A stretch of 64,000 nt of DNA from Pigmentiphaga kullae (GTDB lineage: Bacteria > Pseudomonadota > Gammaproteobacteria > Burkholderiales > Burkholderiaceae_B), in the NCBI RefSeq assembly GCF_004216695.1, contig NZ_SGXC01000002.1, forward strand, positions 186,001-250,000. The letters run 5' to 3'. The notes below the pieces were generated by a model. The model made no database searches and had not been told where the DNA came from. It saw only the letters and a list, made by a program, of their open reading frames with translations. The position numbers were made by a program, and so were the translations under genes. This document shows positions 1 to 64,000 of this stretch, in pieces; positions within the stretch are counted from its first letter, which is position 1; the number at the start of each line of letters is the position of its first letter.

Positions 1-355
1 CGTCCAGGGCCCGCCTCACGACGATGGGCAGGCGTTCCAGGCGCTGCTTGAGCACGTAGTCGGTGGCGCCTTCCTTCAACATGTCGACCGCGTGTTCCTC
101 GCCCAGCACGCCGGAGACGAAGATGAAGGGCAGGGCGGTGGGGTGGCTGCGCGCGATCCGCAGCGCCTCGCTGCCGGGAAAGCCCGGCATGTGGAAATCG
201 GACAGCACGAGGTCGAAGTTCCCGTCGTCCAGGGCCCGGGTGAAGTCGGCCTCGTTGTTGACGATGACGCTCTCCACGCTGAGTCCCGAGATAGACAGGC
301 GTTCCAGGGTCAGTTCCGCATCGTGGGGATCGTCCTCGGCAAGCAGGACGCGCAT
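1..355 (-). CDS. Response regulator receiver protein, C-terminus beyond the window (partial)
   Basis: Reading the minus strand from the ATG at 355 gives at least 118 residues that begin MRVLLAEDD and form a complete receiver (REC) domain. The acidic pocket is D8/D9, the phospho-acceptor is D53 in LVLSDFHMPG, and the switch lysine is K103 in YVLKQRLERLP. The frame stays open to the window edge, so an output module follows that I cannot see. In similar loci this is a PAS/histidine kinase or a GGDEF/EAL region. It starts 11 bp after the stop of the upstream response regulator, so it is probably the third gene of a phytochrome-kinase phosphorelay operon. Confidence 0.85.
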   Translation of the reverse strand, partial: MRVLLAEDDPHDAELTLERLSISGLSVESVIVNNEADFTRALDDGNFDLVLSDFHMPGFPGSEALRIARSHPTALPFIFVSGVLGEEHAVDMLKEGATDYVLKQRLERLPIVVRRALD

Positions 356-366
356 GGCGGGCGGGT

Positions 367-852
367 TCACGTGGGCAGGCTCCGGGAATCGCGGTCGCCG
401 CGGCCGGCGGAACGGCGCAGCGAGCCGGGAGGGGGCTCGTTCAACACCGCCCAGAATACGCCCAGTTCTCCGATCGCGCGCACGAAATCCGGGAAATTCA
501 CCGGCTTGACCACGTAGGCGTTGACACCCAGGTCGTAGGCGCGCACCAGGTCGCTTTCCTCGCTGGACGAGGTCAGCATGACCACGGGCACGTTCTGCAG
601 CCCGCGGTCCTCGCGTATGAGCTGGAGCAGTTCCAGTCCGTCCATCTTGGGCAGCTTCAGGTCCAGCAGGATGACCGCGGGGTTGCCGGCAGGCCGGTCC
701 TGATGATGGCCGCGCCGGAACAGGTAGTCGGCGGCCTCCTCGCCGTCGCGCGCGACCACCACGTCGTTGGCGAGCTGGCTTCTTTCGAGCGCGATCAGGG
801 TCAGTTCGAGGTCCTGGGGGCTGTCTTCGACCAGCAGAATGGGCTTGAGCAT
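367..852 (-). CDS. Rcp1-type single-domain response regulator
   Basis: 161 residues: one receiver domain and a short arginine/serine-rich tail with no DNA-binding output. E9/D10 form the acidic pocket, D64 in VILLDLKLPKMDG is the phospho-acceptor, T94 is the switch residue and K116 lies in YVVKPVNF. Stand-alone receivers of this kind (Rcp1/BphR family) usually take phosphate from a phytochrome histidine kinase encoded next to them. That fits here, because the phytochrome-like gene ends 10 bp upstream on the same strand. The likely role is phosphotransfer between the kinase and the receiver protein encoded downstream. Confidence 0.88.
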   Translation of the reverse strand: MLKPILLVEDSPQDLELTLIALERSQLANDVVVARDGEEAADYLFRRGHHQDRPAGNPAVILLDLKLPKMDGLELLQLIREDRGLQNVPVVMLTSSSEESDLVRAYDLGVNAYVVKPVNFPDFVRAIGELGVFWAVLNEPPPGSLRRSAGRGDRDSRSLPT

Positions 853-862
853 GACGGGGATC

Positions 863-3019
863 TCACTCCTTCATGTCGGCCGCGGTCGCGGCAGGGGGTT
901 GGGCGTCGGGCAGGAACAGATAGAAGGTCGCCCCGTGTCCCGGGCTTCCTTCGGCCCACACGCGGCCGCCGTGGCGTTCGACGATGCGGCGGACATTGGC
1001 CAGGCCGATGCCCGTGCCCTCGAATTCTTCCATGCGGTGCAGACGCTGGAATACGCCGAATAGTTTGCCGACGTATTTCATGTCGAAGCCCACGCCATTG
1101 TCGCGCACATGGATGACGTGGCCGCCGTGGCGGGGTTCGGCGGAGATTTCGATCACCGCGGGGGCCCGGCCGCGCGTGTACTTGATGGCGTTGGACAACA
1201 GATTTCGCAGCGCCAGGTGCATGTAGGCGGCGTCGGCGTGGACGGACGGCAGATCGCCCATGATCCATTCCACCTGGCGGCCGTCCAGGTCGGGAGCGAG
1301 TTCGCGGCGTATCTGCTCGAGCACCTGCGCCAGATCCACCTGCGAGGGCCGCAGGGCCGAGCGGCCCATCTGCGAGAAGGTCAGCAGGGCATCGACCAGC
1401 CTGCCGGCGAAGCGCGCCGAATCGCCGATGTTGTCGAGATAGCGCGCGCCGCGGTCCGACAGATGGGCGCCTTCGTACTCGCGCAGCAGGTCGGCGTAGC
1501 CTGCGATATGGCGCAGCGGCGCGCGCAGGTCGTGCGAGACGCTGTACGAGAAGGCTTCGAGTTCCTGGTTGGTGCGGCCCAGTTCGTCGGCCAGGCCGGC
1601 GAGTTCCTCGGCCTTGCGCAGCACCACGCCGGTGATGGCGGTGCGCAGCTCCGCCGCGCTTTCCAGTTCGCAGGGCTCCCACGGGCGGGCGCGGCCGCGC
1701 GCCCATTCCGGCCGGAACCAGAGCACGTAGTTGGCGTGCAGCTCCGAGATCGGCAAGGCCAGCACGCCGCAGGCCACGTCGCGCAGCGAGGCGAACTCGG
1801 GCACCGCCTCGGGCAGGCAGGCGGTATGGAAGAGCGCCGTGTCGCCGGCGCGCGCCAGCCGGGCCGCCAGCGCCTGCACGGCCCGGTGGCCGGGCGTCCG
1901 GCCGAAGGTCAGGCAGTCGTTGCCATGCACGATGGCCGCGCCGCCCGCGTCCGCGAAGGCCAGCAGCGGGGCCGGCACGCTGGCCAGCCCGGCAGGGACG
2001 CTGTCGTGCCGGGACATGGCGGCCAGCAGCAGGCCCATCAGGCGCTGCAGTTCGTGGCGCCGGTCCGCTTCGGCCTGGGCCTGGCGGGCGCCGATCTGCA
2101 GCGCGACGACCTGCACGAGCAGGTCGCATTGGGCGCGGACGGCCTGCGGCATGGCCCGGGGCTGGGCGTGATGGCAGGCGATCATGCCCCACAGCCGGCC
2201 CTGCGACATCAGCGGCAGCGACATGGCCGCGCGGGCGCCCACGTCCTCCAGGCAGTGCAGCATGGCAGGCGGCGCCGCGCGCAAGCCTGCCAGGCTCAGG
2301 TCCGTGCAGGCGCCCGTATCGGGGTTGCGCGCCGGTTCCAGCGGCGAGGGCTTGCTGCCGGTATCCGGGATGTAGCTCAGGCGCTGGGCCCGGTCGCCGC
2401 GGTCCGTCTCGGGGGGCTGTTCGGCGGCGGGAAAATGCCGGCCCAGCAGCGAGACGTAGCCGCGGCCGCGCCGCTCGGCGTTGACCCGGCCATGGCCGTC
2501 GGGATCGAGTGCGTAGGCGATCACGCGTCCGAAGCCCGTCATCCTGCGGATGCGTTCGACCGCCAGTTCGCACAGCTCGTCGGCGGTCACGCATTGATGG
2601 GCGCGGTCGACGAAATCGCCCAGGTCGGACGGCCGGGCCGGCGGCGCTGCGGGTTCGAACTCGGCCACGATCGATCCGCCGTAGCGGTGGACCACCAGGT
2701 CGAAGCGGCCGTCCACGGCGACGAAGGCCACCGTGCCCAGATGGTGGGGCGTGCGTTCGGCCTGGGTCGCGGCGCGCAGCCGTTCGTGGAAGCGGCTGCC
2801 GGCGGGACGCACCAGCTGCGACAGCTTCTGGCCCAGCAACACGGCCGGGGCCGCGTGCAGGTGCTGCCGCACGGATGCGCTGGCCTGCAGGATCGTGCCG
2901 CGGGCACGGTCGAGCACGAGCAGGAAGCCGTGGGGCTGGATGCCGGGCGACGGGGGAGGGGGCCCGCTCGCACGCGTGGCCGGAAGGTCCTTGCCGGACG
3001 CGGGGCTCGGGAGGCGCAT
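863..3019 (-). CDS. Phytochrome-like sensor histidine kinase with degenerate photosensory module
   Basis: 718 residues in the order PAS (about 25-120), GAF (about 135-320), PHY (about 325-465), HisKA (H496 in SHDLRAP) and HATPase (N610 box, G box DNGVGF at 640-645, TGIGL at 669-673). The kinase looks complete. The light-sensing half is not typical. There is no cysteine before IQPHG (27-31), where bacteriophytochromes attach biliverdin. The PASDIP motif reads PAAEQP (197-202), the pocket histidine aligns with M253 and the pocket tyrosine with C256. The PHY tongue (WAG...PRxSF) is absent, since FRPE (435-438) runs almost directly into RPWEP (445-449). Other pocket elements such as ACHH remain. 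It is probably a phytochrome relative that senses something else or binds pigment abnormally. No heme oxygenase gene is in the window. Confidence 0.85.
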   Translation of the reverse strand: MRLPSPASGKDLPATRASGPPPPSPGIQPHGFLLVLDRARGTILQASASVRQHLHAAPAVLLGQKLSQLVRPAGSRFHERLRAATQAERTPHHLGTVAFVAVDGRFDLVVHRYGGSIVAEFEPAAPPARPSDLGDFVDRAHQCVTADELCELAVERIRRMTGFGRVIAYALDPDGHGRVNAERRGRGYVSLLGRHFPAAEQPPETDRGDRAQRLSYIPDTGSKPSPLEPARNPDTGACTDLSLAGLRAAPPAMLHCLEDVGARAAMSLPLMSQGRLWGMIACHHAQPRAMPQAVRAQCDLLVQVVALQIGARQAQAEADRRHELQRLMGLLLAAMSRHDSVPAGLASVPAPLLAFADAGGAAIVHGNDCLTFGRTPGHRAVQALAARLARAGDTALFHTACLPEAVPEFASLRDVACGVLALPISELHANYVLWFRPEWARGRARPWEPCELESAAELRTAITGVVLRKAEELAGLADELGRTNQELEAFSYSVSHDLRAPLRHIAGYADLLREYEGAHLSDRGARYLDNIGDSARFAGRLVDALLTFSQMGRSALRPSQVDLAQVLEQIRRELAPDLDGRQVEWIMGDLPSVHADAAYMHLALRNLLSNAIKYTRGRAPAVIEISAEPRHGGHVIHVRDNGVGFDMKYVGKLFGVFQRLHRMEEFEGTGIGLANVRRIVERHGGRVWAEGSPGHGATFYLFLPDAQPPAATAADMKE

Positions 3020-3112
3020 CTGGTTCGGGATAGAAGAGAGCGAATCCCGATAGTATGCCCGCCCCTGTGCGCGCCCCGCGCGTCGGCCGGATTATGTAGC
3101 GATACTTACAGC

Positions 3113-3132
3113 ACGTCTCAATTCGGAGACGT
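3113..3132. promoter_or_regulatory. Inverted repeat between ABC operon and phytochrome operon
   Basis: Perfect 7-bp arms ACGTCTC and GAGACGT are separated by 6 nt in the 120-bp gap between the permease stop and the phytochrome start. There is no U-run, so it is either a weak terminator for the ABC operon or an operator for the signalling operon. I see no convincing -35/-10 pair. Confidence 0.4.
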
Positions 3133-3139
3133 ACGGGCC

Positions 3140-3907
3140 TCAGGTGCCCTGGTTGCCCCGGTGGGCCCAGGCCGTGGTGCGTTTCTCCACCAGCGCGAAC
3201 AGCTCGTACATGGCCATGGCCATCACGCCTATCACCATCAGGCCGGAGAAGGCCAGCGGCATCTTCATGGCCGAGCCGGCCGACACCAGCAGGTAGCCGA
3301 TGCCCTCGTTCGAGGCCGCCATCTCGGATACGGTCGAGCCGACGAAAGCCAGCGTGATCGCCACTTTCAACGAAGCGTAGAAATACGGCAGCGACCGTGG
3401 CAGCCCGACCTTGAGCAGCACGTCCATGCGCTTGGCGCCCAGCACCCGCAGCACGTCCTCGAGCTCGGGTTCGAGCGTGGCCAGCCCGGTGGCGATGTTG
3501 ACCATGATGGGAAAGAACGAGATCAGGAAGGCGGTCAGCACGGCGGGGCCGATGCCGATGCCGAACCACACCACCAGCACCGGCACGAAGGCCGCCTTGG
3601 GCAGGGCGTTGAAGGCCGTCATCAGGGGGTACACGGCGGTGTAGGCCAGGCGCGAGCTGCCGATGACGAAGCCCAGCACCACGCCCACCACGATGGAGAT
3701 GCCGAAGCCGGCCATCGTGACCCAGAAGGTGCGCCAGGCATGCATGGCGATGACCGGCGCGTAGTCGATGGTGGCCTGCAGGATCTGCGAAGGGCTGGGG
3801 AAGATGAACTCGGATACCTCGAAGACCCGGCAGATGATCTCCCACAGGATGATGACGGCGATCAGCAGCGTGATCGGGGCGAGGCGTTCGGCGAATTTGT
3901 TGTTCAT
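3140..3907 (-). CDS. ABC transporter permease, NitT/TauT (SsuC/TauC) type
   Basis: 255 residues with about six hydrophobic segments and the BPD inner-membrane signature. The cytoplasmic EAA loop that docks on the ATPase is near LPRSLPYFYASLKVAI. It is the third gene of a three-gene importer operon (binding protein, ATPase, permease), 45 bp after the ATPase. Family members import sulfonates, nitrate, thiamine precursors, riboflavin or hydantoin-like compounds, and the sequence does not reveal which. Confidence 0.88.
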   Translation of the reverse strand: MNNKFAERLAPITLLIAVIILWEIICRVFEVSEFIFPSPSQILQATIDYAPVIAMHAWRTFWVTMAGFGISIVVGVVLGFVIGSSRLAYTAVYPLMTAFNALPKAAFVPVLVVWFGIGIGPAVLTAFLISFFPIMVNIATGLATLEPELEDVLRVLGAKRMDVLLKVGLPRSLPYFYASLKVAITLAFVGSTVSEMAASNEGIGYLLVSAGSAMKMPLAFSGLMVIGVMAMAMYELFALVEKRTTAWAHRGNQGT

Positions 3908-3952
3908 CGGGCGAGTCGGCGTGAGGAGGCTGGAAAGTGCGCGGGGCGCCGG

Positions 3953-4735
3953 TCAATGTCCGATCTGGGTGCGCAGTTCCAGCACCAGCGTGTTGAAGTC
4001 GTCGGTGTAGGTGGTCTCGAGTTCCCGGGGCCGGGGCAGTTCTATTTCCCGGCGCGACATGATGCGGCCGGGGCGCTTGCTCATGACGTACACCGTGTCG
4101 GCCAGGAACACGGCTTCGCGCAGGTCGTGGGTGACCAGCACCACATTGAAGCGCCGTGCGCTCCAGAGATCGCGCAGTACGCACCACAGCTCTTCGCGCG
4201 TGAACGCGTCGAGCGCGCCGAAAGGCTCGTCCAGCATCAGCATCTCGGGTTCGTGGATGAGCGCCCGGCACAACGACGCGCGCTGCTGCATGCCGCCCGA
4301 CAGTTCCCACGGGAACTTGTGCTCGTAGCCGTCCAGTCCGACGGTTGCCAGCAGGGCCCGCGCGCGTTCGGTGTACTCGGCGCGCCGAGCCCGGAAGCTG
4401 GAGCGGTAGGGTTCGACGATCTCCAGCGGCAGCAGGACGTTGTCGAGCGTGGTGCGCCAGGGCAGCAGGTTGGGGGCCTGGAACGCCATGCCCACGATCT
4501 TGAGGGGGCCGGTGACCTTGTTGCCGCCCACGGTCACGGTGCCGCGGGTGGGCGACTTCAGGCCGGTCGTCAGCTTCATGAAGGTGGACTTGCCGCAGCC
4601 CGAGGGGCCGACGATGGCCACGAACTCGCCCTTGCCTATGGAAAGGCTGATGTCCTCGACCGCGTATTCGCCCGCCCGCTCCTGGGCCGCGTTGTAGGCC
4701 AGCGAGACCCGCTGGAAATCGACGAAGGCCGTCAT
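3953..4735 (-). CDS. ABC transporter ATP-binding protein, NitT/TauT type
   Basis: 260 residues. Walker A is GPSGCGKST (43-51), the signature is LSGGMQQR, Walker B is MLMLDEPFGALD, and the switch histidine is in VTHD. It powers the adjacent permease. The start ATG at 4735 overlaps nothing but lies 1 nt from the stop of the upstream binding-protein gene (4737), so the two are tightly coupled. The C-terminus RPRELETTYTDDFN resembles SsuB/TauB-like ATPases. Confidence 0.9.
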   Translation of the reverse strand: MTAFVDFQRVSLAYNAAQERAGEYAVEDISLSIGKGEFVAIVGPSGCGKSTFMKLTTGLKSPTRGTVTVGGNKVTGPLKIVGMAFQAPNLLPWRTTLDNVLLPLEIVEPYRSSFRARRAEYTERARALLATVGLDGYEHKFPWELSGGMQQRASLCRALIHEPEMLMLDEPFGALDAFTREELWCVLRDLWSARRFNVVLVTHDLREAVFLADTVYVMSKRPGRIMSRREIELPRPRELETTYTDDFNTLVLELRTQIGH

Positions 4736-4736
4736 G

Positions 4737-5798
4737 TCACTTGCCGCGCAGCACGGAAGCCGTCAGCGACTTCTCGGGCAGGAACGAACGGTCGAACGCC
4801 GCGTCGGGATTGACCGATGTCTTGGTGCCGTAGGTGCGGGTGACCTGGGCCGCCATCAGCGCCATGCGGGCCGGGTTGATGTCGCCGAAGCCGTCGGCGC
4901 GCGCATCGGGCGTGTCGATGGCGGTCTGGATGGCCAGCCGCAGGCGCTTGAGCTCCAGCGGCGTATCGATGATGCCGTCCCGTTCCTTCACGGTGGCGAT
5001 CGAGGCGGCCGGGTCCGCCAGCACGTCGCGCGTGGCCTTGGCCACCGCGCGCAGGAAGCCCTTGACGGCTTCCGGATGGGTCCTGGCGAAGTTGCGGTCG
5101 GCGATGATGGCGTTGCCGTACAGCTTCACGCCGTATTCGGGGTAGGACATGATGGCGATGTCCTGGTCCTTGACGCCGCGCGCGTTCAGGTTCAAGAGCG
5201 AGGTGAAGTAGAAGCCGGTGATCGCGTCGACGTCGCCGCGCGCGAGCATGGTCTCGCGCAGCGCCGGATCCATGCTGACCCAGGTGACCTTGGCATCGTC
5301 GATCTTGTTGGCCTGGGCGAAGATGGGGAAGGAGCGGCGTCCGCCGTCGAACGAGGGCGAGCCCAGCTTCTTGCCTTCGAGATCCTTGGGCGTCTTGATG
5401 CCGCTTTTCTTGAGCGAGAACACCGCCGCCGGCGTGTTGTTGTAGATCATCATGACGCCGGTGGGCTGGTTGGGCGCGCCGGGGTTGTTGCCCTGGAACT
5501 CCATCAGCGCCGCCAGGTCGGCGAAGCCCATTTCGTACGAACCCGAGGCCACCCGGTTCACAGCCGCGCCCGAGCCGCTGCCGGCGTCGATGGTCACGTC
5601 CAGCTTCTCCTGCTTGAAATAGCCTTTCTTGGCCGCGACCAGGAAAATCGCGCTGGGACCCTCGAAACGCCAGTCGAGCTGGAAGCGGATCTTGGTCTCC
5701 TGGGCGTGGGCGGCGGGAGCGGCCCACGCCGTGGCCAGGGACAGCGCCAGACCGGCGAGCACGGCACGGCGACCCGGAGTGCGAAGTGTCGTTTTCAT
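4737..5798 (-). CDS. ABC transporter substrate-binding protein, NMT1/THI5-like
   Basis: 353 residues. The open frame reaches further upstream, but the ATG at 5798 has a good ribosome site (GAGGAAA) and begins a signal peptide MKTTLRTPGRR with a hydrophobic core, probably cleaved after AHA (residue 32). The mature protein starts QETKIRFQLDWRFEG, typical of NMT1/SsuA-like periplasmic binding proteins that present a small organic substrate to the permease. As first gene of the operon it probably sets substrate choice. The neighbouring purine-degradation island makes a purine- or pyrimidine-derived ligand conceivable, but that is only inference. Confidence 0.87.
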   Translation of the reverse strand: MKTTLRTPGRRAVLAGLALSLATAWAAPAAHAQETKIRFQLDWRFEGPSAIFLVAAKKGYFKQEKLDVTIDAGSGSGAAVNRVASGSYEMGFADLAALMEFQGNNPGAPNQPTGVMMIYNNTPAAVFSLKKSGIKTPKDLEGKKLGSPSFDGGRRSFPIFAQANKIDDAKVTWVSMDPALRETMLARGDVDAITGFYFTSLLNLNARGVKDQDIAIMSYPEYGVKLYGNAIIADRNFARTHPEAVKGFLRAVAKATRDVLADPAASIATVKERDGIIDTPLELKRLRLAIQTAIDTPDARADGFGDINPARMALMAAQVTRTYGTKTSVNPDAAFDRSFLPEKSLTASVLRGK

Positions 5799-5870
5799 GC
5801 TGAGGTTTCCTCGGGTGAGTGGGGACGGTTGTGCCGTCCTGGGTTTTGTGGGGAGAATACATCCCGGTTT

Positions 5871-5908
5871 CGCACCCCAACAATGCGAGGTAAACCCGCA
5901 TTGGTGCG
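5871..5908. promoter_or_regulatory. Interrupted inverted repeat upstream of the ABC operon
   Basis: CGCACC pairs with GGTGCG and, inside it, AATGCG pairs with CGCATT. A 5-nt bulge lies on one side and the loop has 9 nt. It sits in the 195-bp divergent space between the binding-protein gene (minus) and the amidotransferase gene (plus), 73 bp before the binding-protein start. It could be an operator or a leader hairpin. I looked for a TPP riboswitch here and found none. Confidence 0.4.
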
Positions 5909-5993
5909 GCGTTTCACCGGTTTGGGGCGTGCCGGTTTCCAGTCGTATCAAAAGCAGGATCCATGCCTGTTTTCTTGCACCGCGAAGGTTCCC

Positions 5994-6776
5994 ATGTGCC
6001 AATTGCTAGGCATGAACGGCAACACGCCGACCGACATCGTCTTCAGCTTCACCGGCTTCGCCACCCGCGCGGGGCGTACCGGCGAGCACGTGGACGGCTG
6101 GGGCATCGCTTTTTTCGAGGGAGCGGGGGTGCGCCACTTCGTGGACCACGAACCGGCCCTGCTGTCGCCGGTGGCGGACCTGATCCGGCACTACCCGATC
6201 AAGTCGCGTAACGTCATCGCGCACATCCGCAAGGCGACCGTGGGGCGCGTGGCGCTGGAGAACTGCCATCCGTTCGTGCGCGAGCTGTGGGGGCGCTACT
6301 GGGTGTTCGCCCACAACGGCGACCTGGTGAACTATCTGCCGGCGCTGGACGGCCCCTATCGGCCGGTGGGCGACACCGACAGCGAGCGGGCCTTCTGCTG
6401 GATGCTGCAATGCCTGCGGGCGCGCTTCGCCTGCCATCCGGGCGTCGAGGCACTGGCCGACGCGCTGGGCGAACTGAGCGCGGGAATCGCCGCGCACGGC
6501 ACCTTCAATTTCATGCTGTCGGACGGCGAGGCCTTGTACGTCCATTGCTCCACGCGCCTGCACTACCTGGTGCGCCAGCACCCCTTCGCCACCGCCAGCC
6601 TGTCCGACGACGAGGTCAGCGTGGATTTCGCCCAGGTGACCACGCCCGACGACCGCATCGCGGTCATCGTGACCGAGCCCCTGACCACCAACGAGGTGTG
6701 GCGCCGCTTCGAGCCGGGCGAACTGATGGTGTTCGTCGACGGCGCGCCGGTGCTGGCGCGCCTGGTCAGCGGCTGA
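5994..6776 (+). CDS. Class II glutamine amidotransferase (YafJ-like)
   Basis: 260 residues starting MCQLLGMN. Removal of Met would expose Cys2 as the N-terminal nucleophile. HIRKATVG, ENCHPF and the oxyanion/asparagine motif HNGDL match the class II (Ntn-hydrolase) glutaminase fold. There is no synthetase domain, as in E. coli YafJ-type stand-alone amidotransferases, so the acceptor of the ammonia is unknown. The gene is convergent with the UraD-AllC gene (18-bp gap) and divergent from the ABC operon. Confidence 0.88.
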   Translation: MCQLLGMNGNTPTDIVFSFTGFATRAGRTGEHVDGWGIAFFEGAGVRHFVDHEPALLSPVADLIRHYPIKSRNVIAHIRKATVGRVALENCHPFVRELWGRYWVFAHNGDLVNYLPALDGPYRPVGDTDSERAFCWMLQCLRARFACHPGVEALADALGELSAGIAAHGTFNFMLSDGEALYVHCSTRLHYLVRQHPFATASLSDDEVSVDFAQVTTPDDRIAVIVTEPLTTNEVWRRFEPGELMVFVDGAPVLARLVSG

Positions 6777-6794
6777 GGGCGGCGCGGCGGCCCG

Positions 6795-8567
6795 CTACGA
6801 GGCGGCCGCCATCTGTTCCAGGAAGTCCAGCATCAGTTCGCCGGCCAGCTGGGCGTCGTCGGCCGTCATGGTTTCGAGCGGGTTGTGGCTGATGCCGCCG
6901 TTGCCGCAGCGGGTGAACAGCATGGTGATGGACGTGGCCTCGGCCAGCTTCATGGCGTCGTGGCCGGCGCCCGACGGCAGCTCGAAGGCGGGCAGGCCGC
7001 GGTCGGCGATGGCACGGGACCACATGGCCATCTGCTCGCGGGCGCAGGGCGCGGCGGCGGCGCGCATCAGTTCCTCGGTCGCGACCGAGATGCCGCGCCG
7101 CGAACAGATGGCCGAGACCTCGCGTTCGATGTCCGCCAGGGCGGCGTCGCGCACGGCGTTGTCGGCGGCCCGCAGGTCCAGCGACAGGGTGCAGGCGCCG
7201 GGGATGACGTTCACCGATCCGTGGGGCACGTTCAATATCCCCACCGTGCCGACCAGCGACGGCGCCTGGGCGCAGCGCCGCTCCACCGCCAGCACGATCT
7301 CGGCCGCGGCGCAGGCGGCGTCGCGGCGCATGTCCATGGGCGTGGTGCCGGCGTGGCTGGCCACGCCGCCCAGGGTCATGAGCCGCCGCACGCTGCCGGC
7401 GATGGAGGTGACCACGCCCACGGGCAGGTTGCGTTCCAGCAGTACCGGACCCTGCTCGATGTGGATCTCGAAGTAGTGCCGCAGGCGGGCCGCCTCGGCC
7501 GCCGCCCTGCCCAGCTGTTCCGGGTCGAGTCCCGCGAGCTGCATGGCCTCGCGCATGCTGACGTCGGACGCGTCCAGGGCGTCCAGCAGGCTGGGGTCGA
7601 AGCGGCCGATGTAGGCCGACGAGCCCAGGAAGGTGCTGCCGTAGCGCACGCCTTCCTCTTCGGCGAAGGCCACCACGTCCAGGTCGAAGGGCAGGCGGCG
7701 GTTGCGCCGCTTCAGGTCGGCCACCACGGCGATGGGCAGCAGGACCCCCAGGCGGCCGTCGTACTTGCCGCCGTTGCGCACCGTGTCGTAGTGGCTGCCG
7801 GTGGCCACCAGCGGCGGCTGGGCCGCCGTGGGGGCGGCCCGGTAGCGGCCCACGACGTTCCCGGCCGCATCCTGGTAGACCGAGTCGAAGCCCGCCTCCA
7901 GCATCCAGGACTGGATGCGGGCCGCCACCGCGCGGTGGGCGGCGGACAGGTAGGTGCAGGTCAGGTGGTCGGGCGAATCGGAATAGCCGGCCAGCGCCTC
8001 GGCCCAGCCCATGACCGTGTCGCCGTAGGGGCGCGTCAGCGACAGCCGGTCCGCCAGGCGGATCTCGGCGATGCGGTCGATCTGCCGCAAGGCTTCGGCG
8101 AATTCCTGGTCGGGCGCGTGGCGCAGCCGGCGCTCCAGGGCGGCGATGATGTCGTAGCGGCTCAGGCCGGCGCCGGTCGGGCCGCGCACGGCGATGATGA
8201 AGGGAAAGCCGAAGCGGCTGTTGTAGGCCGCGTTCAGCTGTTGCAGCAGCTCGAATTCCTCGGGCGAACACTGGGTGAGTCCGGCGCGCGCCTGTTCGCC
8301 GGCCGAATCCTCGGTCAGCTGGCCCGCCACGGCGGCGCGGCCGGCCAGTTCGGGGTGGGCGCGGATCAGCGCCAGCTGTTCGTCCCGGCTGGCCTGCCGC
8401 ACGGTCTGCGCCAGGGCATACTTGAGCGCGGCGGCCGAGGCGAAGGGGCGCCGGGCCAGCGTCCGTTCCAGCACCCAGGGGCTGTGCTCGTACAGTCCGT
8501 CCAGGAACTGGACGAAGCGGACGGGATCGGCGGTATTCAGGACGTCGAGCGTGAGCGAGGCGGTCAT
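6795..8567 (-). CDS. Bifunctional OHCU decarboxylase-allantoate amidohydrolase (UraD-AllC fusion)
   Basis: 590 residues from the ATG at 8567, 8 bp after puuE. Residues 1 to about 168 are the OHCU decarboxylase (UraD) domain, with H71 (HPELAG), E91 and the FGFPFI motif at 119-124. Residues about 172-590 are an M20-family allantoate/ureidoglycolate hydrolase. Its metal ligands are H259 (GSHYDTV), D270 (KYDGRLGV), the glutamates of AEEEG near 304, the HIEQGP histidine and the C-terminal ISHNPLE histidine. One polypeptide would therefore make S-allantoin from OHCU and, after PuuE opens the ring, hydrolyse allantoate. All expected catalytic residues of both halves are present. Confidence 0.9.
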   Translation of the reverse strand: MTASLTLDVLNTADPVRFVQFLDGLYEHSPWVLERTLARRPFASAAALKYALAQTVRQASRDEQLALIRAHPELAGRAAVAGQLTEDSAGEQARAGLTQCSPEEFELLQQLNAAYNSRFGFPFIIAVRGPTGAGLSRYDIIAALERRLRHAPDQEFAEALRQIDRIAEIRLADRLSLTRPYGDTVMGWAEALAGYSDSPDHLTCTYLSAAHRAVAARIQSWMLEAGFDSVYQDAAGNVVGRYRAAPTAAQPPLVATGSHYDTVRNGGKYDGRLGVLLPIAVVADLKRRNRRLPFDLDVVAFAEEEGVRYGSTFLGSSAYIGRFDPSLLDALDASDVSMREAMQLAGLDPEQLGRAAAEAARLRHYFEIHIEQGPVLLERNLPVGVVTSIAGSVRRLMTLGGVASHAGTTPMDMRRDAACAAAEIVLAVERRCAQAPSLVGTVGILNVPHGSVNVIPGACTLSLDLRAADNAVRDAALADIEREVSAICSRRGISVATEELMRAAAAPCAREQMAMWSRAIADRGLPAFELPSGAGHDAMKLAEATSITMLFTRCGNGGISHNPLETMTADDAQLAGELMLDFLEQMAAAS

Positions 8568-8575
8568 GGCGGGGA

Positions 8576-9517
8576 TCAGGAGGCGGAGCCGGCGGCCGGC
8601 GTGTACGGGTGTTCTTGCTTCCAGTGGCGGGCGATGTCGACGCGGCGGCACACCCAGACATCCTGGTGCTTCTCGACGTGGTCCAGGAAGCGCTGCAGGG
8701 CCGTGAAGCGGCCGGGCCGGCCCAGCAGCCGGCAATGCATGCCCACCGACATCATGCGGGGCTTGTCGGCGCCTTCCGTGTACAGCACGTCGAAGGTGTC
8801 GCGCAGGTAGTGGAAGAAATGATCGGCGGTGTTGAACCCCTGCGGCGTCGCGAAGCGCATGTCGTTGGCGTCCAGCGTGTAGGGCACGATCAGGTGGGGC
8901 TTGCGCGCGCCCGAAGAGGTCTCGACTTCGGTCCAGAAGGGCAGGTCGTCGCCGTAGTAGTCGCTGTCGTACAGGTAGTCGCCCTGTTCGACCAGCAGGC
9001 GGCGGGTGTTGGGGCTGTCGCGTCCCGTGTACCAGCCCAGCGGCCAGGCGCCGTCTGTCAGCCGGCGCAGGATTTCCGTGCCGCGGTGCATGTGTTCGCG
9101 CTCGGTGGCCTCGTCCACGTTCTGATAGTGGACCCAGCGCCAGCCGTGGCAGGCGATCTCGTGGCCATGCTCGAGGAAGGCCGCCGTGGCTTCCAGGTTG
9201 CGCTCGAGCGCCATGGCGCAGCCGAACACAGTGAGGGGCAGGCGGCGTCGCTCGAACTCGTTCAGGATGCGCCAGACGCCCGCGCGCGAACCGTATTCGT
9301 AGATGGAGTCCATGCTCATGTGCCGCGCCGGGTACGCGGCCGCGCCCACGATCTCTGACAGGAACTGCTCGGAGGCGGCGTCGCCGTGCAGGACGTGGTT
9401 CTCGGCGCCTTCCTCGTAGTTCAGCACGAACTGCACGGCCACGCGGGCGCGATTGGGCCAGCGGGCGTCGGGAAGATGGCGGCCGTAGCCGATCATGTCG
9501 CGGGGATATGCTGTCAT
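8576..9517 (-). CDS. puuE: Allantoinase PuuE (polysaccharide-deacetylase fold)
   Basis: 313 residues starting MTAYPRDMIGYG, with the PuuE signatures QFVLNYEEG, EIACHGWRW, YDSDYYGDDLPFW and GMHCRLLGRPGR. PuuE enzymes hydrolyse S-allantoin to allantoate without the metal site of classical allantoinases, using a NodB-like fold. It is first in a two-gene operon with the UraD-AllC fusion, so consecutive steps (OHCU to allantoin, allantoin to allantoate, allantoate onward) are co-transcribed. It diverges from uraH across about 170 bp. Confidence 0.92.
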   Translation of the reverse strand: MTAYPRDMIGYGRHLPDARWPNRARVAVQFVLNYEEGAENHVLHGDAASEQFLSEIVGAAAYPARHMSMDSIYEYGSRAGVWRILNEFERRRLPLTVFGCAMALERNLEATAAFLEHGHEIACHGWRWVHYQNVDEATEREHMHRGTEILRRLTDGAWPLGWYTGRDSPNTRRLLVEQGDYLYDSDYYGDDLPFWTEVETSSGARKPHLIVPYTLDANDMRFATPQGFNTADHFFHYLRDTFDVLYTEGADKPRMMSVGMHCRLLGRPGRFTALQRFLDHVEKHQDVWVCRRVDIARHWKQEHPYTPAAGSAS

Positions 9518-9687
9518 GGCGCGGGCAACGAATCAGGAGTGGACACGGAACGGACACGCATGGGCATTCTCCCATGCCGGGCGGCGGAGCCGTGGGCGGG
9601 GATGTGGCCGCTAGCGAAACTATATACACTTTTGTCCTCGCGCCGGACGACGCGCGCCGCGCCATTGCGTTCCATCAAAGGATCCCC

Positions 9688-10041
9688 ATGGGAAAGCTGA
9701 CCACCCACGTTCTCGATACCGCCCATGGCTGCCCGGCCGCGGGCATGCGGATAGAGCTCTTCCGCATGGACGACGGCCAGGCGGTCCTGCTGCGGCAACT
9801 GTCCACCAATGCCGACGGGCGCGTGGACGGGGCCCTGCTCGAAGCCGACGAGCTGGTCGCCGCCGCCTACCGTCTGGTGTTCGAGGCTGGCGACTATTTC
9901 GCCGCGCGCGGGCTGGCGCTGCCCGAGCCGCGCTTCGTCGATCGCGTCGCGCTGGACTTCGGCATCGCGCAGCCCGGCCAGCACTACCACGTGCCGCTGT
10001 TGGTCAGCCCCTGGAGCTGGAGTACGTATCGGGGGAGCTGA
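9688..10041 (+). CDS. uraH: 5-hydroxyisourate hydrolase (transthyretin-like)
   Basis: 117 residues. The ATG at 9688 follows AAAGGA. Family marks are the N-terminal THVLDTAHG, HYHVPLL and the C-terminal tetrapeptide YRGS that ends the active site. It hydrolyses 5-hydroxyisourate, the product of urate oxidation, to OHCU, the substrate of the UraD domain encoded nearby. It diverges from puuE, and its last 38 bp overlap the 3' end of the convergent LysR gene. Confidence 0.93.
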   Translation: MGKLTTHVLDTAHGCPAAGMRIELFRMDDGQAVLLRQLSTNADGRVDGALLEADELVAAAYRLVFEAGDYFAARGLALPEPRFVDRVALDFGIAQPGQHYHVPLLVSPWSWSTYRGS

Positions 10042-11014
10042 AGGCCGGGGCGCGCACGCAGGCGGCGATCTGTTCGCGCAGCCAGCGCACGGGTCCGTCG
10101 CGCCGCGCCCGCGGGTGCCACAGCAGGTAGTACTGCAATGACGGCAGCGGGATGGGCAGCGTCGTCACCGAGACCGGCAGCGAGCTGGCGAAGAAGTCGG
10201 TGAAGCGCCGGCCGGTGGTCAGCAGCAGGTCGGTCTGCGTCAGGACATAGGGAATCAGGCTGAACACGGGACATTCGAGCGCGATGTGGCGCGCGTGTCC
10301 CTGTCGCGCAAGCATGGCGTCCACCGTGCTGCGCAGGCCGGGCCGCATCGCCGTGGGCGCGGCGTGGCGCGCCTGCAGATAGGCCTGCGCGGTCAGGCTG
10401 CGGCGCGCCAGGGGATGGTGGCTGCCCATCATCACCACCAGTTCGTCTTCCATCAGCGGCAGCCGGTGCAACTGCGCCGGCGGGTCGGGCCAGTTGGCGA
10501 TGACCAGGTCCAGGCGGCCGTCGCCCAGTTTCTGCGCGTAGTCCAGGTCGTCCGTCAGCGGGTGCACGCTTAGCGCCAGCGCGGGCGCGGCGGTGCGCAG
10601 CCGGCCGGCCAGGCGCGGCAGCAGCATGGGATCGAGATAGTCCGGCGCGGCCAGGTGCAGCGTGCCGCGCGCCTTGCGCGGATCGAACTCGTCCGGTGGC
10701 GCCAGGAAGTGCTCGGCCTGGGCCAGCATTTCCCGCGCCGGGGTCTCCAGCGACAGGGCGGTGGCGGTGGGCACGACGCCGCCCGGTCCGCGCACGAACA
10801 GCAGGTCGCCGGTCAGGCGGCGCAGCCGGGCCAGCCGGCCCGACAACTGGGGCTGGCCCATGCCCAGCCGTATCGCGGCGCGCGAAACGTGCAGCGTGTC
10901 CAGCAGCGTGACGAAGGCCTGGATGTCGGTCAGGCTCAGGCGGGACAGGTCGGTGCTGCCCGGGGCTGCGGCGGGCGGGGAGGCGGGCATGGCGGTCACC
11001 GGAAAATCATTCAT
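10004..11014 (-). CDS. LysR-family transcriptional regulator of the purine-catabolism island
   Basis: 336 residues. The winged helix-turn-helix is at about 28-90 (LTDIQAFVTLLDTLHVSRAA, then GMGQPQLSGRLARL), followed by a periplasmic-binding-like effector domain from about 115. An N-terminal extension of about 25 Ala/Pro-rich residues precedes the HTH. It is divergent from xdhABC, the usual LysR layout, and two perfect palindromes lie at its start and just upstream, so autoregulation and control of xdhABC are likely. A purine such as xanthine or urate is a plausible effector. The stop codon lies inside the uraH gene, 38 bp before the end of uraH. Confidence 0.88.
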   Translation of the reverse strand: MNDFPVTAMPASPPAAAPGSTDLSRLSLTDIQAFVTLLDTLHVSRAAIRLGMGQPQLSGRLARLRRLTGDLLFVRGPGGVVPTATALSLETPAREMLAQAEHFLAPPDEFDPRKARGTLHLAAPDYLDPMLLPRLAGRLRTAAPALALSVHPLTDDLDYAQKLGDGRLDLVIANWPDPPAQLHRLPLMEDELVVMMGSHHPLARRSLTAQAYLQARHAAPTAMRPGLRSTVDAMLARQGHARHIALECPVFSLIPYVLTQTDLLLTTGRRFTDFFASSLPVSVTTLPIPLPSLQYYLLWHPRARRDGPVRWLREQIAACVRAPAFSSPDTYSSSRG

Positions 11015-11024
11015 AAAAATGAAT
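11009..11024. promoter_or_regulatory. Palindrome over the LysR start codon
   Basis: ATTCAT-AAAA-ATGAAT is a perfect inverted repeat with 4-nt spacing. It covers the LysR start codon (11012-11014), so a protein bound here could block translation initiation or elongation of the regulator's own transcript. It is an AT-rich patch in GC-rich DNA. Confidence 0.5.
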
Positions 11025-11029
11025 AATGC

Positions 11030-11049
11030 TCATCTTCCAATGAAGATGA
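11030..11049. promoter_or_regulatory. LysR-type operator between lysR and xdhA
   Basis: Arms TCATCTTC and GAAGATGA are perfect 8-bp repeats around CAAT. This fits the T-N11-A interrupted dyad bound by LysR regulators. It lies 16 bp upstream of the LysR start and 86 bp before the chosen xdhA start, where a recognition site would normally be. Confidence 0.6.
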
Positions 11050-11134
11050 CAAGCCCCGCCAGGGCGCGTATGTTTCGGATATGGTCCCTGGCGTGCCGCG
11101 ACGGACGCGGCGGGCGTACTCCTGGCTGAGCGAC

Positions 11135-12736
11135 ATGGTTGCCGATCTTTCCTCCCCCGATACGCCGCCGGAGCTGCGGGTTCGCCCCGTGCGCTTCTGG
11201 CATGGCCCCAGGCTGGTCGAACTGGGCGGCTTGCCGCCCGCCCTCACGGTGCTGGAATGGCTGAGGGAACAGGCTGGCTGCCATGCCGCCAAGGAAGGCT
11301 GCGCCGAAGGCGACTGCGGCGCCTGTACCGTGGCGGTGACCGACCTGGACGTCGCCGGCAATCTTCGCGTTCGCGCCATCAACGCCTGCATCCAGCCGGT
11401 GGCGGCGCTGGACGGCAAGCTGCTGGCGACGGCCGGCGACATCGGCGAACCCGGAGCCCTGCATCCGGTGCAGGCGGCCATGGTCGCACACCATGGTTCG
11501 CAGTGCGGGTTTTGCACGCCGGGCATCGTGATGTCGCTGTACGCCATGTACGAGGGCCGGCGGCTGGCGGACGACGCGGCGGTATGCCGCGAAGACGCGG
11601 TGCGGGCCCTGTCCGGCAACCTGTGCCGGTGCACGGGGTACCGCCCCATCCTGGATGCGGCGCAGGCGATGTGCGCTCCCGGTTGGCAGGGCGAGACGGC
11701 CGACGGGATGCGCGAGCGCCTGGCCCAGGTGGCGCCCGGTCCGCAAGCCTGGACGCCGGGGGAAACAGCCCAGGGTTTCGACGGCCATGCGCGCGGACGC
11801 TTCCTGGCGCCCCGCACGCTGGCGCAACTGGCGGCGCTGCGCGCGGCCCATCCGGACAGCCGCATCGTGGCCGGCGCGACCGACGTGGGGCTGTGGGTGA
11901 CCAAACATCATCGCGCGTTGGGCGACGTACTGTGGATAGGCGGCGTGTCCGAGCTGGCCGCGATCGATCGCATCGGCCGGGACCCGCTGGCATCGTCGCG
12001 CTGGGACGGCGAGGTTCCGTGCCTGGAGATCGGCGCGGCCGTCAGCGTCGAGGATGCCTGGCGGGCGCTGACGCAGCATTTTGCCGCCTGTGCCGATTAT
12101 TTCGACCGCTTCGCGTCGGTGCCGGTGCGCAACAGCGCCACGCTGGCCGGCAACGTCGCGAACGGTTCGCCCATCGGCGACACCGCGCCGCTGCTGATCG
12201 CGCTGGGCGGTTCGATAGTGCTGCACCGGCAGGGCCGGGAACGCGTCCTGCCGTTGACCGATTTCTATCACGGCTACCAGAAGAACGACCTGCGTCCCGG
12301 CGAGTTCATCCGCGCCGTGCGCGTACCGCTGCCGGGCGCCGATGTCGCGGTCCATGCCTGGAAGCTGTCCAAGCGGATCGAGCAGGACATCAGCGCGGTG
12401 GCGCTGGCCACGGCGCTGCGCGTGCAAGGTGGCCGCATCGTCGCCGCCGGCGTGGGCGTGGGCGGCATGGCCGCCGTGTCCAGCCGCGCCACGCGGACGG
12501 AACAGGCGCTGCTGGGCCTGCGGGTGGACGTGCCCGCCGCGTCGCTGCGCGACAGTGCCGGCATGCGGGCGGCCTGGCAGGCCATGCACGACGAATTCGA
12601 TCCCCTGGACGACCTGCGCGCCAGCGCGGCCTATCGGCGCCAGGCCGCGGCCAACCTGCTGCTGCGGTCCTGCCTGCAGCTGGCACGGCAGGCGCCGGCG
12701 ACGCGCCTGGGCGAACTCGCGGCGATACAAGCATGA
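11135..12736 (+). CDS. xdhA: Xanthine dehydrogenase small subunit (2Fe-2S and FAD)
   Basis: 533 residues from the ATG at 11135. An upstream in-frame ATG at 11081 would add 18 residues but shows no ribosome site. The N-terminal plant-type 2Fe-2S cluster uses C56, C61, C64 and C84. The helical 2Fe-2S domain has CGFCTPG and CRCTGYRPI. The FAD-binding domain starts near ARGRFLAPRTL. Electrons pass from the molybdenum site of XdhB through both clusters to FAD and NAD+. The stop overlaps the xdhB start (ATGA). Confidence 0.92.
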   Translation: MVADLSSPDTPPELRVRPVRFWHGPRLVELGGLPPALTVLEWLREQAGCHAAKEGCAEGDCGACTVAVTDLDVAGNLRVRAINACIQPVAALDGKLLATAGDIGEPGALHPVQAAMVAHHGSQCGFCTPGIVMSLYAMYEGRRLADDAAVCREDAVRALSGNLCRCTGYRPILDAAQAMCAPGWQGETADGMRERLAQVAPGPQAWTPGETAQGFDGHARGRFLAPRTLAQLAALRAAHPDSRIVAGATDVGLWVTKHHRALGDVLWIGGVSELAAIDRIGRDPLASSRWDGEVPCLEIGAAVSVEDAWRALTQHFAACADYFDRFASVPVRNSATLAGNVANGSPIGDTAPLLIALGGSIVLHRQGRERVLPLTDFYHGYQKNDLRPGEFIRAVRVPLPGADVAVHAWKLSKRIEQDISAVALATALRVQGGRIVAAGVGVGGMAAVSSRATRTEQALLGLRVDVPAASLRDSAGMRAAWQAMHDEFDPLDDLRASAAYRRQAAANLLLRSCLQLARQAPATRLGELAAIQA

Positions 12737-15057
12737 ACGCGCCCGACCATCCCGGCATCCTGAACGTCGAGGCCGAGCCGCAGGCCTGCGGCGTGGCGGC
12801 GCCGCACGAGGCGGCGCACCTGCACGTCAGCGGCCGTGCGCTGTACGTGGACGACGTGCCCGAGCCGCGCGGCACCCTGTTCGTCGCCCCCGTGCTGTCC
12901 AGGGTCGCGCACGGGCGGCTGAAAAGCGTGGATGCCTCGGCCGCGCTGGCGATGCCCGGCGTGCGCCGGGTCGTGACCGCGGCCGACCTGCCCGCCGCCA
13001 ACGTGGTGGGGGCGGGGCACGACGAGCCCATCCTGCCCGCGGAGCTGATCGAATACCTGGGCCAGCCGGTGGCGCTGGTCGTCGCCACCGGCGCCAAGGC
13101 GGCGCGCGTGGCCGCGCGCGCGGTGCGGATGGAGGTCGAGCCGCTGCCGGCCATCCTGACGATTGCCCAGGCGCTGGAGGCCGAGTCCTGGGTGCTTGCG
13201 CCGGTGCATCTGGTCCAGGGCGACGTCGAGGCCGCCATGGCCGCCGCGCCGCACCGCCTGCAAGGCGAATTCGCGATGGGCGGCCAGGAACAGTTCTATC
13301 TGGAAGGACAGGTCGCGCTGGCGATGCCGGGCGAAGACGGCACGATGAAGGTACTGTCGTCCACCCAGCATCCGGGCGAGGTGCAGCACTGGGTGGCCGA
13401 CGCGCTGGGCGTGCCGGCCCATTCGGTGCAGGTCGAATGCCGCCGCATGGGCGGCGGGTTCGGCGGCAAGGAAACCCAGGCCGGCCACATCGCGGTGTGG
13501 GCCGCGGTGGCGGCGCGCCTTGCCGGGGCGCCGTGCAAGTTGCGGCTCGACCGCGACGACGATTTCCTGATCACCGGCAAGCGCCATCCTTTCCTCGGGC
13601 GCTGGACGGTGGGTTTCGACGGCCAGGGCCGCATCCTGGCCATCGACCTGGTACAGGCGGCGGCCTGCGGCTTTTCGGCCGACCTGTCGGGGCCGATCGC
13701 CGACCGTGCCATCTTCCATGCCGACAACGCCTACTACCTGCCGGCGGCCGCCATCCACAGCTATCGCTGCAAGACCCATACCCAGTCCCATACGGCCTTC
13801 CGGGGTTTCGGCGGCCCCCAGGGCGTGGGCATGATCGAGGCGGCCCTGGACGACATCGCCCGCCACCTCGGGCTGGATCCGCTGGCCGTGCGCCGTCTCA
13901 ACCTGTATGGCGATGCGCCCCGCGACCGCACGCCCTACGGCATGCAGGTCGCGGACAACATCCTGCCCGCGCTGATCGAGCGGCTGGAAGCCGACTGCGG
14001 CTATGCCGGGCGACGCGAGGCCATCGCGCGCTGGAACGCCGCCAGCCCGGTGATCAAGCGCGGCCTGGCCCTGACGCCGGTGAAGTTCGGCATCTCGTTC
14101 ACGGCCACCATGTTCAACCAGGCCGGCGCGCTGGTGAACGTCTATACCGACGGTTCGGTCACGGTGAACCACGGCGGGACCGAGATGGGGCAGGGGCTGC
14201 ACACCAAGGTGTGCCAGGTCGTGGCCGACACCCTGGGCGTGCCGCTGGCGTGGGTGCGCATCACCGCCACCGATACCGGCCGGGTGCCCAATGCCTCGGC
14301 CACCGCCGCTTCCAGCGGCACCGACCTGAATGGCCGGGCGGCCGAGTTCGCGGCGCGCGAAGTGCGCGACCGCCTGCGCGCCTATGTGGCCGCCTCGCGC
14401 GGACTGGACGTGGCGCAGGTATCCATACGCGGCGGCAAGGTGCTCGTGCCCGGGGCCGAACTCGATTTCGTCGCCGTGGCCAAGGCGGCCTACGCCGCCC
14501 GCGTGTCGCTGTGGTCGGACGGCTACTACGCCACGCCCAAGATCCACTACGACCACAAGACCATGCGCGGCCGTCCGTTCTACTACTTCGCCTACGGCGC
14601 GGCGGCCACCGAGGTCGCGGTCGATACCCTGACCGGCGAGACGCGCGTGCTGCGTGTGGACATCCTGCACGACGTGGGCCGGTCCATCAATCCGGCCATC
14701 GACCTGGGCCAGATCGAAGGCGGCTTCGTGCAGGGCGTGGGCTGGCTGACTTCCGAGGAGCTGGTCTGGAAGCCGGACGGCTCGCTGGCCACGCATGCGC
14801 CGTCCACCTACAAGATCCCGACCTCGGGCGACGTGCCGGCCGACTTTCGCGTCGCCCTTTGGCCCGAGCCCAACCGCGAGGACAATGTCTACGGCTCCAA
14901 GGCCGTGGGCGAGCCGCCTTTCATGCTGGGCTTCGCCGCGTTCTTCGCCATACGCGACGCGGTGGCGGCGGCCCGGCGCGAACAGGGGCGCGCCCCGCTC
15001 GTGCCCTTGTCGGCGCCCGCCACGCCCGAGGCCGTGCTGCGGGCCGTGGCGCAATGA
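12733..15057 (+). CDS. xdhB: Xanthine dehydrogenase molybdopterin-binding subunit
   Basis: 774 residues. It oxidises hypoxanthine to xanthine and xanthine to urate. Molybdopterin contacts are GGGFGGKE, AFRGFGGPQG and EMGQGLHTK. The catalytic base is E727 in VGEPPFMLG. The start overlaps the xdhA stop, and its own stop overlaps the xdhC start, so the three genes are translationally coupled. Length and motif order are normal for the XdhAB heterodimer type. Confidence 0.94.
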   Translation: MNAPDHPGILNVEAEPQACGVAAPHEAAHLHVSGRALYVDDVPEPRGTLFVAPVLSRVAHGRLKSVDASAALAMPGVRRVVTAADLPAANVVGAGHDEPILPAELIEYLGQPVALVVATGAKAARVAARAVRMEVEPLPAILTIAQALEAESWVLAPVHLVQGDVEAAMAAAPHRLQGEFAMGGQEQFYLEGQVALAMPGEDGTMKVLSSTQHPGEVQHWVADALGVPAHSVQVECRRMGGGFGGKETQAGHIAVWAAVAARLAGAPCKLRLDRDDDFLITGKRHPFLGRWTVGFDGQGRILAIDLVQAAACGFSADLSGPIADRAIFHADNAYYLPAAAIHSYRCKTHTQSHTAFRGFGGPQGVGMIEAALDDIARHLGLDPLAVRRLNLYGDAPRDRTPYGMQVADNILPALIERLEADCGYAGRREAIARWNAASPVIKRGLALTPVKFGISFTATMFNQAGALVNVYTDGSVTVNHGGTEMGQGLHTKVCQVVADTLGVPLAWVRITATDTGRVPNASATAASSGTDLNGRAAEFAAREVRDRLRAYVAASRGLDVAQVSIRGGKVLVPGAELDFVAVAKAAYAARVSLWSDGYYATPKIHYDHKTMRGRPFYYFAYGAAATEVAVDTLTGETRVLRVDILHDVGRSINPAIDLGQIEGGFVQGVGWLTSEELVWKPDGSLATHAPSTYKIPTSGDVPADFRVALWPEPNREDNVYGSKAVGEPPFMLGFAAFFAIRDAVAAARREQGRAPLVPLSAPATPEAVLRAVAQ

Positions 15058-15896
15058 CGCATACCGCGCTGCTGCCCCAGGAGCTGGCCGATTTCGCCCG
15101 CGCGGCGCGCGGCCGGGCCGTGTGCCTGGTCCGTGTGCTGGAGGTGCGGGGCAGCGCCCCGCGCGGCACCGACGCGGCGCTGCTGATCGGCGCCGAGGGC
15201 TTTGCCGGCACCATAGGCGGCGGCCACCTGGAATACGAAGCCATCGCGCATGCGCGGTCGCTGCTGCGGCAGGCCGAGGCGGGCGGGAACGGCGCCGAGG
15301 CCGCGCAGACGCGCCGCTTCGCGCTCGGCCCCTCGCTTGGCCAGTGTTGCGGCGGCAGCGTGGAGCTGCGCTTCTCGGTGCTGGCGGATGCGGCCGATGC
15401 CTTGCCGCGGCTGCAAGGGCTGGAGGCCCGGCCGCACGAACTCTGGCTGTATGGCGCCGGACACGTGGCGCGGGCGCTGGTGCACGTCATGCTGCCGCTG
15501 CCGTTCCGGATACGGTGGCTGGACACCCGCGAGAACGTCTTCCCCCAGCCGCTGCCCGGACAGGTCGAGACGGTACAGACCGACGACCTCGCGGCCGAAG
15601 TCGCCGACGCCGCGCCGGGCGTCATGCACCTGGTCATGACGCACAGCCACGCGCTGGATTTCGATATCGTGCGCGCGGTGCTGGCGCGTGGCGACGCCGC
15701 CTATTGCGGACTGATCGGCTCGGCCACCAAGCGCGCTACCTTCGAGCGACGCCTGCGCGCGCGGGGCCTGGCCGAAGCCGGTATCGGAACGCTGGTGTGT
15801 CCGGTCGGGCTGCCGGCGATCGCGGGCAAGCTGCCAGGGGTCATCGCGGTCTCGGTGGCCGCGCAACTGCTGCTGGCCGCGCAGGGGCGGGCTTGA
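15054..15896 (+). CDS. xdhC: Xanthine dehydrogenase accessory protein XdhC
   Basis: 280 residues. The N-terminal XdhC domain holds GGGHLEYEA and GQCCGGS; the C-terminal Rossmann-like part holds LWLYGAGHVARAL and CGLIGSATKR. XdhC proteins bind molybdenum cofactor, promote its sulfuration and insert it into XdhB. It is last in the xdhABC operon and only 4 bp from the convergent MarR gene. A guanine deaminase gene often follows in such operons, but none is here. Confidence 0.93.
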   Translation: MTHTALLPQELADFARAARGRAVCLVRVLEVRGSAPRGTDAALLIGAEGFAGTIGGGHLEYEAIAHARSLLRQAEAGGNGAEAAQTRRFALGPSLGQCCGGSVELRFSVLADAADALPRLQGLEARPHELWLYGAGHVARALVHVMLPLPFRIRWLDTRENVFPQPLPGQVETVQTDDLAAEVADAAPGVMHLVMTHSHALDFDIVRAVLARGDAAYCGLIGSATKRATFERRLRARGLAEAGIGTLVCPVGLPAIAGKLPGVIAVSVAAQLLLAAQGRA

Positions 15897-15900
15897 AGTT

Positions 15901-16503
15901 CTAGTCGCCCGCCTCGATGGCGAACAGCAGCGTGCTCAGCATGGCGGCCAGCTTGTCCGCCTCCTGGCGGCCGAGGGGCCGCAGCAGTTCCGCCATCGCC
16001 TCGAAGTGGCGGGCGATGGCCTCGTCGGCCAGCGCCTTGCCCTCGGGCGTGAGCCGCACGATCACGCCGCGGCGATCGTTGGGATCCGGTTCGCGCACCA
16101 CCAGCCCGCGCGCTTGCACGCGGTCGATGCGGTTGGTGACCGCGCCCGAGGTCAGCAGCGACACCTTGATCAGGTCCGAAGGCTTGAGCGCGAACTCCGG
16201 GCCGCAGCGGCGCAGCGTGACGATCAGGCTGAAGGTCTCCCAGGTCAGCCCCATGGGCGCCAGCCATTCTTCGGCGTGTCGCACCATGTGCGTGGACAGG
16301 CGCGACAGGCGGCCGATGATGCCCAGTGGCCAGGGGTCGAGATCGGGACGTTCGCGCTTCCAGTCGTCCAGCAGTTGCTGGACGGAGTCGCGCCGCGGAG
16401 AAGGGGGAGACGCAGGGGGCAAGGGATTGACTCTCGATGCCGTTTCGGTTGCGTCGAACTCTATCACGAGCCGCGCGGACGCCGGCGCGCACGGCGGATT
16501 CAC
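15901..16503 (-). CDS. MarR-family transcriptional regulator
   Basis: 200 residues. The start is GTG at 16503, overlapping the stop of the upstream gene as GTGA, which supports this start. The winged helix-turn-helix is in KPSDLIKVSLLTSGAVTNRIDRVQARGLVVREPDPNDRRGVIVRLT (spaced motif: DLIK, TSGAVTNR, DRR). It is last in the ridA-like/Bug/NMT1-like operon. The perfect palindrome at 18858-18874 in front of that operon is the likely binding site, giving feedback on itself and on the divergent aldehyde dehydrogenase. Confidence 0.85.
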   Translation of the reverse strand: MNPPCAPASARLVIEFDATETASRVNPLPPASPPSPRRDSVQQLLDDWKRERPDLDPWPLGIIGRLSRLSTHMVRHAEEWLAPMGLTWETFSLIVTLRRCGPEFALKPSDLIKVSLLTSGAVTNRIDRVQARGLVVREPDPNDRRGVIVRLTPEGKALADEAIARHFEAMAELLRPLGRQEADKLAAMLSTLLFAIEAGD

Positions 16504-17414
16504 GCCGGCGGCAGGTGGCTCAGGTCCACATAGCGGGCCGGGTCGTCCAGCGCCACGGCCTGGCCGGCGTGCCTGTTGCGCAGCGCCAGCACGGTGGCGA
16601 TGCCGGCCATGCGGGGACGCAGGTCGCGGATGAGGCCGGTGGCGGGGGCCAGCAGCACGTCGCGGGCGCGCTCGCTCAACGCCGGACCGAGATCCGGCGC
16701 GTGCTCGCGCAGCAGGGCGGCGGCGCGCGGTCCGGTGTCCGGCCGGACCAGCCAGTCCAGCGAGGCGCGGTAGGCGCGCGCGAACGCCTTGAGCGTATCG
16801 CCCGATGCGGCGGCCCAGGCGCGTCGGCAGAAGGCGGCCGACCCCATGTAGTCGTCCAGCCAGTCCGCGCCCGGCAGGATGCGGCAGCCGGCTTCATGTG
16901 CCAGCAGTTCGTAGGGCGTGCGCAGCAGCGTGGCCGCGTGCCGGCCCGCCAGCAGGGCCGCATAGCGCTGGCTGGTGCCGCCGGCGGGCACGATCTCCAC
17001 TTCATCGGCCGCGATGCCGTGCGTGGCCAGCAGCTCGCGCAGCACGAAGGCAAAGCCGGTGGACAGCGCGTCCACCGACAGGGTCCGGCCGCGCAGGTCG
17101 TCGTAGCCTCGGATGCCGGGCGCCGCGACCAGGCTCAGAAAGCCCCGGTCGCCGCCCAGGAAGGCCACCAGGTCTGGGCGGGTGCCGGGGATGCGGGCAT
17201 GGCCTTCCTGGTAGGCCACGAGATTGTCGATGCCGGCGATGGCGACCTGGACGTCGTCGTGCAGCAGGCCTTCGACCAGTTCGGCCGAGCCGCCGACGTA
17301 ACGCAGCTCGATGGGCACCCCCTGGCCTGCGAAGAAGCCCTGGTCGATGCCGGCCCACAGGGGCAGGTTCCATCCGCCGTCGAACACGGCCACGCGCAGG
17401 GAATCGATCGCCAT
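16500..17414 (-). CDS. NMT1/THI5-like ligand-binding protein without signal peptide
   Basis: 304 residues starting MAIDSLRVAVFDGGWNLPLW. The fold signals (WAGIDQGFF, GIDNLVAYQEG, LRGRTLSVDA) are those of NMT1-type substrate-binding proteins or 4,5-dihydroxyphthalate-decarboxylase-like enzymes. No export signal precedes the domain, so it probably acts in the cytoplasm, as an enzyme or a binding module, rather than with an ABC importer. No permease or ATPase is adjacent. It lies 8 bp after the Bug receptor gene and overlaps the MarR start. Confidence 0.7.
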   Translation of the reverse strand: MAIDSLRVAVFDGGWNLPLWAGIDQGFFAGQGVPIELRYVGGSAELVEGLLHDDVQVAIAGIDNLVAYQEGHARIPGTRPDLVAFLGGDRGFLSLVAAPGIRGYDDLRGRTLSVDALSTGFAFVLRELLATHGIAADEVEIVPAGGTSQRYAALLAGRHAATLLRTPYELLAHEAGCRILPGADWLDDYMGSAAFCRRAWAAASGDTLKAFARAYRASLDWLVRPDTGPRAAALLREHAPDLGPALSERARDVLLAPATGLIRDLRPRMAGIATVLALRNRHAGQAVALDDPARYVDLSHLPPA

Positions 17415-17422
17415 GACGGGCC

Positions 17423-18382
17423 TTAGTTGACGGCGGCGCCGGAGGCGCGGACCACGGGGCCCCAGCGGTCGATCTCGCTGCGGATCAGGCGCTCGAACGC
17501 CTCCGGCGGGCCGCCCAGGATTTCCATGCCCTGGCCCTCGAGCTTCTCGCGCACCGCCGGCTCCCGCAGGGTTTCCTGCAACGCGCGGTTGAGTTTGTCG
17601 ACCACGGGCTGCGGCGTGCCGGCCGGCGCCACGAGGCCGAACCAGGCCGAGACGTCGAAGCCCGGCAGGCCTTGTTCGGCGATGGGGGAAACGTCCGGCA
17701 GGCTGGCCAGCCGCCGGGCCGAAGTCAGTCCCAGCGCGCGCAACTGGCCGGCCTGGATCTGGCCGGCGGCGACCGGGACGCTGAGAAAGGTCATGGCCAC
17801 GTCGCCCGCCAGCACCGCGTTCATGCTTTGCGGCGCGCTCTTGTAGGGCACGTGCATCAGCTTGATGCCGGCCTGCGACGCGAACATCTCGCCGGCCAGA
17901 TGCTGCGAGGTGCCGCTGCCGCCGGACGAGTACGCCAGGTCCGGCGTCTTGCGGGCGGCGGCGACGAGATCGGCAATGGAGCGTATGGGCGACTTGGCCG
18001 CCACCACCAGCACGTTGGGATTGGAGGCCACCGTGCCGATGGGCTTGAAGTCCTTGACGGGATCGAAGGGCATGCGGGCATACAGCCAGGGGTTGATGCC
18101 GTGCGTGCTGATCGAGGCCAGCAGCAGCGTATGGCCGTCGGCGGGCGCCTTGGCGACCAGTTCGCCGGCGATGTTGCCGCCCGCGCCCGGCCGGTTGTCG
18201 ACGACGACGGTGTGCCCCAGGCGGCGGGACAGATCCACGCCGATGATGCGGGACAGGATGTCGGCCGAGGAGCCCGGGCCGCTGGTGACGACCAGCGTGA
18301 CGTTCCTGCTGGGATAGGTGTCCGCGTGGGCGGCAAGGCAGAGCGAGCTGATGCAGAAAGCGAGCAAGGCGCGGTGTGGCAT
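17423..18382 (-). CDS. Bug-family (TctC-like) periplasmic solute receptor
   Basis: 319 residues with a signal peptide probably cleaved after AHA (residue 20). The mature start is DTYPSRNVTLVV, followed by the Bug motifs GPGSSADI, VDNRPGAGGNIA, MPFDPVKDFKPIG and VPYKSAPQ. Bug receptors are hugely expanded in Bordetella relatives and bind carboxylates, amino acids or nicotinate-like molecules. The TctAB membrane partners are not nearby. Co-transcription with a Rid-like protein and an adjacent aldehyde dehydrogenase points to an aromatic or amino-acid catabolite. Confidence 0.9.
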   Translation of the reverse strand: MPHRALLAFCISSLCLAAHADTYPSRNVTLVVTSGPGSSADILSRIIGVDLSRRLGHTVVVDNRPGAGGNIAGELVAKAPADGHTLLLASISTHGINPWLYARMPFDPVKDFKPIGTVASNPNVLVVAAKSPIRSIADLVAAARKTPDLAYSSGGSGTSQHLAGEMFASQAGIKLMHVPYKSAPQSMNAVLAGDVAMTFLSVPVAAGQIQAGQLRALGLTSARRLASLPDVSPIAEQGLPGFDVSAWFGLVAPAGTPQPVVDKLNRALQETLREPAVREKLEGQGMEILGGPPEAFERLIRSEIDRWGPVVRASGAAVN

Positions 18383-18419
18383 GGAAGTCTCCTGGGTGGC
18401 ACGGGGGCGGGAGGGGGGA

Positions 18420-18815
18420 TCAGACCACGGCGATGGCCTGGATTTCGACCACGATGCCCGGGCGGGCGAAATGCGACACCGTGATCAGGGTACTGGCGGG
18501 AAAACCGGTGCTGCCGAGCAGCTCGGCGCGGATGTCGACGAAGCGGTCGCCGTGCCGGGGATCGTCGATGAACACGGTCATCCAGACCAGGTTGCGCAGG
18601 TCCGCCTCGCAGCGGGCCAGGGTTCCCTGGATCAGCGAGAAGCAGGCCCGCACCTGGGCTTCGAACTGGCCGGAGATGTCGCGGCCCTGCGCGTCCTCGG
18701 TGGTGGTCTGCCCCGCCAGCCAGATGGTGCGGCCGCCTTCCGAGACGACGGCGGGCGAAAAGGCGCGTTGCTGCTGGTAAGGGGTGCCTTCTAGGCGGGT
18801 GATCCTGGCTTGCAC
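18420..18815 (-). CDS. RidA/YjgF-family protein lacking the canonical arginine
   Basis: 131 residues. The start is GTG at 18815 with AGGA 8 nt upstream; the nearby ATG is out of frame. The Rid fold is clear (IWLAGQTT, VWMTVFIDD, VVEIQAIAVV). The region that reads PARS in archetypal RidA, carrying the arginine that binds the imine's carboxylate, reads PAST here. Hydrolysis of 2-aminoacrylate is therefore doubtful; non-archetypal Rid proteins often act in catabolic operons. It is first in the operon ending with the MarR gene. Confidence 0.85.
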   Translation of the reverse strand: MQARITRLEGTPYQQQRAFSPAVVSEGGRTIWLAGQTTTEDAQGRDISGQFEAQVRACFSLIQGTLARCEADLRNLVWMTVFIDDPRHGDRFVDIRAELLGSTGFPASTLITVSHFARPGIVVEIQAIAVV

Positions 18816-18857
18816 GATGCATGTCCTGTGGAAGGGTGGAACGTGCAGTTATCTTAT

Positions 18858-18874
18858 CATTAAGAATCTTAATG
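18858..18874. promoter_or_regulatory. Perfect MarR-type palindrome
   Basis: CATTAAGA-A-TCTTAATG is a perfect 17-bp dyad, flanked further out by ATCTT on the left and AAGAT on the right. It sits 42 bp upstream of the rid-like GTG start and 111 bp before the aldehyde dehydrogenase ATG, in an AT-rich divergent promoter region. Length and form match MarR-family operators, and a MarR gene closes the minus-strand operon. Confidence 0.7.
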
Positions 18875-18985
18875 TAAAGATATTTATGGCGCGTCGGACA
18901 TTGCGCTTTATGCTTTGAAGGTACGCCTGCGTCCATCGGCGCAGGACGGCGGTATTGCCGCGACACGCAAAAGGAACCCATCGAG

Positions 18986-20437
18986 ATGGCACAGGCTACG
19001 ACGTATACGGATACCCAGCTCTTCATCGACGGCAAGTGGAGGGAGGCCGCCGACGGCAAGACCCTTGCCGTGGTCAACCCCGCGACCGGCAAGGAAATCG
19101 GCCGCGTGGCCCACGCCAGCCGGGCCGACCTGGAGCAGGCCGTCGAGGCGGCGCAGCGCGGCTTCGCCACCTGGAACGGCATGACCGCCGCCAAGCGCAG
19201 CGAGATCATGCGCAAGGCCGCCGGGCTGATGCGCGAGCGCGCGGACGAGATCGCGCCGCTGATGACCCAGGAGAACGGCAAGCCGCTGGCCGAAGCCAGG
19301 GGCGAGACGCTGGCCGCCGCCGACATCATCGAGTGGTTCGCCGAGGAAGGCTTCCGGGTGTACGGCCGTATCGTGCCCTCGCGCGGCAGCCTGGCGCAGC
19401 GCCAGATGGTGCTCAAGGACCCGGTCGGGCCGGTGGCGGCGTTCACGCCGTGGAACTTCCCGATCAATCAGGTGGTGCGCAAGCTGGCGCCGGCATTGGC
19501 CGCCGGCTGCTCGGTGGTGGTCAAGGCACCCGAGGAAACCCCCGCCGCGCCGGCCGCACTGATCCGCGCCTTCCAGGATGCCGGCCTGCCGCCGGGCGTC
19601 CTGGGGCTGGTGTATGGCGATCCGGCCGAGATCTCGGGGTTCCTGATCCCGCATCCGGCCATCCGCAAGATCACGTTCACGGGCTCGACCGCGGTCGGCA
19701 AGCAGCTCGCCGGGTTGGCGGGCCAGCACATGAAGCGCGTGACCATGGAGCTGGGCGGCCATGCGCCGGTCATCGTCTGCGAGGACGCGGACGTCGCCCT
19801 GGCGGTGAAGTCCGCCGGCGGCGCCAAGTTCCGCAACGCCGGCCAGGTCTGCATCTCGCCGACCCGCTTCCTGGTCCATGAAAGCGTGCGCGCCGAATTC
19901 GCCGCCGAGCTGGCGAAGTGGGCGCAGGGCCTGCGCGTCGCCGACGGCCTGGCCGAGGGCACGCAGATGGGCCCGCTGGCCAATCCCCGCCGCCTGACGG
20001 CCATGTCCAGCTTCCTGGACGATGCGGTCCAGAAGGGCGCGCAGGTGCTGGCCGGCGGCAAGCGCATCGGCGAGGTCGGCAATTTCTGGGAACCCACCGT
20101 GCTGGCCGACGTGCCGCTCGATGCCCGCATCTTCAACGACGAGCCCTTCGGACCGGTTGCCGCCATCCGAGCCTTCAACACGTTGGACGAGGCGATTGCC
20201 GAGGCCAACCGGCTGTCGTACGGCCTGGCCGGCTACGCCTTCACGAGCTCGCTGAAGAACGCCGACTTGATTGCCCGCAAGGTCGAGGTCGGCATGCTGT
20301 TCGTTAACATGCCGGCCATTCCGACGGCCGAGATGCCGTTCGGCGGGATCAAGGATTCGGGCTTCGGCTCGGAAGGCGGCCCGGAGGCGGTCGAGGCCTA
20401 CCTGAACACGCGCGCCGTCAGCGTGATGAACGTCTAG
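18986..20437 (+). CDS. NAD(P)+-dependent aldehyde dehydrogenase (succinate-semialdehyde dehydrogenase-like)
   Basis: 483 residues. The ATG at 18986 follows AAAAGGAA. The catalytic cysteine is C289 (GQVCISPTR), the general base is E255 (MELGGHAP), and the NAD site holds FTGSTAVGK. Overall it resembles GabD and other semialdehyde dehydrogenases ([21 protein letters not shown]). It diverges from the Rid/Bug/MarR operon across the palindrome, so it probably oxidises an aldehyde intermediate of the substrate taken up or sensed by that operon. The exact substrate is not evident. Confidence 0.85.
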
Positions 20438-20472
20438 GGCCTGAGGCGCCCGCGCGGACCGCCTCTCAGGCC
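20438..20472. terminator. Bidirectional hairpin between aldehyde dehydrogenase and ABC-F genes
   Basis: GGCCTGA pairs with TCAGGCC, with an inner GGCG/CGCC. It sits between two convergent genes and overlaps the ABC-F stop codon. There is no long U-run. Confidence 0.45.
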
Positions 20473-22376
20473 AGGATGGCGTCCAGTTCTTCCTGTACGC
20501 CCAGCCAGGCCTCCTCGGTCTCGCCCAGCCGTTTCTGCAGGTCCCCATGCTCGGCCAGCACGCGGCGGCACTCGTCCCGGCGGGCATCGTCGTACAAGCC
20601 GGGGTCGGCGATGAGCTGGTCCAGTTCGCGCTTGCGCGCCTCCAGCTTCTGCATGTCCTCTTCCAGCTTCTTGAGCCGGGTTTCCAGCGGCTTGCGCAGG
20701 GTCGACAGGCGCTGCCGGCTCTCGGCCTCGAGCCGCCGCTGGGTCTTGCGGTCGACACCGCTCTCGGCGGACGTGGCGGTGGCCGACGAGGCGGCCGCGT
20801 TGCCGCCCTGGCGGTTGGCCAGCCAGTCGCGGTAGTCCTCCAGGTCGCCGTCGAACTCGTGCACGCCGCCGTCGGCGACGATCCAGAAGCTGTCCACGGT
20901 GGTCCGCAGCAGATGGCGGTCGTGCGAGACCAGCAGCATGGTGCCTTCGAACTCGGCCAGCGCCTCGGTCAGCGCCTCGCGGGTGTCGACGTCCAGGTGG
21001 TTGCTGGGTTCGTCCAGCAGCAACAGGTTGGGTTTCTTCCAGACCACCAGCGCCAGCGCCAGACGGGCTTTCTCGCCGCCCGACATGGGGCCGACCTTGG
21101 CCAGCGCGAAGTCGCCCGAGAAGCCGAAGCCGCCCAGGTAGTTGCGCAGGTCCTGTTCGCGCGCCTCGGGGGCCAGGCGGGCCAGGTGCAGCAAGGGCGT
21201 GGCCTCGGCATCCAGCATGTCGAGCTGGTGCTGGGCGAAGTAGCCGACGGCCAGGCCGCGGGCCTCCTTGCGCTCGCCGCCCAGCGGGGCGATTTCGCCC
21301 GCCAGGGTCTTGACCAGCGTACTCTTGCCCGCGCCGTTGGCGCCCAGGATGCCCACCCGCGCGCCGGCGCGCACCGACAGCTTGACGCCGTCCAGGATGG
21401 GGGCGGCGGGATAGCCCGCGCGCACGCCATCCAGCGACAGCAGGGGGTCGGGCATGTGGTCGGGCGAGGGGATGCTGATGTCGATGCCCGCGGCCGCGCG
21501 CATGGGCGCCAGCACCTGCATCCGCGCCAGCGCCTTGACCCGGCTCTGGGCCTGCTTGGCTTTGCTGGCCTTGGCCTTGAAGCGGTCGATGAAGCTTTGC
21601 AGGTGGGCGGCTTCGCGCTGCTGCTTGTCGTAGGCGATCTGGTTCTGCCGCAGGCGCTCGGCGCGCTGGGTCAGGAAGTCCTCGTAGCCGCCCTTATAGC
21701 GCACCAGCTTGGCCTGGTCGAAATGCAGGATGGTCCGGGCCACCGCGTCCAGGAACTCGGTGTCGTGCGAGATCACCAGCACGGTGCCGGGATAGGCCGC
21801 CAGCCAGCGTTCCAGCCACAGCATGGCGTCCAGGTCCAGGTGGTTGGTGGGCTCGTCCAGCAGCAGCAGATCGGACGGCGCCATCAGGGCGCGCGCCAGA
21901 TTCAGGCGCATGCGCCAGCCGCCCGAGAAGCTCGCCACCGGCTGGCGGAATTCCCCTTGCGAGAAGCCCAGGCCGACCAGCAGTTGCTCGGCGCGCGACT
22001 GCGCCGAGAACGCGCCGGCGTCGGCCAGTTCCGCTTCCAACTCGGCCAGGCGCAGGCCCTCGCGATCGGCATCGACCGCGGCGCGCTCGGCCTGCAGGCG
22101 GCGCAGGCGCGTGTCGCCGTCGATGACGAATTCCAGCGCCTCGCGGTCGGTCTCGTGGATTTCCTGCGCAATCGACGCGATGCGCCAACTGGCCGGAATG
22201 TCCAGGTTGCCGGCGTCGGGTTCCAGGTGTCCGTTCAACAGCGCGAACAGCGTGGATTTGCCCGCGCCGTTGGGGCCCACGATGCCGACGCGTTCGCCGG
22301 GGTGGACCACGAAGTCGGCGCCGTCCAGCAGCACCTTGGTGCCGCGCCGAAGCGTAATGCCCGATGCTCGTATCAC
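20466..22376 (-). CDS. ABC-F family ATPase (Uup/YheS-like)
   Basis: 636 residues starting at GTG 22376 (VIRASGITLRRG), where homology begins; an in-frame ATG 45 bp upstream lies in repeat-like DNA. Two ABC domains carry Walker A motifs GPNGAGKST and GANGAGKST, with signatures FSGGW and MSGGEKAR. Between them is the linker arm rich in Arg/Lys/Gln (LRQNQIAYDKQQREAAHL). The C-terminus has a coiled coil (about 545-636). ABC-F proteins have no membrane domain and act on ribosomes; the YheS/Uup type is the best match. Confidence 0.88.
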   Translation of the reverse strand: MIRASGITLRRGTKVLLDGADFVVHPGERVGIVGPNGAGKSTLFALLNGHLEPDAGNLDIPASWRIASIAQEIHETDREALEFVIDGDTRLRRLQAERAAVDADREGLRLAELEAELADAGAFSAQSRAEQLLVGLGFSQGEFRQPVASFSGGWRMRLNLARALMAPSDLLLLDEPTNHLDLDAMLWLERWLAAYPGTVLVISHDTEFLDAVARTILHFDQAKLVRYKGGYEDFLTQRAERLRQNQIAYDKQQREAAHLQSFIDRFKAKASKAKQAQSRVKALARMQVLAPMRAAAGIDISIPSPDHMPDPLLSLDGVRAGYPAAPILDGVKLSVRAGARVGILGANGAGKSTLVKTLAGEIAPLGGERKEARGLAVGYFAQHQLDMLDAEATPLLHLARLAPEAREQDLRNYLGGFGFSGDFALAKVGPMSGGEKARLALALVVWKKPNLLLLDEPSNHLDVDTREALTEALAEFEGTMLLVSHDRHLLRTTVDSFWIVADGGVHEFDGDLEDYRDWLANRQGGNAAASSATATSAESGVDRKTQRRLEAESRQRLSTLRKPLETRLKKLEEDMQKLEARKRELDQLIADPGLYDDARRDECRRVLAEHGDLQKRLGETEEAWLGVQEELDAILA

Positions 22377-22446
22377 TGAGGGGGCCGCCTTGTTTCGACG
22401 CCCGCCCGCGCCGACAGGCAAAATCGCCGTGCTTCATCAGTCGGGT

Positions 22447-22611
22447 TGTACCCCAGGAAACCGCGGATCTGGCTCCGCCAGTCCGCCGGTTTCGCCCCGG
22501 GGACCCGGTGCCGGGCCGCCCCAAGGCGGGTCCCAGCCCCTATGGGGGGCTGCCGCGTAGCGGCTGGGGGTCCACCATAGGGGGCGCGCGACAGCGCGTA
22601 GGGGGGGGCCT
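22447..22611 (-). repeat. Dispersed structured intergenic repeat, copy 1
   Basis: It fills the space after prmB. On the minus strand it starts CCCCCCTACGCGCT directly after the prmB stop and ends with the 37-nt stem-loop at 22457-22493 followed by CCTGGGGTA. Stem segments are GAAAC/GTTTC, GCGGA/TCCGC and CTGGC/GCCAG, with apical loop GGA and one bulged A. The interior is unlike the other copies and has its own hairpins. An 18-bp block at 22510-22527 recurs at 26860-26877. Confidence 0.75.
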
Positions 22612-24650
<2,039 letters not shown>

Positions 24651-25481
24651 TCAGGCGCGCAGCAGGTCGTTGATGCTGGTCTTGGCGCGGGTCTGCGCAT
24701 CGACGCGCTTGACGATCACGGCGCAGTTCAGGCTGTACTTGCCGTCGGCCGAAGGCAGGCTGCCGGGCACGACCACCGAGCCCGAGGGCACGCGGCCGTA
24801 GGTGATCTCGCCGGTTTCGCGGTTGTAGATCTTGGTGCTCTGGCCGATGAACACGCCCATGGACAGGACCGAGTTTTCCTCGATGATCACGCCTTCGACG
24901 ACTTCCGAGCGGGCGCCGATGAAGCAGTTGTCTTCGATGATGGTGGGGTTGGCCTGCAGCGGCTCGAGCACGCCGCCGATGCCCACGCCGCCCGACAGGT
25001 GGACGTTCTTGCCGATCTGCGCGCACGAGCCCACGGTGGCCCAGGTGTCGACCATGGTGCCTTCGTCGACGTAGGCGCCGATGTTCACGTAAGAGGGCAT
25101 CAGCACCGCGTTGCGGGCAATGAACGAGCCTCGGCGGGCGGCGGCGGGCGGCACGACGCGGAAGCCGCCCTGCTTGAAGTCCTCGGCGCTGTAGCCGGCG
25201 AACTTGCTGGGCACCTTGTCGTAGAACTGCAGGGCGCTGCCCGGGCCGGTGCCCATCACGACGTTGTCCTCCAGGCGGAAGGACAGCAGCACGGCCTTCT
25301 TGATCCATTGGTGGACGGTCCAGTCGCCGTTCTGTTTCTCGGCCACGCGCAGCTCGCCCTTGTCCAGCCCGGCAAGGACGTGCTCGACGGCTTCGCGGAC
25401 GGCGGCGGGGGCTGCGGCGGGCGACAGCGAGGCGCGGTCTTCCCAGGCTTGTTCGATGATGGTCTTGAGATCTTGGCTCAT
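24651..25481 (-). CDS. dapD: 2,3,4,5-tetrahydropyridine-2,6-dicarboxylate N-succinyltransferase
   Basis: 276 residues, the usual DapD length. An N-terminal helical domain (1-100) is followed by a left-handed beta-helix of hexapeptide repeats ([40 protein letters not shown]). It transfers succinate from succinyl-CoA to tetrahydrodipicolinate, the first committed step of the succinylase DAP branch. It lies 27 bp upstream of dapE on the same strand. A structured repeat separates it from dapC. Confidence 0.95.
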
Positions 25482-25498
25482 GCTCGGATATCCAATAA

Positions 25499-25583
25499 GA
25501 GGACCCCCCCTACGCGCTTGCGCGCGCCCCCCGAGGGGGCGGCACTGGCGGACCGGCGGAGCCGGATCCGCTGTGCCCTGGGT
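25499..25583 (+). repeat. Dispersed structured intergenic repeat, copy 2 (short form)
   Basis: Order: C-run, TACGCGC with a small GCGC hairpin, hairpin H1 (GCCCCC-CGA-GGGGGC, 25526-25540), then the 37-nt stem-loop H2 at 25541-25577, then CCTGGGTA. H2 segments are GGCAC/GTGCC, GCGGA/TCCGC and CCGGC/GCCGG around loop GGA, with a bulged A. It lies between dapC and dapD, so it would be in the mRNA if they are co-transcribed. Confidence 0.8.
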
Positions 25584-25618
25584 AGCGGGGTGTGTTTACA
25601 TGCGGTATGGGTGTTCGT

Positions 25619-26827
25619 TTATACGATGCGGGTCGGGGGCAGCGAGCGGGCGTAGCGGGCCAGGCGGTGGGCCGCCTCGACGCATTCGTCCAGGGGCGCC
25701 ACCAGCGCCAGGCGCAGGCGGTTGGCGCCGGGGTTGCCCGCCGGGGTCTCGCGCGCGAGGTAGCTGCCCGGCAGGGCGGTGACGTTTTCCCGGGCCAGCA
25801 GGCCGCGGGTGAACTCGGCATCGTCGATGGGCGTGCGCGGCCAGAGGTAGAACGAGGCCTGCGGGCGCTGGATGTCCATCGCATCCTGCAGGATGGGCAG
25901 CACCGCGTCGAATTTCTCGCGGTACATGCGCCGGTTCTCGCGCACGTGTTCCTCGTCGTTCCAGGCCGCGACGCTGGCGGCCGACACCACGTCGCTCATG
26001 GCGCTGCCATGGTAGGTGCGGTACAGCAGGAACTGCGCCAGCAGCCTGGCGTCGCCCGCCACGAAACCCGAGCGCATGCCGGGCACGTTCGAGCGCTTGG
26101 ACAGGCTGGAGAACACCACGATGTTGTGGAAGTCGCCGCGGCCCAGGCGGTGAGCGGCTTCCAGCGCGCCCAGCGGCGGTTCGGCCTCGTCCAGGTAGAT
26201 CTCGGAATAGCACTCGTCCGAGGCGATGATGAAGCCATACTTGTCGGCCTGCTCGAACAGGTACTTCCATTCGTCCAGGTCCATGACGTTGCCCGCCGGG
26301 TTGCCCGGCGAGCAGACGTAGACCAGCCGGGTCTCGCGCCATTCGGCGGGCGAGACCGATGCCCAGTCGCAGCCGAAGTTGCGCGCCGGGTCGGCGTTGA
26401 CGAAGGTGGGGCGGGCGCCGGCCAGCAGGGCTGCGCCTTCGTATATCTGGTAGAACGGATTGGGGCACAGCACGCGGGGCTGCTGCGCGCCGTCGATCAC
26501 CACCTGCGCGAAGGCGAACAGGGCCTCGCGCGAGCCCAGCACGGGCAGCACCTGCCTGTCGGGATCGATGGCCGGCAGCCCGTAGCGCCGTTCCAGCCAT
26601 CCGGCGATGGCGGCGCGCAGCGCGGGCGAGCCCTTGGTCGGGGGATAGCCGGACAACCCGGACAGGTTCTGCCGGATGGCGTCCTCGATGAAAGCCGGCG
26701 TGGCGTGCTTGGGCTCGCCGATGGACAGGCTGACGGGGCGCAGGCTGGCGGGCGGCACGATATCGGCGTACAGCGCGCGCAGTTTTTCGAAGGGATAGGG
26801 CTGGAGCAGCCCGAGGCGAGGATTCAT
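25619..26827 (-). CDS. dapC: N-succinyl-LL-diaminopimelate aminotransferase
   Basis: 402 residues, fold-type I PLP enzyme. The PLP lysine is K244 (FSSLSKRSNVPGMRSG), with D204 in ASDECYSEIY, NPAG at 176-179 and the C-terminal arginine region NRLRLALV. The assignment rests on the dapD/dapE context and on the known Bordetella pertussis locus, where this gene was shown to encode the DAP-pathway aminotransferase. An in-frame ATG lies at 26923, 96 bp upstream, but the conserved domain starts at MNPRLGLLQPYPFEKLR. Confidence 0.9.
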   Translation of the reverse strand: MNPRLGLLQPYPFEKLRALYADIVPPASLRPVSLSIGEPKHATPAFIEDAIRQNLSGLSGYPPTKGSPALRAAIAGWLERRYGLPAIDPDRQVLPVLGSREALFAFAQVVIDGAQQPRVLCPNPFYQIYEGAALLAGARPTFVNADPARNFGCDWASVSPAEWRETRLVYVCSPGNPAGNVMDLDEWKYLFEQADKYGFIIASDECYSEIYLDEAEPPLGALEAAHRLGRGDFHNIVVFSSLSKRSNVPGMRSGFVAGDARLLAQFLLYRTYHGSAMSDVVSAASVAAWNDEEHVRENRRMYREKFDAVLPILQDAMDIQRPQASFYLWPRTPIDDAEFTRGLLARENVTALPGSYLARETPAGNPGANRLRLALVAPLDECVEAAHRLARYARSLPPTRIV

Positions 26828-26849
26828 GGCCGCGATTGTAACCTCGGGC

Positions 26850-26925
26850 CCGCCATTTTGCCTTGGGGCGGCCCGGCGGCAAGAAGCGCCCCCTCGGGGG
26901 ACAGCGCGGCCGCGCAGCGGCATTT
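26850..26925. repeat. GC-rich intergenic repeat fragment, related to part of copy 1
   Basis: The 18-nt block GCCTTGGGGCGGCCCGGC at 26860-26877 occurs again, inverted, inside copy 1 (22510-22527). It is followed by a CCCCCTCGGGGG hairpin. The 37-nt stem-loop is absent. It occupies the space between dapC and the upstream regulator gene. Confidence 0.5.
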
Positions 26926-26938
26926 CCCGCCGGCCGTC

Positions 26939-27646
26939 CTAGCGGGCGTGCCTGGGCCCCGGCGCCAGATCCCCGCAGGGTTGCGTGAAGGAGTAGCCCA
27001 CGCCCCGGACGGCCTCCAGGGGCAGGGTGATGCCGTGCCGCTGCGCCTTGCGGCGCAGCCGGCTCACCAGGACCGCGACGTTGTGCAGCTGGCGCTCGCC
27101 GTCCTTGGCCGAGACTGCCTGCCACTGGGCAAAGGTCAGGGTGCGGTTGCGCTCGCTGAAAAGGTGGCTGACGAACTGCCATTCGGTCAGCGTCAGCGGC
27201 AGGCTGCGGCCCTCCGGGCTCGTCAGGCGGCGCGGCGGGGTGGACAGGAGCCACAGCGCCGGTGTCGGCGCTTCCGGCGGCGGCTCGGACAGGCGAGGCC
27301 TGGCCAGGGCGAGGTGGCGACGCATGGCGCGCAGGATGGGCAGCAATTCCATGTTCGGGTCCGCGCCCAGCACCTGGACGTCCACCTGCGGCTTGTCGGC
27401 CGCCTGGCCGGGCTCGGGCGGGATGTAGACCAGGCGGGTCAGCGGGTAGCTGTCGAACGCGGTCGCGCGCGCCGCGTCGGCCAGCACCACGGGGTTCTTG
27501 CCCGCGCGCAGCAGCGCATGCACTTCCTGCGAACTGGTGCAGACGTAGACGCTGAAGCCGGCGCGCATCAGCTCGTCCGCGATTTCGTAATCGCGGCCGG
27601 TCTCCCCGAGCAGGACGGCGACTTCTGGCGTGTGGGTTTCTATCAT
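26939..27646 (-). CDS. OmpR-type winged-helix regulator with atypical receiver domain
   Basis: 235 residues from the ATG at 27646; a longer start at 27682 exists. The C-terminal 100 residues are a winged helix of the OmpR/PhoB type (LTLTEWQFVSHLF, VLVSRLRRKAQRHG, VRGVGYSF). The N-terminal part has receiver-like spacing, but the acidic pocket reads GETGRD, the candidate acceptor is D57 in VVLADAAR rather than xxDxxxP, and no clear switch lysine is seen. No histidine kinase is adjacent. It may work without phosphorylation. Confidence 0.72.
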   Translation of the reverse strand: MIETHTPEVAVLLGETGRDYEIADELMRAGFSVYVCTSSQEVHALLRAGKNPVVLADAARATAFDSYPLTRLVYIPPEPGQAADKPQVDVQVLGADPNMELLPILRAMRRHLALARPRLSEPPPEAPTPALWLLSTPPRRLTSPEGRSLPLTLTEWQFVSHLFSERNRTLTFAQWQAVSAKDGERQLHNVAVLVSRLRRKAQRHGITLPLEAVRGVGYSFTQPCGDLAPGPRHAR

Positions 27647-27668
27647 TGCGGGTAAGAAGGCGTTGCGG

Positions 27669-27684
27669 GATTGCAATCGCAATC
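27669..27684. promoter_or_regulatory. Palindrome upstream of the winged-helix regulator
   Basis: GATTGC-AATC-GCAATC is a perfect dyad, set inside an imperfect outer pair (CGTTGCGGGAT with ATCCCAACG). It begins 23 bp upstream of the regulator's ATG, where an autoregulatory operator would be expected. The rest of the gap to the tRNA (27685-27862) shows only GC-rich DNA. Confidence 0.4.
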
Positions 27685-27862
27685 TATCCCAACGTTTTGG
27701 AGAGGATGATCAATAACGGTAAACAGGCGCCCGGAATGGCCGAAAGCCCGCGCGGCAAGCGAAAACAATGCTTGGCGGACCGGTCGGGCCGGGGCCCGCG
27801 GGCGGGAGAAGGGGCCCCCCGGGCCTTTTCGGAGACTCGGGTTACAATCCGGTTTCTGATGT

Positions 27863-27949
27863 GCGACCGTGGCGAAATTGGTAGACGCAACAGGTTTAGG
27901 TCCTGTCGGGAGAAATCCTGTGGAGGTTCGATTCCTCTCGGTCGCACCA
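27863..27949 (+). tRNA. tRNA-Leu (anticodon UAG)
   Basis: 87 nt with a long variable arm, as in class II tRNAs. Acceptor GCGACCG pairs with CGGTCGC, followed by discriminator A and encoded CCA. The anticodon loop reads TTTAGGT between CAGG and CCTG, giving UAG, which reads CUA/CUN codons. The T arm is GGAGG-TTCGATT-CCTCT. A TACAAT -10 box lies at 27843-27848, 15 bp upstream. Confidence 0.96.
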
Positions 27950-28142
27950 CAAGTTTGAACAACCCTGGCGGTGTCCGGCCGCAGCCGGCAAGGCGGCTTC
28001 CGGAGCCTCCGCGCGGCGCTGCGGCGCCGCATGGGGGCTGTGGCACAATTCGCGAATGCCCGGATCGATCTCTGGTTGCGGTGCCTCTCGCGGCGCGGGT
28101 GTCCGGTTCTGTCGATTACACATACTCAATATAGGTTTTTGC

Positions 28143-29453
28143 ATGCAGCCTGTGGTTGAAACCCTGTCGGGGCTTGAGCGCCGCGTTGATCTTTCCGTGC
28201 CGGTGGCCGACATCGAAAAAGAAGTCGAATCGCGCCTCAAGCGCCTGGCCCGCACCGCCAAGATGCCGGGGTTCCGTCCCGGCAAGGTCCCGCTGCCCAT
28301 GCTGGCCCGTACCTACGGTCCCGAAGTGCGCATGGAAGTGCTGAACGCCAAGATCGGCGACGCCCTGGAAAAGGTCGTGGCCGAGTCCAAGCTGCGCCTG
28401 GCGGGTTCGCCGTCGGTCGAGCCCAAGACCGAAGGCGTGGCCGACGACGTGGTCGCCTTCAGCGCCACCTTCGAGGTCTACCCGGAAGTCGCCATTCCCG
28501 ACCTGTCGGCCCTGGAAATCACCAGCGCCAAGAGCGAAGTGGGTGATGCCGAGGTCGACCGCACCGTCGACATCCTGCGCAAGCAGCGCGTGACCTTCGA
28601 AGAGCGCGAAGGCCGCGCCGCGGGCGACGACGACCGCGTGACGCTGGACTTCGCCGGCACCATCGACGGCGTCGCGTTCCAGGGCGGCACCGCCCAGGAC
28701 TTCCCGTTCGTGCTCGGCCAGGGCCGCATGCTGCCCGAGTTCGAGGCCGCCGCGCGCGGCATGAAGGCCGGCGAGACCAAGGTGTTCCCGCTGGCGTTCC
28801 CGGCCGACTACGGCTCGGCCGAAGTGGCCGGCAAGACCGCCGAGTTCACCATCACGATCAAGAAGGTGGAAGAGGGCGTGCTGCCCCAGGTCGACGCCGA
28901 GTTCGCCAAGCAGCTGGGCCAGGCCGAAGGCGACGTCGAGAAGCTGCGCGCCGACATCCGCGCCAACCTCGAGCGCGAAGTGCGCAGCCGCACCCAGGCC
29001 CGCACCAAGTCGAGCGTGATGGATGCGCTGGCCAAGGCGGCCACCTTCGACATTCCCAAGGCCCTGGTCAACGACGACACCGAGCGCCGCATCGAGGCCG
29101 CCCGCGAGGACCTGCGCCAGCGCGGCGTGCCCAACGCCGACAAGCTGCCGATCCCGGCCGAGGCCTTCGCCTCGGAATCCGAGCGCCGCGTGCGCCTGGG
29201 CCTGCTGGTGTCGGAACTGGTCAAGGTCGAGAATCTCAAGGCCAAGCCGGACCAGATCCGCGCCCGCATCGAGGACTTCGCCCAGAGCTACGAGAAGCCC
29301 GAGGAAGTCGTGCGCTACTATCTGACGGACAAGTCGCGCCTGGCCGAGATCGAGGCCATCGTGCTCGAGGACAACGTCGTCCAGCACGTGCTGTCCAAGG
29401 CCCAGGTCAAGGACGAGCAAGTCTCCTTCGATGAATTGATGGGAACTGCCTGA
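28143..29453 (+). CDS. tig: Trigger factor (ribosome-associated chaperone and prolyl isomerase)
   Basis: 436 residues, the usual length. The ribosome-binding N-domain has the GFRPGKVP signature (residues about 43-50). The FKBP-type isomerase domain spans about 160-245 ([28 protein letters not shown]). The C-terminal chaperone arms follow. The ATG at 28143 is preceded by ATAGGT, a weak ribosome site. The stop TGA overlaps the clpP start (TGATG). It is first of the tig-clpP-clpX group, so folding of nascent chains and degradation are co-expressed. Confidence 0.96.
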
Positions 29454-30109
29454 TGCAACGCTTCGTAGATTTCTACGCATCCATGTACGGGGCCGAGTCG
29501 CTCGGCCCCAAGGCCCTCGGCTATGTGCCGATGGTGATCGAACAGTCCGGCCGGGGCGAGCGTGCGTACGACATCTACTCGCGTCTGCTGAAAGAGCGGA
29601 TCATCTTCCTGGTCGGGCCGGTGGCCGATGCCACCGCCAACCTGATCGTGGCCCAGCTCCTGTTCCTGGAGTCGGAAAACCCCGAGAAGGACATCTCGCT
29701 GTACATCAATTCGCCCGGCGGATCGGTGTACGCGGGCATGGCCATCTATGACACGATGCAGTTCGTCAAGCCCGACGTGGCCACGCTCTGCACCGGCCTG
29801 GCCGCCAGCATGGGCGCGTTCCTGCTGGCCGCCGGCGCCAAGGGCAAGCGGATCTCGCTGCCCAACTCCCGCATCATGATCCACCAGCCTTCGGGCGGGG
29901 CCCAGGGCCAGGCGACCGACATCGAGATCCATGCGCGCGAGATCCTGTACCTGCGCGAGCGCCTGAACCGGATCCTGGCCGAGAACACCGGCCAGCCGAT
30001 CGAACGCATCGCGGTGGACACCGAGCGCGACAATTTCATGTCGGCGGCCGATGCGCTATCGTATGGCTTGATCGACAAAGTCTTCAGCAGTCGTACCGAA
30101 CAGGGTTGA
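29453..30109 (+). CDS. clpP: ATP-dependent Clp protease proteolytic subunit
   Basis: 218 residues. The catalytic triad is S119 (GLAASMGAF), H144 ([10 protein letters not shown]) and D193. A short N-terminal propeptide ([13 protein letters not shown]) is probably removed by self-cleavage. It assembles as a double heptamer and works with ClpX, encoded 2 bp downstream. Its start overlaps the tig stop. Confidence 0.97.
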
Positions 30110-30111
30110 GC

Positions 30112-31374
30112 ATGTCGGAAAAGAAAGGGTCGAACGAAAAGCTGCTCTATTGCTCGTTTTGCGGCAAGAGCCAGCATGAGGTTCGCAAGCTGATCGCCGG
30201 ACCGTCGGTGTTCATTTGCGATGAGTGCATCGACCTGTGCAACGACATCATCCGTGACGAAGTGGCCGCCGACGTCAAGACCGGCGCCAAGTCCGAACTG
30301 CCCACGCCGGCCGAGATCAAGGAGATCCTCGACCAGTACGTGATCGGCCAGACCCGGGCCAAGCGGATCCTGTCGGTGGCGGTGTACAACCACTACAAGC
30401 GCATCCGTCATGCCGGCGGCAAGACGGACGACGTCGAGCTGTCCAAGAGCAACATCCTGCTGATCGGACCCACGGGTTCGGGCAAGACGCTGCTGGCCCA
30501 GACGCTGGCCCGCCTGCTGAACGTGCCGTTCGTGATCGCCGACGCCACCACGCTGACCGAAGCCGGCTACGTGGGCGAGGACGTCGAGAACATCATCCAG
30601 AAGCTGCTGCAGAACTGCAACTACGATGTGGAAAAGGCCCAGCGCGGCATCGTCTACATCGACGAGATCGACAAGATCTCGCGCAAGGCCGACAACCCGT
30701 CCATTACCCGCGACGTGTCGGGCGAAGGCGTGCAGCAGGCCCTGCTCAAGCTGATCGAAGGCACCGTCGCCTCGGTTCCGCCGCAGGGCGGCCGCAAGCA
30801 TCCGAACCAGGATTTCGTGCAGATCGACACGACCAACATCCTGTTCATCTGCGGCGGCGCGTTCGACGGACTGGAAAAAGTCATCCGCGGCCGTACCGAG
30901 AAGTCCGGCATCGGCTTCGGCGCCTCGGTCAAGGCGGAATCGGAACGCTCGGTCAGCGCGCTGTTCGGCGAAGTCGAGCCCGAGGACCTGATCAAGTTCG
31001 GCCTCATCCCCGAACTGGTCGGCCGCCTGCCCGTCGTGGCGACGCTGGACGAGCTGAACGAGGAAGCCCTGATCCAGATCCTGGTCGAGCCCAAGAACGC
31101 CCTGGTCAAGCAGTTCCAGAAGCTGCTGGCCATGGAAGGCGCCGAACTGGACGTCCGGCCCCAGGCCCTCCTGGCCATCGCCGAAAAAGCGCTCAAGCGC
31201 AAGACCGGCGCCCGCGGCCTGCGCTCCATCATCGAAGCCGCGCTGCTCGACACGATGTACGAACTGCCCACCCAGGGCAACGTCGTCAAGGTCGTCCTGG
31301 ACGAAAACGCCATCACCGGCGAAGGCATCCCCCTCCTGATCTACGGCGACAAGCCCAAGGTCGCCAATAAGTAG
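30112..31374 (+). CDS. clpX: ATP-dependent Clp protease ATP-binding subunit ClpX
   Basis: 420 residues. The N-terminal zinc-binding domain has CSFCGKS (C14, C17) and CDECI (C36, C39). The AAA+ module has Walker A GPTGSGKT, Walker [11 protein letters not shown], sensor/arginine motifs and the IGFGA loop region that contacts ClpP. ClpX unfolds tagged substrates and threads them into ClpP. The ATG at 30112 is preferred; an in-frame TTG at 30106 overlaps the clpP stop. Confidence 0.97.
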
Positions 31375-31520
31375 AGGATCCCCCTACGCGCTGACGCGCG
31401 CCCCCCAGGGGGCGATGCGGGTGGACCGGAAGGGAAGCCCACCCCCAAGCGGCCTTCGGCCGCTCCCCCTCAAGGGGGCGGCACTGGCGGACCGGCAAAG
31501 CCGGATCCGTGGTGCCCTGG
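31375..31520 (+). repeat. Dispersed structured intergenic repeat, copy 3 (long form)
   Basis: It begins immediately after the clpX stop. Order: CCCCCTACGCGCT hairpin, H1 (31400-31413), a half H2 (GATGCGG, GTGGACCGG), then a linker, an AGCGGCC-TTC-GGCCGCT hairpin, CCCCCTCAAGGGGG, and a complete 37-nt H2 at 31480-31516 (GGCAC/GTGCC, GCGGA/TCCGT with one G-U, CCGGC/GCCGG, loop AAA), then CCTGGG. Copy 5 has the same two-part build. Confidence 0.82.
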
Positions 31521-31540
31521 GTTGGGAGCGACAGGGAAAT

Positions 31541-31579
31541 GAAGACGGCCTTGCGTACGAGCAAGGCCGTCTTCTTTTT
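31541..31579 (+). terminator. Rho-independent terminator after clpX
   Basis: A perfect 14-bp stem (GAAGACGGCCTTGC with its complement at 31561-31574), a 6-nt loop GTACGA, then TTTTT. It ends the tig-clpP-clpX transcript after repeat copy 3. Confidence 0.92.
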
Positions 31580-31627
31580 CAATCCAACCGGATGCCGGGC
31601 AGTATCGCCAGTCCCCCGCCAGCCCGT

Positions 31628-31711
31628 TGTTACCCCAGGATGCGGTGGATCCGGCTCCGCCGGTCCACCCGCATCGCCCCCTGGGGGGCGCGCGTCAGCG
31701 CGTAGGGGGGA
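31628..31711 (-). repeat. Dispersed structured intergenic repeat, copy 4 (short form, inverted)
   Basis: It is in opposite orientation to copy 3, and the clpX terminator lies between them. H2 is at 31639-31675: GATGC/GCATC, GTGGA/TCCAC, CCGGC/GCCGG, loop GGA on the minus strand, bulged A. H1 is GCCCCC-TG-GGGGGC, then the CGCG hairpin and TACGCG with a G-run. The flank reads GTTACCCCAGG. Confidence 0.82.
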
Positions 31712-31870
31712 GCTCCATATGCTACATTGGGCCATGGCGTGCAAATCAATGGCCTGTGGGCGAATGATGACTCTGCGCCACTCTTCGGGTTCATACGCTT
31801 TTCCCGGGCGTGACGTGCGGGAAAAGGGCATGCGCCCGGCAGTTCCAGCAGACCACGTTGCCCGCCGACG

Positions 31871-31898
31871 CTTGAAATCCACGCTTACGCCCTCATCC
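31871..31898 (+). promoter_or_regulatory. Putative heat-shock (sigma-32) promoter of lon
   Basis: CTTGAAA at 31871-31877 and CCTCATCC at 31891-31898, 13 bp apart, resemble the sigma-32 consensus CTTGAAA-N13-CCCCATNT. They lie 28 bp before the lon ATG. lon is a sigma-32 gene in other proteobacteria. From 31712 to 31870 I see no gene or other structure. Confidence 0.55.
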
Positions 31899-31926
31899 TG
31901 ATTGCATTCAAATTCGAGGACGAATC

Positions 31927-34359
31927 ATGTCTGCGAGCCAGATACTCCCTCCCGAACCGATCGAGTTGCCGCTGCTTCCGCTGCGCGACGTGGTCGTATT
32001 TCCTCACATGGTCATCCCGCTGTTCGTGGGGAGGCCCAAGTCCATCAAGGCGCTGGAAGCCGCGATGGAAGCCGGCAAGAGCATCATGCTGGTGGCCCAG
32101 AAGTCGGCCGCCAAGGATGAGCCCTCGGCCGACGACATCTACGAGATCGGCTGCCTGGCCAGCATCCTGCAGATGCTCAAGCTGCCCGACGGCACCGTCA
32201 AGGTGCTGGTCGAGGGGGCCCAGCGCGCCCGCATCACCCGCATCGACGACCTGGGCGCGCATTTTGCCTGCGAACTCGTGCCCATCGATCCCGACAGGGG
32301 CCAGGGCTCGGAAACCGAGGCCCTGCGGCGCGCGATCGTGTCGCAGTTCGACCAGTACGTCAAACTGAACAAGAAGATCCCGCCCGAGATCCTGACCTCG
32401 CTGTCGGGCATCGACGAGCCCGGCCGGCTGGCCGACACCATCGCGGCGCACCTGCCGCTCAAGCTGGAGCAGAAGCAGAAGATGCTCGAGGTGTTTTCCA
32501 CCTCCGAGCGCCTGGAAGCGCTGCTGGCGCAGCTCGAGACCGAGATCGACATTCTCCAAGTGGAGAAGCGCATCCGCGGCCGCGTCAAGAAGCAGATGGA
32601 GAAGAGCCAGCGCGAGTACTACCTGAACGAGCAGGTCAAGGCCATCCAGAAGGAACTGGGCGAAGGCGAGGACGGCGCCGACTTCGAGGAGCTCGAGAAG
32701 AAGATCATCGCCGCCCACATGCCCAAGGAGGCCAAGAAGAAGGCCGATGCCGAGCTCAAGAAGCTCAAGCTGATGTCGCCCATGTCGGCCGAGGCCACCG
32801 TGGTGCGCAACTACATCGACACGCTGGTCGGCCTGCCGTGGAAGAAGAAGAGCAAGGTAAACAATTCCCTGCCGCACGCGGAAGAGGTGCTCAACGACGA
32901 CCACTATGGCCTGGACAAGGTCAAGGAACGCATCCTTGAATACCTTGCCGTGCAACAGCGCGTGGACAAGGTCAAGGCGCCCATCCTGTGCCTGGTCGGC
33001 CCTCCGGGCGTGGGCAAGACCTCGCTCGGCCAGTCGATCGCCAAGGCGACCAACCGCAAGTTCGTGCGGATGGCGCTGGGCGGCGTGCGCGACGAGTCCG
33101 AGATCCGCGGCCACCGCCGTACCTACATCGGTTCGATGCCGGGCAAGATCCTGCAGAACCTGTCGAAGGTCGGCGCGCGTAATCCGCTCTTCCTGCTCGA
33201 CGAAGTCGACAAGATGGGCATGGATTTCCGCGGCGACCCGGCGTCGGCGCTGCTCGAGGTGCTGGATCCCGAACAGAACCACACCTTCCAGGACCACTAT
33301 GTCGAGGTCGATTTCGATCTGTCCGACGTGATGTTCGTGGCGACCAGCAACACGCTGAACATTCCGCCGGCGCTGCTGGACCGGATGGAGGTGATCCGCC
33401 TGTCGGGCTACACCGAAGACGAGAAGGTGCACATCGCCATGCAGCATCTGCTGCCCAAGCAGATGAAGAACAACGGGTTGAAGGGCGAAGAACTCAAGGT
33501 CGAGGAATCGGCCCTGCGCGACATCGTGCGCTACTACACCCGCGAGGCGGGCGTGCGCGCGCTGGAACGCGAGGTCAGCAAGATCTGCCGCAAGGTGGTC
33601 AAGGGCCTGCTGCTCAAGGGCGACAAGCAACAGGTGGTCGTCACGGCGGACAACCTGAACGATTACCTGGGCGTGCGTCGCTACACCTTCGGCGTGGCCG
33701 AGAAGGAAAACCAGATCGGCCAGGTGACCGGGCTGGCCTGGACCGAAGTGGGCGGCGACCTGCTGACGATCGAAGTGGCGGTCATGCCGGGCAAGGGCGC
33801 GATCCAGCGCACCGGTTCGCTGGGCGACGTCATGAAGGAGTCGGTCGAGGCCGCGCGCTCGGTGGTGCGTTCGCGCGCTCGCCGGCTGGGCATCGATCAC
33901 GCGGTGTTCGAAAAGAAGGACATGCACGTGCACGTGCCCGAGGGCGCCACGCCCAAGGACGGTCCGTCCGCGGGCGCGGCGATCACCACGGCCATCGTTT
34001 CCTCGTTGACGGGCATCCCCGTGCGCGCCGACGTGGCGATGACCGGCGAGATCACGCTGCGCGGCGAGGTCCTGCCGATCGGCGGCCTGAAGGAAAAGCT
34101 GCTGGCCGCGCATCGGGGCGGTATCAAGACCGTGCTGATTCCGGAAGAGAACGCCAAGGACCTGGCGGAGATCCCGGATACGGTCAAGAACCACCTCGAG
34201 ATCGTGCCGGTCCGCTGGATCGACCGGGTGCTCGAACTCGCGCTGGAGCGGCTGCCCGAGGCCTTGCCCGAAGAGGAGGCCGCGAAGGCCGAGACCAAGG
34301 TCGAGGCCCATGTGGCTGCCGAAGGTGGAGCTGCCACGGACCCTGTCATGAAGCACTGA
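31927..34359 (+). CDS. lon: ATP-dependent protease La (Lon)
   Basis: 810 residues. The N-terminal substrate-recognition domain runs to about 300 ([23 protein letters not shown]). The AAA+ module has Walker [10 protein letters not shown] and Walker [10 protein letters not shown]. The protease domain has the S681 (DGPSAGAAI) and K724 ([14 protein letters not shown]) dyad. The ribosome site is GAGGA before the ATG. It degrades misfolded and specific regulatory proteins. It sits between clpX and hupB, the common proteobacterial order, but has its own candidate heat-shock promoter and terminator. Confidence 0.97.
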
Positions 34360-34380
34360 TCCCGAGGTCCGGGTCATGGA

Positions 34381-34409
34381 AGAGGGCACGCAAGTGCCCT
34401 CTTTTTTTT
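34381..34409 (+). terminator. Rho-independent terminator after lon
   Basis: AGAGGGCAC pairs with GTGCCCTCT around a GCAA tetraloop, followed by seven T residues. Confidence 0.95.
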
Positions 34410-34459
34410 CGTCACATGCGGAAACATGAGGTTTTACGCGGTTTTCCAGCGGGTTTCCC

Positions 34460-34489
34460 TTGACACGACTTTCTGCCCAAGGATTAAAT
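34460..34489 (+). promoter_or_regulatory. Sigma-70 promoter of hupB
   Basis: TTGACA (34460-34465) and TTAAAT (34484-34489) are separated by 18 bp. The leader to the hupB ATG would be about 117 nt. It is the best vegetative promoter match in the window and fits a highly expressed gene. Confidence 0.75.
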
Positions 34490-34613
34490 AGCCGTCTGCG
34501 TTTCGTACCGGCAAGAGCAGCTCCGCGCGGTACGTCGCTCTTCGGGGGTGCCCCTTGCGGACTCGCATCGGGACCAAAAATTTTTTCCACAGATAGACCT
34601 TGTGAGGGGCCTA

Positions 34614-34886
34614 ATGAACAAGACCGAGCTTATCGACCACATCGCCAAGCAAGCCGACATTTCCAAGGCGGCTGCCGGCCGTTCGCTGGATGCGCTGGTG
34701 GGAGCGGTGAAAACGACGCTCAAGAAGGGCGGCACGGTGACGCTGGTCGGTTTCGGCACTTTCGCGGTGAGCGCTCGCGCGGCCCGCACCGGCCGTAACC
34801 CGCGTACCGGCGAAGCCATCAAGATCAAGAAAGCCAAGGTGCCGAAATTCCGTCCGGGCAAGGCGCTGAAAGACGCCGTCAACTAA
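34614..34886 (+). CDS. hupB: DNA-binding protein HU-beta
   Basis: 90 residues, start [22 protein letters not shown], with the HU signature [22 protein letters not shown] forming the DNA-embracing beta arms (the arm tip is RNPRTGE) and C-terminal [13 protein letters not shown]. Ribosome site GAGGGG. It compacts and bends DNA non-specifically as a nucleoid protein. It is monocistronic, between a strong promoter and a strong terminator. Confidence 0.96.
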
Positions 34887-34908
34887 GGCGCAGGCACTTC
34901 GTGACGAG

Positions 34909-34938
34909 AAACCCTGGTTTGGCGCCAGGGTTTTTTTT
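34909..34938 (+). terminator. Rho-independent terminator after hupB
   Basis: AAACCCTGG pairs with CCAGGGTTT around a 7-nt loop, followed by a run of eight T (34931-34938), the first three of which belong to the stem. Confidence 0.93.
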
Positions 34939-34943
34939 CGTCC

Positions 34944-35456
34944 CTAGCTTGCCGGTCCCAACGCGTGATACGTCCGCGAAAAATAGAACAGGCCGGCCAG
35001 TGCTTCTCCCGTGCGCAAGCCCTGGACCTCGCAGAACATGACCGTGTGTGTGCCTTGCCGCATCGTGTCGACGATGCGGCAGTCGAACGCGACCATCGCG
35101 CCGTCCAGGACCGGGGAACCCGTTTCCAGGCGGCTCCATGCGCCTTGCGCGAACCGGCCGTCCATGTCCCCGCCGCCGCTGAACCGGCGCGACAGGGTTT
35201 CGTGGCCGGCGGCCAGCGTGTTGACGCACAGCACGCCGTTGGCCAGCGTCGCGTCGTGGGCCGACGAGCGTCGGTTCAGGCACACCAGCAGCATGGGCGG
35301 ATCGTCGGTCACGCTGCAGACGGCCGAGGCTGTCAAACCGACGCGGCCCGCTGGGCCCGCGCTGGTGACGATGTGCACCGAGGCGCCCAGACGGGCCATG
35401 GCGGCGCGATAGGCGCTGCCGTCGGGGTGGGGGACCGAAGCAGGATGCGAGGTCAT
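34944..35456 (-). CDS. Flavin reductase (HpaC/RutF-like)
   Basis: 170 residues. The flavin-binding split beta-barrel motifs are RLGASVHIVTSAGPAGRVGLTASAVCSVTDDPP (key: GLTAS and S-V-DDPP), RSSAHDAT, FCVNTLA-like LCVNTLA, and FDCRIVDT. Such proteins reduce FMN or FAD with NAD(P)H for a partner monooxygenase. No monooxygenase is adjacent; the partner may be encoded elsewhere. It is 20 bp after the cyclase gene, so the two form an operon controlled from the AraC divergent region. Confidence 0.85.
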   Translation of the reverse strand: MTSHPASVPHPDGSAYRAAMARLGASVHIVTSAGPAGRVGLTASAVCSVTDDPPMLLVCLNRRSSAHDATLANGVLCVNTLAAGHETLSRRFSGGGDMDGRFAQGAWSRLETGSPVLDGAMVAFDCRIVDTMRQGTHTVMFCEVQGLRTGEALAGLFYFSRTYHALGPAS

Positions 35457-35476
35457 GGCGGGCTTCTCCTGCGGTC

Positions 35477-36055
35477 TCAGTCCAGGTGGGCGACGACACG
35501 GCACGACAGTCCCGTCGAGCCCTGGAAGCCGGTCCATCCCGTGCAGACCAGAAACGCCCGGTCGCCGGCCTGGGCGTGCAGTCTGCCCACATTGGCCAGG
35601 TTTTCGATGACGTAGCCGCCGCGGCTGCCCACGATGCGGTCCGCGGTGTTGTGTTCGGGCCCGGGCCGCATGCCGGGAAAGTCCAGGCCGATGAAGCCGG
35701 TGTCGCGCTCGGCCAGGTGCTGGACCAGGTCCCACGAGAATTTCGGCTGGTTCTGGTAGTAGGGGCGGGAGCCGTAGACGTGGCGGTCCAGGTGGCCGGT
35801 ATGGAAAATGAGGAAGTCGCCGGCCTGGAACTCACGGCCGGCCAGGACCGCAAGGCCGATTTCTTCGCCGGCGTCCCGCGCGTCGATCAAGAGGCCCCGC
35901 CGCATGCAGTAGTGGGCGGGCGGGAAGGCCTGGCCGCCGTAGACGTCGAGATGGGTGCCGATGTGGCCGCGCGACATGTAGCTGTCGGGGTCGGCGCTGG
36001 CTTTGGCGATAATGGGGTCCTGGATGTCGATGGAAAGCGTGAGGTCGATGTACAT
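35477..36055 (-). CDS. Cyclase/kynurenine-formamidase-like metal hydrolase
   Basis: 192 residues, Cyclase family (PF04199 type). The metal motif HIGTHLDVYGG matches HxGTHxD, but the following histidine of the usual PxHF is not obvious. Other family marks are LIFHTGH, GFIGLDFPG and HxxAD-like EHNTADRIV. Known members hydrolyse N-formylkynurenine, isatin or cyclic amides. With a flavin reductase and an AraC activator it probably serves an aromatic or heterocycle catabolic step. The start ATG at 36055 follows CGGAGCCCTCC. Confidence 0.8.
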   Translation of the reverse strand: MYIDLTLSIDIQDPIIAKASADPDSYMSRGHIGTHLDVYGGQAFPPAHYCMRRGLLIDARDAGEEIGLAVLAGREFQAGDFLIFHTGHLDRHVYGSRPYYQNQPKFSWDLVQHLAERDTGFIGLDFPGMRPGPEHNTADRIVGSRGGYVIENLANVGRLHAQAGDRAFLVCTGWTGFQGSTGLSCRVVAHLD

Positions 36056-36144
36056 GGAGGGCTCCGGTGGATGACGACTGCATCATCGACCGGCGCCGTT
36101 TCGCGCGCCGCCGCATCTCGGCCAGATTTCATTGAGGATCGGAC

Positions 36145-36894
36145 ATGTCCGGCATCGTCGCCCCGCAGCGGTTTCCCCTGCGCATCGTGGTCAGGGAGGG
36201 GCGTTCGGCGCACGCCGCCATGCATAGCCACGAGGTCGGGCAACTGCTTTATCCCGAGCAGGGGTCGACGCTGCTGGAGACCCGGCAGCGGGTGATACGG
36301 CTTGCGCCGGACCGGGCGGCGTGGATCCCACGCGGGGTGCCGCACGCCGTGCTGATGGACCGCAGCTTCCGGTATCACAGCGTTTACGTCGAGCCGGACT
36401 TCTACGACGCGGAACGCTGCATGGTCGTCTGCGTGCGGCCGCTGCTGCGGGAACTGATCCTGGATGCGGCCAGCTGGGATCCGGATGGAGGCGGGGGCGA
36501 ACAGAGCCTGCGCAAGGCGCGCGTGCTGGCTGACGAGCTGGCGTCGGCACCCTGGACGGAGCCGGGCATACAGATCCCCGCCGATCCGCGCATCGCGCCC
36601 ATCTGCCGCGCGTTGGAACAGGACCCGGCCGACAATCGTTCGCTGGGGGCGTGGGCGCGCATGGCCAGTGCCAGCGAGAAGACCATCCAGCGCGGGTTCG
36701 TGGCCCATACCGGCATGTCCTTCCAGCAATGGCGCAACTACGTACGGATGACCCGGGCGGCCGAACTGCATGCACAGGGTTGGCGGCAACTGGATATCGC
36801 GCTGGCGGTGGGGTATGCGACCGAGGGCGCGTATGCGCAGGCATTCAAGATGTTCTACGGCTATCCGCCCAGCCGGCTGCCGCGGGGCGGCTGA
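36145..36894 (+). CDS. AraC-family transcriptional regulator with cupin domain
   Basis: 249 residues. The N-terminal cupin sensor (about 15-90) has HSHEVGQLLYPEQG and WIPRGVPHAV. The C-terminal double helix-turn-helix (about 145-245) has ASEKTIQRGFVAHTGMSFQQW, and the second helix pair shows DIALAVGYATEGAYAQAFKMFYGYPPS. It is divergent from the cyclase/flavin reductase operon across 89 bp, so it is the likely activator. The ribosome site is GAGGATCGGAC. Confidence 0.88.
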   Translation: MSGIVAPQRFPLRIVVREGRSAHAAMHSHEVGQLLYPEQGSTLLETRQRVIRLAPDRAAWIPRGVPHAVLMDRSFRYHSVYVEPDFYDAERCMVVCVRPLLRELILDAASWDPDGGGGEQSLRKARVLADELASAPWTEPGIQIPADPRIAPICRALEQDPADNRSLGAWARMASASEKTIQRGFVAHTGMSFQQWRNYVRMTRAAELHAQGWRQLDIALAVGYATEGAYAQAFKMFYGYPPSRLPRGG

Positions 36895-36951
36895 TGCAGG
36901 TGCCCGGGCAATCCGCTACAATACGCGCCGAGTCACGAGTCGTATCGCAGA

Positions 36952-37027
36952 GGGTGCTTAGCTCAGTTGGTAGAGCGGCGCCCTTACAAGGCGTAGGTCA
37001 CAGGTTCGACCCCTGTAGCACCCACCA
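36952..37027 (+). tRNA. tRNA-Val (anticodon UAC)
   Basis: 76 nt. Acceptor GGGTGCT pairs with AGCACCC, discriminator A and encoded CCA follow. The anticodon loop is CTTACAA, giving UAC for GUA/GUN. The T arm is ACAGG-TTCGACC-CCTGT. A TACAAT -10 element lies at 36917-36922. No integrase or duplicated 3' end is visible nearby. Confidence 0.97.
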
Positions 37028-37056
37028 CTCTGTCGAAGCGCACACGTGTCGGGATC

Positions 37057-37085
37057 AAGGGCTTGGAGTCATCCAGGCCCTTTTT
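37057..37085 (+). terminator. Rho-independent terminator after tRNA-Val
   Basis: AAGGGCTTGGA pairs with TCCAGGCCCTT with one G-U pair and loop GTCA, followed by TTT. Confidence 0.85.
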
Positions 37086-37151
37086 CTTTGGCGCTTGCTT
37101 TCTTTGATGCCTGCTTCGCCGCATGCGCCATGCATTTTCGGGTTTTCGCTA

Positions 37152-37182
37152 TTGACATTCATTATGCTCATATTTAGCATAA
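37152..37182 (+). promoter_or_regulatory. nadA promoter overlapped by operator site 1
   Basis: TTGACA (37152-37157) and TAGCAT (37175-37180) are 17 bp apart. The dyad ATGCTCA-TAT-TTAGCAT at 37164-37180 covers the spacer and -10, and a wider perfect pair TTATGCT/AGCATAA spans 37162-37182. A repressor bound here would block RNA polymerase. Confidence 0.7.
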
Positions 37183-37210
37183 GTCCCGTCGATATTTTTT
37201 TGCTCAAAAA

Positions 37211-37227
37211 ATGCTCAATATGAGCAT
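37211..37227. promoter_or_regulatory. nadA operator site 2
   Basis: ATGCTCA-ATA-TGAGCAT is a perfect 17-bp dyad with the same 3-nt spacing as site 1, 47 bp downstream of it and 19 bp before the nadA ATG. A further TGCTCA half-site lies at 37201-37206. The pair suggests a dedicated NAD-biosynthesis repressor. NadQ-type regulators are a candidate family, but I cannot confirm the motif. Confidence 0.65.
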
Positions 37228-37245
37228 AAATGGACGGATGACGGG

Positions 37246-38385
37246 ATGAACCAGACGCTGCTTCGCACTTTCGATTTCGATTCGCCCACGGCCGCCGGCG
37301 GCGCGTGCTCGGTGGGGCAGGCCTGGGCCAAGGTGCCCGAGGACTTGCCGGGTCATCGGCGGGACGAACTGAAGGCGCGCATCCGGGCGCTGCTCCAGCG
37401 CGAGAACGCGGTGCTGGTCGCGCATTACTACGTGGATGCCGAATTGCAGGAACTGGCCGACGAGACGGGCGGCTGCGTCGCGGATTCCCTGGAGATGGCG
37501 CGCTTCGGCCGCGACCACGCGGCCAGCACGCTGGTGGTGGCGGGGGTGCGCTTCATGGGGGAAACGGCCAAGATCCTCAGCCCCGAGAAGCGCGTGCTGA
37601 TGCCCGACCTGGACGCCACCTGCTCGTTGGACCTGGGCTGTCCCCTGGACGAGTTCTCGGCCTTCTGCGATGCCCATCCCGACCGCACCGTGGTGGTCTA
37701 CGCCAATACCAGCGCGGCCGTGAAGGCGCGGGCGGACTGGGCCGTGACCTCGGCCATCGCGCTGGACATCGTCGCCGACCTGCACGCCCGCGGGGAAAAG
37801 ATCCTGTGGGCGCCCGACCGCCACCTGGGCGCCTATGTCCAGTCGCAGACCGGCGCCGACATGCTGCTGTGGCAGGGGTCGTGCCTGGTGCACGACGAGT
37901 TCAAGGGCATCGAGCTCGAACTGCTGCGGGCGGAATACCCGCAGGCCAAGGTGCTGGTGCATCCGGAGTCGCCGCCCGCCGTCGTGTCCCAGGCCGACGT
38001 GGTGGGCTCGACCGCGCAGATGATCAAGGCCGCGCGCGAACTCGACGCCACGCATTTCATCGTGGCCACCGACCAGGGCCTGTTGCACAAGATGCGGCTG
38101 GCCGCTCCCGGCAAGGTTTTCATCGCGGCGCCGACGGCGGGGGGAAGCGCGACCTGCAAGAGCTGCGCGCATTGTCCGTGGATGGCCATGAACGGGCTGG
38201 AAAATCTGGCCGGATGCCTGGAGCGGGGCGCGGGCGAAATCCTGCTGGATCCGGCGCTGGGGCGGCAGGCGCGCCGGCCGATCGACCGCATGCTGGATTT
38301 CGCCGCCCGCCGCGACCGCCGGGTCCAGGCCAGCGGCGACCTGGCGCGCGACGCAGCACTGTTTTCCGCGGTCGGTCCGGCGTAG
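37246..38385 (+). CDS. nadA: Quinolinate synthase A
   Basis: 379 residues. NadA motifs are [33 protein letters not shown], and the three 4Fe-4S cysteine regions [21 protein letters not shown] and [10 protein letters not shown]. It condenses iminoaspartate with dihydroxyacetone phosphate to quinolinate in de novo NAD synthesis. nadB and nadC usually adjoin nadA but are not here; the next gene is ppiD. The leader is AT-rich and carries two identical-type operators. Confidence 0.95.
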
Positions 38386-38451
38386 TCCGCGCCGGCCGCG
38401 CAAGGCGTCGAGCCCCAGGCGCCATGCTAGAATCGGCTCGACACTAATGGG

Positions 38452-38482
38452 TGCCCATCGGCCTTGAGCCTGTGGGCATTTT
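38452..38482 (+). terminator. Hairpin after nadA / before ppiD
   Basis: TGCCCA pairs with TGGGCA across a 15-nt loop that contains further partial pairing, followed by TTTT. It may terminate nadA or act as a ppiD leader hairpin. Confidence 0.5.
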
Positions 38483-38529
38483 GCTTGTATGGCCGTCGTG
38501 CCGCTGGCATCCGACCGGAGTATTCGCGC

Positions 38530-40446
38530 ATGTTTGACATCATCCGTAACCACCGCCGCTGGATGCAGTTCGTCCTGCTGCTGCTGATCCTGCCGTCGTT
38601 CGTCTTCGTCGGCATCCAGGGCTACTCCAGCTTCATGGAAGGCGACAAGTCGCTGGCCAAGGTGGCGGGCGAAACCGTGACGCAGCAGGAGTTCGACGCG
38701 GCCTCGCGCAGCCGGCTCGACCAGCTGCGCGGCATGATGGGCGCGCAGTTCGATTCGCAGGCCTTCGATACGCCGGCGATGCGCCAGGCGGTGCTGGACG
38801 AGATCATCAACACCCGCCTGATCGCCGCCGAGGCCACCAAGAACCATTTCTCGGCTTCCGACGAACAGCTCCGCGCCACCATCCAGGCGATTCCCGCCGT
38901 GCAGGAAGACGGCAAGTTCAGCAACGCCCGCTACCGCGACGCGCTGGCAGCCCAGGGCATGACCCCGGTCATGTTCGAGGCGCAACTGCGGCGCGACCTG
39001 GCCCTGCAGCAGGTGCTGGGGCCGGTGGCGCAATCGACCACCATGCCGGACGCCGTCATGGACCGCCTGGTGGCCGCGGCGACCGAGCGCCGCAGCATCC
39101 AGACCCTGCGGGTGGCCGCGGCGGACTATCGCGCCAAGGTCAGCGTCGGCGACGACGAGGTGAAGGCCTATTACGAGGCCAACCGCGCCCGCTTCGAAGT
39201 GCCGGAACGCGTCGATGCCCAGTACGTGGTGCTGGACCAGGGCGCATCGACCTCGGGCATGGCGGTGTCCGAGGACGACGTCAAGGGCTACTACGAGCAG
39301 AACAAGGGCCGCTACGGCCAGGAAGAGCAGCGCCGGGCCAGCCACATCCTGATCACGGTCGATGGCGGCGCCAGCGAAGCCGTGCGCGAGGAAGCGCGTA
39401 AGAAGGCGCAATCCCTGGACGACCAGGCCAAGGCGCCCAAGGCCGATTTCGCCAAGCTGGCGCGCGAGAATTCGCAGGATCCCGGCTCGGCGGCCAAGGG
39501 CGGCGACCTGGACTGGTTCGGCCGCGGCATGATGGTCAAGCCTTTCGAGGATGCCGCCTTCGCGCTGAAAGAGGGCGAGGTGTCGGGCGTCGTGGCGACC
39601 GACTACGGCTTCCACGTCATCAAGCTGACCGGCATCCGTCCGGCCGTGGTCAAGCCCCTGGCCGAGGTCCGCGCCCAGATCGTCGAGGAAATCAAGCAGC
39701 AGCAGGCCGCCCGCCGTTTCGCCGAGGCCGCCGAGCAGTTCACGAACCTGGTGTACGAGCAGAGCGACACGCTCGAACCCGCGGCGCAGAAGTTCGGCCT
39801 GAAGATCCAGGAGGCCCAGGGCGTCACGCGCGGCGGGCTGCAGGGCAACGACGTCATGGGCAATCCCAAGGTGGCGCAGGCCTTGTTCTCGGACGAGGTG
39901 CTGCGCGAGAAGCGCAACTCGGGCGTGATCGAACTCGGCCCGAACCGCCTGGCGGCGGTGCGCGTGGTCAAGCATGTGCCGGCGTCGGTGCAGCCCCTGG
40001 CCGACGTGTCGAGCGCCATCCGCACGCAACTGACGCAGGACAAGGCGCTCGACCTGGCCCGCGCGGCGGGCGAGGAGCGCCTGAAGGCCCTTCAGGCCAA
40101 GGATTCCAGCCAGGGTTTCGGCGCCGCCGTCACCGTGGCGCGCAATGCGCCGCAGGGTGTCGCCCCGGCGCTGCTGAACGCGGTCATGAAGGCGCCGGCC
40201 GACAAGCTGCCGGCGTTCGTGGGCACGATCGCCGGCGACGACTACGTCATCGCCCGGATCTCCAAGGTCGAGGCCGCGCCCAAGCCCGACGCCGCCGCGA
40301 TCGCCGGCGAGAAGTCGATGATGGAACGCCGCTGGGCGCAGGCCGAGCAACTGGCGGTGTTGCAGACGCTGCGCGAGAAGTACAAGGTCACGGTCTCGCC
40401 CGAAGGCACGGCCCTGACCACCGCCGCGCCGGCCGCCGAGCGCTGA
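38530..40446 (+). CDS. ppiD: Periplasmic folding chaperone/isomerase PpiD, membrane-anchored
   Basis: 638 residues from the ATG at 38530. The short cytoplasmic start [13 protein letters not shown] is followed by one transmembrane segment (about 14-35), then a SurA-like N-domain, a parvulin domain at about 270-370 ([46 protein letters not shown] contains the family glycines), and a C-terminal chaperone region. It is a SecYEG-associated chaperone for exported proteins. In many proteobacteria ppiD follows hupB directly; here 3.5 kb separates them. Confidence 0.93.
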
Positions 40447-40453
40447 GGCCGCG

Positions 40454-40473
40454 GGCCGGCCTCCAGGCCGGCC
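40454..40473. terminator. Hairpin between convergent ppiD and tesA
   Basis: GGCCGGCCT and AGGCCGGCC form a perfect 9-bp stem with a 2-nt centre. There is no U-run. Confidence 0.5.
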
Positions 40474-40476
40474 GTG

Positions 40477-41193
40477 TCAGGACTTGCCGGTGGCCAGCAG
40501 CGGTTCCAGGCGGGGCCAGACGTTGTCCAGCAGGCGCGGCTGCGCCTGCGCCGTGGGATGCAGGCGATCGGGCTGGAACAGCTCGATGTGCTGGGCGACG
40601 CCGTCCAGCAGGAAGGGCAGCAGGGCCGCCTGCTGTTCCTTGGCCACCGTGGCGAACAATTGCTGGAAGCGCTGCGTATAGTCGCGGCCGTAGTTGGGCG
40701 GGATCTGCATGCCCACCAGCAACACGCGCGCGCCGGCCTGGCGCGACGCCTGCACCATCTTGTTCAGGTTCTGCTCGGTCATCTGCAGGGACAGCCCGCG
40801 CAGCGCATCGTTGGATCCCAGTTCGATCACCACCACGCCCGGCCGATGGCGCGCGAGCAGCGCCGGCAGCCTGCTGACGCCGCCGCTGGTGGTGTCGCCG
40901 CTGATGCTGGCGTTGACCACGCGGTAGTCGAACTTGCGTTCGCGCAGGCGGGCCTCGAGCAGCGCCACCCATCCCGTTCCGCGCGGCAGGCCGTACTCCG
41001 CCGACAGGCTGTCGCCCAGCACCAGCAGGGCGGGCGAGGAACTCGCGGCGGGAGCGGCGGTCTGTGCCAGGGCGGCCGGCACAAGGCCGCACAGCGCGGC
41101 CGCGCACAGCGTGCCCGCGAACAGGCGCCGGACGGCATCGTGCGGGGTACGGGCAGCGTCCTGGGGCGGCTGCGACGAGCGAGGCTTTATCAT
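40477..41193 (-). CDS. tesA: Periplasmic SGNH-family esterase/lysophospholipase (TesA-like)
   Basis: 238 residues from the ATG at 41193, with a textbook ribosome site (AAAGGAAAG). The signal peptide is probably cleaved after ALA (residue 43). SGNH blocks: GDSLSAEYG (S62), GDTTSG (block II glycine), GSNDALRG (block III), and DRLHPTAQ (catalytic Asp/His). TesA hydrolyses acyl-thioesters, aryl esters and lysophospholipids in the periplasm. It is divergent from the ABC ATPase gene, and the two start codons overlap in one CATG. Confidence 0.9.
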   Translation of the reverse strand: MIKPRSSQPPQDAARTPHDAVRRLFAGTLCAAALCGLVPAALAQTAAPAASSSPALLVLGDSLSAEYGLPRGTGWVALLEARLRERKFDYRVVNASISGDTTSGGVSRLPALLARHRPGVVVIELGSNDALRGLSLQMTEQNLNKMVQASRQAGARVLLVGMQIPPNYGRDYTQRFQQLFATVAKEQQAALLPFLLDGVAQHIELFQPDRLHPTAQAQPRLLDNVWPRLEPLLATGKS

Positions 41194-41959
41194 GTCTTTC
41201 CTTTCTTCCAGCGATTCAATCATGACGGGACCGACCCGATCCGCCGCGAGCCAGCCCGCGGACACGCCTGCCGCCCAGCCGGCCATTGCCGTGCGATCGC
41301 TGACCAGGCGGGTGGCCGATTCGAGCGGCGAGCTCGCCATTCTCGACGCGGTCGATTTTACGGTGGCCTTCGGAGAGACCGTCGCCATCACGGGGAGTTC
41401 GGGGTCGGGCAAGTCGACGCTGCTGGGCCTGCTGGCCGGGCTGGACGTGCCGACCTCCGGATCGGTGCACCTGGCCGGCCGCGACCTGTTCGCGCTGGAC
41501 GAGGACCAGCGGGCCAGCCTGCGGGCGCGCCACGTGGGCTTCGTCTTCCAGTCGTTCCAGTTGCTGCCCCACCTGACCGCGCTCGAGAACGTCATGCTGC
41601 CGCTGGAATTGGCGGGCCGCGATGCGCGCGTCGCGGCCACGGCCATGCTGGAGCGGGTGGGCCTGGGCGCGCGCCTGCGCCATTATCCGCGGACCCTGTC
41701 GGGCGGGGAGCAGCAGCGGGTGTCCCTGGCGCGGGCCTTCGTGGTGGAGCCGGAGCTGCTGTTCGCCGACGAGCCTACGGGCAGCCTGGATTCGGCCACC
41801 GGCGAAGCCGTCATCGACCTGATGTTCGAACTGCACCGCGAACGGGGCACGACCTTGCTGCTGGTTACGCACGACGCCAAGCTGGCGCAGCGATGCGCGC
41901 GCCAACTGGTGGTGGCGGGCGGGCGCCTGGTGCATGATTCGGCCAGCGACGTTTCCTGA
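41192..41959 (+). CDS. ABC transporter ATP-binding protein (YbbA/LolD-like)
   Basis: 255 residues if started at the ATG at 41192 (GAGG 7 nt upstream); the ATG at 41222 would drop ten residues and has no ribosome site. Walker A is GSSGSGKST, the Q loop FVFQSFQLLP, the signature LSGGEQQR, Walker B LLFADEPTGSLD, switch VTHD. Such ATPases pair with FtsX-like permeases (YbbP, LolCE, MacB). In E. coli ybbA and ybbP lie next to tesA in the same divergent layout, but here no permease gene follows; the next gene is convergent nnr. Confidence 0.87.
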   Translation: MSFLSSSDSIMTGPTRSAASQPADTPAAQPAIAVRSLTRRVADSSGELAILDAVDFTVAFGETVAITGSSGSGKSTLLGLLAGLDVPTSGSVHLAGRDLFALDEDQRASLRARHVGFVFQSFQLLPHLTALENVMLPLELAGRDARVAATAMLERVGLGARLRHYPRTLSGGEQQRVSLARAFVVEPELLFADEPTGSLDSATGEAVIDLMFELHRERGTTLLLVTHDAKLAQRCARQLVVAGGRLVHDSASDVS

Positions 41960-41967
41960 GCTGAACG

Positions 41968-41980
41968 CCCGCCGCGCGGG
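41968..41980. terminator. Short hairpin between convergent ABC ATPase and nnr
   Basis: CCCGC pairs with GCGGG around CGC, in the 21-bp gap between the two stop codons. It is weak and has no U-run. Confidence 0.3.
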
Positions 41981-43507
41981 TCAGTGTCCGCCGCGATTGC
42001 GCAGGTCGCGCGCGGCGGGCGCGATTTCGCTGGCGGTCAGTCCGATGGGGCCGGTGCCGCGCGCCACGAGATCGTCGGCGGCGGCGCCGTGCAGCCAGAC
42101 CCCGGCCCGCGCGGCTTCGCCCGCGTCCAGTCCCTGCGCCAGCAGCGCCCCCAGCATGCCGGCCAGCACGTCGCCGGTGCCGGCGGTGGCCAGCCCGGCA
42201 TTGCCGCTGTCGTTGATGCTCCAGGCGCCGTGCGGCCCGCACACGATGCTGCCCGCGCCTTTCAGGACCACCCAGGCGCGATAGCGGGCGGCCAGTTCGC
42301 GGGCGGCCTCGATGCGGTCCGCCTGCACGTCGTCGGTCGAGAGGCCCAGCATGCGCGCGGCTTCGCGTGGATGCGGGGTCAGGATCGCGGGGCCGCTGCG
42401 GGCGGCCAGGGTACGGGCCAGGTCGGGCAGCGTGCCCAGCAGGACCAGCGCGTCGGCGTCCAGCACCAGGGGAGCCGAGGCGGGCGCTTCGGCCAGCAGG
42501 CGGCCGAGCCAGCGCTGGGCGCCGGTATCGATGCCCAGGCCGCAGCCCGCGACCCAGCCGCTCACGCCCAGTTGCGCGGCATGATCCAGCAGCCCTTCGG
42601 CATCGCGCAGCATGAGCTCGGGATGCTGCGGGTCGCAGGGCAGTGCGAGCGGGGCGGCTTCGGCCAGCCCGACCAGGATCTTGCCCGCCCCGCCGTACAG
42701 GGCCGCGCGGGCGGCCAGCAAGGCCGCGCCGGTCATGCCGGGCGCGCCGGCCAGGATGGCCAGCGTGCCGAAGCTGCCTTTGTGGCTGTCCTGCCGCCGG
42801 GGGCGGAACAGTGCCGGGCAGTCGGCCTGCCTGACTAGCAGGCCGCCATGGGGCAGGCCGGCATGGCGGCCGACGTCGCTTTCCAGTTCCAGGTCGGCGA
42901 CGCTGACCGTGCCGGCATGGTCGCGGCCGGCACGCGTGTGGAGTCCGGGCTTGTCGGCGATGAAAGTCAGGGTGTGGTGGGCGACCACCGCCCCCGGCTG
43001 TGCGCTTCCGGTGTCCGTGTCGAGCCCGCTGGGCGTATCCAGGGCCAGGACGGAAGATCCCTGTCGCGCGGCCCAGGCCGCCCACCGCTGCGCCGGCTCG
43101 GGCAGGGGGCGCGACAGGCCGATGCCGAACAGCGCGTCGACGACAAGCGTGCGCGACGGATCGGGCAGGTCGAGGGTGTCGGGTTCGCCGGCCTGCACCA
43201 GGCCAGCGGGCAGTTCCCGCCAGGCCTGTTCGGCGTCGGGCGGCCGCTTGCCGGCCGGCAGCGCCCAGACGCGCACCCGGTGGCCGGCCTGGTGCAGCAG
43301 CGCGGCCAGCATGAAGCCGTCGCCGCCGTTGTTGCCGGGGCCGCACAGCAGCTCGACCCGGTGTCCGGGCCAGCGTTCGGCGATGAACGCCGCCGCCGCG
43401 CCGGCCGCGCGCCGCATCAGGGCATGGGGCGGCAGCGCGGCCTGCGCCTCGCGTTCGATCAGCCTGATGGCGGGGGTGCGCAGCAACCGGCGCGGATGGA
43501 GGTCCAT
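41981..43507 (-). CDS. nnr: Bifunctional NAD(P)H-hydrate epimerase/dehydratase
   Basis: 508 residues. The N-terminal YjeF epimerase domain (about 1-215) has [13 protein letters not shown] and [10 protein letters not shown]. The C-terminal ADP-dependent dehydratase domain (about 230-508) has [40 protein letters not shown] and [17 protein letters not shown]. It repairs hydrated NADH and NADPH. It lies 3 bp downstream of dadA on the same strand. Confidence 0.94.
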
Positions 43508-43510
43508 GCG

Positions 43511-44782
43511 CTAATTCTTGCGCGCGTAGCGGCCGATGTCCAACCCGTCCAGTTCGATCTCCGGCGTCCGGCCGGCGACAAGGTCGGCCACGATGCGTCC
43601 CGTGCCCGCCGCCATGCTCCATCCCTGCGAACCATGGCCGACGTTCAGGTACAGCCCGGGCAGCCGGGTGGGGCCGAGTATGGGCGGGCCGTCCGGCGTC
43701 ATGGGCCGGGTGCCGGCCCACCAGGTCGCGCGCGAGAAATCCAGCATGCCGGGCATCCAGTCCTGGGCCGCCCTGACCAGCGTGCGCAGGGCCTTGTCGC
43801 GCAAGGCCGGACCGCGCCAGCCCAGCTCGGCCGTGCCGGCGACGCGCAAACGCTGGCCGAGCGGCGTCACGGTTACGCGATAGGTCTCGTCCACGAAGGC
43901 GCGGCGCGGACCGATGACGTCGTTGCGCAGGGGAAGGTTGGCGGCATAGCCGCGCACCGGGTAGATCGGCACGCGCACGCCCAGCCGGGCCAGCAAGGTC
44001 CCGGCGTCGCTGCCCGAGGCCACCACGACCGCCTGCGCGGACAGCGTGCGGCCGTCCTGCAGATGCACGCCGGCGACGATGCCGCCCGCATTCTGCACGG
44101 GCTGGGCGACGGCGTTGAACAGGAACTCGACGCCGCTGCGCTCGCATTCTGCCGCCAGCAGCCGGGCGAACAGCGGGCAGTTGCCCGACTCGTCGTCGGG
44201 GTAATGGATGGCGCCGGCCAGCGGCGTGCCGACGTGCACCGCGTCCTGCAGGTGGACGTCCATCGCGGTGGCTTCCTCGGCGCTCAGCAGCCGGTGGGCG
44301 ATGCCGCTTTCCTGGAGGACCTGGCGGGTGACCTGCGTCGCGTCCACGTCGCGCGGGGTGCGCAGCAGTTGCAGGTAGCCGATCCGGCGCTCGTACTCGA
44401 AACCGTATTCCTCGCGCAGCGCGGCCAGCTGGGCGCGGCTGTAGCGGGCCACGCGCTGCATCGCGCGCTTGTTGGCCGCATAGCGTTCCGCCCGGCACTG
44501 GCCCAGCCATTTCACCAGCCATTTCCACAGCGCCGGGTCCAGCGAGGCGCGCAGCGCCACCGGGGCCTCGCTTTTGAACAGGTGGGCCAGCACGCGGCCC
44601 GGCATGCCCGGGGCGGCCCACGGGGCGGCGTAGTCGGCGGCCAGGATGCCCGCGTTGCCGAAGCTCGATTCCTGGGCGACGCCGCTGCGTCGATCCACGA
44701 CGGTGACCTGCATGCCGTGCCGGTTGAGCCAATAGGCGGTGCATACACCGATGATGCCGGCACCGATCACAATCACACGCAT
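43511..44782 (-). CDS. dadA: D-amino acid dehydrogenase small subunit type flavoprotein
   Basis: 423 residues. The N-terminal FAD motif is VIVIGAGIIGVCTAYWL. The DadA pattern continues with GNAGILAADYAAPWAAPG, YPVRGYAANLP, WAGTRPMTPDGPPILG and the C-terminal NVGHGSQGWSMAAGTG. It oxidises D-amino acids such as D-alanine and feeds electrons to the respiratory chain. No alanine racemase is adjacent. It diverges from purL across about 205 bp and runs into nnr. Confidence 0.88.
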   Translation of the reverse strand: MRVIVIGAGIIGVCTAYWLNRHGMQVTVVDRRSGVAQESSFGNAGILAADYAAPWAAPGMPGRVLAHLFKSEAPVALRASLDPALWKWLVKWLGQCRAERYAANKRAMQRVARYSRAQLAALREEYGFEYERRIGYLQLLRTPRDVDATQVTRQVLQESGIAHRLLSAEEATAMDVHLQDAVHVGTPLAGAIHYPDDESGNCPLFARLLAAECERSGVEFLFNAVAQPVQNAGGIVAGVHLQDGRTLSAQAVVVASGSDAGTLLARLGVRVPIYPVRGYAANLPLRNDVIGPRRAFVDETYRVTVTPLGQRLRVAGTAELGWRGPALRDKALRTLVRAAQDWMPGMLDFSRATWWAGTRPMTPDGPPILGPTRLPGLYLNVGHGSQGWSMAAGTGRIVADLVAGRTPEIELDGLDIGRYARKN

Positions 44783-44987
44783 GGGGTCTGTCGCTTCTTC
44801 TGGTCGAGCCCGTCTTCCCGCCGGAAAGCGAGGGCATTCCGGGGAACGGGCACCGGATTTTAAGCGGGGAGGGCGGGTATTCGCTCGTGGTTTTTCCCGA
44901 TTCCCCGGTACGAAGTAAAATCACGGCTAGTCACGCGCTTTCCTCGCGTTTTCTCCCTCATTTCCTCGGCTTCCCAGCTCGCTTATC

Positions 44988-47900
44988 GTGGCCTCCATCC
45001 TGCGCCTCTCCGGCCCCCTTGCCCTTTCCTCGTTCCGCCGCGACCGCCTGTTGCGCCGACTCCAGGCCCTGAATGCCTCGGTGGCGGATGTCTCGGCCCG
45101 GTTCGTGCATTTCGTCGCCGTGGAGGGCGACCTGGCCGCGGATGACCGCCAGCGCCTGGAGGGCCTGCTGCGCTACGGCGATCCGGCCCCCGAGGCCCAG
45201 CAAGGGCTGGAGCTGCTGGTCGTGCCGCGCCTGGGCACCGTCTCGCCCTGGGCCAGCAAGGCCACCGACATCGCGCACAACTGCGGGCTGGCGCAGGTGC
45301 GCAGGATAGAACGGGCCGTCGCGTACACGGTGATCCCGAAGCGGGGGCTGCTGGGCGCCAAATCGCTGTCGGCGGACGACCTGGCCGCGCTGGCCGGCGC
45401 GCTGCACGACCGCATGACCGAGACCGTGGTCGATGGCGCCTTCGACGGCGCCCCGCTGTTCGCGACCCTGGCCGGCAGGCCCATGCAGACCGTGCCCCTG
45501 CTGGCCGAAGGCGCGCCGGCCCTGGTGGCGGCCAACCGCAGCATGGGACTGGCGCTGTCCGACGACGAGATCGATTACCTGGTCGAGGCCTTCAACGGCC
45601 TGGGGCGGAATCCGACCGACGTCGAGCTGATGATGTTCGCCCAGGCCAACAGCGAGCACTGCCGCCACAAGATCTTCAACGCCCAGTGGGTGATAGACGG
45701 CCAGAGGCAGTCCGAGACCCTGTTCGGCATGATCCGCGCCACGCACAAGGCACAGCCGGAAGGCACCGTGGTGGCCTATTCCGACAACGCCGCCGTCATG
45801 GCCGGGGGCAGGGCGGAGCGCTTCCACGTGCAGCCCGGTACCGACGGCCAGGTGTACGGACGCCGCGAGGCGACGGTCCACACCCTGATGAAGGTCGAGA
45901 CCCACAACCACCCCACGGCCATCTCGCCTTTCCCCGGCGCCTCGACCGGCGCGGGCGGCGAGATCCGCGACGAAGGCGCGACCGGCCGCGGCTCCAAGCC
46001 CAAGGCGGGCCTGACCGGCTTCACGGTGTCGCACCTGCGTTTCGACGACGCCATCGAGCCCTGGGAGCATGACGGCCACGGCGCGCCCGACCGCATCGCC
46101 TCGCCCCTGTCCATCATGATCGAAGGCCCCATAGGCGGGGCCGCGTTCAACAACGAATTCGGCCGGCCCAACCTGCTGGGCTATTTCCGTACCTTCGAGC
46201 AGACCGCGGGCGGCGTGCGCTGGGGCTACCACAAGCCCATCATGATCGCCGGCGGCCTGGGCAGCATCGACGACGGCCTGACCCACAAGAACGACCTGCC
46301 GCCAGGCTCGCTGCTGATCCAGCTGGGCGGACCCGGCATGCGCATCGGCATGGGCGGCGGCGCCGCCTCCAGCATGGGCGTGGGCAGCAATACCGCCGAC
46401 CTGGACTTCGATTCCGTCCAGCGCGGCAACCCCGAGATCGAGCGCCGGGCGCAGGAAGTCATCGACCGCTGCTGGCAGCTCGGCGCCGACAATCCCATCC
46501 AGTCCATCCACGACGTGGGCGCGGGCGGCCTCTCGAATGCCTTCCCCGAACTGGTGGACGGCGCCGGGCGCGGCGCCATATTCGACCTGCGCAACGTCCA
46601 GCTCGAAGAGTCGGGCCTGTCGCCGGCCGAGATCTGGTGCAATGAATCGCAGGAGCGCTACGTGCTGGCCATCCTGCCGCAGGACCTCGAGCGCTTCGAC
46701 GCGCTGGCGCGTCGCGAGCGCTGCCCCTATGCGGTCGTGGGCGTAGCCACCGAGCAGCGCCAATTGCGCGTGGTCGACGGCGAAGGCTTTTCGGCGGGCG
46801 ACGTGGCCGCAGCCGACTGGGCCCGGACCTCGCGTCCGGTGGACGTGCCGGTCGACGTCATCCTGGGCAAGCCGCCCCGCATGGAGCGCGACGTCGCGCG
46901 CCAGCCGGGCGCGGGCGAATCGCTGGACGTGGTCGGTCTGGACCTGGACGACGTGGCCCTGCGCGTGCTGCGCCACCCCACGGTCGCCAACAAGACCTTC
47001 CTGATCACCATCGGCGACCGGACCGTGGGCGGCCTGTCCTCGCGCGACCAGATGGTCGGCCCGTGGCAGGTGCCGGTGGCCGACTGCGCGGTCACGCTGG
47101 CCGACTACAGCGGCACGCGCGGCGAAGCCATGGCCATGGGCGAACGCACTCCGCTGGCCGTCATCGACGCCCCGGCCTCGGGCCGCATGGCCGTGGCCGA
47201 AGCCATCACCAACCTGGTGGCGGCCTCCGTGGTCCGTATCGAAGACGTCAAGATGTCCGCCAACTGGATGGCCGCCTGCGGCGAGCCCGGCCAGGACGCG
47301 GCGCTGTACGACACCGTCAGCGCGGTCAGCGAACTGTGCCGGCGCGTCGGGCTGTCCATCCCCGTGGGCAAGGATTCGCTGTCCATGCGCACGGCCTGGG
47401 ACGAGAACGGCGAACCGCGCCGCGTGGTGGCGCCGGTGTCGCTCATCGTTACCGCCTTCGCGCCGGTGGACGACGTACGCAAGACCCTGACCCCGCAACT
47501 GCGCACCGACCAGGGCGACACGACCCTGATCCTGGTCGATCTGGGGCGCGGCAAGCACCGCCTGGGCGGTTCCGTGCTGGCCCAGGTCATCGGCCAGGTC
47601 GGCCAGCAGGCGCCCGACATCGATGCCCCCGACGACCTGCGCGCCTTCTTCGCCGCGATCCGCACCCTGGCCGACAGCGGCGTGATCCTGGCCTACCACG
47701 ACCGTTCCGACGGCGGATTGTTCGCCACGCTGTGCGAAATGGCCTTTGCCGGCCATACCGGCCTGTCGATCAACCTGGACATGCTTACCCTGGATCCGTA
47801 TGCGTCGGACTGGGGCGATTTCAAGATCCGGCCGGAACAGGTCGCCGTGCAGCGCGACGAACTGACGATCAAGGCGTTGTTCTCCGAAGAGGCGGGGGCC

Positions 47901-49013
47901 GTCATCCAGGTGCCCGCTGCCAGCCGCGACGCGGTGATGGAAGTACTGCGCGGCGCCGGACTGTCGGCCCACTCGCACGTGATCGGCGAACCCAACGGCC
48001 GCGACGAGATCGAGTTCTACCGCGACGCCCGCAGGATCTGGGGCAAGCCGCGCGCCGAACTCGGCAAGGCCTGGAGCGAGGTCAGCCGCCGCATCATGAC
48101 GCTGCGCGACAACCCCGACTGCGCGCAGGCCGAATTCGACCTGTGGGACGACGTCGCCAATCCCGGCCTGTCGCCCAAGGTCGATTTCGACCCGCAGGAA
48201 GACATCGCCGCCCCCATGATCGCCACCGGCGCGCGCCCGCGCATGGCCATCCTGCGCGAACAGGGCTGCAACAGCCAGGTCGAGATGGCCTATGCCTTCG
48301 ACCGCGCCGGCTTCGAGTCCTGGGACGTGCACATGACCGACCTGCTGAGCGGACGCATCGACCTGTCCAGCTTCAAGGGACTGGTCGCCGTCGGCGGCTT
48401 CAGCTACGGCGACGTGCTGGGCGCCGGCGAAGGCTGGGCCAAGACCATCCAGTACAACGCGGTGCTGGCCGACATGTTCGCGGCCTACTTCGGCCGCGGC
48501 GACACCTTCGCGCTGGGCGTGTGCAACGGCTGCCAGATGCTGGCGGCGCTGGCCCCCATGATCCCGGGCGCCCAGGACTGGCCGCGCTTCACGCGCAACC
48601 GCTCGGAAAAGTTCGAGGCCCGCTTCTCGCTGGTCGAGATCCCCGAGTCGCCGTCCATCTTCTTCGACGGGATGGCCGGCTCGCGCATGCCCATCGCCGT
48701 TTCCCACGGCGAAGGCTATGCCGACTTCTCGCAGCAGGGCAGGACCGACGCGGCGCTGGCCGCCATGCGTTTCGTCGATCACGCCGGCAAGCCGACCGAG
48801 GTCTATCCCTACAACCCCAACGGCAGCGCCGGCGGCCTGGCCGGCGTCACCACGGCGGACGGCCGCTTCACCGCCCTGATGCCGCACCCCGAGCGGGTGT
48901 TCCGCAACGTGCAAATGTCGTGGAGTCCTGCCTCGTGGGGCGAACGCGACAGCGGCGGCGAGTTCTCGCCGTGGATGCGCATGTTCCGCAACGCGCGCCG
49001 CTGGACGACATGA
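44988..49013 (+). CDS. purL: Phosphoribosylformylglycinamidine synthase (single-chain)
   Basis: 1341 residues, the large gammaproteobacterial/betaproteobacterial form. The start is GTG at 44988 ([16 protein letters not shown]). It has an N-terminal PurS-like domain, two AIR-synthase-like repeats ([35 protein letters not shown]), and a C-terminal glutaminase with nucleophile Cys in GVCNGCQM and SHGEGYA and PHPERVFR for His/Glu. It converts FGAR, glutamine and ATP to FGAM, the fourth step of purine synthesis. A TAAAAT -10-like box is at 44916-44921 without a clear -35. Confidence 0.97.
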
Positions 49014-49029
49014 ACCGCGGCAAATAAAA

Positions 49030-49050
49030 ACCCCGGGCAAGGCCCGGGGT
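49030..49050 (-). terminator. Rho-independent terminator of porin 1 (also downstream of purL)
   Basis: ACCCCGGGC and GCCCGGGGT form a perfect 9-bp stem with a 3-nt loop. The T-run (TTTTTATTTG) follows only on the minus strand, so it serves the porin gene. A second perfect hairpin (GGCAGCC-TG-GGCTGCC, 49060-49075) lies between it and the porin stop. Confidence 0.88.
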
Positions 49051-49105
49051 GCGAGGGCTGGCAGCCTGGGCTGCCGGCATGGGGGCCGCCTAGCGGCCCT
49101 TTTTC

Positions 49106-50158
49106 TTAGAAGCGGTGCTGCAGGCCGACGGCGAGTTGGCGATAGGTCATATCGCGGTTCTCGTCGAAGTTGCGCACGTCGTTGTCGGCGAAGAACGCAT
49201 ACAGGTTGGTGCGCTTGGACAGATCGTAGGTGTAGCCGACGGCCCAGCCGTTCACCTTGGACTTGGTGGCCTTTTGCCAGGCGGCGTACAGCTTGCCGGG
49301 GCCGATCGGGGCGCTGGCACCGATGGTGTAGGCACTGTCGCTGGAGAACTGGCCGCCCGTCGCTACCACGCCGTTGTAGCCGTTCAGGAAGGCGGGGGTG
49401 ATGTTGTTGGCCTTGGCGTAACCGGCGTGGATGGCGGCGACGCCGAAGTCGTACGATGCACCGACGGTCAGGTTGCGGAAGGTCTTGGTGCCAGGCAGCG
49501 GCGATTCCACTTGCTGGTACGTCAATACGCCTTTGATTGGCCCATTGTCGTACTTCAGGCCGGCATCGATCATGCGGTTGTTCTTGCCGCTTTCCGGTAC
49601 TTCGCTTTCGCCGCTCGGGCTGGCGAAGGCGTTGAAGCTGTAACCGACACCGGCCTGGATGCCGTAGAACGAGGGGCTGTAGTAGTAGACCGAGTTGTTG
49701 ACCCGGCCGCCGCCCATCACGGCGTCGTTATAGGCGAAGGTGCTGCCGATGCTGGCGGTGCTGAAGCTCAGGCCGAACGGGTTGGCGATGCCAGCAGCCC
49801 ACATGAAGGCCAGGTTGGTGGTGCGGCCCAGAGTCAGGCGGCCGGCTTGGGCGCTTTCGAGACCGACGAAGGCGTAGCGGCCGAACAGGCGGCCGTGGGT
49901 TTGTTGGCCGTTATCCACCGTGAAGCCGTTTTCCAGGGTGAAGATGGCCTTCAGGCCATTGCCCAAGTCTTCCGAACCGCGCATACCGAAGCGGGATTGG
50001 CTCATCAGGCCGCTATCGATACCTTTGACGGACTGGCCATCGCGCTTGGCGTAGTTGAAGCCCGCATCGACCAGGCCGTACAGCGTAACGGAGCTCTGTG
50101 CGTGAGCGGCGCCGGCAAAGCCTGCCAGCAGGGCGGTCGCGAGTAGGGTTTTTTTCAT
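49106..50158 (-). CDS. Outer-membrane general porin (gram-negative type), paralogue 1
   Basis: 350 residues. The signal peptide MKKTLLATALLAGFAGAAHA is followed by QSSVTLYGLVDAG, the first beta-strand typical of Burkholderiales/Neisserial porins. Other landmarks are RFGMRGSEDLGNGLKA, TLENGFTVDNGQQ, GRYAFVGLES and FGLSF near the constriction loop, and the C-terminal QHRF with the terminal Phe needed for BAM insertion. It should be a 16-stranded trimeric channel for small hydrophilic solutes. It is a clear paralogue of the next gene, with near-identical framework and diverged surface loops. Confidence 0.94.
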   Translation of the reverse strand: MKKTLLATALLAGFAGAAHAQSSVTLYGLVDAGFNYAKRDGQSVKGIDSGLMSQSRFGMRGSEDLGNGLKAIFTLENGFTVDNGQQTHGRLFGRYAFVGLESAQAGRLTLGRTTNLAFMWAAGIANPFGLSFSTASIGSTFAYNDAVMGGGRVNNSVYYYSPSFYGIQAGVGYSFNAFASPSGESEVPESGKNNRMIDAGLKYDNGPIKGVLTYQQVESPLPGTKTFRNLTVGASYDFGVAAIHAGYAKANNITPAFLNGYNGVVATGGQFSSDSAYTIGASAPIGPGKLYAAWQKATKSKVNGWAVGYTYDLSKRTNLYAFFADNDVRNFDENRDMTYRQLAVGLQHRF

Positions 50159-50303
50159 TTACTTGGTCTCCAGCTGAAAAACACTCGACAAGTTGGCTGA
50201 CGTCCCGGCGGGGTCGGTCCGAGACCGGCTCCTTCGGCGCGCAGTCGCCGTCTGATTCCGATTTCCAGGCCATGCTGCTTAGGCTGCGAAGAAATCTGAA
50301 GAA

Positions 50304-50332
50304 ATTTCACCAGAAAGGATTAAGAGTGCCAA
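50304..50332 (-). promoter_or_regulatory. Promoter of porin 1, shared with porin 2
   Basis: On the minus strand TTGGCA (50327-50332) and TGAAAT (50304-50309) are 17 bp apart. The block CCTTTCTGGTGAAAT and the following TTCTTC-rich stretch are nearly identical in front of porin 2. The leader is about 140 nt. The remaining gap sequence (50333-50481) shows no gene. Confidence 0.7.
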
Positions 50333-50481
50333 CTGTTAAATCTGGTGCGATATTCAGTGATGTTGCGATTCCGTCTAAACCAATTGGTCTTGTCGTTGTT
50401 CGCGCAACAGGAAAAGGGGGGTGTTACATCCGGCAACGTAAGAACGCGGAGAGCACCATCGTGACCGGAGCGGCAAAGAAA

Positions 50482-50502
50482 AACCCCGCACAAGGCGGGG
50501 TT
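50482..50502 (-). terminator. Rho-independent terminator of porin 2
   Basis: AACCCCGC and GCGGGGTT form a perfect 8-bp stem with a 5-nt loop. On the minus strand a TTTTCTTT run follows. Confidence 0.9.
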
Positions 50503-50517
50503 CATGCTTGTTCGCGT

Positions 50518-50556
50518 CGGGGCCGAGGCCCCGTCGATACCGGCTAAACCGGTATC
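50518..50556 (-). other. Two consecutive 3'-UTR hairpins of porin 2
   Basis: Directly after the porin 2 stop lie GATACCGG/CCGGTATC (50536-50556, 5-nt loop) and CGGGGCC/GGCCCCG (50518-50533, 2-nt loop), both perfect. With the terminator they make three stacked hairpins that could shield the abundant porin mRNA from 3' exonucleases. Confidence 0.55.
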
Positions 50557-50562
50557 AAGTGC

Positions 50563-51609
50563 TTAGAAGCGGTGTTGCAGGCCCAGAGCGAACTGGCGGT
50601 TGCTCAGGTCCTTCTTGGCGGCGAAATCACGGACTTCACCCTCGACGAAGAAGGCGTACAGGTTGGTGCGCTTCGACAGGTCGTAGGTATAGCCGATAGC
50701 CCAGTTGTTGGACTTGGACTTGGTCGCCTTTTGGTAGGCAGCGTAGGCCTTGCCGGGTCCCAGAGGAGCGCTCAGGCCGATCGTGTAGGCGTTGTCCTTG
50801 GTGAAGTCGGCGGACGTGGCGTTGATGGCGCCGTTGTAGCCAGCGACAGTGCGGATGCCCTTGGCGTTGGCGTAGCCAGCGTACACAGCCACGACGCCGA
50901 AGTCGTAGTTGGCACCCAGCGTCAGGTTCTTGAACTTGCCGTTGTTGGCGGTCAGCTGCGACGGGTTCAGGTACTGGTACGTCAGCACGGCCTTCAGGGG
51001 ACCGTTGTCATACTTCAAGCCCAGGTCGATCAGGCGATCGTTGTTCTTGTTGCCGGCGACTTCCGTGTCGGGGTTCGACTGGAAGCTGTAACCGATGGCG
51101 CCTTGGAAGCCGGAGAAGTTGGGCGAGTAGTAGTAGATCGAGTTGTTGACACGACCCAGGCCCAGATCGGCGTCGTTGTAGCCGAAGGTGCTGCCGACGG
51201 TGGCGCTGCTGAAGCTCAGGCCGAAGGGGTTGACGATGCCGGCGGCCCACATGAAGGCCAGGTTCGTCGTGCGGCCCAGGGTCAGGCGGCCAGCGGAGGC
51301 GCTTTCCAGGCCGACGAAGGCGTAGCGGCCGAACAGGCGGCCTTGGGTTTGTTGGCCGTTGTCAACGGTGAAGCCGTTTTCCAGGGTGAAAATGGCCTTC
51401 AGACCACCGCCGATGTCTTCCGAACCACGGATACCCCAGCGCGACTGGCCTTGCAGACCGCTGTCGATACCCATGCGGCTCTTGTTGCCTTCGAGCTTGG
51501 TGTAGTTGAAGCCAGCGTCAACCAAACCATACAGCGTGACGTTGCTTTGCGCTTGAGCGGCACCTGCGAAGCCAGCCAGCAGCGCGGCGGCAAGAAGGGT
51601 CTTCTTCAT
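50563..51609 (-). CDS. Outer-membrane general porin, paralogue 2
   Basis: 348 residues. Signal peptide MKKTLLAAALLAGFAGAAQA, mature start QSNVTLYGLVDAG, C-terminal QHRF. Residue for residue it follows paralogue 1 in the strands (TLENGFTVDNGQQ, GRYAFVGLES, TNLAFMWAAG), while loops such as the one after SYNF/FQSNPDTEVAGNK differ. It is the Bordetella major-porin type. It has its own promoter and its own terminator, so the two paralogues can be expressed independently and perhaps in alternation. Confidence 0.94.
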   Translation of the reverse strand: MKKTLLAAALLAGFAGAAQAQSNVTLYGLVDAGFNYTKLEGNKSRMGIDSGLQGQSRWGIRGSEDIGGGLKAIFTLENGFTVDNGQQTQGRLFGRYAFVGLESASAGRLTLGRTTNLAFMWAAGIVNPFGLSFSSATVGSTFGYNDADLGLGRVNNSIYYYSPNFSGFQGAIGYSFQSNPDTEVAGNKNNDRLIDLGLKYDNGPLKAVLTYQYLNPSQLTANNGKFKNLTLGANYDFGVVAVYAGYANAKGIRTVAGYNGAINATSADFTKDNAYTIGLSAPLGPGKAYAAYQKATKSKSNNWAIGYTYDLSKRTNLYAFFVEGEVRDFAAKKDLSNRQFALGLQHRF

Positions 51610-51756
51610 TTAAATAGGTCTCCAGCGGAGTGAGTAACTCGATAAGCCGAAGGGACGAGTCGGAAGACAGCATTGCTGCCGCTTTCCCCCAAGACAAGCC
51701 CCCCGTCTTGCTCATGATTTCTACGCGATGTACTTGCTGTGAAGAAATCTCGAAGA

Positions 51757-51785
51757 ATTTCACCAGAAAGCCCCTGGGGTGCCAA
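51757..51785 (-). promoter_or_regulatory. Promoter of porin 2
   Basis: TTGGCA (51780-51785) and TGAAAT (51757-51762), 17 bp apart, in the same sequence block as in front of porin 1. The leader is about 140 nt and contains a CAAGAC/GTCTTG hairpin (51690-51710). Between 51786 and 51907 I see nothing else. Confidence 0.7.
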
Positions 51786-51907
51786 TAGTTAATTCCCTTG
51801 CAATAAAAATGTGTTGTGCTTTGCTCTAAGGTTTTGTTACCTAATTGCAACCTCGGAGGGGGGCGGCATGACGAATGTCCAGCGTTGCCGGGGCGGAGGC
51901 AAGAAAA

Positions 51908-51951
51908 ATGCCCCGTAACTCACGCCTGTAGGCACTGGTTTTACGGGGCAT
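51908..51951 (-). terminator. Two-tier terminator after the parvulin gene
   Basis: On the minus strand an 11-bp perfect stem (ATGCCCCGTAA with TTACGGGGCAT) closes a 22-nt loop that itself holds a GCCT/AGGC hairpin, followed by TTTTTCTT. A smaller CAGGG/CCCTG hairpin lies at 51963-51975. The unusually long loop could also be the 3' end of a small RNA processed from the parvulin mRNA. Confidence 0.8.
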
Positions 51952-52031
51952 CAGGTTCAACCCAGGGAAACCCTGATTGTTGAAAATTTAATTATCGGGA
52001 CAGCGTTTTTTGTTGGTTGAATCCAACAAAC

Positions 52032-52799
52032 TTACTGGATCTTGGCCTTTTCGCGCAGGCTGGTCTGGAAATCACGCAGCTTGGTCTGGCGCAGGGATTC
52101 CTCGATTTGCGGGCGCAGCTGCTCCAGCGGGGGGAATTGGACCGGGCGCACGTCGTCCAGGCGGATCACGTGCCAGCCGAACTGGGTCTGCACCGGCGCT
52201 TCCGTGGTCTGGCCCTTCTGCAGCGCGGCCAGCGCGTCGGCGAACGGCTTGACGTAGGTGCTGGAGGGCGCCCAGTCCAGGCTGCCGCCGTTGGCGGCCG
52301 AGCCGGGGTCCTTGGATTGCTTGGCGAGGTCCTCGAACTTCGCTCCCTTCTTCAGCTGGGCGATGATGTCCTTGGCCTGGGCCTCGCTTTCGACCAGGAT
52401 GTGGCGGGCCTGGTATTCCTTGTCGCCCTGGGCGCTCTTGACGCGGTCGTACTCGGCCTGGATGTCCTGCGGCGAGACCGGGTTCTTGGCCAGGAAGTCG
52501 TTGAACAGGCCGCGGATCAGCACGCTCTGGCGGGTCAGGTCGATTTCGGCCTGGACTTCGGGCTGCTTGGCGACGCCGCGCTTGTCGGCTTCCTGCAGGA
52601 AGATTTCACGGTTGATCAGTTCTTCCCGGATCTGCTCGCGCAACTGGGGGGAGTCGGGCTGGCCCTGCTTGGTCAGCAGCTTGACGAATTGGTCCACGCG
52701 CGACGAGGGGATGGCCTTGCCGTTGACCACGGCGGCATTCTGCGCAAAAACCGGAGCGGCCAGGGTCAGCGCGGCAGCCATCATCAAAACACGCTTCAT
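52032..52799 (-). CDS. Periplasmic parvulin-type peptidyl-prolyl isomerase (Par27-like)
   Basis: 255 residues. The signal peptide MKRVLMMAAALTLAAPVFA is probably cleaved before QNAAVVNGK. A helical N-domain (about 20-130) precedes one rotamase domain (about 131-225; YQARHILVESEAQAK, KDPGSAANGGSLDW, TQFGWHVIRLDD) and a short C-terminal helix. This layout matches Par27 of Bordetella pertussis, a chaperone and isomerase for outer-membrane and secreted proteins. It is last of the yciB-bolA-parvulin operon. Confidence 0.9.
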   Translation of the reverse strand: MKRVLMMAAALTLAAPVFAQNAAVVNGKAIPSSRVDQFVKLLTKQGQPDSPQLREQIREELINREIFLQEADKRGVAKQPEVQAEIDLTRQSVLIRGLFNDFLAKNPVSPQDIQAEYDRVKSAQGDKEYQARHILVESEAQAKDIIAQLKKGAKFEDLAKQSKDPGSAANGGSLDWAPSSTYVKPFADALAALQKGQTTEAPVQTQFGWHVIRLDDVRPVQFPPLEQLRPQIEESLRQTKLRDFQTSLREKAKIQ

Positions 52800-52853
52800 G
52801 TATGGAAGTCCTTGAAGGTAGAGGGGGAGTGAGGTCGGTTGAAAAGACCGGGC

Positions 52854-53138
52854 TCAAGAGGTTGGTGCGGAATCTTCTTCTGGTGTCAGCGCCTGGAGCG
52901 CCAGCGCGTGGATGTGCGCCGGCATCAAGTCTGCCAATCGATCATACACCAGCCTATGCCTGGCTACCCGGTTGAGCCCGGCGAAACGGGGCGAAACAAT
53001 GCGTAGCCGGAAGTGTCCGGCGCCGCCGGCCGCGCCGGCATGCCCGGCATGCAGGTGGGATTCGTCCTGCACGTCCAGGGTGATGGGGTCGAGGGGCTGC
53101 AGGCGCTGCCGGATCCCCGCGATGCGGTCGGCGTTCAT
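52854..53138 (-). CDS. BolA-family protein
   Basis: 94 residues from the ATG at 53138, which overlaps the yciB stop as ATGA. The BolA motifs are DESHLHAGHAG, HFRLRIVSPRFAGLNRVARHRLVYDRLADLM and a histidine (HLHAGH/HIHAL) that can coordinate an Fe-S cluster with a monothiol glutaredoxin. BolA proteins take part in Fe-S trafficking and in stress regulation. The short insert GAAGGAGH is family-typical. Confidence 0.9.
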   Translation of the reverse strand: MNADRIAGIRQRLQPLDPITLDVQDESHLHAGHAGAAGGAGHFRLRIVSPRFAGLNRVARHRLVYDRLADLMPAHIHALALQALTPEEDSAPTS

Positions 53139-53725
53139 GAACGTTCGGCCCCGGCGTCGGTTTCGCGCTTGGCAATGTCCGCGGTGGAGGCTTCCTGGGC
53201 GGGCTTCATGTGGCGGCCGAGGTAGAGCGATTGCAGCACGACGAATACCAGCAGCAGGCCGAAGATGCCGAACACCTTGAAGCTGACCCAGGTTTCGGTG
53301 GGCCAGTTGTAGGCGACGTACAGGTTCAGGCCGCCCACCGCGGCGAAGAAGGTCACCCAGGCCAGGTTGAGCCGGCTCCAGACCGGGTCGGGCAACTGGA
53401 TCTGCGCGCCCAGCATGCTGCGCAGGAAATTGCGCTTGAACAGCCACTGGCCGCCGCCCAGCACCGCCGCGAACAGCCAGTAGAGCACCGTGGGCTTCCA
53501 CTTGATGAAGACTTCGTCGTGCAGGAACAGCGTGGCGCCCCCGAACACCACGATGATGGTCAGGTTGATCCAGTGCATGGGCTCGATCTTTCGGCGCCGC
53601 ACCAGCAGCCAGACGATCTGCAGCACGCTGGCCGCCATGGCCACGCCGGTCGCGACATAGATGTCGGCGAACTTGTATGCGGCAAAGAAAAGAACCAGGG
53701 GGAAAAGATCGAAAAGTAATTTCAT
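53135..53725 (-). CDS. yciB: Inner-membrane-spanning protein YciB (septation protein A)
   Basis: 196 residues from the ATG at 53725 (MKLLFDLFPLVLFFAAYKF); the open frame runs upstream but homology starts here. Five hydrophobic segments and the family motif KPTVLYWLFAA and LNLYVAYN are seen. YciB/IspZ proteins affect cell-envelope synthesis and septation. It is the first gene of the yciB-bolA-parvulin operon. A long-form structured repeat lies upstream. Confidence 0.9.
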   Translation of the reverse strand: MKLLFDLFPLVLFFAAYKFADIYVATGVAMAASVLQIVWLLVRRRKIEPMHWINLTIIVVFGGATLFLHDEVFIKWKPTVLYWLFAAVLGGGQWLFKRNFLRSMLGAQIQLPDPVWSRLNLAWVTFFAAVGGLNLYVAYNWPTETWVSFKVFGIFGLLLVFVVLQSLYLGRHMKPAQEASTADIAKRETDAGAERS

Positions 53726-53810
53726 CGAATCGTCGAAAAGAAAACACGCCAGAGTGGGACAGTAAAACCACCCCACCGTTCACCCTACAGCCGCAGCTTA
53801 ACCCGGCTTA

Positions 53811-53961
53811 CCAAGATCCAGGATGCGGTGGATCCGGCTTCGCCGGTCCACCCGCATCGCCCCCTTGAGGGGGCGCCCGAAGGGCGTGGGGGATGGGTTT
53901 CCCTTCCGGTCCACCCGCATCGCCCCCTTGGGGGGCGCACGAAGCGCGTAGGGGGGATCCC
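53811..53961 (-). repeat. Dispersed structured intergenic repeat, copy 5 (long form)
   Basis: It starts directly after the msrB stop on the minus strand (CCCCCCTACGCGCT). As in copy 3 it holds H1, a half H2, the GGAAGGGAA-type linker, a second small hairpin (CGCCC-TTC-GGGCG instead of GCGGCC-TTC-GGCCGC), CCCCCTCAAGGGGG, and a full 37-nt H2 at 53822-53858 (GATGC/GCATC, GTGGA/TCCAC, CCGGC/GCCGG, loop GAA), ending CCTGG. Confidence 0.82.
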
Positions 53962-54363
53962 CTACACCGGTTCGAACTTCAACGAGACCGAATTGATGCA
54001 ATAACGCAGCCCGGTCGGCGGCGGACCGTCCTCGAAGACGTGTCCCAGGTGGGCGTCGCAGACGTTGCACAGGATCTCGGTGCGGACCATGCCATGGGTG
54101 GTGTCGAGTTCCTCGCGCACGTTGTCGGGATCCAGGGGGGCGAAGTAGCTGGGCCAGCCGCAGGCCGAGTCGAACTTGGTGTCCGAGGCGAACAGCGGCG
54201 TGCCGCAGGCCACGCAGCGGTAGATGCCGGGCTCGCGATGATCCCAGTACTGGCCGGTGAACGCGCGCTCGGTCGCCTTCTCGCGTGCCACGGCGTATTG
54301 CATGGGCGTGAGCAGGGTGCGCCATTCGGCATCGGATTTCGTGACTTTGGGCCGGTCGGACAT
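53962..54363 (-). CDS. msrB: Peptide-methionine (R)-S-oxide reductase
   Basis: 133 residues. Zinc-binding CxxC pairs are CVAC and CNVC. The catalytic cysteine is in [11 protein letters not shown], and the substrate site has the GWPSYF motif. It repairs methionine-R-sulfoxide in proteins. It lies 8 bp downstream of selO on the same strand; both serve oxidative-stress resistance. Confidence 0.95.
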
Positions 54364-54371
54364 GGTCTACC

Positions 54372-55883
54372 TCATGAAGAACAACTGACTTGCAGTGCGC
54401 CCGCCCAGTCGGGCGGCACGCGGGCATAGCTTTCATGGCCGGGGCGTTCGGTATAGGGATCGCGCAAGAGCCGCATCAGGCGGTCGATCTCGCCGGAGTC
54501 CCGTTCCTTCGCGGCGCGGATCGCCAGCTCGGCCAGGTGGTTGCGCAGCACGTACAGCGGATTGACGCGGTTCATGGCCGCCGCGCGTTCGGCATCGGCC
54601 CGCCCGTCCTGCGCGAGGCGGGCGCGATAGGTGGCGAGCCAGGCGCGGGCGGCTTCGCGGTCGGCATACAGGTCCTCGAAGGTCTCGATGCCCGGGGCCG
54701 GCGGGGTGTCGCCGGCGCTGGCCACGGCGGCCAGGCGCCGGAAGCTCAAGGTGAAGTCGGCGCGGTTCTGGTGCATGACGGACCACAGGCCGTTCAGCAG
54801 TTCCTCGTCGCCGGCCTGCCATTGCGCCAGGCCGAGCTTGGCGGCCATCCTGTCGTGGAAGGCGGCCAGGAAGGCGCCTTCGTAGCCGGCCAGCACGGCG
54901 CGCAGCGCGTCCTCGTCCTGCACCAGCGGCATCAGCGCGCCGGCCAGGCGGTACAGGTTCCAGTGCCCGACGGCGGGCTGGGCGTCCCACGCGTAGCGTC
55001 CGGCCGTGTCGGAATGATTGCAGACGTGGTGGGCGTCGAAGCCGTCCATGAATCCATAGGGGCCATAGTCCAGCGTCAGCCCCAGGATGGACATGTTGTC
55101 GGTGTTCATGACGCCATGGCAGAAGCCCACGGCCTGCCAGTCCGCCATCAGCGCGGCGGTCTTGCGCGTGACCGCGGCCAGCAGCCGCAGATAGGGGCCG
55201 GCGTCGGTGTCGGCGACACCGGCCGGGGCGGGCCGGCAGTCGGGATAGAAGCGGTCGATCACGTAGTCGGCCAGGATGCGCAGCAGGTCGGGGCGCTCGC
55301 GGCTGGCCCAGTGCTCGAACGAACCGAAGCGCACGAAGCTGGGCGACATGCGGGTGACGATGGCGGCGGTCTCGACCGTTTCGCGGATGACCGGGTCGTC
55401 GGAAGCGATCAGCGCCAGCGCGCGCGTGGTCGGGATGCCCAGGCCATGCATGGCTTCCGAAGCGAGGTACTCGCGCACCGACGAACGCAGCACGGCCTTG
55501 CCGTCGCCCATGCGCGAATAGGGCGTCAGGCCCGATCCCTTGAGCTGCAGTTCCCAACTGCCGTCGGGGCCGGCCGCTTCGCCCAGCAGCAGCGCGCGGC
55601 CGTCGCCCAACTGTCCGGCCCAGACGCCGAATTGATGGCCGCTGTAGACCGCGGCCAGCGGCGAGCCGCCCGGCAGCGGGCTGGCGCCCGAGAACACGGA
55701 CAGGAACTCGGGCGTGGCCAGCGCTTCGGGCGCGAGGCCGATCAGGGCGGCGGCCTCGGGGTTGGCATGCACCAGCCAGGGGTCGTCCAGGGGCTGGGGC
55801 GACACCCGTGAGTAGAATGCGTCCGGCAGGGCGGCGAACGAGTTGTCGGTACGCAGGGACTGGAGAGTGCTGGCGAGCTTCAC
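54372..55883 (-). CDS. selO: Protein adenylyltransferase SelO (YdiU family)
   Basis: 503 residues starting at GTG 55883 ([27 protein letters not shown]). The pseudokinase-like core has [27 protein letters not shown](M)[20 protein letters not shown] and [24 protein letters not shown](M)D. SelO transfers AMP from ATP to Ser/Thr/Tyr of target proteins and influences redox homeostasis. Bacterial forms lack the C-terminal selenocysteine, and this one ends QVSCSS. It is co-transcribed with msrB. Confidence 0.93.
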
Positions 55884-56020
55884 GACGTTGGAACGGTGAT
55901 TGGCGGTCCGGCCTCACGCCGGGTATCGATCAAGGTTAACCTATTTGCCGTCGTTTTCTTGTTTCCCCTTTCCCTGGCGGGGCTGCCGCCGCGGCCGCGC
56001 GCGCCGCTCGGAGTATTTGT

Positions 56021-56980
56021 TTGGACGGGCTCATCGTTTCGCTGCTGAACGGCCTCAGTTACGGGCTGCTGCTTTTCATGCTTTCGGCCGGGCTGACGCT
56101 GATCTTCAGCATGATGGGCATCATCAACTTCGCGCATGCCAGTTTCTACATGCTGGGGGCCTATGCCGCCCATGCCGTGGCCGGCGCGCTGTCGCCGGCG
56201 CTGACAGCGGGCGCGGCATTCTGGGTGGCCCTGTTCATCGCGCCGGTGCTGGTCGGGCTGGCGGGCACCGCGGTCGAGCGGCTGGCGCTGCGCCGCCTGC
56301 GCGGGCGGGGGCACGTGGCGGAACTGCTGTTCACGTTCGCGCTCGCCATGGTCATCGCCGAACTGGTGCAACTGGCCTGGGGCCGCTCCGCCGTGCCCTA
56401 CCGCATGCCGGCGGCCTGGGGCGAGCCGCTGTTCAGCCTGGGCGGGCACGCCTTTCCCTTGCATCGCCTGGTGGTCGCGCTGGCCGCGGGCCTGATGCTG
56501 GCGGCATTGTGGTGGGGACTGACGCGGACGCGAACCGGCCTGGTCGTCCGCGCGGCGCTCAGCCATCCGGCCATGGCGCAGGCGCTGGGGCACGACGTGC
56601 CCCGTGTGTTCATGCTGGTGTTCGGCGCCGGCTGCCTGCTGGCCGGGATGGCCGGCGCGATAGGCGGCAGCGTGTTCGTGACCGAGCCGGGCATGGCCCA
56701 GGCGCTGGGGCCCATCGTCTTCGTCGTGACGGTGGTGGGCGGGCTGGGGTCGCTGGCGGGAGCGTTCTGGGCCAGCCTGCTGATCGGGGTGCTGCAAACC
56801 CTGGCGGTGGGCTCGGCCTGGTCCCTGGCCGCGCCGGCAACCTGGCTGGGTGCGGCCGATGCGGCGCGGGCGCTGGCGGCCTGGCCCTTGTCGCGCGTCG
56901 CGCCGGTGCTGCCTTATCTGTTGATGGTGGCGGTGCTGGTCTGGCGGCCGCGCGGACTCATGGGCGTGCGCGAAACATGA
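56021..56980 (+). CDS. livH: Branched-chain amino acid-type ABC permease LivH
   Basis: 319 residues. The start is TTG at 56021 with GGAG 7 nt upstream; no ATG fits. Eight or more hydrophobic segments and the LivH motifs SYGLLLFMLSAGLTLIFSMMGIINFAHA and GGLGSLAGAFWAS. It forms half of the inner-membrane pore with LivM. It is first in livHMGF, and each downstream start overlaps the previous stop. No periplasmic binding protein is encoded with it, so the receptor comes from elsewhere. Confidence 0.9.
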   Translation: MDGLIVSLLNGLSYGLLLFMLSAGLTLIFSMMGIINFAHASFYMLGAYAAHAVAGALSPALTAGAAFWVALFIAPVLVGLAGTAVERLALRRLRGRGHVAELLFTFALAMVIAELVQLAWGRSAVPYRMPAAWGEPLFSLGGHAFPLHRLVVALAAGLMLAALWWGLTRTRTGLVVRAALSHPAMAQALGHDVPRVFMLVFGAGCLLAGMAGAIGGSVFVTEPGMAQALGPIVFVVTVVGGLGSLAGAFWASLLIGVLQTLAVGSAWSLAAPATWLGAADAARALAAWPLSRVAPVLPYLLMVAVLVWRPRGLMGVRET

Positions 56981-58239
56981 GCCCGCGTGCCGATGGCAAG
57001 CGGCTCCTGGCCTGCGTAGCGGCGGGGCTGGCGATGCTGGCGCTGGCGCCGCTGTGCTTGGGCAGCGGCTTCCAGCTGGGCCTGATGTCGCAGATGTGCG
57101 CGATGGCGCTGTTCGCGCTGTCGTACAACCTGCTGCTGGGGCAGACGGGGATGCTGTCGTTCGGACATGCCGTCTACGCGGGACTGGGCGGGTATGCCGT
57201 CATCCACCTCCTGCGGGGGATGGATGGCGGACTGTTTGTCTTTCCGACCGTGCTGCTGCCCGTGGCCGGCGGCGTGGCGGGGGCGGGATTCGCCGCGCTG
57301 ATCGGGTATCCGACCACCCGCCGCGGCGGCACGTCCTTCGCGATGATCTCGCTGGCGGTAGGCGAACTGGTCCATGCCGCCGCCGGCATGCTGCCGGACT
57401 GGTTCGGCGGGGAAGGCGGGTTGGCGGCCGACCGCACGGCCGGCCCGGCGTTCGTCGTGGGCCTGTGGCCGGGATGGAGTCTGGGACCCGATCTCCATGT
57501 CTATTATCTGACCGCGGCATGGACGGTCGCCGGCGCCCTCGCCATCCATGCGCTGGGCCGCACGCCGCTGCTCAAGCTTGCCAATGCCGTCCGCGACAAT
57601 CCGCAGCGCGTGGCCTTCATCGGCTACGACCCGCACCGCGTCCGCTATCTGATGCTGACCCTGTCGGGATTCTTCGCCGGCGTGGCGGGCGGGCTGATGG
57701 CGCTGAACCTGGAGATCGCCAGCGCCGACAGCCTGGGCGCGTTGCGATCGGGAGCGGTGTTGCTGGCGGTGGTGGTCGGCGGCAGCGGCCTGTTCCTGGG
57801 GCCCGTGGCCGGCGCGGTGGTGGTGACGTTCTTCTCGGTCGAGCTGTCGCGTCATACCGGGGCCTGGCAGTTGTACCTGGGGCTCGCCTTTGCCGCCGTC
57901 GTGCTGGCTTTGCCCGGTGGATTGGCCGGTGGCATCCGCGATGCGGCGCGGCTGGTGGCGCGCGGCGAATTCGCGCACTGGCTGCGCGCCAGGGCAGGGA
58001 CGATCGCCGGCGCGTTGATCGGCATCGCCGGGCTGAGCCTGGCCATCGAGCTGGCCTATGGCCGCGTCCACGACGCGGGCGGGCCGGGGATGGTCTCATG
58101 GTTCGGGCTGGCGCTGGATCCGTCCGCGCCGCTGCCGTGGAGCGCGGCCGGCGTGCTGTCGGTGCTGGGCGCGGCCGGCCTGTTCCTGGGGCGGGACCGG
58201 CGCAGGCCGGTGCCATCGTCGGAGCGATGCGATGGGTGA
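56977..58239 (+). CDS. livM: Branched-chain amino acid-type ABC permease LivM
   Basis: 420 residues. LivM motifs are LSYNLLLGQTGMLSFGHAVYAGLGGY, NPQRVAFIGYDPHRVRYLMLTLSGFFAGVAGGLMA and GGSGLFLGPVAGA. The C-terminus is longer than usual, adding two hydrophobic segments (about 345-365 and 385-405). ATGA overlap with livH and 8-bp overlap with livG show translational coupling. The transported substrate may be an amino acid, amide or aromatic acid. Confidence 0.9.
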   Translation: MSPRADGKRLLACVAAGLAMLALAPLCLGSGFQLGLMSQMCAMALFALSYNLLLGQTGMLSFGHAVYAGLGGYAVIHLLRGMDGGLFVFPTVLLPVAGGVAGAGFAALIGYPTTRRGGTSFAMISLAVGELVHAAAGMLPDWFGGEGGLAADRTAGPAFVVGLWPGWSLGPDLHVYYLTAAWTVAGALAIHALGRTPLLKLANAVRDNPQRVAFIGYDPHRVRYLMLTLSGFFAGVAGGLMALNLEIASADSLGALRSGAVLLAVVVGGSGLFLGPVAGAVVVTFFSVELSRHTGAWQLYLGLAFAAVVLALPGGLAGGIRDAARLVARGEFAHWLRARAGTIAGALIGIAGLSLAIELAYGRVHDAGGPGMVSWFGLALDPSAPLPWSAAGVLSVLGAAGLFLGRDRRRPVPSSERCDG

Positions 58240-59014
58240 AGGGCGGGACAAGGCCGGCATCGACGCCTTGACGCTGGAAGGCGTGGGCAAGCGTTACGGC
58301 GAGGTCCAGGTGCTCGACGACGTGAGCCTGCGCGTCGCCACGGGCGAGTTCCACGCGCTGATCGGTCCCAACGGAGCGGGCAAGTCCAGCCTGTTCAACG
58401 TGATCTCGGGCCTGACTCCGCCCTCGGCAGGCAGGGTGCGCCTGCGGGGCCGCGACGTCACGGGGCTGCCGGCGCATCGCATGGCCCGGCTGGGCCTGTC
58501 GCGCAGCTTCCAGGTGGCCAATGTGTTCGGCCGCATGTCGGTGTTCGACAACCTGCGCTGCGCCGCCATGCGCAGGGGCGGCCTGGGCTATCAATGGTGG
58601 TGCGCGCTGGATCGCGGGCGCGGCGTGGCTCGGCGGGCGCACCAGGTCATGGCGCAACTCGACCTGGAGCGGCGCGCGGCGCTGCCCGCGGGCGAACTGA
58701 GCTACGCGGAACAGCGCGCGCTGGAGCTGGGCATGGTGCTGGCGACCGAGGCACGCGTCGTCCTGCTGGACGAGCCGACGGCCGGGATGAGCCGGGCCGA
58801 GACCGCGCGCATGATGGAGCTGATACGCGGCACCTGCCGCGGGAGGACGGTGCTGATCGTCGAGCATGACATGCAGGTCGTCTTCGGCCTGTCCGATCGT
58901 ATTTCGGTCATGGTCCAGGGGCGCTTGATCGCCACCGGCGAACCGGAACACATCCGGGCGGATCCGGCGGTGCGCCAGGCCTACCTGGGCGGGCTCATGC
59001 AGGAGCCGGAATGA
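58232..59014 (+). CDS. livG: Branched-chain amino acid-type ABC ATPase LivG
   Basis: 260 residues from the ATG at 58232, inside the livM 3' end, with GGAG 8 nt upstream. Walker A is GPNGAGKSS, Q loop RSFQVANVF, Walker B VVLLDEPTAGMS, switch IVEHDM. The signature is degenerate: LSYAEQRALE replaces LSYGEQR, with A for the central G. This may lower ATPase rate but LivF carries a normal signature. Confidence 0.88.
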   Translation: MGEGRDKAGIDALTLEGVGKRYGEVQVLDDVSLRVATGEFHALIGPNGAGKSSLFNVISGLTPPSAGRVRLRGRDVTGLPAHRMARLGLSRSFQVANVFGRMSVFDNLRCAAMRRGGLGYQWWCALDRGRGVARRAHQVMAQLDLERRAALPAGELSYAEQRALELGMVLATEARVVLLDEPTAGMSRAETARMMELIRGTCRGRTVLIVEHDMQVVFGLSDRISVMVQGRLIATGEPEHIRADPAVRQAYLGGLMQEPE

Positions 59015-59712
59015 GCGCCTTGCTGGAGCTCCACGGCGTCCATGCCTGGTACGGCCGGGCCCACGTGCTGCAAGGCGTGGACATGCACGTGGCGCCGGGC
59101 GAGATCGTCGCGCTGCTGGGCCGCAATGGCGCCGGCCGCTCCACGCTGGCCCGCGCCGTCATGGGGCTGGTCGAGCGGCGCGGCCGCATGCTTTGGCGCG
59201 GCCGGGACATAGGCGGGCTGCGCACGTTCGAGATCGCGCGGATGGGCGTCGGCTACGTGCCCGAAAGCCGGGACATCTTCCCCGGCATGACGGTCGAGCA
59301 GAATCTGATGCTGGGGCAGAAGGCCGCCACGGCGGGGCGCTGGACGATCGCCGACATCTATCGGCTTTTTCCGCCGCTGGCGCGACGGGCCGGCGTGCAG
59401 GCACAGCACCTGTCGGGAGGCGAGCAGCAGATGCTGGCCCTGGGCCGCACGCTGATGGGCGATCCGGTCTTGATGCTGGTGGACGAACCCGCCGAGGGGC
59501 TGGCGCCGCAGGTCGTGGCGCAACTGGCCGCCTGCCTGGACGAACTGCGCCGCCAGGGCATGGCCATCCTGCTGATCGAACAGAAGCTGGACTTCGCCCT
59601 GGACGTCGCCGATCGCGTGTATGTGCTGGGACACGGCGCCGTGGTGTTCGCCGGGACGCCGGCTGCCTTGCGCGCGGCCGAACCGGTCAGGCGCGAGTGG
59701 ATCGAACTCTAG
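59011..59712 (+). CDS. livF: Branched-chain amino acid-type ABC ATPase LivF
   Basis: 233 residues, ATGA overlap with livG. Walker A reads GRNGAGRST, with Arg for the invariant Lys (K to R in GxGK[ST]), while the signature LSGGEQQM, Walker B LMLVDEPAEGLAP and the GYVPESRDIFPGMTVEQNL block are normal for LivF. The arginine substitution is odd, since the lysine contacts the ATP phosphates; some LivF-like proteins tolerate it. Last gene of the operon. Confidence 0.88.
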   Translation: MSALLELHGVHAWYGRAHVLQGVDMHVAPGEIVALLGRNGAGRSTLARAVMGLVERRGRMLWRGRDIGGLRTFEIARMGVGYVPESRDIFPGMTVEQNLMLGQKAATAGRWTIADIYRLFPPLARRAGVQAQHLSGGEQQMLALGRTLMGDPVLMLVDEPAEGLAPQVVAQLAACLDELRRQGMAILLIEQKLDFALDVADRVYVLGHGAVVFAGTPAALRAAEPVRREWIEL

Positions 59713-59730
59713 GCAGCGGGAACTGAACTG

Positions 59731-59748
59731 GAGCCGGCGGCCGGGCTC
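59731..59748. terminator. Hairpin between convergent livF and CoA-transferase genes
   Basis: GAGCCGG pairs with CCGGGCTC (one bulge) in the 34-bp gap. There is no U-run. Confidence 0.35.
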
Positions 59749-61144
59749 AAGCGCGCCATGATGCCTGCGAGGCGCCCAGCGGGCCGGCGGGAATGTCCCA
59801 GGCCATGGGGGCGCCGGCGACGGTCAGCGGCGCCTTGACGCGCCGCGCCCGGCCCCAGGCGGTCATCTCCGAGGGCATGGTGCAGTCGTCGCGGGCTTCG
59901 GGAGCGAGCGGCGCGGCGTCGGCGTTTGCGACCCCCTGCACCAGCAGGGCCGCCGTGCGTGCCAGCGATGCGCGGAACTCGCCGCCGCAGCCGGTGCGCA
60001 CGCGCTCGGTCAGACCACGTATCGCCGCGGTGGCGAGCAGGTAGCCCGTGGTGTGGTCCAGGGCCTGCACCGGCAGCGGTGTGGGTTTGTCCCGGCCCAG
60101 TTTGCGCATGCCCGCATCGGCGATGCCGCAGCTCATCTGCACCAGGCTGTCGAACCCGCGGCGCGCCTTCCAGGGACCGGTCCATCCGTAGGCGTCCAGC
60201 GACACGTCGACCAGCCCCGGATTGATGCGGCGCCGCTGTTCGGCGTCGAAACCCAGGGCGCCCAACGCATCCGAACGATAGCCATGCACCAGCACGTCGG
60301 CATCGCGCAGCAGTTGGCGGAACAGGCGCCGGCCTTCGGTGGAGCGAAGGTCGATGCGGCCGCAGCGTTTGCCCAGCGTCAGTTCGGGCGCGGCGACCGG
60401 TTCGTCCCAGGCCGGGGGATCCAGCCGCAGAACCTCGGCGCCGTAGCCCGCCAGGAAGCGGGTGGCCACCGGCCCCGCGATGATGCGGGTCAGGTCCAGC
60501 ACGCGTACGCCTTGCAGCGGGCGTGCGGGAGGGCCGGCCCAGGTGGGCGCGGGGGCGGCCGATGCCGGCGTGCGCCACAGCAGCGGTTCGATCGACACGG
60601 CGGCGCCTTGCGGATGGGCGGCCCAGGCTTCCTGGGTGCGCATCTGCGCGGCGCAGCCCTTCGCTTCGACGATTGCGTTTTCCAGGTCCAGCGCGTTCCA
60701 TGCGGCCACCGCCTGTGCCACGCTGTCGTGGCTGCCGTGGCAGCCCAGCACGCGCAGGATGGCGTCGCGGTGGTGCGGCGCGTTGGCATGCAGCCGTATC
60801 CAGCCGTCGGCGGCCGCATAGTCGCCGGTGACGGGGTCGCGCGCCGGCGGCAGCTTCCAGCCCACCGGCCGCAGCGACGTGTCGAACCAGAACGAGGCCA
60901 GCCGCCGGTCGACCGCGACGGCGGGCAGGCTGCCGTGTCGCTGCCCGATCAGCTCGGCAACGGCCAGCCCAGCCGCGCCGACTGCGGCGGCCGCCAGGTC
61001 CGTGACCGGAAAGATGGACGGCAGGCTGCCCGCTCCGAGCCAGGCGACGTCGGCGGGAAGCGCGGCGCTTCCCGCCGCGTTCCAGATGGCGCGCAGGTAG
61101 CCGTCGCAGACGCCCCCCGCGCCGCCGTCCAGGTCGCGCCGCAT
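59747..61144 (-). CDS. CaiB/BaiF family III CoA-transferase with rearranged domain order
   Basis: 465 residues. The usual N-terminal CaiB motif (PLQGVRVLDLTRIIAGPVATRFLAGYGAEV) is at about 209-238 rather than near residue 5. It is followed by DVLVHGYR, the GWTGPWKARRGFDSL block and D363 (ALDHTTGYLL), the candidate catalytic aspartate. Residues about 40-200 resemble the middle and C-terminal part of a CaiB protein (VTDLAAAAVGAAGLAVAEL, YAAADGWIRLHAN). The order is therefore shifted, as after a duplication or circular permutation. It probably transfers CoA between organic acids. It lies 1 bp from phoH2 and is convergent with the liv operon. Confidence 0.8.
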   Translation of the reverse strand: MRRDLDGGAGGVCDGYLRAIWNAAGSAALPADVAWLGAGSLPSIFPVTDLAAAAVGAAGLAVAELIGQRHGSLPAVAVDRRLASFWFDTSLRPVGWKLPPARDPVTGDYAAADGWIRLHANAPHHRDAILRVLGCHGSHDSVAQAVAAWNALDLENAIVEAKGCAAQMRTQEAWAAHPQGAAVSIEPLLWRTPASAAPAPTWAGPPARPLQGVRVLDLTRIIAGPVATRFLAGYGAEVLRLDPPAWDEPVAAPELTLGKRCGRIDLRSTEGRRLFRQLLRDADVLVHGYRSDALGALGFDAEQRRRINPGLVDVSLDAYGWTGPWKARRGFDSLVQMSCGIADAGMRKLGRDKPTPLPVQALDHTTGYLLATAAIRGLTERVRTGCGGEFRASLARTAALLVQGVANADAAPLAPEARDDCTMPSEMTAWGRARRVKAPLTVAGAPMAWDIPAGPLGASQASWRA

Positions 61145-61145
61145 G

Positions 61146-62888
61146 TCACAGCACCTCGGCCGCGTAGTCGGCCAGCCGCGAGCGCTCGCCCCGCTGCAGG
61201 GTCACGTGCCCAGAATGCGGCCAGCCCTTGAAGCGGTCCACCACGTAGGTCAGGCCCGAACTGCCCTCGGTCAGGTAGGGTGTGTCGATCTGCGCGATGT
61301 TGCCCAGGCAGACCACCTTGGTGCCCGGGCCGGCGCGGGTGATCAGGGTCTTCATCTGCTTGGGCGTGAGGTTCTGCGCCTCGTCGATGATCAGGAACTT
61401 GTTCAGGAAGGTGCGGCCGCGCATGAAGTTCAGCGACTTGACCTTCACCCGCGAGCGGATGAGGTCCATGGTCGCGGCGCGCCCCCAGTCCCCGCCATGG
61501 CCGCTGTCGCCGTCGCCCATGTTCAGCACGTCCAGATTGTCTTCCAGCGCGCCCATCCAGGGCAGCATCTTCTCTTCCTCGGTGCCCGGCAGGAAGCCGA
61601 TGTCCTCGCCTACGGGCACCGTGACCCGGGTCATGATGATTTCCGTGTAGCGCTTGGTTTCCAGCACCTGCGTCAGGCCCGCGGCCAGCGCCAGCAGCGT
61701 CTTGCCGGTGCCCGCCTGGCCCAGCAGCGAGATGAAGTCGCAGTCCGGGTTCATCAGCAGGTTGAGCGCGAAGTTCTGTTCGCGGTTGCGCGCGGTGATG
61801 CCCCAGACGCTGTTCTTGCTGTGGGTGTATTCGCGCAGGGTCTGGAGCACGGCGGTCTTGCCGCTGACTTCCTTGACCTGGGCGTACAAGGGCATGCTGC
61901 CTTCGAAATAGACGAACTGGTTGACGGCGAACTGCGCGCACAGTGGTCCGGTGATGCGGTAGAAGGTGCTGCCGCCTTGCTGCCAGGACTCCATGCCTTT
62001 GCTGTGCTTGTCCCAGAAGTCGTCGGGCAGTTGCTGCACGCCGGTATAGAGCAGGTCGGAGTCTTCCAGGACCTGGTCATTGAAGTAGTCCTCGGCCGGC
62101 AGCCCCAGGGCGCGGGCCTTGACGCGCATGTTGATGTCCTTGGACACCAGCGCGACCTCGCGGTCGGGGAAGCGCTCCTGCAGGGCGCGCACCACGCCCA
62201 GGATCTGGTTGTCGGCCTTGCCGGCGGGCAGGCCAGACGGCAGCGAGGCCGACAGCAGGGTCGTCTGCAGGTACAGCCGGCCCATCGCGTCGCGGTTGCC
62301 GAGCTTGTCGAGCGGAATGCCGGCCTCCATGTCGCCGATGTCGCTGACCAGTTCGTCCAGCGAGCGGCTGACCTGGCGGGCGTTGCGCGCCACTTCGGAC
62401 ATGCCTTTCTTGTGGTTGTCCAGCTCTTCCAGCGTGATCATCGGCAGGAAGATGTCGTGTTCCTCGAAGCGGAACAGCGAGCTCGGGTCGTGCATGAGCA
62501 CGTTGGTGTCGAGCACGAACAGCTTGGCGGCTTCCGGCCCGGCAGATTTCGCCTTGCGCCTGGGCGCGGGCTTGGCCACGGCCTTGCCGGTGGCGGCGGG
62601 GACCGGGGCGGGCGCGGGCTGCGGCGCGCGCGCGACGATGGGCGCCTCTGCCTGGGGCGCGGGCGTCAGCAGAGTGCCTGCCTTGGATTTGGCGCTCGTC
62701 TTGCGGGCCGTCCTGGCGGGGGCGGCCTGGATGCCTTCCAACTGGGGCTGGACGTCGGGGAGGTCGGGGGAGGAGGGCGGTCGGGGTTCGGCTTCGGTAC
62801 GTTTGCCGCGGGCTGCGGGGCGCGCTGGTTCACCCGAGGGGAAGGACAGGATTGCTGCGGGCCGGGTGGGCATCTTGGGAAGCGGCAT
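61146..62888 (-). CDS. PhoH2-type PIN-domain/PhoH ATPase fusion
   Basis: 580 residues. The N-terminal 120 residues are Ala/Pro/Lys-rich and probably disordered. The PIN RNase domain (about 125-270) has FVLDTNVLMHDPSSL and LVSKDINMRVKA with the acidic metal ligands. The PhoH helicase-like ATPase (about 330-580) has Walker A GQAGTGKTLLA and KFLIIDEAQNLTPKQ. PhoH2 proteins unwind and cleave RNA and often pair with an antitoxin-like gene, which is not evident here. Confidence 0.92.
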   Translation of the reverse strand: MPLPKMPTRPAAILSFPSGEPARPAARGKRTEAEPRPPSSPDLPDVQPQLEGIQAAPARTARKTSAKSKAGTLLTPAPQAEAPIVARAPQPAPAPVPAATGKAVAKPAPRRKAKSAGPEAAKLFVLDTNVLMHDPSSLFRFEEHDIFLPMITLEELDNHKKGMSEVARNARQVSRSLDELVSDIGDMEAGIPLDKLGNRDAMGRLYLQTTLLSASLPSGLPAGKADNQILGVVRALQERFPDREVALVSKDINMRVKARALGLPAEDYFNDQVLEDSDLLYTGVQQLPDDFWDKHSKGMESWQQGGSTFYRITGPLCAQFAVNQFVYFEGSMPLYAQVKEVSGKTAVLQTLREYTHSKNSVWGITARNREQNFALNLLMNPDCDFISLLGQAGTGKTLLALAAGLTQVLETKRYTEIIMTRVTVPVGEDIGFLPGTEEEKMLPWMGALEDNLDVLNMGDGDSGHGGDWGRAATMDLIRSRVKVKSLNFMRGRTFLNKFLIIDEAQNLTPKQMKTLITRAGPGTKVVCLGNIAQIDTPYLTEGSSGLTYVVDRFKGWPHSGHVTLQRGERSRLADYAAEVL

Positions 62889-62945
62889 GAGCGCGGATCT
62901 CCTCAGTAGGGAAGCTCAACGATACTGCATCCTCCATTGCATATA

Positions 62946-62967
62946 TCGTACGCCTGCCGGCGTACGA
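62946..62967. promoter_or_regulatory. Perfect inverted repeat between bcp and phoH2
   Basis: TCGTACGCC and GGCGTACGA are perfect 9-bp arms around TGCC, within the 108-bp gap. There is no U-run next to it. It could be an operator for phoH2 (58 bp before its start) or the bcp 3' hairpin. Confidence 0.5.
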
Positions 62968-62996
62968 CACATGCGCAGGAAGAAAGACGAACTCAT

Positions 62997-63461
62997 TCAG
63001 GCCAGCCCGCGCACGGCGTCGAGCACGGCGTCGACGTGGCCGGGGACTGTCACGCCGCGCCACTCCTGGCGCAGCTTGCCCTGCGCGTCGATCAGGAACG
63101 TGCTGCGCTCGATGCCGCGCACCTGCTTGCCATACATGTTCTTCATTTTCATGACGCCGTACAGCTCGCACAGCGTTTCGTCCGGGTCGGCCACCAGCGG
63201 GAACGGAAAGCCCTGCTTTTCCTTGAACTTCTGGTGCGAGGCCAGCGTGTCGCGCGAGACGCCCAGGATCTCGGCGCCGGCGGCCTGGAACTCGGCATAG
63301 CGGTCGCGGAAGTTCTGGCCTTCGGTCGTGCAGCCGGGCGTGTTGTCGCGCGGGTAGAAATACATGACGACGATGCGGCCCTTCAGGTCTTTCAGCGACA
63401 GGTCGCCGTCGGTGCTGGGAGCGGTGAAGGCGGGGGCGGCCCGCCCGATGGCAGTGCTCAT
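62997..63461 (-). CDS. bcp: Thioredoxin-dependent peroxiredoxin, BCP type
   Basis: 154 residues. The peroxidatic cysteine is C48 in YFYPRDNTPGCTTEGQ. The position five residues later, a resolving cysteine in the E. coli protein, is not Cys (TTEGQNFRD), so this is a 1-Cys or atypical type. GVSRDTLASHQKF and STFLIDAQGKL are family-typical. It reduces hydrogen peroxide and alkyl hydroperoxides using thiol donors. Confidence 0.93.
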   Translation of the reverse strand: MSTAIGRAAPAFTAPSTDGDLSLKDLKGRIVVMYFYPRDNTPGCTTEGQNFRDRYAEFQAAGAEILGVSRDTLASHQKFKEKQGFPFPLVADPDETLCELYGVMKMKNMYGKQVRGIERSTFLIDAQGKLRQEWRGVTVPGHVDAVLDAVRGLA

Positions 63462-63511
63462 GCGTGGGACTCCGGGAATGGGTGGGGAAGGCGGGAAGGG
63501 CGGCGCATCAT

Positions 63512-63895
63512 TCAGGCCGGGATCAGCGCGGCCACGACGCGGCGCCCCTCGGCCATCAGGATGTTGTAGGTTCGCGCGGCCGCCTGGGTGTCCATCATCT
63601 CGACGCCCACGCCGGCCTTCAGCAACGGGCGCAGCAGCGAAGGGGGCAGGAAGCGCTGGCGGGCGCCGGTGCCGATCAGGACGACCTCGGGCTGCGGGGC
63701 CGCGCCCGGCCGCGCCACGTGTTCCATGGCGGCGGCATCGACGTCTTCGAAAGAGGAAACGGGCCAGGCGGCGACATCGCCCTCGGGGCCGAACACGACG
63801 GCGTGTTCGAAACGGACGCGGTTGACTTCGACGTATCCGTCACCGTAGGCGGTCACGGTATTCAGCGCCGAGGCAGGATCGGAATGCAACTTCAA
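63512..63895 (-). CDS. Mth938-like (DUF498) domain protein
   Basis: 127 residues from TTG at 63895 (LKLHSDPASALNTVTAYG), with GGAG 8 nt upstream; the open frame runs on to the window edge, but family homology starts here and no ATG fits. Motifs are VTAYGDGYVEVNRVRFEHAVVFGP, VVLIGTGARQRFLP, GVGVEMMDTQAAARTYNILMAEGRRVVAALI. Human AAMDC and NDUFAF3 belong to the same fold; bacterial members lack a firm function. It is 50 bp upstream of bcp on the same strand. The remaining 105 bp to the window end hold a TATAGT -10-like box and no clear gene. Confidence 0.82.
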   Translation of the reverse strand: MKLHSDPASALNTVTAYGDGYVEVNRVRFEHAVVFGPEGDVAAWPVSSFEDVDAAAMEHVARPGAAPQPEVVLIGTGARQRFLPPSLLRPLLKAGVGVEMMDTQAAARTYNILMAEGRRVVAALIPA

Positions 63896-64000
63896 ATGGT
63901 CGGCTCCGGAACGGCGGGAGGATAGGCAGACTATACGCTTGCCGGCGGCCGGGGCGGATGCGCGAACGCCACAATTTCCTCCCGGCTGTGGTCCGTCCAT

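Follow-up and report, generated by a model that had tools for sequence, protein, structure and literature searches.

A Dispersed Family of Palindromic Repeats Mostly Close Behind Stop Codons in Pigmentiphaga kullae, Read as a Possible Transcript-End Cassette

Introduction

Downstream of clpX in Pigmentiphaga kullae, before lon is reached, two copies of a repeat made of stacked stem-loops face each other around an intrinsic terminator. What kind of element is this, and why does it stand at the end of a gene? An earlier note, made from the letters of the window alone (the window being the whole stretch of 64,000 nucleotides analyzed here), had described the arrangement as an inverted pair of covarying 37-nt stem-loops and had found five copies in all. 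In this study, we followed these copies through the assembly of the same strain (the own genome, G000; 6.22 Mb in five contigs) and through related genomes, using a covariance model, comparisons of gene positions and comparisons of orthologous loci. The copies belong to a dispersed family with a maintained structure, a position at gene ends and between-species exchange. The best reading of this family is that of a variant within the dispersed palindromic repeats which may serve as a 3′ untranslated region (3′-UTR) or transcript-end cassette.

Results

Anatomy of the Copies in the Window

The window contains five copies of the central stem-loop, H2, at the places and with the arms, triloops, bulged A and 2-nt/1-nt internal loop that the earlier note gave for them, and each of the five forms 15/15 standard pairs when G.T is counted as a pair. 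The simple unit around H2 is a dispersed, non-coding stretch of ~75–80 nt made up of a C-run, hairpin 1, a C-G hairpin, H2 and a CTGG tail. Copy 2 (25504–25582, plus strand; H2 at 25541–25577) and copy 4 (31634–31710, minus strand) are of this kind, the parts of copy 4 being a C-run at 31705–31710, hairpin 1 at 31689–31702, the C-G hairpin at 31677–31688, H2 at 31639–31675 and a tail at 31634–31638. When the sense strand of these two copies is folded, hairpin 1, the C-G hairpin and H2 are recovered at −48 to −50 kcal/mol, with z-scores of −3.0 to −3.2 relative to shuffles.

Copy 3 (31380–31521, plus strand) is an extended unit behind the TAG stop (31372–31374) of clpX (30112–31374, plus strand; a gene call with Pfam domains zf-C4_ClpX and AAA_2, scanned on the longer frame 30106–31374). 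Its head consists of a C-run (31380–31384), hairpin 1 (CGCGC TGAC GCGCG, 31387–31400) and a C6-A-G5 hairpin (31401–31412), its middle of a half H2 (31414–31429), a second hairpin (31448–31464) and a C5-G5 hairpin (31465–31478), and its end of the complete H2 (31480–31516; 37 nt, 15/15 pairs, covariance model match C2:217464–217522) followed by a CTGGG tail (31517–31521), all on the plus strand. Folding the whole extended copy by free energy retained H2 and paired part of the remainder differently. Copies 3 and 4 converge, as had been claimed, between clpX and lon (32008–34359, plus strand, downstream of copy 4; a gene call with Lon_C and LON_substr_bdg on the longer frame 31927–34359), and around an intrinsic terminator (31541–31579, plus strand) with a 14-bp stem (31541–31554 and 31561–31574) followed by T5.

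Of the remaining copies, copy 5 (53818–53956, minus strand; H2 at 53822–53858) is an extended unit that follows the gene at 53962–54363 (minus strand) and its TAG stop. Copy 1 (22452–22608, minus strand; H2 at 22457–22493, arm type GAAAC/GTTTC) follows the gene at 22612–23496 (minus strand), with 3 nt between the TGA stop and the head of the copy, and carries within its C-G hairpin an insert of ~80 nt, at about 22499–22579, which resembles the Beta-proteobacterial repeat element (BRE) of Hot et al., 2011 (PMC3110155) and reads CCCCCAGCCGCTACGCGGC..CCGCCTTGGGGCGGCCCGGC on the minus strand. A similar BRE-like insert is present in G007, a genome of the same genus, at the orthologue of cluster 17, a locus without the insert in the own genome. 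The head that the earlier note placed ahead of every H2, a C-G hairpin and a TACGCGC hairpin, is found in its simple form in copies 2 and 4 but not in copies 1, 3 and 5: in copies 3 and 5, a GCGGCC- or GCCC-type hairpin precedes the complete H2, with another head and a half H2 upstream, and in copy 1 the C-G hairpin is present but split by the insert. Elsewhere in the window, two similar genes lie side by side in tandem on the minus strand (49106–50158 and 50563–51609), and their stretches and flank contain direct repeats that are 73–85% identical.

Family Size and Maintenance of Pairing

That the repeat is more than a chance resemblance is borne out by R1, a covariance model of 16 copies, which gives at least 150 matches genome-wide; the total in the own genome is probably higher than the number listed. 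From 471 kb around the R1 matches together with the window, 167 sequences passed the sequence threshold, and 166 copies were kept after one truncated copy with 9/15 pairs was dropped. In these 166 copies, 2475 of 2490 possible H2 pairs form and 151 copies have 15/15; stems composed of the 5′ half of one copy and the 3′ half of another are perfect in 29% on average. Since R1 itself rewards pairing, the test was redone on places picked by the sequence of one half alone, in 667 kb that comprise the window and G007 blocks selected for their known or expected copies. Among 100 places picked by the 5′ half of H2, 87 form 15/15 pairs, 4 form 14/15 and 9 form no more than 11, and the 3′ half picked 96 (87 with 15/15, 5 with 14/15 and 4 with 11 or fewer). 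Inspected by eye, the low-pairing places trace to truncation of a copy, to a shift by one base or to a match by chance.

The pairing of H2 is maintained. In the 16-copy alignment, 97.9% of cells pair versus 91.6% in shuffled alignments, a level that none of 500 shuffles reaches, in agreement with the claim that the folded form is kept. Changes on both sides of a pair affect five pairs of this alignment, a number reached by 11 of 500 shuffles. Among 142 copies in arm classes with at least six copies, deviations occur at 12 of 4260 stem positions versus 132 of 994 unpaired positions, and 8 of the 12 stem deviations break the pair. Orthologues with the same allele in the own genome and G007 differ at 6/900 stem versus 15/210 unpaired positions (p 1.7e-7). 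Hairpin 1 has 5/5 pairs in 125 of 140 heads and occurs with four arm types.

The arms themselves are limited in variety. About six paired types of outer arm (GATGC, GGCAC, GAAAC, GGCGC, GACGC and GGTGC, each with its complement) and several types of middle arm occur in H2; the tallies contain reverse readings of palindromic copies, so only the occurrence of types is used here and not their counts. Outside the genus, GACAC/GTGTC and the combination of GCCGC/GCGGC with GCAGA/TCTGC are added (L298, L299) and, by eye, an outer arm GCACC/GGTGC in Variovorax and GACGC/GCGTC in Diaphorobacter, where in both cases a base next to the bulge has changed, and an imperfect outer arm in B. anthina. Covariation as the earlier note understood it is true of the pairing, which is retained, but rests mostly on the roughly six outer-arm types that move as blocks in this genome. 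Because arm alleles travel as blocks, the copies greatly outnumber the compensatory changes that arose independently. Among 88 distinct H2 sequences, counted on the sense strand with rows of fewer than 13 pairs left out, mispairs are G.T in 11 cases versus A.C in 12, i.e., without preference.

Position at Gene Ends

Genes in the fetched DNA were called by a purpose-made codon-usage finder. The family avoids coding DNA, with one of 129 clusters inside a called ORF, and most of its units are placed close behind stop codons, which is what is new here relative to earlier knowledge. Among the 162 heads with a neighboring gene, 127 face a stop in the sense orientation and 35 face a start (binomial p 1.9e-13), and single copies between co-directional genes are sense in 56 cases versus antisense in 12 (p 6e-8). 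In 83 of the 127 stop-facing heads, H2 starts 34–48 nt behind the stop, so that only a few nt separate the C-run from the stop codon. Another 7 of the 127 have a distance of exactly 20, and there the TGA in the hairpin-1 loop of the unit itself serves as the stop. Within the window, copies 1, 3 and 5 are behind stops and copies 2 and 4 are not; copy 2 is antisense to both adjoining genes, and G007 retains its locus and arm type. The stop-end position is also seen in P. litoralis, Bordetella ansorpii and Variovorax (stop codons judged by eye) and in plasmids of Diaphorobacter and Burkholderia anthina (annotated genes).

Paired Composites and Terminators

The description of the pair as flanking the clpX terminator is correct at clpX, yet the arrangement is not special to this gene, being one case of a recurrent composite. 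There are 36 convergent pairs within 250 nt, one close divergent pair, which involves a truncated copy, and two same-strand pairs. Their spacers fall into class A (99–101 nt, 19 pairs), class B (55–57 nt, 8 pairs) and class C (115–125 nt, 7 pairs including the clpX–lon pair), with two further spacers of 88 nt and 128 nt (1 pair each); the clpX–lon class thus recurs as 7 such pairs plus 1 hybrid among the 36. The terminator at 31541–31579 is the spacer of a class C composite. A hairpin resembling an intrinsic terminator (a GC-rich hairpin with a T-run) occurs in 8/8 class C or hybrid composites and in only 6/24 others examined (4 of the 36 pairs stand outside this count). It occurs in 4/8 of the convergent genes without a copy, a control set too small to support the idea that copies replace terminators there.

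Most class A spacers are a single long hairpin, CTGGGTCTAG to CTAGACCCAG, and they vary from near-perfect long palindromes through to mixed ones. As a genome-wide query, the class A spacer gave 41 matches at 23 places, every one of which adjoins an H2 copy by eye. We therefore treated the spacer as part of the composite and rejected it as an independent repeat. In 18 of 20 composites between convergent genes, both heads are within 130 nt of a stop, including 2 composites in which a called gene end lies inside the element. Thirteen plain pairs lie between co-directional genes and one between divergent genes. The composite at G000:C3:605831-606174, which is called between divergent genes, has an almost perfect 100-nt spacer hairpin and is nearly the same in G007. 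At G000:C4:46838-47182, a small palindrome of head-like sequence (GGAAACTCGCGTAGGGGG..CCCCCTACGCGAGTTTCC) adjoins a class A composite; in G007, the flanks of this locus enclose about 3.8 kb that contain other genes and no H2.

Change Between Species

In the stretch behind clpX, compared by eye in 11 genomes of the genus Pigmentiphaga, a composite is present in seven and absent from G001, G006, G009 and G010. Its orientation is alike in G000, G002, G003 and G007 and inverted in G005, and G004 and G008 have other spacers. Between the own genome and G007, 52 of the 129 own clusters could be compared, with flanks that are mostly 93–98% identical. Arrangement and arm alleles are the same at 19 of the 52 loci. 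The arm allele of at least one H2 differs at 12 (at clusters 94, 105 and 106 the difference is confined to the middle or inner arm), and number or orientation differs at 10; at cluster 126, it is unit number that differs. At 13 loci both genomes have a pair, and at 4 of these the pair is swapped end for end. Seven of the 52 loci are without H2 in G007, two of them (95 and 114) as edge artefacts in which the G007 stretch starts inside H2. A clean empty site or a target duplication is found at none of the other five, and at two of these (84 and 87) the gene of the own genome ends on the element's TGA. At the locus of copy 5, the compared stretch of G007 measures 71 nt versus 214 in the window and is without H2.

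Spread Across Genomes

The search of the genome and of other Burkholderiales that the earlier note had proposed located the family in the own genome and in several genera. R1 matches were obtained in 14 of 41 relatives, with none in the 16 from other families of the order, and a sample of 200 genomes from the family gave matches in 39 (7 of 43 genera); the surveys of 41 and 200 genomes used stricter filters, under which weak matches were lost. Within the genus the count is patchy, from 0 (G010) through 4, 37 and 42 to at least 135. G010 is a 6.2-Mb genome of the same genus that has no R1 match at threshold and differs in sequence downstream of clpX. Pigmentiphaga sp. NML030171, whose LexA is 99% identical to that of the own genome, and NML080357 have the highest counts, both of them lower bounds, and P. 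litoralis has 42; B. ansorpii has 5, B. hinzii 0, Polaromonas sp. CG9_12 9 weak ones and three Comamonas 0, and across the genus Bordetella 1–9 matches occur in 5 of 15 genomes. In another genus, G015:C1:3180400-3180716 has four R1 matches with an 86-bp period, i.e., a tandem H2 array. The tandem units are seen likewise in the stretch L045 of G015.

Among plasmid records, the clpX–lon composite has 3 partial matches, the Variovorax unit matches 4 records and window copy 5 matches none. The clpX–lon composite had no match in the phage collection searched with it, and a phage origin was rejected on this ground. A match in Methylibium inside an annotated transposase frame was rejected as evidence for an autonomous partner, the sole Pfam match of the frame being a short HTH_Tnp_1 domain.

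Discussion

We lean, if only slightly, toward the reading that the dispersed unit is the first stretch of the 3′-UTR of many genes and a transcript-end cassette. Such a role is suggested by the place and orientation of the units and by the built-in terminator of class C. A transcript that runs into a unit would end in stacked stable hairpins blocking 3′ exonucleases, and the same stack would help to end transcription, with an intrinsic terminator carried in addition by class C composites. If the hairpins do protect or end the transcript, a copy at a gene end would be tolerated or even useful. Copies may be exchanged and inverted via recombination between their near-identical inverted ends, and the rarer new insertions would stem from some other activity. 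Several observations count against the cassette reading: the strand test gave no preference for sense RNA; 35 of 162 heads, those of window copies 2 and 4 among them, face no stop; a terminator-like hairpin is present in only 6 of the 24 other composites examined; and TAG is enriched upstream of heads that do not face a stop.

It is important to consider what this reading would imply. If true, one structured element has replaced many gene ends in a bacterium, and gene ends have been swapped, multiplied and inverted while the genes stayed in place. The role of hairpins behind stops would then be testable with the natural occupied and unoccupied versions of a gene in related species. Doublets resembling REPINs would be thriving without a REP-associated tyrosine transposase (RAYT), so that another mobilizing route must exist. 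Should the family be merely a selfish repeat, it would still be large and well delimited, and suited to studies of palindrome upkeep and cassette exchange.

The latter alternative, a miniature element (REPIN- or MITE-like) that is purely selfish and whose hairpins are recognized by a transposase acting in trans, with a target preference for TAG and survival explaining the gene-end position, is a serious contender, although we hold it to be somewhat short of probable. It is favored by the TAG triplets around the heads. TAG is the stop codon in 47 of 111 head-faced genes versus 35 of 186 other genes (p 1.6e-5), and among the 30 heads that do not face a stop, 13 have it in the preceding 14 nt, versus 6.4% of background 14-mers; these counts use 140 of 163 heads, 14 being without a recognizable head string and 9 having a string too distant. 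The strings TAGAG, TAGRGG or TAGAAG stand just upstream of 25 of the 140 heads (23 of 110 stop-facing and 2 of 30 not) versus 0.45% in the background and 1 of 203 other gene ends. Since TAG is enriched even at heads that face no stop, the placement may in part reflect an insertion preference and not a function. TAG, which stands at varying distance upstream of the heads, is either a preferred target or carried by the element's own 5′ end. The latter is favored because the tandem units of G015 start with TAGGTCCACCCCC (L045) and disfavored because the string count is low at heads facing no stop. The inverted pairs with few spacer lengths and a copy number that varies patchily through the genus, from 0 in G010 to at least 135, also fit a selfish element. 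On the other side, 13 of 14 repeat-bearing genomes are without a match to a Y1 transposase, the transposase scan, which covered the Y1 type (PF01797), brought out no autonomous partner, and the five loci without H2 in G007 include no clean empty site or target duplication. It is the equal numbers of G.T (11) and A.C (12) mispairs, together with the TAG enrichment, that keep a selfish or DNA-level reading alive.

A more far-reaching form of the cassette reading would make the unit a mobile gene-ending module, i.e., a non-autonomous element that can supply a stop and 3′-UTR hairpins, that settles on a gene end and takes its place, and that in pairs would end the transcripts of convergent genes as an invertible cassette working in both directions, spread without RAYT. 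We regard this as possible but rather doubtful.

That the palindromes are upheld by replication and repair alone, through template switching and gene conversion with no selection for the fold, we consider unlikely. The movement of arm alleles as blocks and the swapping and inversion of composites in place would fit such upkeep, as would class A spacers that range from near-perfect to mixed, as exchange of arms would produce. However, mixed arms are found in many class A spacers and are rare in H2 (87 of 100 places with 15/15 pairs and 4 with 14/15), and the same plan is kept with other arms in other genera.

It is less likely still that the element is simply BRE. In the sections of PMC3110155 that describe it, BRE is a repeat of ~85–90 bp with two tandem copies beside lexA in B. 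pertussis, and Table 2 there gives it up to 29 copies per genome in genera including Acidovorax, Rhodoferax and Azoarcus. In G053, a 4.0-Mb genome of the genus Bordetella that is probably B. pertussis, two tandem units of ~85 bp lie behind the lexA stop (L226), which fits the published BRE locus 3, and part of the locus has matches among plasmids of Acidovorax, Rhodoferax and Azoarcus. Identity with BRE is favored by the Burkholderiales hosts, the length of ~85–90 bp, the two tandem copies, which PMC3110155 reports for B. pertussis, and the shared head behind the lexA stop in G053, and H2 units too occur in tandem, with the 86-bp period in G015. The lexA units of G053, however, consist of a C-run, a hairpin and a C6-G6 hairpin followed by a T-run and a GCCTTGGGGCGGCCCAGCGGC / GCCTTGGGGCGG module; they have no H2, the place of which is taken by the T-run and GCCTTGGGGCGGCCCAGCGGC, and R1 has 0 matches in G053. 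BRE-like stretches moreover sit as inserts within some H2 units. With head and position shared, and H2 in one versus a T-run in the other, BRE and the window element differ in their third module.

The RAYT lead of the earlier note came to nothing: REP sequences or REPINs mobilized by RAYT would account for inverted doublets with short spacers, an intergenic position and more than 100 copies, but this explanation was rejected as highly improbable after a search for PF01797 in the own genome and 41 relatives, the domain being absent from the own genome and from 13 of 14 repeat-bearing relatives (the fourteenth, G009, has a short match) and present in 13 of 27 without the repeat.

Comparison With Known Repeat Families

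A scan of the window against Rfam at the gathering score returned two tRNAs only, and a known RNA family was rejected accordingly. Correia/NEMIS are miniature palindromic elements of a betaproteobacterium that are co-transcribed with genes. The window element may differ from them in the TA duplication, for which the five loci without H2 in G007 gave no clean empty site. The passages of the published literature that our search returned contain no description of H2 or its composites. The earlier note, which knew of no named family for the repeat, is borne out with respect to Rfam, but BRE, as described in parts of PMC3110155, is related in plan and place.

Bor or Bor-1 repeats are described in passages of PMC1590033 and PMC2267715 as intergenic stem-loop repeats of Bordetella near coding regions, which the authors liken to the REPs of E. 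coli; Bor-1 has 128 matches in B. pertussis, 78 of them across the whole model (PMC2267715). Compared by these descriptions, the window element is unlike Bor-1 in that R1 has 0 matches in G053, the probable B. pertussis.

With REPINs and REPs, as portrayed in passages of PMC3116915 and PMC3733652, the family shares inverted doublets, conserved ends, a spacer with compensatory changes, an intergenic position and a high copy number, and its doublet spacers fall into few lengths as in REPINs. It differs in having no RAYT, three hairpins of ~80 nt versus 20–40 nt, and doublets that span roughly 210–330 nt or more. Hairpins close behind stops are known from the REPs of E. coli, for which PMC12306157 places 446 of 4,072 predictions (about 11%) no farther than 15 nt from a stop codon and cites an earlier study in which stop-near REPs stall ribosomes and lower translation. 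In contrast to this share of ~11%, most heads of the window family start a few nt from a stop, and some supply the stop.

BRE, in the parts of PMC3110155 that describe it, comes closest in outline, with hosts in the Burkholderiales, a mostly intergenic position, GC-rich units of 75–91 bp, a copy number that varies at kept loci, and tandem copies; at lexA in G053, it has the same C-run, first hairpin and C6-G6 hairpin directly behind a stop codon. The window element is unlike BRE, which was seen here at one locus of one genome, in having H2 after the C-G hairpin, and it is present in at least 150 copies versus at most 29 per genome for BRE (Table 2 of PMC3110155). Taken together, the repeat resembles an exchangeable cassette at gene ends more closely than it does the repeat families described so far.
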